From positions 1 through 34,459 of the forward strand of contig JAISIJ010000356.1 of the NCBI GenBank assembly GCA_031262245.1: a stretch of DNA of 34,459 nucleotides, written 5' to 3'. The notes under the pieces were generated by a model. The model was not told where the DNA came from. It saw nothing but the letters and a program-made list of their open reading frames with translations, and searched no databases. This document shows positions 1-34,459 of this stretch, piece after piece. The position numbers were made by a program, and so were the translations under genes. Position 1 is the stretch's first letter; every line of letters begins with the position of its first letter. The stretch comes from Oscillospiraceae bacterium. GTDB lineage: Bacteria > Bacillota > Clostridia > Oscillospirales > Ruminococcaceae.

Positions 1-30
1 TACTACTCAGAGCTTTTTAGATGATTAAGA

Positions 31-70
31 AGTAGTCACTCTTTTTGACGGGAGGGCGACTACTTTTTTC
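31..70. terminator. Equivalent terminator hairpin in copy 1
   Basis: AGTAGTC (31-37) / GACTACT (58-64) followed by TTTTT. Confidence 0.65.
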
Positions 71-149
71 TACGTTTTGCTAAAAGGACGTAAACTATAT
101 TAAAATTATCAAGTATTACCTTAATGACAATCCCAATAAGCTCCCACAT
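60..149 (-). CDS. 29-aa hydrophobic peptide MWELIGIVIKVILDNFNIVYVLLAKRRKK, candidate type I toxin-like peptide (copy 1)
   Basis: ATG preceded by AGGGGGTGA-type SD on the minus strand; hydrophobic core with basic tail; paralogous to the ORF at 407..493; stop codon overlaps a terminator hairpin. Confidence 0.7.
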   Translation of the reverse strand: MWELIGIVIKVILDNFNIVYVLLAKRRKK

Positions 150-217
150 AGGCTCTTCACCCCCTTTCGAGGGTTCAAAGCAGTAACCACCAGCAGTTTT
201 CAGACTTCACTATGAAT

Positions 218-246
218 ATTCTACACAAAACAAGCTGTTTTGTCAA
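218..246 (-). promoter_or_regulatory. Promoter of peptide mRNA copy 1 with a palindromic spacer
   Basis: Minus strand TTGACA (241-246), 17-bp spacer, TAGAAT (218-223); spacer is part of ACAAAACA-AGC-TGTTTTGT. Confidence 0.7.
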
Positions 247-283
247 TTATTTGTGATTCATTTTTATTTTTTTCGGAAAATTG

Positions 284-312
284 TTGACATAAACATAAAT
301 ATTGTATATAAT
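284..312 (+). promoter_or_regulatory. Consensus sigma-A promoter for a putative plus-strand antisense RNA
   Basis: TTGACA 284-289, 17-bp spacer, TATAAT 307-312. Confidence 0.8.
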
Positions 313-318
313 ATCTAT

Positions 319-415
319 GTAGTGAAGTCTTACTGACGGCTACTACTCAGAGCTTTATTTTAATTTGAAATTAAAAGTAATCGCATCCTTTGGTCAGGGT
401 GGGCGATTACTTTTT
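319..415 (+). ncRNA. Putative ~97-nt antisense/antitoxin RNA convergent to the small peptide mRNA
   Basis: Starts after the promoter at 284-312 and ends at hairpin AAAAGTAATCGC/GCGATTACTTTT plus T-run; no ORF with an RBS seen. Confidence 0.55.
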
Positions 416-416
416 T
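373..416. terminator. Bidirectional terminator shared by the peptide mRNA and the antisense RNA (copy 2)
   Basis: 12-bp stem AAAAGTAATCGC (373-384) / GCGATTACTTTT (403-414) with flanking A/T runs. Confidence 0.75.
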
Positions 417-493
417 CTATAGGTCACAATAAGATATATACAGTCAAAATTATCTAAAAAGACTTTAATGACAATTCCAATAAGTTCCCACAT
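407..493 (-). CDS. 28-aa hydrophobic peptide MWELIGIVIKVFLDNFDCIYLIVTYRKK, candidate type I toxin-like peptide (copy 2)
   Basis: Same SD context, position and N-terminal 11 residues as copy 1; conserved reading frame despite DNA divergence. Confidence 0.72.
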   Translation of the reverse strand: MWELIGIVIKVFLDNFDCIYLIVTYRKK

Positions 494-561
494 AGGCTCT
501 TCACCCCCTCTCGAGGGCTCAAAGCAGTAACCACCAGCTGTTTTCAGACTTCACTATGAAT

Positions 562-590
562 ATTTTATACAAAACAAGCTGTTTTGTCAA
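562..590 (-). promoter_or_regulatory. Promoter of peptide mRNA copy 2 with a palindromic spacer
   Basis: Minus strand TTGACA (585-590), 17-bp spacer, TAAAAT (562-567). Confidence 0.7.
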
Positions 591-599
591 TCAACAAAA

Positions 600-634
600 A
601 TAACTTTCCCCCGAAAAGGGGGATTATTTTTTAA
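600..634. terminator. Terminator downstream of the hyd operon
   Basis: CCCCC-GAAAA-GGGGG hairpin with flanking A/T runs. Confidence 0.75.
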
Positions 635-649
635 TCACAGCTAAATATA

Positions 650-2443
650 TTATTTCTTAACAATTGCACCGAATTTACATTTTTCGATACAAGCACCGCA
701 TTTAATACATTTTTCTTTGTCAATAACATAAGGGCTCTTTATTTCGCCGGTAATTGCACCGACAGGACAAACTCTTGCACAAGCAGAACACCCTTTACAT
801 TTCTCGGGGATAATCTCATAAGAAAGTAAATCTTTACATACACCGGCAGGGCATTTCTTATCTTTGATATGTGCAACATATTCATCTCTGAAATATCTCA
901 AAGTTGAAAGAACGGGGTTAGGGGCAGTTTGTCCCAAACCGCAAAGTGAATTTTCTTTGATATGGTAACAAAGTCTTTCAAGTTTATCAAGGTCTGCCAT
1001 TGTTGCTTGACCTTTGGTAATTTTTTCGAGAATTTCATACATACGCTTTGTGCCGATACGGCAAGGAGTACATTTACCGCAAGACTCGTCAACCGTAAAC
1101 TCAAGGAAAAATTTAGCTATATCAACCATACAGTTGTCTTCGTCCATTACGATAAGTCCGCCTGAACCCATCATTGAACCGATTGCGATAAGGTTATCGT
1201 AATCTATTTCAATATCCATATATTGAGCGGGTATACAACCGCCTGAAGGACCGCCTGTTTGAGCAGCTTTGAATTTCTTGCCGTTAGGTATGCCACCGCC
1301 GATTTCTTCAATAACAGTACGCAGAGTAGTACCCATAGGTATCTCAACAAGACCTGTGTTGTTGATTTTACCACCCAAAGCAAATACTTTTGTTCCTTTG
1401 GATTTTTCAGTTCCCATTGAAGAGAACCATTCTGCACCGTTAAGGATAATCTGACAAACGTTAGCATAGGTTTCAACGTTGTTGAGGATAGTGGGACATT
1501 CAAAAAGTCCTTTTTCAGCGGGGAACTGAGGACGGGGACGAGGTTCACCTCTGTTACCCTCAATAGATGTCATTAACGCTGTTTCCTCACCGCAAACAAA
1601 CGCTCCCGCACCTAATCTCAAACCTATATCAAAACTGAAATCGGTATCAAAGATTTTTTCGCCCAAAAGACCGTATTCACGAGCCTGTTTAATTGCAATT
1701 TCAAGACGTTTGATAGCAATAGGATATTCAGCACGAACATAGATATAGCCTTGAGTTGCACCTATTGCATAACCGGCAACAGCCATTGCTTCGAGTACAG
1801 CGTGAGGGTCGCCCTCAAGAACTGACCTGTCCATAAACGCACCGGGGTCACCTTCGTCTGCATTACAGCAAACATATTTTTGGGGTGCATCGGGAACGAT
1901 ATTTCTTGCAAGTTTCCATTTCAAACCTGTCGGGAATCCGCCGCCGCCGCGACCTCTCAAACCGCTGTCTAAAATAGTTTGAATAACGTCCTCGGGGCTC
2001 ATTGATGTTAACACTTTACCGAGAGCCTCATAGCCCCCTGTTCCTATGTATTCATCAATATCTTCGGGGTTGATAACACCGCAGTTACGCAAAGCAATAC
2101 GATGTTGTTTTTTATAAAAATTTGTTTCGTTAAGAGATTTTATAGCGTCTTTATCCAATGTTTCGTCATATACAAGGGATTTAACAACTCTGCCTTTTAA
2201 AAGGTGTTCCGAAACGATTAAAGGAATATCCTCTGCTTTAACTTGTGAATAGAACACACCTTCGGGATAAACAAGCATAATAGGACCTTTTTCGCAAAGT
2301 CCGAAACAACCTGTTGTAACAACATTAACTTCTTTTTCCAGTGCGTTTATTGCGATTTCAGCTTTCAATGTTTCCACAATCTTAGCACTGCCGCCGCTGG
2401 TACAGCCTGTGCCGCCGCAGATTAACACTTGACTTCTGTACAT
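650..2443 (-). CDS. hydB: NADH-dependent hydrogenase subunit HydB (NuoF-like, with Trx-like [2Fe-2S] N-terminus and 2x[4Fe-4S] C-terminus)
   Basis: GRGGGGFPTGLKWKLA, ESCGKCTPCRIG and C-terminal CKGCSACARVCP / CIKCGACIEKC motifs. Confidence 0.9.
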   Translation of the reverse strand: MYRSQVLICGGTGCTSGGSAKIVETLKAEIAINALEKEVNVVTTGCFGLCEKGPIMLVYPEGVFYSQVKAEDIPLIVSEHLLKGRVVKSLVYDETLDKDAIKSLNETNFYKKQHRIALRNCGVINPEDIDEYIGTGGYEALGKVLTSMSPEDVIQTILDSGLRGRGGGGFPTGLKWKLARNIVPDAPQKYVCCNADEGDPGAFMDRSVLEGDPHAVLEAMAVAGYAIGATQGYIYVRAEYPIAIKRLEIAIKQAREYGLLGEKIFDTDFSFDIGLRLGAGAFVCGEETALMTSIEGNRGEPRPRPQFPAEKGLFECPTILNNVETYANVCQIILNGAEWFSSMGTEKSKGTKVFALGGKINNTGLVEIPMGTTLRTVIEEIGGGIPNGKKFKAAQTGGPSGGCIPAQYMDIEIDYDNLIAIGSMMGSGGLIVMDEDNCMVDIAKFFLEFTVDESCGKCTPCRIGTKRMYEILEKITKGQATMADLDKLERLCYHIKENSLCGLGQTAPNPVLSTLRYFRDEYVAHIKDKKCPAGVCKDLLSYEIIPEKCKGCSACARVCPVGAITGEIKSPYVIDKEKCIKCGACIEKCKFGAIVKK

Positions 2444-2458
2444 TTATTTCTCCTTATT

Positions 2459-2719
2459 TTACTTATACTTTATCGGTTTTTCCGTAACAGTTATAAAGTC
2501 GATTTTAGGTAATAATTCGATTTTTAATATTTCTGATTGTTTAAAACCGAAAATACCGTTTTCATTTTCAATATCAATCATATCTTCGGGGTTTTCATAA
2601 ACATCTTCATATTCCGAAAAGTCGGATACATTTGCAACATATCCTTCAACAGTCTTACCGTTTTTGGTAATAAGTCTTATTTTATTATTTGTATATTCAT
2701 AATCCCAAATATTAATCAT
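2459..2719 (-). CDS. Conserved-looking 86-aa protein of unknown function within the hyd operon
   Basis: Co-directional, tight spacing in the operon; small acidic beta-rich-looking sequence. Confidence 0.6.
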   Translation of the reverse strand: MINIWDYEYTNNKIRLITKNGKTVEGYVANVSDFSEYEDVYENPEDMIDIENENGIFGFKQSEILKIELLPKIDFITVTEKPIKYK

Positions 2720-2802
2720 AGCGTTTCTCCTTTGTTGAGAAAATGAATAATATCTCTGATGACGGTTAAGCTTTTAAATATTCAGTTACCAAAAATGCAC
2801 CC

Positions 2803-3177
2803 TTAATTTAAAGACGCAGTAGAAATTGTATATTTCTGAATAACTTTACCCTTTTGGATATGTTCTTCAAAAACTTCTTTTGCTTTGTCTGCATCCATTT
2901 TAATATAGGTTACTTTTTCTTTATCTTTTTCATAAACCTCAACAATGGGTTCATATTGGCAAAGACCGACACAGCCTGTTTGTGTAACGTCAACATTTTC
3001 TAATTTGTTTTGTTGGACCAAATCTGAAAAAGTTGACAAAACAGGTCTTGCTCCTGCGGCAATACCGCAAGTAGCCATACCCACAACTATTCTTGTGTCT
3101 TTTCCGTCTGTTTTACGCATATTAACTTGTGTTTGCATTTTTTCACGCAATGCTTTTAATTCTTCAAGTGATTTCAT
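2803..3177 (-). CDS. (2Fe-2S) thioredoxin-like ferredoxin
   Basis: VGMATCGIAAGA...VTQTGCVGLCQYEP cysteine pattern. Confidence 0.85.
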   Translation of the reverse strand: MKSLEELKALREKMQTQVNMRKTDGKDTRIVVGMATCGIAAGARPVLSTFSDLVQQNKLENVDVTQTGCVGLCQYEPIVEVYEKDKEKVTYIKMDADKAKEVFEEHIQKGKVIQKYTISTASLN

Positions 3178-3740
3178 AATACCTTTTCTCCGTTTACTTC
3201 TTTAATATTTTCCGTTAAATATCCTTTGATATAATCTGAAACTTCGGGTTCGTTGAGAGGAACATCACCCATAATCTCTCGAAATTCTCTTGTATCCAAC
3301 ACAAATTCTTTATCGTCAACACGATGTGTATAGATAAAATCTTTGTCGTTATTATAGGTGACAAGTGTGTGAACGGTAAAAACCATATCCCCCAAGGGCA
3401 TACGGTCGATATGTGACAGTCCGTAAACGGCGGTAGTTGTTGTACCGACATTTTCTTCGGAAGTTATTTCAAAACTTCCCCCTGTCATTTCCGCTCCTTG
3501 TTTAAAAAACGGAACACCCAATCCGATATCTCTTGTTGTTCTTGTTGTAAAAAAAGGGTCGGTGACTTTCTCTAATTGTTCTTTTGTCATACCGCAACCG
3601 TTATCTTTAATGGAAACCCTCAACGTATCGGCGGCAGTATCTGCAACAACTTCTATTTCCGTCAATTTCGCTTCTGCTCTTACAGAATTTTGTGCAATAT
3701 CTAAAATAGTCAATGCAATTTCAGGAAGAATATCACTCAC
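3174..3740 (-). CDS. HATPase-domain ATP-binding protein
   Basis: DNGCGMTKEQ / DPFFTTR / IGLGVPFF GHKL ATPase motifs; overlaps the downstream gene by 4 bp. Confidence 0.8.
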   Translation of the reverse strand: MSDILPEIALTILDIAQNSVRAEAKLTEIEVVADTAADTLRVSIKDNGCGMTKEQLEKVTDPFFTTRTTRDIGLGVPFFKQGAEMTGGSFEITSEENVGTTTTAVYGLSHIDRMPLGDMVFTVHTLVTYNNDKDFIYTHRVDDKEFVLDTREFREIMGDVPLNEPEVSDYIKGYLTENIKEVNGEKVL

Positions 3741-3747
3741 ACCTTTT

Positions 3748-3825
3748 TAATTAGTAATTAGTAATTAACAATTAGCAATTATAATAATTATACATTATTA
3801 ATTACTAATTATTAATTGCGAAAGC
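3748..3825. repeat. AT-rich palindromic intergenic repeat
   Basis: TAATTAGTAATTAACAATTAGCAATTATAATAATTATACATTATTAATTACTAATTATTAATT; related to 31096-31126. Confidence 0.6.
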
Positions 3826-3826
3826 A

Positions 3827-4306
3827 TTAATTGTATTTATCTAAAATCCCTTTAATTTCTGATTTTGTCAGTCTGCCGTAAACATCGTCATTAACCATAA
3901 TAACGGGAGCAAGACCGCAAGCACCTATACAGCGGCAAGCGTCAAGAGAGAATTTGCCGTCAGCTGTACATTCACCGCCGTCAATTTTTAATTCTTTTTT
4001 GAGTTCTTCGTATATATCCCCGGCACCTTTAACATAACAAGCTGTACCCAGACATACGGAAACTTGGAATTGCCCCTTGGGATAAAGCGAGAATTGAGAA
4101 TAAAAGGTGACAACGCCATAGATTTTTTCCATAGGTGTTTCGGTTTTATCAGCAATAATTTTTTGTACTTCAACAGGTAAGTAACCGTAAATCTCCTGTG
4201 CTTTTTGTAAAATCGGCATTAACGCACCTTTTGTGTCTTTCATTTCCTCAATAACTGACAAAAGTTGCTTTTCCTGTTCATTAGTACCTGCAAATGCAAC
4301 AGCCAT
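3827..4306 (-). CDS. hydC: NuoE-like [2Fe-2S] subunit of a bifurcating-type hydrogenase
   Basis: VCLGTACYVKGAGDIYEELKK ... SLDACRCIGACGLAPVIMVN. Confidence 0.9.
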   Translation of the reverse strand: MAVAFAGTNEQEKQLLSVIEEMKDTKGALMPILQKAQEIYGYLPVEVQKIIADKTETPMEKIYGVVTFYSQFSLYPKGQFQVSVCLGTACYVKGAGDIYEELKKELKIDGGECTADGKFSLDACRCIGACGLAPVIMVNDDVYGRLTKSEIKGILDKYN

Positions 4307-4343
4307 TTTCTACCTCCATATAAGTTAAAATTCTAACCAATGC

Positions 4344-4372
4344 ATTATACCATAAAAACTAAAATCTTTCAA
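4344..4372 (-). promoter_or_regulatory. Promoter of the hyd operon
   Basis: Minus strand TTGAAA (4367-4372), 17-bp spacer, TATAAT (4344-4349). Confidence 0.7.
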
Positions 4373-4445
4373 CAAATAATTATGACCAAAAAAACGTCCT
4401 TTTTTTGTTTATTATTCACAAAAAATATTAATAAATTAAGAACAC

Positions 4446-4474
4446 TTGACATAAAAAAAGGTATATGTTATAGT
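4446..4474 (+). promoter_or_regulatory. Promoter of the xylanase gene
   Basis: TTGACA (4446-4451), 17-bp spacer, TATAGT (4469-4474). Confidence 0.7.
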
Positions 4475-4480
4475 TTATTG

Positions 4481-4728
4481 ACGATAGTATAGTGCTTTAT
4501 TGTGTGTTGTTGTATGTAATAGGCAATAAACATTTTACATAGGGAATAACAGGTGATTTTATTATCTTTATTTCGGTTTGATTAATGCCTATACTATGTC
4601 TGTAATTCCGTTTTAAACGGCAAAGTATTTTGTTGAGTGAAAATACTACAGTCGTGTGCACTTAAAACGGAATAAAAAATTAAATTTTTCAGCCTTTTAA
4701 AAAAAGGCAATATTCGGAGGAATAAACT
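4481..4728 (+). promoter_or_regulatory. Long structured 5' leader of the xylanase mRNA
   Basis: Pairings ATAGTATAG 4484-4492/CTATACTAT 4589-4597; ATTCCGTTTTAA 4605-4616/TTAAAACGGAAT 4662-4673; AGTATTTT 4624-4631/AAAATACT 4640-4647; GCCTTTT 4692-4698/AAAAGGC 4702-4708. Confidence 0.55.
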
Positions 4729-7251
4729 ATGAGGTTAAAAAAACTCGTATCCGTTTTGGTTTCCTTGAGTATGGTAGGCGGTTTAATGTCTGCTGTACCT
4801 ATGAACCAAGTTTCGGCAATCGAAACACCTGTTGAAAATACCTTTGACGTCAATTATGACGGCTGGTATAATGTAGGTGACTTGACAACTGTTACCGCAT
4901 TAGCAGGAGGCTATAATTCCGCAAGAGCAATGTTTGTTGACAATCGTCAAAGCGTTGATGACGGTGCAGAGGCACAAAAGGGTTATTATATTGAAGGCGG
5001 CCACAAATACAACTACAGCGTTTATGTTAAAGCAGATACCGACGAAACATTTATACTTACTCTGCGTTATCTGTATCCCGACGAAACTTACGGCTATAAA
5101 AACCTTGTGGTTAAAGACGTAAAAGCGGGTGAATGGACTAAATTAGAGGCAGTATATACCGCTCCCGAGGGAACTGTTAACCTTTCTCCTATTATCACAA
5201 CAGACAGCACCAACGATTTCTGGTTTGACCAATTTGTTGTTACAGAAACAACAAAAAAAGCCTTTGTTGTTGAGGCATCCGGCGGCGATGGTTTGGAAGA
5301 CATTTATGCTAACTATTTCCGTGTGGGTTGTGCGGTTTCTCCCGGCGGTAATAACGGTCTGAGTAATAGTATGATTCAAGGTATTATCCTTAAACATTTT
5401 AACTCAATCACTCCCGAAAATGAGTTAAAACCCAACTCTACTTTAAGAAATATCGCAAATAATGGTTCAACTGACACTAACATAATAGTAAACTTAAACG
5501 ATGCGGCTACTATTATGGAATTCTGTGCTACCAACGGTATCGGTATGCGTGGTCATACCTTAGTATGGCACTCACAAACTCCCGATAATTTCTTTAAACA
5601 AAATTTTAACGCAAACGGTGCAAATGTTTCAACTTCTGTTATGAACACTCGTTTGCAATCTTATGCAAACAATATGTTCAGAGATATAAGCACAAAATAC
5701 CCCTCTTTGGACCTTTACGCATTTGACGTTGTAAACGAGGCTATGACTGATAACGGTGCTACTTCTAACTGGAGAACATCCAATCGTCAAGGAGGTTTCA
5801 GTAACGGTACAAGTGCTGTTTCCGCTTGGGTTGCAATTTACGGTAATAACAGCTTTATTGAAAATGCTTTTTCTGCTGCTGCTGCTGCTCGTGACACATA
5901 TTACCCCGGTAAAATGAAACTCTTCTACAATGACTATAACGAATATATCAGCGGTAAAAGAGATGCTATCACAGCTATGGCAAAAGAACTCTTCGGTAAA
6001 GGTCTTGACGGTGTAGGTATGCAGGCTCACCTTTCCGACACTTATCCCAACTTCCAAACTTTCAGCGCAGCGCTTGACGGTTTCCTTGCTGTAGGTTGTG
6101 AAGTTCAAATCACAGAGCTTGATATTACAGGTTCAAACACAACAACAATGTACAAACAAATTTTCCAAAAAGCAGTTGAAGTTTCTCAGTCAACAAACAG
6201 ATTTACAGCACTCGTTGTTTGGGGAACAACCAACGCATCTTCTTGGAGAGCCGGTGAGGGTAACCAAGTTCTTCTCTTTGATAACAGCGGTAACGGCAAC
6301 GCTAACTTCCAACAAGTAAGCGGTGAATCTGTTGTTCCTAAAGCTCAATGGGGTGACGGTAACAGTCCTAAAGGTGCAGAACCTTATGTTCCTCCTACCC
6401 CCAATGAACCCGACCAATACGGCAGATTTTTCTTTGATACTTTTGAAAGCGGCGTAGGCAACTGGGCAGGGCGTGACGGTAACGGCGAAGTTACTGCTGT
6501 TCGTGCAACTCCCTCAAAAGCTTATGACGGTACAGGTGCTCTTGCCGTTTCCGGCAGAACTTCTACTTGGATGGGAACAGCTCGTCAACTTTCAACTTTA
6601 GATTTCCAACCGGGTAAATCTTATCAATTCGGCGGTGCTGTAATGTCCACAACCGCTGACACTAACTGGCAACTTTCAGTTTATTACACTTCCGGCGGCG
6701 AAGATAACTATGTAACTATTGATACAGGTTCTTCAGCGGCAGGTGAATGGTGTAATTTAGAGGGTACAATTGAATTACCCGCAGATGCAGCAAGTATGAT
6801 GGTTTATTTTGAAACAGAATACTTTGAAGAAGATGGTGCAGGCAACTTAACCGATTTCTATGTTGACAACGCATATGGCGGCAATGTTGGTTGTGTTTCT
6901 CCTCTCAAACAACAAGCAGTTGAAACAACAACTACAACTCAAGCAACCACTACCACTACTTCAACAAGAGCTACAACAACTTCAACCAGAGCAACAACTA
7001 CAACAACCGTAACAATCGCTCCTCCTACAGTTGCTTACGGTGATATTGACGGTGACGGCAGTGTTGGTAAAATGGCTGATATAGTTTTATTAGGAAAATA
7101 TCTTAAAGGCTCTATCGCTCTTAACAACTCCGCACTTACAGCATCTGATTGTGACGCTTCCGGCAATTCAAAAAACAAAATAGATACCGCTGACTTATCC
7201 GCATTAATCGGCTATTTATTAAGCACAGTCGGTTCTCTCCCCGTTGTTTAA
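4729..7251 (+). CDS. Cellulosomal endo-1,4-beta-xylanase: signal peptide, CBM22, GH10, CBM22-like, Thr-rich linker, dockerin
   Basis: ITPENELKP, GHTLVWHSQTP, FDVVNEA, QITELDI GH10 motifs; duplicated Ca-binding-type dockerin segment GDIDGDGSVGKMADIVLL...DCDASGNSKNKIDTADLSALIGYLL. Confidence 0.93.
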   Translation: MRLKKLVSVLVSLSMVGGLMSAVPMNQVSAIETPVENTFDVNYDGWYNVGDLTTVTALAGGYNSARAMFVDNRQSVDDGAEAQKGYYIEGGHKYNYSVYVKADTDETFILTLRYLYPDETYGYKNLVVKDVKAGEWTKLEAVYTAPEGTVNLSPIITTDSTNDFWFDQFVVTETTKKAFVVEASGGDGLEDIYANYFRVGCAVSPGGNNGLSNSMIQGIILKHFNSITPENELKPNSTLRNIANNGSTDTNIIVNLNDAATIMEFCATNGIGMRGHTLVWHSQTPDNFFKQNFNANGANVSTSVMNTRLQSYANNMFRDISTKYPSLDLYAFDVVNEAMTDNGATSNWRTSNRQGGFSNGTSAVSAWVAIYGNNSFIENAFSAAAAARDTYYPGKMKLFYNDYNEYISGKRDAITAMAKELFGKGLDGVGMQAHLSDTYPNFQTFSAALDGFLAVGCEVQITELDITGSNTTTMYKQIFQKAVEVSQSTNRFTALVVWGTTNASSWRAGEGNQVLLFDNSGNGNANFQQVSGESVVPKAQWGDGNSPKGAEPYVPPTPNEPDQYGRFFFDTFESGVGNWAGRDGNGEVTAVRATPSKAYDGTGALAVSGRTSTWMGTARQLSTLDFQPGKSYQFGGAVMSTTADTNWQLSVYYTSGGEDNYVTIDTGSSAAGEWCNLEGTIELPADAASMMVYFETEYFEEDGAGNLTDFYVDNAYGGNVGCVSPLKQQAVETTTTTQATTTTTSTRATTTSTRATTTTTVTIAPPTVAYGDIDGDGSVGKMADIVLLGKYLKGSIALNNSALTASDCDASGNSKNKIDTADLSALIGYLLSTVGSLPVV

Positions 7252-7660
7252 TTTTTTAGTTTTCTCATAGTCCCTGTAAACCACACCTATCGAAGTTCCT
7301 TTTTTAGTTTTCTCATAGTCCCTGTGAGGGTCGGCTCTCGAAGTTCCGTAGTTATTTTTGTAGTTGGCAGTTTAGCTGACGTGGTTTAACTGGATATAAA
7401 AATTCCGCCGTGTACGGCGGAATTTTTTTAGCGGACTGGGTTAGATATTTGTTATCGTGAACGGCAGCAAACTTTAAATACAAAAATCCTTTTTTTCCCC
7501 TTACCTCTCAAAATAACAAATATCTACCCCAGTAATCTTAAAAATCCCCTTTGAAAAAGGGGATTTTTATATCCAGCTAAACCAAAGCCTAAAGAGTGCC
7601 AACTACAAAAAGAAGTAGGGAACTTCGAGAGTAGTATAACTCTGCAACTATCAGAAAAGA
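7252..7660. repeat. Composite palindromic element carrying two inverted copies of the CTCTCGAAGTTCC repeat plus a tandem partial copy
   Basis: GTTTAACTGGATATAAAAAT 7384-7403 pairs with 7563-7582; ACTGGGTTAGATATTTGTTAT 7435-7455 pairs with 7513-7533; outer CTCTCGAAGTTCC/GGAACTTCGAGAG. Confidence 0.8.
7401..7429. terminator. Strong hairpin terminator after the xylanase
   Basis: AATTCCGCCG-TGTA-CGGCGGAATT followed by TTTTT. Confidence 0.8.
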
Positions 7661-7663
7661 AAA

Positions 7664-8608
7664 TTAACATATGCGGGGGAGGGCTTCGGAATAGAGTGGG
7701 TCAAGGATACGAGTGCCGCCGATATGTGTTTGAAGGAGGAGTTGAGAGGGGGCAGTGATTTCTCCGATGATTGCCGCGTTTTTACAGTAGGGGAGTTGAC
7801 AGATTTTGTCGATGTTAACGTCACCGATTATTAACATTTTCCCTTCGTTCGCCATATATATAGGCTCTAAGCCCAAAATATCACAAAAACCTTTTGTTTC
7901 TTGTGAAATGGGTAGACTGTCTTCGTAAATTTTCGCACCGCAATGGGATTTTTCGCAAATCTCATTGAGAACGGTAACAAGTCCGCCGCGAGTTATGTCA
8001 CGCATAGAATGAATACCGTCAAGGCAAGAGGAGAGGCTGTGTAAAGGTGCAACGTCGCTGGAAATATTGTTGGAAATGCCCATTCTTGCGGACATAATTG
8101 CCGCCTGATGTTCACCCAAAAAGCCTGTAACAATAATTTTATCGCCGATTTTGCTGTTGGAAATACTTAGGGGCGAAATAATCTCGCCGTAACCGCTTGT
8201 GTTGATAAAAAGTCCGTGATTTTCAACAACTTTTGTGTCACCGGCAACAATTTTCACATTGGCTTCTTTTGCGGTTTTTGCCATAGAGATTACAATTTTT
8301 TCAAGGGTTTCAATAGAAAATCCCTCACCGATTATAAATCCACAATTGAGATATTTTGGTAAAGCACCAACGCAAGTCAAGTCATTCACCGTGCCGCAAA
8401 CTGCCAATTTTCCAATATCTCCGCCCTTAAAAAAAATCGGGTCAATGACAAAACTATCAGTAGTCATCGCAAATTGTTTTGAATTGCAATCCAAAACCGC
8501 ACTATCTTCAGCTTTCAGTAAAATTTCATTATCAAAATGTTTAAAAAAAACATCATTAATCAATTTCCCTGTTAAAACGCCGCCGCTGCCGTGGTTCATA
8601 CTTATCAT
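7664..8608 (-). CDS. hypE: Hydrogenase maturation factor HypE
   Basis: MNHGSGG start, AIRS-like ATPase motifs, C-terminal GGTRILDPLYSEALPRIC ending in Cys. Confidence 0.93.
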   Translation of the reverse strand: MISMNHGSGGVLTGKLINDVFFKHFDNEILLKAEDSAVLDCNSKQFAMTTDSFVIDPIFFKGGDIGKLAVCGTVNDLTCVGALPKYLNCGFIIGEGFSIETLEKIVISMAKTAKEANVKIVAGDTKVVENHGLFINTSGYGEIISPLSISNSKIGDKIIVTGFLGEHQAAIMSARMGISNNISSDVAPLHSLSSCLDGIHSMRDITRGGLVTVLNEICEKSHCGAKIYEDSLPISQETKGFCDILGLEPIYMANEGKMLIIGDVNIDKICQLPYCKNAAIIGEITAPSQLLLQTHIGGTRILDPLYSEALPRIC

Positions 8609-8890
8609 TTTTTTTTCTTCACTTCTCTATTATTTTTTGTGAATTTTTATTTTCAAGGTTCTTTTATGCTTTTTCAAATTTTACACATTTCAAGATATTT
8701 TTTCTTCTCTATTATTCTTAGGGTATAGTTTTCCCTAAGTTTTTTTTACTTCTCTATTATTCTTAGGGTGTATTTTTCCCTAAGGTTCTTTTATGCTTTG
8801 TCAAATGTTACACATTTCAAGATAGGGTTTACTGATTTACATTCTTTTTTATGTTACACATTTCAAGATAGGGTTTAACTGATTTATATG
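8609..8890. repeat. Degenerate tandem stem-loop array between hypE and hypD
   Basis: CTTCTCTATTATTCTTAGGGTRTR.TTTTCCCTAAG at 8704 and 8749; ATGTTACACATTTCAAGATAGGGTTT(A)ACTGATTTA at 8806 and 8852; earlier degenerate unit near 8616-8700. Confidence 0.75.
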
Positions 8891-8905
8891 TTTTTTGACA
8901 TATCC

Positions 8906-9874
8906 CTAACTATACATAATTTTGCAAACACCCTCATTCCCCACCATACAAGCACCGATTGGGTTAAAAGGAGTACAAGTTTTTTTGAATAGCGGGCAGT
9001 CTTTGGGCATTTTTTTACCTAAAATAATCTCCGCACAACAACAACCTCTGCTTTTTTCCTCCGTGTCGGGGATATATTCATTATCAAAAGTATATGCAGA
9101 ATTTTCTATAATCCCTAAACCTCTCCACCAATCATTCGTCAAAGTGAAATGTTTGTTAATAAGTGCCAAAGCTTTCTCGTTACCGTTTTCTTTAACAATA
9201 TTTTTATAGAGATTTTTTACAGTAAAATCTGCATTTTCAACCATTTTCAGAGCAGAATAAATTGACATAAGTATATGCTCGGGGGTAAAACCTGTTACAA
9301 TAATGGGCTTTTTGTATTTTTTTACAATATATTCAAAAGGCTTACTGCCTATTATTGCACAAACATTACCCGGAGCTAAAAAAGCGTTAATTTCATTATC
9401 TGTATTACAAATATATTCCACAGCAGGAATAATGGCTTTTAAAGAAGTGAGGAGCTTGAGATTTTTCGGACAATCCTCAAGAATCAAGGCATAAATCGGC
9501 AAAGTTGTTTCAAAACCGACAGCCGCAAAACAGTATTTTTTGTCAGGGTTTTCCCTTGCAATGGCAACAGCTTCAAGAGGATTATACAAAATTATCTTGT
9601 TTTTTACATTTTCAAGGGATTTTTCGCTCCCTCTGACTTTAACCATATCCCCGAAAGTGAGGATAGTATATTCTTCAGAGAGTTGGACAAGTCTGTCAAC
9701 ATATCCTGCTTTTGTAACACACACGGGACACCCGGGTCCCGAAACGAGTTGGATATTCTTAGAAATCAAATCTCTTATGCCGTTTTTGTGTATAACGGAG
9801 GTGTGAGTGCCGCAAACTTCCATTATTTTAATATTTTTTTTGTATTCTTTTAGTTTTTTAATCAATATTTCCAT
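8906..9874 (-). CDS. hypD: Hydrogenase maturation factor HypD
   Basis: MEVCGTHT, SGPGCPVCVT, FAAVGFETT, GCCCAEI motifs. Confidence 0.95.
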   Translation of the reverse strand: MEILIKKLKEYKKNIKIMEVCGTHTSVIHKNGIRDLISKNIQLVSGPGCPVCVTKAGYVDRLVQLSEEYTILTFGDMVKVRGSEKSLENVKNKIILYNPLEAVAIARENPDKKYCFAAVGFETTLPIYALILEDCPKNLKLLTSLKAIIPAVEYICNTDNEINAFLAPGNVCAIIGSKPFEYIVKKYKKPIIVTGFTPEHILMSIYSALKMVENADFTVKNLYKNIVKENGNEKALALINKHFTLTNDWWRGLGIIENSAYTFDNEYIPDTEEKSRGCCCAEIILGKKMPKDCPLFKKTCTPFNPIGACMVGNEGVCKIMYS

Positions 9875-10125
9875 TATAAATCTTCACCCAAAACCGTTTT
9901 GAGTTCTTCCCAAATCTCGTCAATTTCTTCCGCCTCGGTTTTGTCAAGGACTTGAATAACGCAACTGGCGTGAACAAGCACTCTGTCGCCGTTTTTTACG
10001 TCAACAAGTCCGATATTTGCTTGAATTTTATTTCCTCTAATCTCAACAGTTGCTGTATTCTCATTAATATCCAAAACCTTGCCGCTTATTGCAACACACA
10101 TAGTATTTTTTACCTTTAAAATCAT
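9874..10125 (-). CDS. hypC: Hydrogenase maturation chaperone HypC (HypC/HupF family)
   Basis: MCVAISGKV start after an 8-aa N-terminal addition; length and VLVHASCVIQVLD match the family. Confidence 0.88.
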   Translation of the reverse strand: MILKVKNTMCVAISGKVLDINENTATVEIRGNKIQANIGLVDVKNGDRVLVHASCVIQVLDKTEAEEIDEIWEELKTVLGEDL

Positions 10126-10175
10126 AAGAAGTACATAAAATGCACTTCCTATTATAAATCTTTAAAAATAAAATG

Positions 10176-11471
10176 TCAACTGTTATTTCCCATATTCTTT
10201 TTTATGTCAAAAAGATAATTAATCAAAAGGAAAAGTTGCGGAAATTGCCGCATAATATTCCAAATACCGATACGTTCCAAACCATATTGATTAGCTAACA
10301 TAAGTTTTGCATAAATAGAGCGAGCGTCCTCAAACCATACCTCGTGGAGGATATTGTTTTCGTCGCGATAGGTATAATATGGAGTTTGTGCCACTTCGTC
10401 ATATTTAATCTCTGCCCAATTTTCAATTGCAATATTTTGAGCTTGCAAGTTTCCTACAGATTTAGCAATAGTTGTACCTTTCACATAGGGCAAAGTCCAG
10501 TTATAGGCATAATTTGGAATACCCATAATTATTTTTTCTCTCGGAATTTTTGAAACAGCATATTCCAAAACCTTATTAACCTCATTTATGGGAGAAACAG
10601 CACGGGGTTCGCTGTGAGAATATCCCCATTCATAGGTCATAAGAAAAACAGTATTTGCATTTTGACCCAAAGCTTCATAATCGTGGGCTTCAAAAAGCAA
10701 TCCCGACTGATTATCTTTAGTTTTCGGGGCAACGTCAACATTAACGCTAAATCCGTTATAGTTCATAATATCGGTGATTTTCTTAACAAATTCTGAATAT
10801 TTAGTACGCATTGATGTGGGGATATATTCAAAATCTAAATCAATACCTCTATAACCTTTTGCTTTCATAGTTGTCAAAAGATTATTAATCAGCGTGTTTT
10901 GCAGATTTTCATCTGAAATCAGATTTTTAATATGGTTACTGTCAAAACCTCCTGATTCGGTTATATTTGAAAGTAAAAGAATGGGTTCAACATTAAAATC
11001 ATATGCACGTTCAATGAGATATTCGTCAGTTGTGGGTATAAGCGTGCCATCTTCATTAAATCCATAACCGAAGATAAAAAGCCTTGTGAGATACGGCAAC
11101 ATTAAATCCAAATTTCTTTTGTCAATATTGGGATAAACAAAACCGTCAACGCTGAGTGTTCCTACTTTTTCATTGTTTAACTGGATAATGAGCATTTCAC
11201 CCGGTTCGATTGTATTATTATCCCAAAGCCAAGGGTTATTGCGATAGAGGGTGTTTAAAGTAACTCCAAAACGTTCCGCAATACTCGAAAGGGTTTCGCC
11301 TTGTTTTGCAATATGTGTTAAATCAGGGATTATAATCAACAATGCCTGACCTATAACAAGTCGACTTTCTGCTCCGATACCGTTATCAAACCTAAGTCTT
11401 TCAACGGAAATACCGTATTGTGCCGCAATGGTATAAATTGTTTCGCCCTCTTTTACTATATGTATATACAT
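10176..11471 (-). CDS. Two-LysM plus GH18 protein (YaaH/SleL-like spore cortex or cell-wall glycosidase)
   Basis: Two LysM repeats (VKEGETIYTIAAQYGIS; KQGETLSSIAERFGVT); GH18 DLDFEYIP and GIWNI motifs. Confidence 0.87.
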   Translation of the reverse strand: MYIHIVKEGETIYTIAAQYGISVERLRFDNGIGAESRLVIGQALLIIIPDLTHIAKQGETLSSIAERFGVTLNTLYRNNPWLWDNNTIEPGEMLIIQLNNEKVGTLSVDGFVYPNIDKRNLDLMLPYLTRLFIFGYGFNEDGTLIPTTDEYLIERAYDFNVEPILLLSNITESGGFDSNHIKNLISDENLQNTLINNLLTTMKAKGYRGIDLDFEYIPTSMRTKYSEFVKKITDIMNYNGFSVNVDVAPKTKDNQSGLLFEAHDYEALGQNANTVFLMTYEWGYSHSEPRAVSPINEVNKVLEYAVSKIPREKIIMGIPNYAYNWTLPYVKGTTIAKSVGNLQAQNIAIENWAEIKYDEVAQTPYYTYRDENNILHEVWFEDARSIYAKLMLANQYGLERIGIWNIMRQFPQLFLLINYLFDIKKNMGNNS

Positions 11472-11541
11472 AAAAAACTCCTCCTTTTTCTTTTATAATA
11501 TGTGAAAAAGGAGGAATTGGTTATAAAAAGGAGCTAAAAAA

Positions 11542-12099
11542 CTATAAAAATCTGCTTAATCTTGCAATAGGTAAGCCCATAATATTATAAAAATCACCGT
11601 TTATGGATTTAACTAACAATGCACCTTTACCTTGAATACCATATGCACCCGCTTTATCCATAGGTTCGCCTGTTGAAATATATTCGTCAATCTTTTTTTC
11701 GGTAAGCTGATAAAATGTACATTTAGATATTTCCGAAAATGACGAGGTAGTTTTACCCCAAACCGCAACCCCTGTAATAACAGTATGTGTCTTACCGCTT
11801 AAAAGTTTAAGCATACGTTTAGCGTCAGCTTTATCTTTCGGCTTACCCAAAATCTCGTCATTAATAATCACAACAGTATCCGCCGCAATAACAATTCTTT
11901 CCGGATATTTTTTAGAAATATAAATAGCTTTCTGAACAGCCAAAAACTCCGGTATTTCCTCATTAGCGAGATTTTCAGGCACAGTTTCGGGAATATCAGC
12001 CGGAATTACTTCAAAATCTTCAGTAATAATACTTAATAATTCTAATCTTCTCGGAGATGCCGACGCCAGTATTATCTTTTTAATATCTTTTTGTTTCAG
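11542..12099 (-). CDS. maf: Maf-family nucleotide pyrophosphatase; apparent non-ATG start (CTG proposed)
   Basis: Frame extends upstream of the tracked ORF to give KKIILASASPRRLELLSIITEDFEVIPADIPETVPENLANEE; no ATG/GTG/TTG before the upstream stop; AGGAG lies 7 nt from CTG. Confidence 0.75.
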   Translation of the reverse strand: MKQKDIKKIILASASPRRLELLSIITEDFEVIPADIPETVPENLANEEIPEFLAVQKAIYISKKYPERIVIAADTVVIINDEILGKPKDKADAKRMLKLLSGKTHTVITGVAVWGKTTSSFSEISKCTFYQLTEKKIDEYISTGEPMDKAGAYGIQGKGALLVKSINGDFYNIMGLPIARLSRFL

Positions 12100-12109
12100 A
12101 GTAATACTC

Positions 12110-12163
12110 CTCTCGAAGTTCCGTAGTTGTTTTCATAGTTGGCAGTTTAGTTGACATTAGTTT
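12110..12163 (+). repeat. CTCTCGAAGTTCC-family repeat
   Basis: CTCTCGAAGTTCCGTAGTTGTTTTCATAGTTGGCAGTTTAGTTGACATTAGTTT. Confidence 0.85.
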
Positions 12164-12239
12164 CACTCGTGTTTGTTTGTATTCTCGTATCTTTTTTTAG
12201 TATCTTTTTTTAGTATCTTTTCGTTTCAGAGTAATACTC

Positions 12240-12285
12240 TTCTCGAAGTTCCATAGTTGTTGTGGTTGTTGGCAGTTTAGTTGAC
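12240..12285 (+). repeat. CTCTCGAAGTTCC-family repeat
   Basis: TTCTCGAAGTTCCATAGTTGTTGTGGTTGTTGGCAGTTTAGTTGAC. Confidence 0.85.
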
Positions 12286-12320
12286 TTTTTTTCTTTTCTG
12301 ATAGGCACAGGGAATTGCAC

Positions 12321-12375
12321 CTCTCGAAGTTCCGTAGTTGTTGTGGTTGTTGGCAGTTTAGTTGACATTAGTTTA
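12321..12375 (+). repeat. CTCTCGAAGTTCC-family repeat
   Basis: CTCTCGAAGTTCCGTAGTTGTTGTGGTTGTTGGCAGTTTAGTTGACATTAGTTTA. Confidence 0.85.
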
Positions 12376-12387
12376 ACTGAAGTTTTA

Positions 12388-12762
12388 CTAATTTGCTGCA
12401 TTTGCCTCCGCCTCTGCCTCCGCCTCCGCCTCCGCCTCCGCCTCCGCCTCACGTTCGGCATTGAAATCATCATACCAATCATCAAAATTTCTGTCCCAAG
12501 TATGAGAGCTTTCGTTAAGGGATTTTTCTATCTCTGCATTTCCCTCGTCAATGTCTTTCTGCTTTTCGTCTATCTGTTCGTTTAAAGTAGTTGTAACAGA
12601 AGTTGACGATGTTGTTAAAAGAGTTGTGGAAGTAGAAATAGTGGTTGAAGTGGAGAACGTTGTTGAAGTTGAACCGGTTGTTTCTTCTGTGTTTTCAGAA
12701 TTACAGGCGGCTGAAAAAACAGTAAGGGATAATAAGCTGATTAATGTAATAATTTTCTTCAT
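12388..12762 (-). CDS. Small lipoprotein with Ser/Thr-rich linker and (AE)n tail
   Basis: Lipobox-like LTVFSAAC; C-terminus EREAEAEAEAEAEAEAEANAAN. Confidence 0.75.
   Translation of the reverse strand: MKKIITLISLLSLTVFSAACNSENTEETTGSTSTTFSTSTTISTSTTLLTTSSTSVTTTLNEQIDEKQKDIDEGNAEIEKSLNESSHTWDRNFDDWYDDFNAEREAEAEAEAEAEAEAEANAAN
12404..12451. repeat. GCCTCC hexanucleotide microsatellite (about 8 units)
   Basis: GCCTCC GCCTCT (GCCTCC)x5 GCCTCA. Confidence 0.9.
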
Positions 12763-12764
12763 AA

Positions 12765-13007
12765 TTAACCCTGTTTCTGTTCTATTATTGTGACCATTTC
12801 GCCCACATTTTTCATAGAAGACACTTGTCCCATTGAAAAACGCATTTTAAATTCAGACTCAACGGCGGCAATAAGTCGGATATGCTCAAGACTGTCCCAA
12901 TCTTCAATATCATTGGCTGTGGTAAATTCAGTTACTGTAATATTCTCGTCATCAAAAACATCTTGAAAAACTTCGTTTAATTTAAAAAATATTTCTTTAC
13001 GGTTCAT
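12765..13007 (-). CDS. Acyl/peptidyl carrier protein
   Basis: WDSLEHIRLIAAVESEF phosphopantetheine attachment motif (DSL). Confidence 0.88.
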   Translation of the reverse strand: MNRKEIFFKLNEVFQDVFDDENITVTEFTTANDIEDWDSLEHIRLIAAVESEFKMRFSMGQVSSMKNVGEMVTIIEQKQG

Positions 13008-13021
13008 ATTATCACCTTTAC

Positions 13022-13306
13022 TTAATGTCTTGGGTTTTTTATAACAAATTCCATTGCATTTATAATAGCGAAATCAATATCTGTTTTATTTTGTGCGGTT
13101 AATGTTTCTGTAGCTCGAACAATTGCTTCACCTTTGATTGTTGAAACATATTTTGCGGGAAGTTTGTTAAGTGCAATAGCTTTAATATCGTCTGTGCACT
13201 TTTGACAAAAACAAGCATCGGGATATTTCTTTTTATTTAAATCCAAAATGGACGTGACAACATTCTCCATTACATTTACTAACATAGACTTCCTCATTTC
13301 TCGCAA
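13022..13306 (-). CDS. ComFB-like (late competence development) protein; start may be the internal Met at MLVNVM
   Basis: CFCQKCTDDIKAIALNKLPAKYVST pattern. Confidence 0.72.
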   Translation of the reverse strand: MREMRKSMLVNVMENVVTSILDLNKKKYPDACFCQKCTDDIKAIALNKLPAKYVSTIKGEAIVRATETLTAQNKTDIDFAIINAMEFVIKNPRH

Positions 13307-13333
13307 TATCTACAATATTTATTCTAAAACAGT

Positions 13334-13362
13334 ATTATATGAGAAAATATATATTTTGTCAA
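13334..13362 (-). promoter_or_regulatory. Promoter for the comFB-like / carrier protein / lipoprotein unit
   Basis: Minus strand TTGACA (13357-13362), 17-bp spacer, TATAAT (13334-13339). Confidence 0.75.
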
Positions 13363-13379
13363 CAAATTTTTAAATATAA

Positions 13380-14708
13380 TTACTGATTTTGCAATGTTTC
13401 GTTATTATATGCCCCTTTTTCAAACTCTTCCATTCTCAAGAGGTCTAATTGAAAATCAATATTTGTGTCAACTCCGTCAATGATAAATTCTGACAAAGCA
13501 CGTTTCATTTTCATAATAGCTTCTTGGCGGTTGGGTGCTTTTACTATCAGTTTTGCAAGCATATTATCATAAAAAGGCGGAATATCATAGCCTTGATATA
13601 TAGCGGAATCTATTCTCACACCGTTGCCGCCGGGGAGGTTCAAAGCAGTAATTTTACCGCAAGAGGGGCGGAAATTTTCAGTCGGTTTTTCGGCATTAAT
13701 CCGACATTCAATTGAATGTCCGTTCAATTCAATATCCTCTTGTGTAACAGACAATTTTTGTCCCATTGCAATGCGGATTTGTTCTTTGACAAGGTCAACG
13801 CCTGTAACATATTCTGTAATGGGGTGTTCAACCTGTATTCTTGTGTTCATTTCCATAAAGTAAAAATCAGAATTTTTATCCACAAGAAATTCAATTGTCC
13901 CGGCATTAACATATCCGCTGGCTTTAGCGGCGGAAACTGCCGCATTACCCATTTTCTCTCTTAATTCGGGTGTCATAACAGGTGAGGGTGTTTCTTCCAA
14001 AACTTTCTGACGGCGGCGTTGGAGTGAACAGTCACGTTCACCTAAATGTACAACATTTCCGAAACTGTCTGCTAAAATTTGAAACTCAATGTGTTTTGGT
14101 TCAAGCAAGAGTTTTTCGATATAAATACTGTCGTCACCGAAAAATTTCTTTGATTCTTCTTTTGCGGCGATAATTTGGTGTTCCAATTCACTCTCATTAT
14201 CAACACGGCGAATACCCCTACCGCCTCCACCGGCGGCGGCTTTTATCAAAATCGGAAAACCCATTTCTTTTGCGATTTTCTTTGCTTCCTCAAGGGATTT
14301 AACAGCACCGTCAGAACCGGGTATAACCGGCACACCCGCTTTTTTCATTGTTTCTTTTGCATTGGCTTTATCCCCCAACAATGTTATAACATCAGAGGGA
14401 GGACCTATAAAAGTAACACCGCATTTTTTACAAAGGTCGGCAAAGGTTGCATTTTCCGAGAGAAAACCAAATCCCGGGTGCAAAAATTCAGCCCCTGTAA
14501 TCTCACAAGCCGCCAATACATTTTTAATATTCAAATAACTTTGAGAAACTTGCGGCGGACCTATACAAACCGACTCGTCCGCAATAATAGTATGCAAAGC
14601 CGCTCTATCCGCTGTTGAATAAACAGCAACAGAGTGCATACCTAATTCTCGACAAGCCCGTATTATCCTTACCGCAATTTCTCCTCTATTAGCAATAAGT
14701 ATTTTCAT
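13380..14708 (-). CDS. accC: Acetyl-CoA carboxylase biotin carboxylase
   Basis: KILIANRGEIAVRIIRAC, KAAAGGGGRGIR, EMNTRIQVEHPITE. Confidence 0.96.
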   Translation of the reverse strand: MKILIANRGEIAVRIIRACRELGMHSVAVYSTADRAALHTIIADESVCIGPPQVSQSYLNIKNVLAACEITGAEFLHPGFGFLSENATFADLCKKCGVTFIGPPSDVITLLGDKANAKETMKKAGVPVIPGSDGAVKSLEEAKKIAKEMGFPILIKAAAGGGGRGIRRVDNESELEHQIIAAKEESKKFFGDDSIYIEKLLLEPKHIEFQILADSFGNVVHLGERDCSLQRRRQKVLEETPSPVMTPELREKMGNAAVSAAKASGYVNAGTIEFLVDKNSDFYFMEMNTRIQVEHPITEYVTGVDLVKEQIRIAMGQKLSVTQEDIELNGHSIECRINAEKPTENFRPSCGKITALNLPGGNGVRIDSAIYQGYDIPPFYDNMLAKLIVKAPNRQEAIMKMKRALSEFIIDGVDTNIDFQLDLLRMEEFEKGAYNNETLQNQ

Positions 14709-14710
14709 TC

Positions 14711-14850
14711 TTTTATCTTTCTATTCGTTTTAGAGTTTTACACATCTCGAAGTTCTCTTTTTTACTTTTCTATTCGTTTTAGAGTTTTACACATCTCGAA
14801 GTTCTCTACTTGTTGTGGTAGTTGATTTTTTCAGTTGACATTACCACGAC
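14711..14850 (+). repeat. Tandem CTCTCGAAGTT-family variants with a terminal stem-loop
   Basis: TCTATTCGTTTTAGAGTTTTACACATCTCGAAGTTCTC twice; ACTTGTTGTGGTA/TACCACGACAAGT inverted repeat. Confidence 0.75.
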
Positions 14851-14874
14851 AAGTGTGTGATTTTTTCTGATTAT

Positions 14875-15345
14875 TTATTCAATCACCATTATATTCTGGT
14901 TATATTCAACGGCATCACCATTGTTTACAAATATTTCTTTAACAACACCTTCTAAATCACTTGTAACTTCATTCATAATCTTCATACTCTCGATTATCAT
15001 AATTACATCACCTTTTTTAACGCTGTCACCGACTGCAACAAAAGGTGGTTTGTCCGGGGAGGGTGCAGAATAAAATGTGCCCACAATAGGTGCTTTTACA
15101 GTATTTTTACTGTCTGTTTCGCTGTTTTCAACTTTTTTATCTGTTTCAATGGGCTGTGCAGTTTGTACAATCGGAGCAGTTGGAGTTACAGGTTGATTGA
15201 AATGAACCGTTTTTTCCTTTTTCGCTTTAATACAAACTTTCACATCTTTATGTTCAATAAATATCTCGCCTAAATCATTATCTTTCACTAATTTTGCTAA
15301 AAATTCTATTTCATTCTCTAAAAGAATCGGATTACCATTCAACAT
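14875..15345 (-). CDS. accB: Biotin carboxyl carrier protein
   Basis: IIESMKIMNEV biotinyl domain, Pro/Ala-type linker. Confidence 0.94.
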   Translation of the reverse strand: MLNGNPILLENEIEFLAKLVKDNDLGEIFIEHKDVKVCIKAKKEKTVHFNQPVTPTAPIVQTAQPIETDKKVENSETDSKNTVKAPIVGTFYSAPSPDKPPFVAVGDSVKKGDVIMIIESMKIMNEVTSDLEGVVKEIFVNNGDAVEYNQNIMVIE

Positions 15346-15443
15346 TTTTTTCTACCTCTTTTTTTACTTTGAGCCGCCTGTGCTTTTATCAGCTTATTAA
15401 CAGGGGAATTGCTCCCTGTCGGTCTTGCAACTTTTTTTACTTT

Positions 15444-15872
15444 TTACTTTATTGCAAATTTAATTTCGCCGCTGACTGCCAACTCACCGTTTACTGTTGC
15501 AGTCCCTGTTCCGATACCGATTGCTCCGCGAGTTTTGGTTATTTCTGTCGTTAAAACAAGAATATCCCCCGGGACAACCTGTCTTTTGAACTTAACATTA
15601 TCAATTCCCGCAAAAAACGCTAATTTGCCTTTATTCTCCTCTTTTGCGAGAATAGCAACCGCTCCTGTTTGTGCCAACATTTCAACCATAAGCACACCCG
15701 GAGTAACAGGATAGTCGGGGAAATGTCCTTTAAACCAAAAGTCGTCTGCTTTAATATACTTTGTTGCAACCGCTTTTATACCTATTTCAAGTTCATTCAC
15801 CTCGTCAATTAGCAAAAAGGGGTCACGGTGGGGGATAATTTTCTTAATTTGTTCTTTATCGTATATAACCAT
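15444..15872 (-). CDS. fabZ: 3-hydroxyacyl-ACP dehydratase FabZ
   Basis: [33 protein letters not shown]. Confidence 0.95.
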
Positions 15873-15881
15873 ATTTACCTC

Positions 15882-17072
15882 TTAACTTTCAACTTCAATA
15901 TTATATTTTTTACGAAATTTAATTAAATCGTCGTCAAACTCCTTTTTATATTTTTCTGATTTAGCTAAAGAATCGTTGATTTTTGTCATAGTTTCATTTT
16001 TCGGTGATGTTATATAATCCAAACAATAATTATAAATTTCTATGTCAAGTTCGTAAGATTTTAATAGTATCTTATTGATTTTCAGCAACTCTTCATTGTC
16101 AATATCAACATCTTTTACTATATCAATCATTTCCTGTTGTTTGGGAAGAATTATATTTTTTAAAGTATTGTGTTGGTCGGGAGTGCTTAAATTAGCCCCG
16201 GCTATCTCCTTGTTAAATGTATCTATTACAGTTTCACTTAAAGAGAGTGCTTGGAAAATTTGATTGATATAATCGTCATAATCTCGTATCCCGGAGGAGC
16301 CTTTTACAGAATGGAAACAACCGCTTATTGCCAAAACAATTGAAACAGCAATAATAGTCATACCTTTGAGAAAAGATTTTTTCATTTTCTTTTCAATGGG
16401 GTTTTCTTGATATGAGATGTCAATGAAATGAGGGTCGGGGATAAGTTGTTCCTGTACATATTCATATTCCGCAAAGTCAACAGGGGTGTTTTTTTCGTGG
16501 AGATATATTCCGTATCCGATAACCGCACCTGAAATAAGACCGCCGAAATGTCCTAAAGCCGAGATATTGCCGCCATTTGCCATTGAATAGACAGTAAATG
16601 CAACATTCACAAGGATAGGGTTGATTAAAGCTGTTTTCCAAGGTTTATTTGAGAGAAAGGCATATACACAGAGGACACCCATTAATCCGAAAACAGCACC
16701 GCTTGCTCCTACAGTGACGGTTCGAGGGTCGGAGAATAATATAACAGCTAAGCCGCCGCAAACTCCTGTAAAGACATAGGCAACGGAATAATAAAACTGC
16801 CCCAATTCTTCTTCCGCAATCATTCCCAACCAAAACAAAGCATACATATTGAATAAAATGTGCATAACACTGCCGTGCATAAACATTGAGGAAAAGATAT
16901 TCAGAAAATTGCCGTCTTTAACCAATCCACCGTAGTAAAAAAGATTTTGTGCATCAATGTTTATTATATTGCCGCCGCTTTTAATCACAACAGCTAAATA
17001 TATTATGATATTTATTGCTATGAGTATATAAGTGATTACAGGATTTTTTACCATATTCGGTCTTAGGCTCAT
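15882..17072 (-). CDS. Rhomboid-family intramembrane serine protease with an extra C-terminal TM plus helical domain
   Basis: HILFNMYALFWLG, VGASGAVFGLMG (Ser), GHFGGLISGAVIG (His); long C-terminal extension. Confidence 0.88.
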   Translation of the reverse strand: MSLRPNMVKNPVITYILIAINIIIYLAVVIKSGGNIINIDAQNLFYYGGLVKDGNFLNIFSSMFMHGSVMHILFNMYALFWLGMIAEEELGQFYYSVAYVFTGVCGGLAVILFSDPRTVTVGASGAVFGLMGVLCVYAFLSNKPWKTALINPILVNVAFTVYSMANGGNISALGHFGGLISGAVIGYGIYLHEKNTPVDFAEYEYVQEQLIPDPHFIDISYQENPIEKKMKKSFLKGMTIIAVSIVLAISGCFHSVKGSSGIRDYDDYINQIFQALSLSETVIDTFNKEIAGANLSTPDQHNTLKNIILPKQQEMIDIVKDVDIDNEELLKINKILLKSYELDIEIYNYCLDYITSPKNETMTKINDSLAKSEKYKKEFDDDLIKFRKKYNIEVES

Positions 17073-17084
17073 AAATACCTCTTT

Positions 17085-17312
17085 TTATTCAATAGTTCGC
17101 ATTTCTTTGGCAAAGAGTTTTAAAGCTCTTTGCATTATAAATTCCACCCGAACACCTTGTTCGTCTGCCATTTCTTTGAAAACTTCATAGTCCTCATTTA
17201 GAATACCCAATTCAACTTTTTTGCCGATGTCATTAAAAAACGGATTTCTAACACCTTTTATTAATTCTTCTTTTGTATATTCTCTCCCTGCAATAACAAA
17301 TGTGTCTTTCAT
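17085..17312 (-). CDS. 75-aa protein of unknown function
   Basis: Start codon overlaps the stop of the upstream 45-aa ORF (TAATG). Confidence 0.6.
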   Translation of the reverse strand: MKDTFVIAGREYTKEELIKGVRNPFFNDIGKKVELGILNEDYEVFKEMADEQGVRVEFIMQRALKLFAKEMRTIE

Positions 17313-17449
17313 TACATATAATCCTTAAATTCTTCTAAAGGCTCATTAAAATCGTCAGCCATAAATATCTGTCCCTCAAATCTGCCTAATAATTCAGCAA
17401 ATTTGCTTTTGTGTTCAATTTCTTCATCTGGAACCATAATATTTGTCAT
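17312..17449 (-). CDS. 45-aa antitoxin-like protein MTNIMVPDEEIEHKSKFAELLGRFEGQIFMADDFNEPLEEFKDYM
   Basis: C-terminal MADDFNEPLEEFKDYM resembles the toxin-binding tail of small DUF2281/VapB-like antitoxins; not in the ORF track (below its length cutoff). Confidence 0.6.
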   Translation of the reverse strand: MTNIMVPDEEIEHKSKFAELLGRFEGQIFMADDFNEPLEEFKDYM

Positions 17450-17469
17450 TATGAAAAAATCCCCTTTCT

Positions 17470-18714
17470 TTACTCCGCTTTTTTAAAGCAAACGCTGGCG
17501 TTATGTCCGCCGAAACCGAGGGAGTTTGAGATTGCAGAGTAGACAGTTGTTTCAACATTGCCGTTAACACAGTAATCCAAATCACATTCTTCGTCGGGGA
17601 GTTTATATCCCACTGTTCTGTGGATAAAATCATTTTTAACAGAGAGAGCTGTTACAATAGCCTCAACTGCTCCCGCTCCGCCTAACAAATGCCCTGTCAT
17701 TGACTTTGTTGAGTTGATTTTAATATCTTTTGCTTTATCGCCGAAAGCTGTTTTTATTGCTGTTGTTTCATATTTATCATTGAGAGGTGTTGAAGTGCCG
17801 TGAGCGTTGATATAGCTTAAAGTTTCAAGGGGTGTTTCGGTAAATGCCTGTTTCATTGCAAAAGCTGCAGCCTCACCTGTGGGAGAGGGGGATGTCATAT
17901 GATAAGCGTCACAAGTTGCACCGTAACCGCAAATCTCAGCGTAAATCTTTGCACCTCTTGCTTTTGCCTGTTCATATTCCTCTAATAAAAGTATACCTGC
18001 ACCCTCACCCAAAACAAAACCGTTTCTTTCTTTGTCGAAAGGAATACTCGCTCTGGCTAAATCGTCAGATTTTGAGAGAGCTTTCATATTCGCAAAACCT
18101 GCCATTGCAAATTCCGTTACACAACTTTCTGTTCCTCCGCAAAGGCACATATCCAATTCGCCGTATTTAATCTTGCGGAAAGCCTCACCGACAGCGTGAG
18201 TTCCCGAGGAGCAAGCGGTTACGGGGGAATAGTTAACCCCCTTGAATTTTGAACGCATTGCAATTTCGCCTGCAACCATATTTATAATCATCATAGGGAT
18301 ATAGAAAGGTGAAACCCTCCCTGCACCTTTATTGAGAAATTTTGAGTGTTCCTGTTCGGTAAGGGAGATACCTCCTGTTCCGCAACCGACAATTACACCC
18401 TTGCGAAAAGGGTTTTCAATATCTTCTTCGGAAAAATCAAGCCCCGCATCAATTAAAGCCTCTTTAGCGGATACTACGGCAATTTGGGTAAATCTCTCCA
18501 TTCGCTTTGCGTCTTTGGGAGAAACAATACCGTCAACGGAGAAGTTTTTAATATCACCCACGATTTTAACGCCTAAATTTTCCGTATCGAAATCGTTTAT
18601 ATAGGAAAATCCGAGTTTGTTAGCTTTAATATTCTCCCAAAACTCTTTTACGCTGTTTCCCAAAGGGTTTACAGTACCCATTCCTGTAATTACTACTCTT
18701 TTTGTGTTTGTCAT
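17470..18714 (-). CDS. fabF: 3-oxoacyl-ACP synthase II
   Basis: VVITGMGTVNPLG, TACSSGTHA active-site Cys, NAHGTSTPLND, KSMTGHLLGGAG. Confidence 0.96.
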   Translation of the reverse strand: MTNTKRVVITGMGTVNPLGNSVKEFWENIKANKLGFSYINDFDTENLGVKIVGDIKNFSVDGIVSPKDAKRMERFTQIAVVSAKEALIDAGLDFSEEDIENPFRKGVIVGCGTGGISLTEQEHSKFLNKGAGRVSPFYIPMMIINMVAGEIAMRSKFKGVNYSPVTACSSGTHAVGEAFRKIKYGELDMCLCGGTESCVTEFAMAGFANMKALSKSDDLARASIPFDKERNGFVLGEGAGILLLEEYEQAKARGAKIYAEICGYGATCDAYHMTSPSPTGEAAAFAMKQAFTETPLETLSYINAHGTSTPLNDKYETTAIKTAFGDKAKDIKINSTKSMTGHLLGGAGAVEAIVTALSVKNDFIHRTVGYKLPDEECDLDYCVNGNVETTVYSAISNSLGFGGHNASVCFKKAE

Positions 18715-18755
18715 TTTTGTTGTTCTCCTAAAATATATATGGATAGTTTTTTATG

Positions 18756-19619
18756 TTAATAGTTTTTTGGCATTTTTCTATTATTAAGGTATCTGATAGA
18801 TGCAATAAACAGCAGACTTAAACAGATAATGATTAGAATAATATATGAGGCTATTTCTCCAAAAGACGTCCAATCAGTAGAAAAAATATCATCGGATTCT
18901 TCGTTTCGTTTTTGTTCAATTCGTTCTAAATTTCTTTGTCCCGGTAAATCCATTTCCAAAAACAAAAAAAGTAAAAAGCATAACCCGGAGGTTAAGAAAG
19001 AGAAAAAAGCAGTTTTTAAAAAAGTTTTGTTGAGGTAAAACTCTAACCCGAGCAGTATGCCTAATTCAATAAAAAGAATCAAAAGGGGAGATAAAAAAGG
19101 CAAAAGAAAGAAAAGGTCAAAAATAAAGGTAAGAGGAATAAAGAGAAAAATATTAACCCAAAACTTTTTTGTTTTGATAAAAGGGAGTTTCCCTCTTTTT
19201 ACAAAATATATGATAATTGCAATAATCAGCAAACTTAAACAGTAACAAGTAATGTATATATAGGTGATTGTTTCCACCAAACCGGGCATAGGAAACCATT
19301 GGCTCTCTTTTCTGTTTATTTCCTCTAATTTTTCTAAATGTTTTAGTCCTAATAAGAAATTATTAGGTAAAAAAGAGAAAAATAAAAGACAAGCCCAACT
19401 CGTTAAAAATCCGAAAAGTGGAGCTTTCAGATAATGTCGGTTAATTAAAAATTCCAATCCTATTAATATAATAAACTGGGATATTACAACGCAAAATTGC
19501 CAAAACTCTGTAAAATCAAATAGAAAGAAAAGGTCAAAAATAAAGGTAAGAGGAATAAAGAGAAAAATATTAACCCAAAACTTTTTGTTTTTAATAAAAA
19601 GGAATTTCTTCATAGTCAT
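18756..19619 (-). CDS. Two-module multi-TM protein of unknown function
   Basis: Internal duplication: KFWVNIFLFIPLTFIFDLFFLF(D/L)... occurs twice. Confidence 0.75.
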   Translation of the reverse strand: MTMKKFLFIKNKKFWVNIFLFIPLTFIFDLFFLFDFTEFWQFCVVISQFIILIGLEFLINRHYLKAPLFGFLTSWACLLFFSFLPNNFLLGLKHLEKLEEINRKESQWFPMPGLVETITYIYITCYCLSLLIIAIIIYFVKRGKLPFIKTKKFWVNIFLFIPLTFIFDLFFLLPFLSPLLILFIELGILLGLEFYLNKTFLKTAFFSFLTSGLCFLLFLFLEMDLPGQRNLERIEQKRNEESDDIFSTDWTSFGEIASYIILIIICLSLLFIASIRYLNNRKMPKNY

Positions 19620-20085
19620 AACTCTTTCTCCCTTTCTTTTTTATAGAATATACAATAATTGCAATAATCAGCAAACCTAAACAGGCAACGGAAAGAAAAA
19701 GATATGAGCCTATTTCTGACAAATACGACCAATCACCAAAAAATAAATCCTCGTATTCATCGTTGCGTCTTTCTGAAATTTGAGTTAGATTTTTTTGTCC
19801 CGGTAAATATATTCCCAAAAACAAAAAAAGCAAAAAGAACCAAAAGCAGAGGGAAGCGGTTAAGAAAGAGAAAAAGGCGGTTTTTAAAAAGGTTTTGTTA
19901 AGATAAATTTCAAACCATAGTAATATTCCGAATTCAATAACCAAAGCGAAAATGATACCATAACTCTCCCAAGTGTCAAAAGGCAAAAGAAACAAATGGT
20001 CAAAAATAAAAGTAAAGGGAATAAAAAGAAAAATATTAATCCAAAACTTTTTGTTTTTAATAAAAAGGAGTTTTTTATTCGTCAT
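19591..20085 (-). CDS. One-module multi-TM protein paralogous to its neighbours
   Basis: KKFWINIFLFIPFTFIFDHLFLLPF...LNKTFLKTAFFSFLTASLC...LPGQKNL. Confidence 0.75.
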   Translation of the reverse strand: MTNKKLLFIKNKKFWINIFLFIPFTFIFDHLFLLPFDTWESYGIIFALVIEFGILLWFEIYLNKTFLKTAFFSFLTASLCFWFFLLFLFLGIYLPGQKNLTQISERRNDEYEDLFFGDWSYLSEIGSYLFLSVACLGLLIIAIIVYSIKKKGRKSYDYEEIPFY

Positions 20086-21031
20086 AATTCTTTCTCATTT
20101 TCTTTTTTATGGAATGTATAATATTTGTTATGAAGCGTACAATATCTGCAATAATCGCTAAATAGAAACAGGTAGAAATAAGAAATATAAATAAGGTCAT
20201 TTCAGCCGAATGCGGCCAATCGCTCCAAATTATATCGGAGGTTTTTCCGTAGTGATTTTGTACAACTTTAATTAAAATCTCTTGTCCCGGTAAGTACATT
20301 CCCAAAGATGCAAAAAGGATAAAAAACAAAAAGCAGAGAATAGAAGTTAAGAAAGAGAAAAGGGTGGCTTTTAAAAAGGTTTTGTTGAGATAAAACTCTA
20401 AACCGAGCAATATACCTAAATCAATAGCAAAAGCGAAAAGGAAACCGTAACTCTCCCAAGTTTTGAAAGGGAAAATGATTAAAATACCAAAAACAAAGGT
20501 AAGAGGGATAAAGAGAAAAATATTAATCAGAAACTTTGTTTTGATAAAAGGAGTTTTTTTAATCGTCATAATTTTCGTCCTTTTTCGTTCACGAGCGAGA
20601 TGTATTATTTTGGCAATCGCGTATATGCCGCAGGCAATCGCGTATATGCCGCAGATTATCATACATATTACAAAAAAAGAAAAAGGTTCAATAATATAAT
20701 CCGGCGGTACGTCAAAGTCGGCGGGTTCTTTTGCATATTTTTCTTCAGTGAGTTTTACTAATTTATTCAATCCCGGGAGGATTTTCAACACACCGCCTAT
20801 AATTGAAAAGAAAAATCCAAAACTTGCAGTTAAAAAAGCAAATTTTGCGGCGTTTAAGCGATTTTTATTTATTATTCGCTCCGCTGTCATCAAAACAATC
20901 AATCCTATTACAGAAATAAGCAAATCGTATCGAAACCCGAAAAGCAAAAAGGATAAATCCAACAGGTAAGTGTAGGGGATAAAGAGAAAAATATTAATCA
21001 GAAATTTTTTAATATCCCGATTTTCTGTCAA
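20075..21031 (-). CDS. Two-module multi-TM protein paralogous to its neighbours
   Basis: KKFLINIFLFIPYTYLLDLSFLLF and TKFLINIFLFIPLTFVFGILIIFPF modules. Confidence 0.75.
   Translation of the reverse strand: MTENRDIKKFLINIFLFIPYTYLLDLSFLLFGFRYDLLISVIGLIVLMTAERIINKNRLNAAKFAFLTASFGFFFSIIGGVLKILPGLNKLVKLTEEKYAKEPADFDVPPDYIIEPFSFFVICMIICGIYAIACGIYAIAKIIHLARERKRTKIMTIKKTPFIKTKFLINIFLFIPLTFVFGILIIFPFKTWESYGFLFAFAIDLGILLGLEFYLNKTFLKATLFSFLTSILCFLFFILFASLGMYLPGQEILIKVVQNHYGKTSDIIWSDWPHSAEMTLFIFLISTCFYLAIIADIVRFITNIIHSIKKKMRKNYDE
20612..20653. repeat. Perfect 21-bp tandem duplication inside a TM-protein gene
   Basis: GGCAATCGCGTATATGCCGCA x2, encoding repeated CGIYAIA. Confidence 0.95.
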
Positions 21032-21198
21032 GGCTTACTCCTCCAACCCACTTATTTTAAGCTATTCAATACTATTTTACCATAAAATATTAAAAAAGTC
21101 AAGGGGTTTTAAATATTTTTTTAAGAAAAAATTTTTATTTTATACTTTATTATAGTAGTGATATGTAATAAAAAAACTTAAAAAGTGGTGAAAAAGCC

Positions 21199-21227
21199 TT
21201 GACGTTCTCGTCCTTTTATGATATGAT
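21199..21227 (+). promoter_or_regulatory. Promoter of the decarboxylase beta subunit gene
   Basis: TTGACG (21199-21204), 17-bp spacer, TATGAT (21222-21227). Confidence 0.65.
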
Positions 21228-21301
21228 TGTTCGGTGAATTTAGTATGCTGATAAATATGCGAAAAATTTGTCGGCATTTTTGAAAGGAATTTTTACGTAA
21301 A

Positions 21302-22504
21302 ATGAGTGAAGTATGGAGAATATTCGGCGATACTGTCGGTGACTTGTGGCAAACAAGCGGACTTTACAACCTCGGTTGGCAGGAAATTGCTTTGATACTG
21401 ATTTCCTTTGGATTTATGTATCTTGCAATTGTTAAAAAATTTGAACCGCTTTTGCTTTTGCCTATTGCTTTCGGTATGTTTTTAACAAATTTACCCTTCG
21501 CAGAGATGTATCACCCCGAACTCTTTGCCGGCAACCCGGCGGATATAAGTTACAGCGAGATACTCCACAACGGAGGACTGCTTGACTTGCTTTATTTGGG
21601 TGTTAAGTTGCAAATCTATCCGCCTTTGATATTCTTGGGTATCGGTTGTATGACTGACTTCGGACCTTTGATTTCAAACCCACGGTCGTTTTTATTGGGT
21701 GCGGCGGCGCAAGGTGGTATAATCTTAACATTCGTCGTTGCGGCACTTTTAGGATTTTCAGCAGCAGAGGCAGGCTCAATTGCGATAATCGGCGGTGCGG
21801 ACGGTCCTACCTCTATCTTTGTTTCAACAAAACTTCTCACCCAAAGCGAAAAAATTTCAACGGGTTCAATTGCATTGGCGGCATATACCTATATGGCGTT
21901 AGTGCCTGTTATTCAACCCCCGATTATGAAACTTCTTACAACTAAAAAAGAGCGTTCTGTTAAAATGCAGGCGTTACGTCAAGCAACAAAAACAGAAAAA
22001 ATCATTTTCCCCATTGCCGTTACATTAATAGTATCTCTTATGGTTCCCTCTGCAACTCCTCTTGTGGGTATGCTTATGTTAGGTAACTTAATGAAAGAGA
22101 GTGGTGTTTGCGAGCGTTTGGTTAAAACCGCCTCAAACGAATTAATGAATATTGTTACTATTTTCCTCGGTGTTTCCGTGGGAGCAACAACTCAAGCTGA
22201 CAAAATCCTCAACCTTGAATTCGGCAAAGTTATAATCTTAGGTGTATTTGCATTCGGTTTCGGAACAGCTTGCGGTTTGATTTTCGGTAAAATTATGTAT
22301 AAACTCAGCGGCGGAAAAGTCAACCCCCTTATCGGTTCGGCAGGTGTATCTGCAGTACCGATGGCGGCACGAGTAGCACAAAAAGTCGGTGCTCAAACCG
22401 ACCCCTCCAACTTCCTCCTTATGCACGCAATGGGGCCCAACGTAGCCGGAGTAATCGGTTCGGCAGTCGCTGCCGGAGTTTTATTATCTATTATACCATG
22501 GTAA
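21302..22504 (+). CDS. Sodium-translocating decarboxylase beta subunit (OadB/GcdB/MmdB family)
   Basis: PPLIFLGIGCMTDFGPLI, GGADGPTSIFVS, HAMGPNVAGVIGSAVAAG. Confidence 0.93.
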   Translation: MSEVWRIFGDTVGDLWQTSGLYNLGWQEIALILISFGFMYLAIVKKFEPLLLLPIAFGMFLTNLPFAEMYHPELFAGNPADISYSEILHNGGLLDLLYLGVKLQIYPPLIFLGIGCMTDFGPLISNPRSFLLGAAAQGGIILTFVVAALLGFSAAEAGSIAIIGGADGPTSIFVSTKLLTQSEKISTGSIALAAYTYMALVPVIQPPIMKLLTTKKERSVKMQALRQATKTEKIIFPIAVTLIVSLMVPSATPLVGMLMLGNLMKESGVCERLVKTASNELMNIVTIFLGVSVGATTQADKILNLEFGKVIILGVFAFGFGTACGLIFGKIMYKLSGGKVNPLIGSAGVSAVPMAARVAQKVGAQTDPSNFLLMHAMGPNVAGVIGSAVAAGVLLSIIPW

Positions 22505-22508
22505 GGCT

Positions 22509-22580
22509 ACTCTCGAAGTTCCGTAGATGTTTTCACAGTTGGCATTTTAGCTGACATTACCTCTGCACGTGTTCGAGAGT
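22509..22580. repeat. CTCTCGAAGTTCC-family repeat bounded by ACTCTCGAA/TTCGAGAGT inverted termini
   Basis: ACTCTCGAA 22509-22517 and TTCGAGAGT 22572-22580. Confidence 0.8.
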
Positions 22581-22631
22581 GTGATTTAACCTAATTATTC
22601 AGAGCGTTTCTGGAAAGAAGAAAATATGTAT

Positions 22632-22662
22632 TAAAAAAAGCACCCTTCGGGTGCTTTTTGTT
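22632..22662. terminator. Rho-independent terminator
   Basis: AAAAAAAGCACCC-TTC-GGGTGCTTTTTG. Confidence 0.85.
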
Positions 22663-22715
22663 GAATTTGTACAAAAAATCGATATATTTTTCTACACACA
22701 AAAAATAAAAATTTC

Positions 22716-22744
22716 TTGACAAAGGGGTATAAGAGGGGTATAAT
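22716..22744 (+). promoter_or_regulatory. Promoter of rpoBC
   Basis: TTGACA (22716-22721), 17-bp spacer, TATAAT (22739-22744). Confidence 0.8.
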
Positions 22745-22870
22745 TCTCTATTGTATCGGATTATATTTATACATTTAATTATGGGGAGGGTAAGTATACA
22801 AAAGTCTACATATTCAGACAGAATACTTACTGATAAACCCTTTTTTTTGTATGTGGAGGAACTGTATTAT

Positions 22871-25800
22871 ATGGTGAGAGTGAACGGCGTTGACATAAAT
22901 GTGAACCCAAAGCAACTCGGAAAAAACACTCGTATGAGTTTTGCGAAAATCAATGAAGTTTTGGAAATGCCTAACTTTATAGAGATTCAAAAGAATTCCT
23001 ATAAATGGTTTAAAGAAGAGGGGCTTAAGGAAGTTATAAGGGATATGTTGCCGATTACGGACTCTAACGGCAACCTTGAATTGTCTTTCCTTGATTATAC
23101 CATAGACGAGAAATCAAAATATACTATTGCGGAATGTAAAGAGCGTGACACAACCTATTCCGCCTCTTTGAGAGTTACCGCAAAGCTTTATAATAAAGAA
23201 ACCGGCATTATTAAATCTTCTCAGATTTATATGGGTGAGTTTCCTCTTATGACCGACAGCGGTACTTTCGTTGTCAACGGTGCGGAGCGTGTAGTTGTTT
23301 CTCAGCTGGTTCGTTCTCCCGGTGTTTATTATGCAAGTGAAAAGGACAAGACAGGTAAGGACCTTTTTTCCTCTACAATTATCCCCAACAGAGGTGCTTG
23401 GATTGAATACGAAATGGACAGTTTAGATAACTCCTATGTTCGTATTGACAAAAACAGAAAAATCCCTCTCACAACTTTTATACGTTCTATAGGTGTAAGT
23501 ACCGATGAAGATATTATATCAACTTTCGGTGAAGATATACTTTTAAGAACAACCATTGATAATAAAGACACTACTAAAAATCGTTCCGAAGCATTAATTG
23601 CGATGTATAAAGTTCTGCGTCCGGGTGAACCCCCCACTGTTGAAAGCGGTGAAAAGCACCTTAAGGACTTATTCTTTGACCCTCGCAGATATGATATGTG
23701 CCGTTTCGGCCGTTATAAATATAACAAAAAACTTGCTCTCTCAAACAGACTTGCAGGGCGTACTCTTTCACGTCCTCTTGTTCACCCTGTTACAGGTGAG
23801 GTTTTGGCGAATGAGGGAGATACAATTTCCACTGATAAAGCTTTTAAGTTTGAACAAATGGGTGTTAAGATTGCTTATGTTTTAACAGAGGCTAAGGAAT
23901 ATTATGTTAATGAAATAGGCGAAACACATATCCGCACTGTTGAACGTGAGGCAAAGATTATCGGTAACGGTATGGTTGATATCAACGGATATATTGATTT
24001 TGATGTTGAACATATCGGTATAAATGAAAAAGTTTCCTTTGCGGTTTTGAATGAAATCTTAAACGAATACGGTAAAGACGACAAAGACAAATTACTTGAG
24101 ATTTTTAAAGAACGCAAGAATGATTTAATGCCTAATAATATCACTTTGGACGATATTATTGCATCAATCAGCTATTATATTAATTTAAATGCGGGAGTGG
24201 GCAATGTTGACGATATTGACCATTTAGGCAACCGCCGTATACGTTCCGTAGGTGAATTGCTGCAAAATCAATTCAGAGTAGGTTTTGTGCGTATGGAACG
24301 TGCTATCAGAGAGAGAATTAATATGGTTCCTCTCCAAAATCGTCATAATAACAATGCAGACGAGGAAGAACCTCCGATAAACAGCGGAGATGAAGAGCTT
24401 GCCGAAGAACCCGTAAAATCCAAATTGAAAGTAACAGAGGTTACGGCGGCGGCTTTGGTAAATATTCGCCCTCTTACTTCTTGTATTCGTGAGTTTTTCG
24501 GTTCGTCACCTCTTTCTCAATTTATGGACCAAACTAATCCTCTTGCGGAATTGACGCATAAACGTCGTCTTTCTGCCTTGGGTCCCGGCGGTTTGAGCCG
24601 TGACAGAGCGGGATTTGAAGTTCGTGACGTTCACTATACCCATTATGGGCGTATGTGTCCTATTGAAACCCCTGAGGGACCGAATATCGGACTTATCTCT
24701 TACCTTGCATCTTTTGCTAAGGTTAATAAATACGGTTTTATTGAAGCTCCTTATCGTAAAATCAACAAGGAAACAGGTGTTGTTACAGAAGAAGTTGTGT
24801 ATATGACTGCTGATGTTGAAGACCTTTATGTTGTTGCACAGGCGAATGAACCTCTTACCGAAGACGGCAGATTTGCAAAATCCAAAGTTACTGCACGTTT
24901 CCGTGATAAGATTTTTGAATGTGAGGGTTCAAAAGCTGATTTTATGGACGTTTCGCCGAAAATGGTAGTGTCTGTTGCGACAGCTTGTATTCCCTTCCTT
25001 GAAAATGACGATGCTAACCGTGCGTTAATGGGTTCAAATATGCAACGTCAGGCTGTGCCGCTTTTGCGTACCGAAAGCCCTATTGTGGGTACGGGTATGG
25101 AATATAAAGCTGCTGTTGACTCGGGGATATGTATACTTGCAGAGGCAGACGGTGTTGTTACTGCCGTTTCCGCTGACGAGATTGTTATTCAAGACGATTC
25201 TTATATGAAACACGTTCAAAAACTTATCAAGTTTAAACGTTCCAACCAAGGTACTTGTGTTAATCACCACCCCATTGTGGAAAAAGGGGAAAGAGTTGTT
25301 AAAGGGCAGGTTATTGCAGACGGTCCGTCTACAAGTAACGGTGAAATCTCCTTAGGACGTAATGCTTTAATCGGCTTTATGACTTGGGAGGGTTATAACT
25401 ATGAGGACGCTGTTCTCTTAAACGAAAAAGTTGTTCGTGATGATATATTCACTTCCATTCATATTGAAGAATATGAAGTTGAATGTCGTGAAACTAAATT
25501 AGGTGCAGAAGAAATTACCCGAGAAATTCCAAACGTTTCGGATGATGCTAAAAAAGACCTTGACGAAAGAGGTATTATCAGAATAGGTGCGGAAGTTCGT
25601 TCGGGAGATATATTAGTGGGTAAGGTTACACCCAAAGGTGAAACCGACCTTTCCGCAGAAGAACGTTTGCTTAGGGCTATTTTCGGCGAAAAAGCCCGTG
25701 AAGTAAGGGATAACTCCTTGCGAGTTCCTCACGGTGAGGCAGGGGTAATTGTTGACGTTAAAGTCTTTACCCGTGAAAATTGTGACGAATTAGGTGCAGG

Positions 25801-27364
25801 GGTTAATATGCTTGTGCGTTGTTATATTGCACAGAAACGTAAAATTTCCGTAGGTGACAAAATGGCGGGACGTCACGGTAACAAAGGTGTTGTTTCCCGC
25901 ATTATGCGTCAGGAAGATATGCCTTTCTTGCCTGACGGCACACCTCTTGATATAGTCTTAAACCCTCTGGGTGTACCGTCCCGTATGAATATCGGACAGG
26001 TACTTGAAGTCCATTTGGGTATGGCGGCAAAACAATTAGGCTGGAAGATTATGACCCCTGTATTTGACGGTGCAAGGGAAGAAGACATCAGAGCTTGTTT
26101 TAAAGCCGCAGGAATGGCAGAGGACGGTAAAACAGAATTATATGACGGCAGAACAGGTGAAAAATTTGACAACCGTGTTACTGTGGGATATATGTATTAC
26201 CTTAAACTTCACCACCTTGTTGACGATAAAATCCACGCACGTTCTGTAGGTCCTTATTCACTCGTAACACAACAACCTTTAGGCGGTAAAGCACAATTCG
26301 GTGGACAACGTTTCGGAGAAATGGAGGTTTGGGCGTTAGAGGCATATGGTGCAGCTTATACCTTGCAGGAAATTTTGACTGTTAAATCGGACGATACCAA
26401 CGGACGTGTTGCAACTTACGAAGCAATTGTTAAAGGGCAGAATGTTCCTAAACCCGGTGTACCCGAAAGCTTTAAGGTACTTGTTAAAGAACTCCAATCT
26501 TTGGGTCTTGATATGCACGTTCTTGACAAAACAGGCAATGAAATCGACCTCAAACAAACTTATGACGACGATATTCTCCCAACTCCCACAGCTTATCTTG
26601 ACGAGAATATTACAGATACTTCCGCATTTGACGACGACGAGTATCTCGGTAACGGTATGATAGTCCGCACTAAAGCCGAAGAACTCCTTGAAGAAGAGGA
26701 AGAAGTTAACGAGGATGAAATTGACGTGGAAGAAGAACTCAAAAAACTCGGCTTAATCAAAGGCGAGGGTGCAGAGGGTACAGGGGGTGCAGGCGAGAGT
26801 GTAGCAGAGGCGGCTGTTGAAGGTATTGTTGCAGAGGCGGCAGGCGAGAGCGTTGCTGAAACTGTTGCGGCGGCTGAAGTTGCAGAGAATATTGCAGTAA
26901 CTGATACTGAAGTTACCGAGAGTATCAATGCTGAAGTTGCTGTTGAGAACAATATTGTTACAGAGATTTCCGAGGGTAGTAATAACGCAGAAGTAAGCGA
27001 TAGTGTAGCTGTTTCCGAAAATATTGCAATCGCAACAGGTTCTGAAAATGTTATTTTTGAAAACACCCCAGATTCTGACGAGGGTGACAGTGACACAGAT
27101 ACTGATACCGACTATTCGGGAAATGAAGACGAGGGTGACAGCGATTTAGATACCGACAGTGACGTTGCTCTTGCAGTTGAAACACCTGTATTCTCGGAAA
27201 ATAATAGTTTTAACAGCACATCTGTAGTTGAAACTCCTGTATTTACGGAAAATAATAGTTTTAACAATACACCTATAGTTGAAAATCCCGTAAATCAAGA
27301 GGAAAAAACACCCGAAGTGCAAAATACTCAAACCGACGAGTTTAACAATAATAATTTAGTATAA
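22871..27364 (+). CDS. rpoB: RNA polymerase beta subunit with a long acidic C-terminal extension (start corrected from 22751)
   Basis: [27 protein letters not shown] preceded by [43 protein letters not shown]. Confidence 0.96.
27176..27292 (+). repeat. 51-bp (17-aa) in-frame tandem repeat in the rpoB tail
   Basis: GTTGAAACACCTGTATTC.. units at 27176, 27227 and a partial one at 27278 (VETPVFxENNSFNxT). Confidence 0.85.
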
Positions 27365-27376
27365 TAAGGGGATAAA

Positions 27377-30300
27377 ATGGACTTTGTTTTTGACAGTATT
27401 AAAATAGGTCTTGCCTCACCTGAACAGATAAAAGAATGGTCATACGGTGTTGTTGAAAAACCCGAAACCATTAACTACAGAACACAAAAACCCGAAAAAG
27501 ACGGCTTGTTTTGCGAAAAGATTTTCGGTCCTGCAAAGGACTGGGAATGTCATTGTGGTAAATTTAAAAAAATCAGATTTAAAGGTAAAATATGCGACAA
27601 ATGCGGTGTTGAAGTTACTCGTGCAAAAGTCCGCCGTGAGAGAATGGGGCATATTGAACTTGCCGCTCCTGTTTCTCATATATGGTATTTTAAGGGTACA
27701 CCCTCACGCATAGGGCAAGTGCTTGAAGTAACACAGAAACGCCTTGAAGAAGTGTTATATTTTACAAAATATATAGTTATCGACCCCGGGAACACAGGGG
27801 AATTGGTTAAATGTCAGCTCTTAACAGAGAAAGAATTTTCAGATGCTGTTGATAAATTCGGTTTCGGGTCTTTCAGAGCTGAAATGGGTGCGGAAGCGGT
27901 TTTGGAACTCTTACAGGAATACGACCACGACCGCTATGATATGCACAAAGATTCTTTATATTTGCGTGGAAAAATCAGCTATCTTGACAGAGATGTCTGC
28001 AAGAAATGTCCCAATGATTTTAAATGCAACACCTGTGAATATTGCAATGAAGTCAGCGAAGATTGGCAGAATAACATTGAATTTTGCTGTAACAATCTTA
28101 AACAGGATTTAAAAGGATTATCCAGCGGACAAAAGAAATTAAAACTCCTTAAACGTCTTGAGATATTAGAGGCTTTCAGAACTTCCGGTAATAAACCTGA
28201 ATGGATGATTTTGAGAAATCTCCCTGTTATCCCTCCCGAATTGCGACCTATGGTTCAGCTTGACGGCGGACGTTATGCGACTTCTGACTTAAACGACCTT
28301 TATCGCCGTGTTATTAATCGTAATAACCGTATGAAAAAAATGTTGCAGCTTGACGCTCCCAATATTATCATACGCAATGAGAAACGTATGTTGCAAGAGG
28401 CTGTTGACGCTTTAATCGACAACGGCAGACGTGGCAGACCTGTCACAGGACCTAATAACCGTAACTTAAAATCCCTTTCGGATATGCTTAAAGGTAAACA
28501 AGGGCGTTTCCGTCAGAACCTTTTGGGTAAACGTGTTGACTATTCAGGACGTTCCGTTATCGTTGTAGGACCCGAATTGAAAATGTATCAATGCGGTTTG
28601 CCTAAAGAAATGGCTGTTGAGTTATTTAAACCCTTTATTTTGAAAAGACTTGTTGACACAAAAGTTATTGCAAATATTAAATCAGCAAGGAAATTAGTTG
28701 ACAAAGGTACAACAGAGGTTTGGGATGCTCTCGAACACGTTATCAAAGACCACCCTGTTCTTTTAAACCGTGCTCCTACACTCCACAGATTGGGTATTCA
28801 AGCTTTTGAACCCGTTTTGGTTGAGGGCAGAGCTTTAAAACTCCACCCACTTGTTTGTACAGCTTATAACGCCGACTTTGACGGTGACCAAATGGCTGTT
28901 CACTTGCCGTTATCGGCAGAGGCACAGTCCGAGGCTCGTTTCCTTATGTTGGCAGCAAATAACCTCCTTAAACCCTCAGACGGGCGACCTGTTGCCGTTC
29001 CGACACAGGATATGATTTTGGGTTCTTATTACCTTACTATGGAAAAAGAGGGCGAAATCGGCGAGGGCAAAGTTTTCCGTGATATTAACGAAGCTATTAT
29101 GGCATATAACGAGGGTGACGTTACCCTCCACGCTAAAATCAAAGTGAGAATGAGCAAAGTTATCGGCGGAAATATTGTTTCCCAGATTATCAGCTGCACA
29201 GTCGGCAGACTTATTTTCAATGAGAATATCCCGCAGAATTTAGGTTATGTTGACAGAAGTAATCCCAACAACTATTTTGACCTTGAAATAGACTTCCTTG
29301 TAGGGAAAAAACAACTCTCGAATATTGTTGAAAAATGTATTGCCGTTCACGGCACAACCACAACTTCCGAGATTTTGGATAAAATTAAAGCTTTGGGATT
29401 TAAATATTCAACCAGAGCGGCTATTACCGTTGCGGTTTCAGACGCTGTTATTCCTCCCACAAAGAAAGATATTCTTGCAAAAGCAGACGAAGAAATTAAT
29501 AACATTACAGATTATTTCAATGACGGTCTTATATCTGCCGAAGAGAAATCACAAATGACAATTTCTGTTTGGTCAGAGGCTACCGACCAAATGAAATCAA
29601 CGGTAAAAGCACAGATTAAGAGAGATAAATATAACCCCATTAATATGATGGCGGACAGCGGTGCGAGAGGTTCGGAAAACCAAATTCTCCAACTTGCTGG
29701 TATGCGTGGACTTATCTCAAATACTTCAGGTGCAACTATCGAAATCCCCGTGCGTGCGAATTATCGTGAGGGACTTAATATCCTTGAATACTTTATTTCT
29801 TCTCGCGGTGCGAGAAAAGGTCTTGCCGATACAGCTTTGAGAACAGCTGACTCCGGTTATCTTACACGTCGTCTTGTTGACGTTTCACAGGAAGTTATTA
29901 TCCGTGAACACGATTGCGGAACTGATGAGGGCATTGAAGTTTACGAGATTAAAAACGGTTCGGAAACAATCGAGAAACTCGCCGAACGTCTTGTGGGACG
30001 TTATCTTGTTGACACACTCTTTGAAGAAAACGGTGATATTCTCGTTGATAATGAACATCTTATGACACCTGCCGACGCTGAAAGAATTATTAATGCGGGT
30101 ATTACAAACGTAAGAATACGTTCAGTTCTTCAATGCAGAGCTAAACACGGTATTTGCGGTAAATGTTACGGTGCAAACCTTGCTAACGGCTTGCCCACAA
30201 ATATCGGTGAGGCAGTTGGCGTTATTGCGGCACAGTCTATCGGCGAACCGGGTACACAGCTTACAATGCGTACGTTCCACACAGGCGGTATCGCTTCTGC

Positions 30301-31042
30301 GGACGATATCACACAGGGTCTTCCCCGTGTTGAGGAATTATTTGAGGGCAGAAAGCCGAAAAATGCCGCTATTGTTGCAAGACTTTCAGGTACTGTTCGT
30401 ATAGAAGAAGTTAAAGCTTTACGCAATATTATTATAGCCGCTCCCGATGGCAACGAAGAAAATTATCTTGTTCCCTATAACTTCAAAATCCGTGTTAAAG
30501 AGGGGCAAGAGGTTACAAAAGGTCAACGTCTTACAGAGGGTAATATTTGGCCTGCTGACATCTTAAGCGTTTTAGGCCCTAAAGCTGTTCAAGATTATAT
30601 CATTAAAGAAGTTCAAAAAGTTTATCGTTTGCAAGGTGTTGATATCAACGATAAACATATCGAAGTTATTATTCGTCAAATGATGAACAGAGTGCGTATC
30701 GAAGAGAGCGGCAGTAGTTTCATTCTCCCCGGCACTCTCGGTGACAAAAAAGAAATTGACGCAATGAACCGTGACTTCCAAAAGAGGATTGAAAACGGCG
30801 AGGAAGTTCAACTTGTTGAATACACTCCCATTATCCAAGGTATCACTAAAGCTTCCTCCAGTTCGGATAGTTTCCTTTCCGCCGCATCTTTCCAAGAAAC
30901 AACAAAAGCCCTCACCGATGCAGCTATTCGAGGGAAATATGATTACCTCCGCGGACTTAAAGAGAATGTTATTATCGGTAACATTATCCCCGCAGGTACG
31001 GGTCTTGATATTTATAACGACATTGAAGTTGTTACAGCATAG
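27377..31042 (+). CDS. rpoC: RNA polymerase beta-prime subunit with a Cys-rich insertion
   Basis: [22 protein letters not shown] zinc site, [24 protein letters not shown]. Confidence 0.97.
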
Positions 31043-31095
31043 TAAGAAAAGCACCCATAAGTCTCCAAAGGAGACTTATGGGTAGCTTTTCTTAC
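31043..31095. terminator. rpoBC terminator
   Basis: AAGAAAAGC..CCATAAGTCTCC-AAA-GGAGACTTATGG..AGCTTTTCTT, very long stem. Confidence 0.9.
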
Positions 31096-31126
31096 AATTA
31101 ATAATTAGTAATGTATAATTAATAAT
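31096..31126. repeat. AT-rich intergenic repeat related to 3748-3825
   Basis: AATTAATAATTAGTAATGTATAATTAATAAT. Confidence 0.6.
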
Positions 31127-31180
31127 GGGTTATATAAATTTAATAGGTGTATTTTTCTAAAACAAGTAGAAAACTAAATA

Positions 31181-31268
31181 AGTTAAACCAAAGCCTGTGA
31201 GTTGCAAAGAGTGAAAAGAATTAGGGAACTTCGAGAGGTGAAAATCACAGGGAACAATAGAAAAGAAA
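31181..31268 (-). repeat. CTCTCGAAGTTCC-family repeat in inverse orientation
   Basis: AGTTAAACCAAAGCCTGTGAGTTGCAAAGAGTG...GGGAACTTCGAGAGGTGAAAATCACAGGGAACAATAGAAAAG. Confidence 0.8.
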
Positions 31269-31271
31269 AAA

Positions 31272-31949
31272 ATGAATAGTGAAGTAAAAAAAGAGAAAAT
31301 ATCAGACAAAATAGGGATATATGTAAATAACACACATCGTTTCGGCACGGACGCCGTACTACTTTCGGAGTTTGCGGCGGCGAAACATAATGATATTGTT
31401 TGTGATTTGTGTACGGGTTGCGGGATAGTGGCTTTGCGGCTGCTGAAGTTTGAACCGAAATCCGTTATGGCGGTGGATATCCAAAAAGAAGCTGTTGAAC
31501 TTTTGCAAAGAAGTATTGAGGAGTTTCAGCTTGAAAATGTTAAGGCAATTTGCGGTGATTTGAAATCATTAGAATACAATGAAGAATTTACACTTATAAC
31601 CTGCAATCCGCCTTACAAAAAAGAGGGGACAGGTATAGAAAATCCTAACATTTCAGAGAGAATTGCAAGGCACGAGGTAATGTGCAATATTAACGATATA
31701 TGTAAAATCAGCAAGAAAATGCTTAAGCATAATGGAAGATTATGTCTTTGCGATCGTCCCGAACGTCTTGCCGATGTGATTTTTGCAATGAGAGATAACA
31801 ATATTGAACCCAAGAAAATACAATTTGTTTCAAAAAATGAAAACAGTAAACCTTGGCTTTTTTTGATTGAGGGTAAGAAAAATTCCAAACCTTTTATGGA
31901 GGTTTTACCGCAAATTTACATAAAAGACGGTGTGAAATTCAGCGAGTGA
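31272..31949 (+). CDS. tRNA1(Val) A37 N6-methyltransferase-like protein
   Basis: DAVLLSEFA, CDLCTGCGIVALRL, TCNPPYKK (NPPY). Confidence 0.88.
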   Translation: MNSEVKKEKISDKIGIYVNNTHRFGTDAVLLSEFAAAKHNDIVCDLCTGCGIVALRLLKFEPKSVMAVDIQKEAVELLQRSIEEFQLENVKAICGDLKSLEYNEEFTLITCNPPYKKEGTGIENPNISERIARHEVMCNINDICKISKKMLKHNGRLCLCDRPERLADVIFAMRDNNIEPKKIQFVSKNENSKPWLFLIEGKKNSKPFMEVLPQIYIKDGVKFSE

Positions 31950-31950
31950 A

Positions 31951-32868
31951 TTATCTCCCTAACTCCAACATTTTGTCAATACATTTTTTTGATTTTTCTA
32001 TTTCTTCAGCAGTCATTTTAATCTCAAAAGCTGAATTAAAATCTTGAAGAGAATGGAAAACATCAATCAAAGTTGTCAATTTCATATTAGGACAGGTGAT
32101 TTTTTTCGAAAGAGCATAGAACTTTTTAGCAGTATCACGGAATTGGAGATGTTCGGTAATGCTTATTTCCGTGCCGATTATAAATTCTTTTTTGTCAGAG
32201 GTAAGTGCATAATCCATAATTTCGGTTGTTGAACCGACAAAATCTGATTTTTCAACCAACTTAGGGTCACATTCGGGGTGAATAAGCACTAAAGCGTCGG
32301 GGTGTTCGGCTTTGGCGGCGTTAAACTCCTCAAGAGTAACGCTTGCGTGAACAGGACAGCCCCCTTGAATAAGTTTAATGTCCTTTTCGGGACATTGTTT
32401 TTTTACATAATCACCCAAATTGCAGTCGGGTAGGAAGTAAATTTCCTTTTCGGGCATAGCGTTGATAATTTTAACAGCGGCGGAAGAGGTAACGCAGACA
32501 TCGGCTAACTCTTTGATTTTAGCCGTGGTGTTGATATAAACAACGATTTTTCTGTTGGGTTCGGTTTTCTTTAAATGCTCAACTAATTCATAGTCCAAAG
32601 CCTCTGCCATTGGGCAAGTTGCATTTTTATTCGGCATAAATACCCTTTTTTCGGGGGATAAAATCTTAGCTGTTTCTGCCATAAATTTAACGCCGCAAAG
32701 GAGAATATTCTTTTGCGGCACTTGCTGTGCGAGTTTTGAAAGAGCAAAACTATCGCCGCAATAATCGGCAATTTCGCAAATTTGCTCGGATTGATATGAA
32801 TGGGCGAGGACAGCGGTACTTGTTTCTTTTTTCAGTATTTTAATCTGTTCTTGTATGTTTTTTATCAT
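31951..32868 (-). CDS. nadA: Quinolinate synthase
   Basis: AHSYQSEQICEIADYCGDS, MAETAKILSPEKRVFMPN, HPECDPKL, GTE. Confidence 0.95.
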   Translation of the reverse strand: MIKNIQEQIKILKKETSTAVLAHSYQSEQICEIADYCGDSFALSKLAQQVPQKNILLCGVKFMAETAKILSPEKRVFMPNKNATCPMAEALDYELVEHLKKTEPNRKIVVYINTTAKIKELADVCVTSSAAVKIINAMPEKEIYFLPDCNLGDYVKKQCPEKDIKLIQGGCPVHASVTLEEFNAAKAEHPDALVLIHPECDPKLVEKSDFVGSTTEIMDYALTSDKKEFIIGTEISITEHLQFRDTAKKFYALSKKITCPNMKLTTLIDVFHSLQDFNSAFEIKMTAEEIEKSKKCIDKMLELGR

Positions 32869-32892
32869 AATTTTTCCTTTTCGTTGTTTTTT

Positions 32893-32939
32893 CTAAAAAA
32901 AGAGTGAGGGAGAGCGTCAATTGGTAAACGCCCCCCTCA
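32893..32939 (-). terminator. Terminator downstream of the 153-aa gene
   Basis: Minus strand TGAGGG..GCGT/ACGC..CCCTCA then CTCTTTTTTT. Confidence 0.65.
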
Positions 32940-32999
32940 TAGAAACTTATATCGCAAACACAAAACAGCTGGTTTTGTGTAATATGTCATAAAATGAAA

Positions 33000-33461
33000 T
33001 TATTGGTTTTCGGCGGCATTGTGGACATTTAAACCATCGGTGTTGGCAATAGTATCTTGAATCATTTGCAAAGCGGTATCAAGCATTGCGGTATTTGCAT
33101 CTTGGAAAAATTCAAGCACATTTCCGGCGGTCATTGTTTCGGGAGAGATATTCATAGTGCTTGTAATATCAGGAGAAAGAAACGTTAAATCAGTAGGATT
33201 TGAACTGCTTGAACCTCCGGCAACACCCATTAAAACGCTTGCGGTATCATATTCGCCTGTAGTGTCAAGTCCGTTAGCAAGGGCATTTTGATATTCGGGA
33301 GAGAGGGTAAGAGTGTCATAACGACCTCTGCCTGCACCCATATCAACAGCTTGTTGAGAAAAAGAAGAGGGCATATTATTAATTCCCGTAACAGCACTTG
33401 CAACTTCACTCATAGCTTCAAAGCTTGCGTTGATTGTTGAAATATTGTTATAAACAGTCAT
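33000..33461 (-). CDS. 153-aa protein of unknown function
   Basis: Consensus promoter and strong SD (AAGGAGGA) upstream; no TM segment or recognised domain. Confidence 0.75.
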   Translation of the reverse strand: MTVYNNISTINASFEAMSEVASAVTGINNMPSSFSQQAVDMGAGRGRYDTLTLSPEYQNALANGLDTTGEYDTASVLMGVAGGSSSSNPTDLTFLSPDITSTMNISPETMTAGNVLEFFQDANTAMLDTALQMIQDTIANTDGLNVHNAAENQ

Positions 33462-33513
33462 AATAATGTCCTCCTTTTTTGTAATATACTCTTTTGACGA
33501 ATTTATTATCTAT

Positions 33514-33542
33514 ATTATACAATTAAAATATTGCTTTGTCAA
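33514..33542 (-). promoter_or_regulatory. Promoter of the 153-aa protein gene
   Basis: Minus strand TTGACA (33537-33542), 17-bp spacer, TATAAT (33514-33519). Confidence 0.8.
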
Positions 33543-33578
33543 CAAAAATATTTTCGTCAAAATATCTAAAAATAAGAC

Positions 33579-34436
33579 TTAATTTTCTACATTCATTTTA
33601 TCTAACATTTCTCTACGTTCACGACCCTTAGCGAGAATGGATTTTAACATATTGCTGTCATTTCCTGTCAAAGCGTATCTAAACTGTTCAAGGTTCTTTT
33701 CAAATATATCGAGTTCGAGTAAAATATATTCCCGATTTTGCAAAAATAATTCTGTCCACATATTTTCGTTGAGGTTGGCAACTCTTGTCATATCTGCAAA
33801 AGAACCGCCCGTAAAGCCACTTGCATATTGTGCTGTGGGGGATTTTATATACGCACTTGATACTATATGTGCCAATTGGGAAGTTAAGGCGATAACCTCG
33901 TCGTGTTGTTCGGGGCTTGTAACCTGAACATTGGAAAAACCAATATTTTTTGCAAATTCTGTTATTGTTTCAACTGCTGTTTCTCGACTGTTGGGGGTTT
34001 TAACAACAAGGAAATTTCTGTTTTCAAAGAGATTATCTTGAGAATTTTCATATCCCCAACACTCTCTTCCTGCCATTGGGTGACAGCTTACATAAGATAT
34101 GTCACTTCTATGGTCAGAGCTTAAAATATACTCTATATAGTATATTATTCCTTTTTTTACACCGCATATATCTGTCAGAACAGCATCACTTTTAAATTCA
34201 GCAGTATGGTCACGAATAAAATCAACGGTAGCTTGCGGGCAAAGGCAAATAATTACCAAATCACATTCTTTTAGATTATTTTTATCAAAATCGTCAATTA
34301 TATTATTCTTAACTGCCTCTTCCAAAATTCTTTGATTAACATCAAAAGCAGTAATTTTTATTTCTTTGTTAAAATTTTTAATAGCTTTTGCAAAAGACCC
34401 ACCCATTAAACCAAGTCCGACTATACCTATCCTCAT
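33579..34436 (-). CDS. tyrA: Prephenate dehydrogenase
   Basis: MRIGIVGLGLMGGSFAKAIK, TDICGVKKGI, SCHPMAGRE. Confidence 0.93.
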   Translation of the reverse strand: MRIGIVGLGLMGGSFAKAIKNFNKEIKITAFDVNQRILEEAVKNNIIDDFDKNNLKECDLVIICLCPQATVDFIRDHTAEFKSDAVLTDICGVKKGIIYYIEYILSSDHRSDISYVSCHPMAGRECWGYENSQDNLFENRNFLVVKTPNSRETAVETITEFAKNIGFSNVQVTSPEQHDEVIALTSQLAHIVSSAYIKSPTAQYASGFTGGSFADMTRVANLNENMWTELFLQNREYILLELDIFEKNLEQFRYALTGNDSNMLKSILAKGRERREMLDKMNVEN

Positions 34437-34459
34437 TTTTTCCTTTTTTCCTTTTCTTC

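Follow-up and report, generated by a model that had tools for sequence, protein, structure and literature searches.

A tandem array of putative type I toxin-antitoxin cassettes at the hydB-hydA junction of an [FeFe]-hydrogenase operon in an Oscillospiraceae bacterium

The stretch of DNA analysed here (hereafter the window) comprises the 34,459 nucleotides of contig JAISIJ010000356.1 from the genome assembly of an Oscillospiraceae bacterium (GCA_031262245.1), and it opens within an array of three or more short tandem cassettes of ~305 bp each. The array separates hydB from hydA in an [FeFe]-hydrogenase operon, hydA being located on a second contig of the same genome (C110). The window start is a contig end at which cassette B is cut, and the 3' terminal 88 bases of C110 correspond exactly to window positions 1-88; the join of the two contigs is supported by gene order, the other congener having the same flanking genes on each side. 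In the joined sequence the gap between hydB and hydA measures ~1.09 kb, and cassette A adjoins hydA. The features of the locus are as follows.

C110:1536-3335: hydA, on the other side of the array (Pfam Fe_hyd_lg_C, Fe_hyd_SSU)
C110:3380-3683: cassette A, with peptide MWELIGIVIKVFLDNFDCIYLIVTYSKN
C110:3721 to window 246: cassette B, spanning the contig join
C110:3721-3749: cassette B antisense promoter, TTGACA-17-TAGAAT, 11/12, just outside the window
1..72, plus strand: 3' part of predicted antitoxin RNA B, whose 5' end and promoter are on C110 (3721-3777), reached through the 88-nt exact overlap
24..211, minus strand: predicted toxin mRNA B, ~188 nt, with inferred ends
60..149, minus strand: toxin-like peptide B, 29 aa, MWELIGIVIKVILDNFNIVYVLLAKRRKK
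152-181, minus strand: toxin B Shine-Dalgarno (SD) hairpin, within predicted toxin mRNA B
218..246, minus strand: cassette B toxin promoter, TTGACA-17-TAGAAT, 11/12, with a palindrome at 225-243
284-590: cassette C
284..312, plus strand: cassette C antisense (antitoxin) promoter, TTGACA-17-TATAAT, 12/12, conserved in A, B (on C110) and the sister species
319..418, plus strand: predicted antitoxin RNA C, ~100 nt, with a 5' hairpin (319-346, conserved ACUGACGGCUAC) and a terminator hairpin; ends inferred from promoter and terminator
370..555, minus strand: predicted toxin mRNA C, ~186 nt, with inferred ends and a 3' overlap of 49 nt with antitoxin RNA C
373..414, both strands: shared bidirectional terminator of cassette C, recognised from a perfect 12-nt inverted repeat and folds; antisense-strand loop CUUUGGUCAGG, YUNR U-turn-like
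407..493, minus strand: toxin-like peptide C, 28 aa, MWELIGIVIKVFLDNFDCIYLIVTYRKK
496..525, minus strand: hairpin sequestering the toxin C SD, GGGGG at 508-504, predicted P(unpaired) 0.00-0.01
562..590, minus strand: cassette C toxin promoter, TTGACA-17-TAAAAT, 11/12, with a palindrome at 569-587
607..623, minus strand: terminator-like hairpin after hydB and before the array, 6-bp stem and T-rich tail
650..2443, minus strand: hydB, NuoF-like [FeFe]-hydrogenase subunit (Pfam Complex1_51K, NADH_4Fe-4S)

Cassettes A, B and C and a single cassette in the sister species are 303-307 bp long with an identical order of parts (4/4), and in the joined contigs the spacing between cassettes is 340-344 bp. 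The initial annotation had described two tandem cassettes of ~344 bp; the 344-bp period stands (a direct repeat with 91% identity across 146 nt) but the count of two does not, cassette A being the third, and still more copies could exist, as the contig join crosses the repeat. Its minus-strand reading frames of 28-29 aa were recovered at 60-149 and 407-493, as were a minus-strand promoter of the form TTGACA-17-TAnAAT for each copy (TAAAAT at 590-562, TAGAAT at 246-218), the perfect plus-strand promoter at 284-312, and a terminator overlapping the stop codon, the arms of which (373-384 and 403-414) are 100% complementary. It had credited an antisense promoter to the second copy only, which proved wrong given the corresponding site of the first copy on C110. 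Besides the third copy, it had missed the interruption of the hydrogenase operon and the absence of Fst-type direct repeats.

Convergent promoters scoring 11-12/12 are found in all four cassettes, that of the sister species having two 12/12 promoters within 0.3 kb. The ~1.1-kb array contains six sites of at least 11/12, all in the convergent pairs that the layout requires, and the other ~33.9 kb of the window contains nine on both strands (~0.3 per kb); promoter density in the array is ~20 times the window background. It might be objected that the sequence is AT-rich and that short reading frames are common, and that the cassettes are an artefact of repeated DNA with chance frames and promoter-like sites. 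That promoter density, the position of six of the eight substitutions between codons 1-16 of B and C at third codon positions, and the retention of all elements at ~57-72% DNA identity in another species make such an explanation scarcely credible, and the last largely refutes it. A perfect 19-bp palindrome, ACAAAACANNNTGTTTTGT, lies in the toxin-promoter spacers (window 225-243 and 569-587, C110 3662-3680) and is intact genome-wide only at these three promoters, with a one-mismatch copy at window 32960-32978. It was rejected as a conserved operator, being missing in the sister species and intact only in three near-identical promoters.

The toxin mRNA of each cassette is predicted to carry a leader of ~62 nt and an SD hairpin with the consensus GCUUU-GA-(G/A)CCCUC-GARA-GGGGGU-GA-AGAGC. 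According to fold prediction, P(unpaired) of the SD is ~0 in A-C, and in the sister copy the SD is mostly paired, more weakly, with an equivalent GCU..CCCC-GGGG..AGC helix possible. The predicted antisense RNAs are 93-100 nt long, consist of a 5' hairpin followed by the terminator hairpin, and fold better than shuffled sequences (z -2.7 for B, -3.5 for C at -28.4 kcal/mol, and -5.5 for the sister copy). Toxin mRNA and antisense RNA would overlap by 46-49 nt in A-C and by 51 nt in the sister copy. Their shared terminator overlaps or abuts the toxin stop codon and is present in B, C and the sister species; in A it is decayed, with most of the stem lost. A simple terminator scan did not list this hairpin, which the folds and the exact inverted repeat make plain; by inspection, its T-tract is strong on the antisense side (5-6 T) and poor on the toxin side.

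Antisense terminator loops of the YUNR type, CUUU(U)G, occur in 4/4 cassettes, UUUG being present on the antisense strand of all four, and the toxin-mRNA loop has a YUNR motif (CUGA) in mRNA C only. Cognate pairs have predicted duplex energies of -79 to -95 kcal/mol, non-cognate pairs of -25 to -52 kcal/mol. Between the antisense 5' domain and the non-overlapping part of the mRNA, duplex energy was no better than that of shuffles (fraction 0.15-0.62). The first ~35-45 nt of both RNAs instead show same-sense similarity (P 0.001-0.003 in A-C, 0.024 in the sister copy), which amounts to an inverted repeat at the DNA level, and these leaders could represent a 5' hairpin that stabilises both RNAs, a binding site for a common protein or a remnant of the way in which the antisense gene arose. 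Covariation (MAFFT and RNAalifold) is weak, with two compensated pairs, as just two independent lineages are available for comparison. In the sister species the antisense 5' hairpin persists, and one of its pairs is fully compensated (AU to GC).

The peptides are 28-29 aa long, start MWELIGIVIK... and contain a hydrophobic stretch of ~23 residues, within which positions 3, 10, 14 and 17 form a stripe that is polar in 4/4 copies (E/N3, K/Q10, D14, D/N/H17). Their helical moment exceeds that of shuffles only marginally (P 0.02-0.09), and peptide A is without the basic tail and has a net charge of -1. Codons 1-16 are, by their substitution pattern, under purifying selection: comparison of B with A and C gives pS 0.50-0.61 and pN 0.06 (0.61 and 0.06 for B against C). 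Cassettes A, B and C are 85-98% identical outside a middle block that comprises the C-terminal half of the peptide, the terminator and the 3' part of the antisense RNA. In this block B shares 52% identity with A and C in the CDS part and 63-68% in the linker and terminator; the corresponding values for A against C are 100% and 88%. The CDS part of B is closer to the sister species (63%) than to A or C (52%), and the block types may predate the species split, the flanks having been homogenised within the array. Divergence of B in the very block that holds toxin tail, terminator and antisense target predicts that its antitoxin would be orthogonal to those of A and C.

The sister species is represented by the sole other genome of the genus examined (BNZF01000019.1, 'Clostridia bacterium PG1894_132'), which has one diverged cassette of 303 bp, also between hydB and hydA, in a gap of 964 bp. 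Its two promoters both score 12/12, an SD hairpin is possible, and the terminator is kept, as is a peptide beginning MWNIIGIITQIFIDNFHMFNIILTNHRK... that is 39% identical to copy B. DNA identity to the window species is 52-72% by segment, with perfect blocks that include parts of the antisense 5' hairpin (ACTGACGGCTAC), the leader (AAGCAGTAACC) and the start region (CCACATAGGCT). One A is missing before the expected stop, and the frame runs 15 residues further to give 43 aa, an extension that may be genuine or may stem from a frameshift or a misassembly. Tandem repeats flank the cassette in this gap (locus L006, 1174-1328 and 1853-2062), in arrays of 59 nt x 2.5 and 37 nt x 5.7 (AAAATAAAAAAGTCGCAAAGGTAAATTAAGGCAGCTC).

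Searches of Pfam, NCBIfam, PHROGs, PADLOC and PDB returned no real match to the peptide (in Pfam none even at E 10), and NCBIfam NleE (E 0.14) and phrog_14464 (E 0.087) were dismissed as chance-level matches. No Rfam model came close to its gathering score, no relatives turned up by tblastn among phages and plasmids, and IMG/VR, searched by peptide and by two DNA patterns, contained no real match. A profile search of 398 genomes of the family, 396 of the order and 392 of the class recovered only the two congeners; weak profile matches (E 0.002-0.006) were judged to be chance, those within the family after their flanks had been read. A DNA pattern run over GTDB r220 had one real match, the sister genome, and seven others attributed to chance; the pattern demanded near-identity in short blocks, and distant relatives could be missed. 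The literature searched describes no type I toxin-antitoxin (TA) system from this organism group, and the family looks genus-restricted.

Several interpretive claims made at the outset are borne out by these results. The peptide had been placed outside known families, as the database searches confirm, and selection on its frame, which had been proposed, is seen in codons 1-16. The suggestion that antitoxin specificity is diverging between paralogues agrees with the concentration of divergence in the toxin-3'/terminator block. A homologue that preserves the frame was found in a second species together with promoters, SD hairpin and terminator, and the retention there of convergent promoters, SD hairpin, shared terminator and frame supports the type I TA-like architecture that had been recognised in the window.

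We interpret the array as a tandem, previously undescribed family of type I TA systems with membrane-active peptide toxins and antisense antitoxins, to which we assign a probability of about 0.78. The sequence itself shows the anatomy, its conservation in two species, the conservation of the frame, the insertion in the hyd operon and the block-wise divergence. The layout is that of type I systems in general, in which a short hydrophobic peptide of the membrane type is encoded by an mRNA that an antisense RNA gene overlaps. Each cassette would produce an mRNA of ~185 nt encoding a membrane-active helical peptide of 28-29 aa, and this mRNA would be silent from birth, its SD being locked in a hairpin. 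The convergent promoter would produce a two-hairpin antisense RNA of ~95 nt and, as the terminator is common, the 3' terminator loops of the two RNAs would be complementary. Kissing of the U-rich loops would be followed by zipping into a duplex of ~50 bp, leaving the toxin mRNA silenced, destroyed or in a dead complex; when antisense RNA ran short, the peptide would be made and would damage the membrane of its own cell. Transcription, antisense silencing, toxicity and the orthogonality of B to A and C we infer from sequence. The type I TA reading is weakened because no second region of complementarity, of the kind that represses translation in Fst, is detectable through which initiation might be blocked at a distance; decay of the 3' duplex is an alternative route. 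It is weakened too by its basis in two species only, by the 43-aa frame of the sister copy, and by the loss of terminator and basic tail in cassette A.

Among known systems, Fst/par (par of pAD1) shares convergent promoters, a shared bidirectional terminator with complementary loops, a toxin mRNA of ~200 nt against an antitoxin of <100 nt, an SD locked in a 5' hairpin, and a hydrophobic peptide of ~30 aa with a charged tail, with chromosomal copies in Firmicutes (PMC7472228). The Fst toxin signature is missing from the inspected alignment: there is no P/D/S/TxxxG and no W between helix and tail, the W of the present peptide being residue 2, and PF13955 was silent (its best match in the genome fell in an unrelated frame of 737 aa). 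In Fst the direct repeats DRa/DRb provide a second complementary region over the start site, and a YUNR-type loop, not universal in the family, starts kissing (PMC7472228); no such repeats are found here, where both RNA leaders are same-sense instead. The pair CTCAGAGC/CTCAAAGC was considered as a DRa-like repeat and discarded, being unconserved in the sister copy and with total complementarity no better than shuffled. Judged by toxin signature and repeats, the array is not a member of the Fst family, while its layout would work like one.

CD2517.1-RCd8, CD0956.2-RCd10 and related pairs of Clostridioides difficile are likewise convergent, overlapping toxin and antisense genes, with small hydrophobic toxins bearing lysine-rich ends and multiple copies with cognate-specific antitoxins; those toxins, however, are 34-53 aa long and mostly prophage-borne, whereas the array here lies in a metabolic operon (PMC6563280). 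They have no detectable similarity to the present peptide (tblastn, phage and plasmid collections). TisB/IstR-1 of E. coli also involves a membrane helix of 28-29 aa with a narrow polar strip, D5-K12-Q19-D22-K26 compared with E3-K10-D14-D17 here; its antitoxin pairs at a standby site and tisB is LexA-controlled (PMC8309996). A TisB-like polar ladder is offered as a suggestion only, the amphipathicity here being marginal. The cassette C loop CUUUGGUCAGGG recurs letter for letter in the model consensus of pT181-type ctRNA (RF00242), a U-turn kissing loop, but that RNA controls plasmid replication and not a peptide gene; membership was rejected at 23.5 bits against a gathering score of 56.

In both species the array occupies precisely the junction of hydB and hydA, genes that are ~8-45 bp apart in nearly all other genera compared, of the same and other families. 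Such a clean gain would suit a selfish, addiction-type mobile type I TA insertion, amplified in tandem and unlinked to hydrogen metabolism, as would the different ~0.5-kb insert that one member of another family carries at the same junction. This reading rivals ours as to role and not as to mechanism, and we place it a little short of even odds: no transposase was found beside the array, phage, plasmid and viral relatives are absent, and the same site is retained in two species. The conserved placement would also fit a non-toxic role, in which the peptide helps the hydrogenase as a small membrane protein and is fine-tuned by antisense RNA. We think this very improbable, as other genera possess the operon but not the peptide, each copy has its own promoter, terminator and dedicated convergent RNA, and the C-terminal half is free to diverge.

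In the window species, the terminator after hydB, the toxin promoters as the only sigma-70-like promoters towards hydA within the gap, the weaker U-tract on the toxin side and the decayed terminator next to hydA, taken with the exact position of the array in both species, are compatible with a leader or attenuator of the hydrogenase operon, in which the antisense RNA sets read-through into hydA and the peptide is a leader or incidental. Such a function would account neither for purifying selection on the peptide codons and the conserved hydrophobic pattern nor for three complete tandem copies with diverged recognition blocks, and other genera run hydB-hydA without any array; we consider it improbable. 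For the type I TA array itself, the terminator after hydB and the lack of any other promoter found before hydA raise the prospect, unlikely in our judgement, that the toxin promoters, notably that of cassette A, supply hydA transcription and wire the array into hydrogenase expression. The loss of terminator stem and basic tail in cassette A could be decay or, again an outside chance, selection for read-through into hydA. Were the array so wired, the catalytic hydrogenase subunit would be co-regulated with the toxin mRNA and the antitoxin RNA, and a cell in which the hydrogenase locus was lost or silenced would sense this or be punished for it. Mirrored (same-sense) 5' hairpins would take the place of Fst direct repeats in the RNA pair.

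Searches that start from the known toxins would overlook this family, as they depend on homology. Its paralogues share promoters and leaders and differ in the toxin-tail/terminator block, offering a natural experiment on antisense/toxin co-divergence, and a fixed site in an [FeFe]-hydrogenase operon would make the purpose of a chromosomal type I TA system testable in a defined metabolic context.

Other features of the locus and its surroundings deserve mention. The insert at the hydB-hydA junction of the genome from the other family (L054, 993-1500) contains a long hairpin and a small reading frame (MVQTYQGYFKNGRFMTLEAVEIPEEAEVYIMVTGRK...) that by eye resembles an orphan type II antitoxin. Some kilobases away from the [FeFe]-hydrogenase operon, at window 7664-10125, are genes that on reading resemble those for HypE, HypD and HypC, which serve the maturation of [NiFe] hydrogenases. 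At 4729-7251, a GH10 xylanase that carries CBM4_9 and dockerin type I domains suggests that the host is probably a cellulosomal fibre degrader. Three adjacent reading frames at 18756-21031 encode repeated paralogous membrane proteins (motif KFWVNIFLFIPLTFIFD) with no convincing Pfam family among the two tested. The putative lipoprotein encoded at 12388-12762 has an (EA)n repeat and a stretch rich in Thr and Ser, and an overlapping minus-strand frame is arginine-rich.
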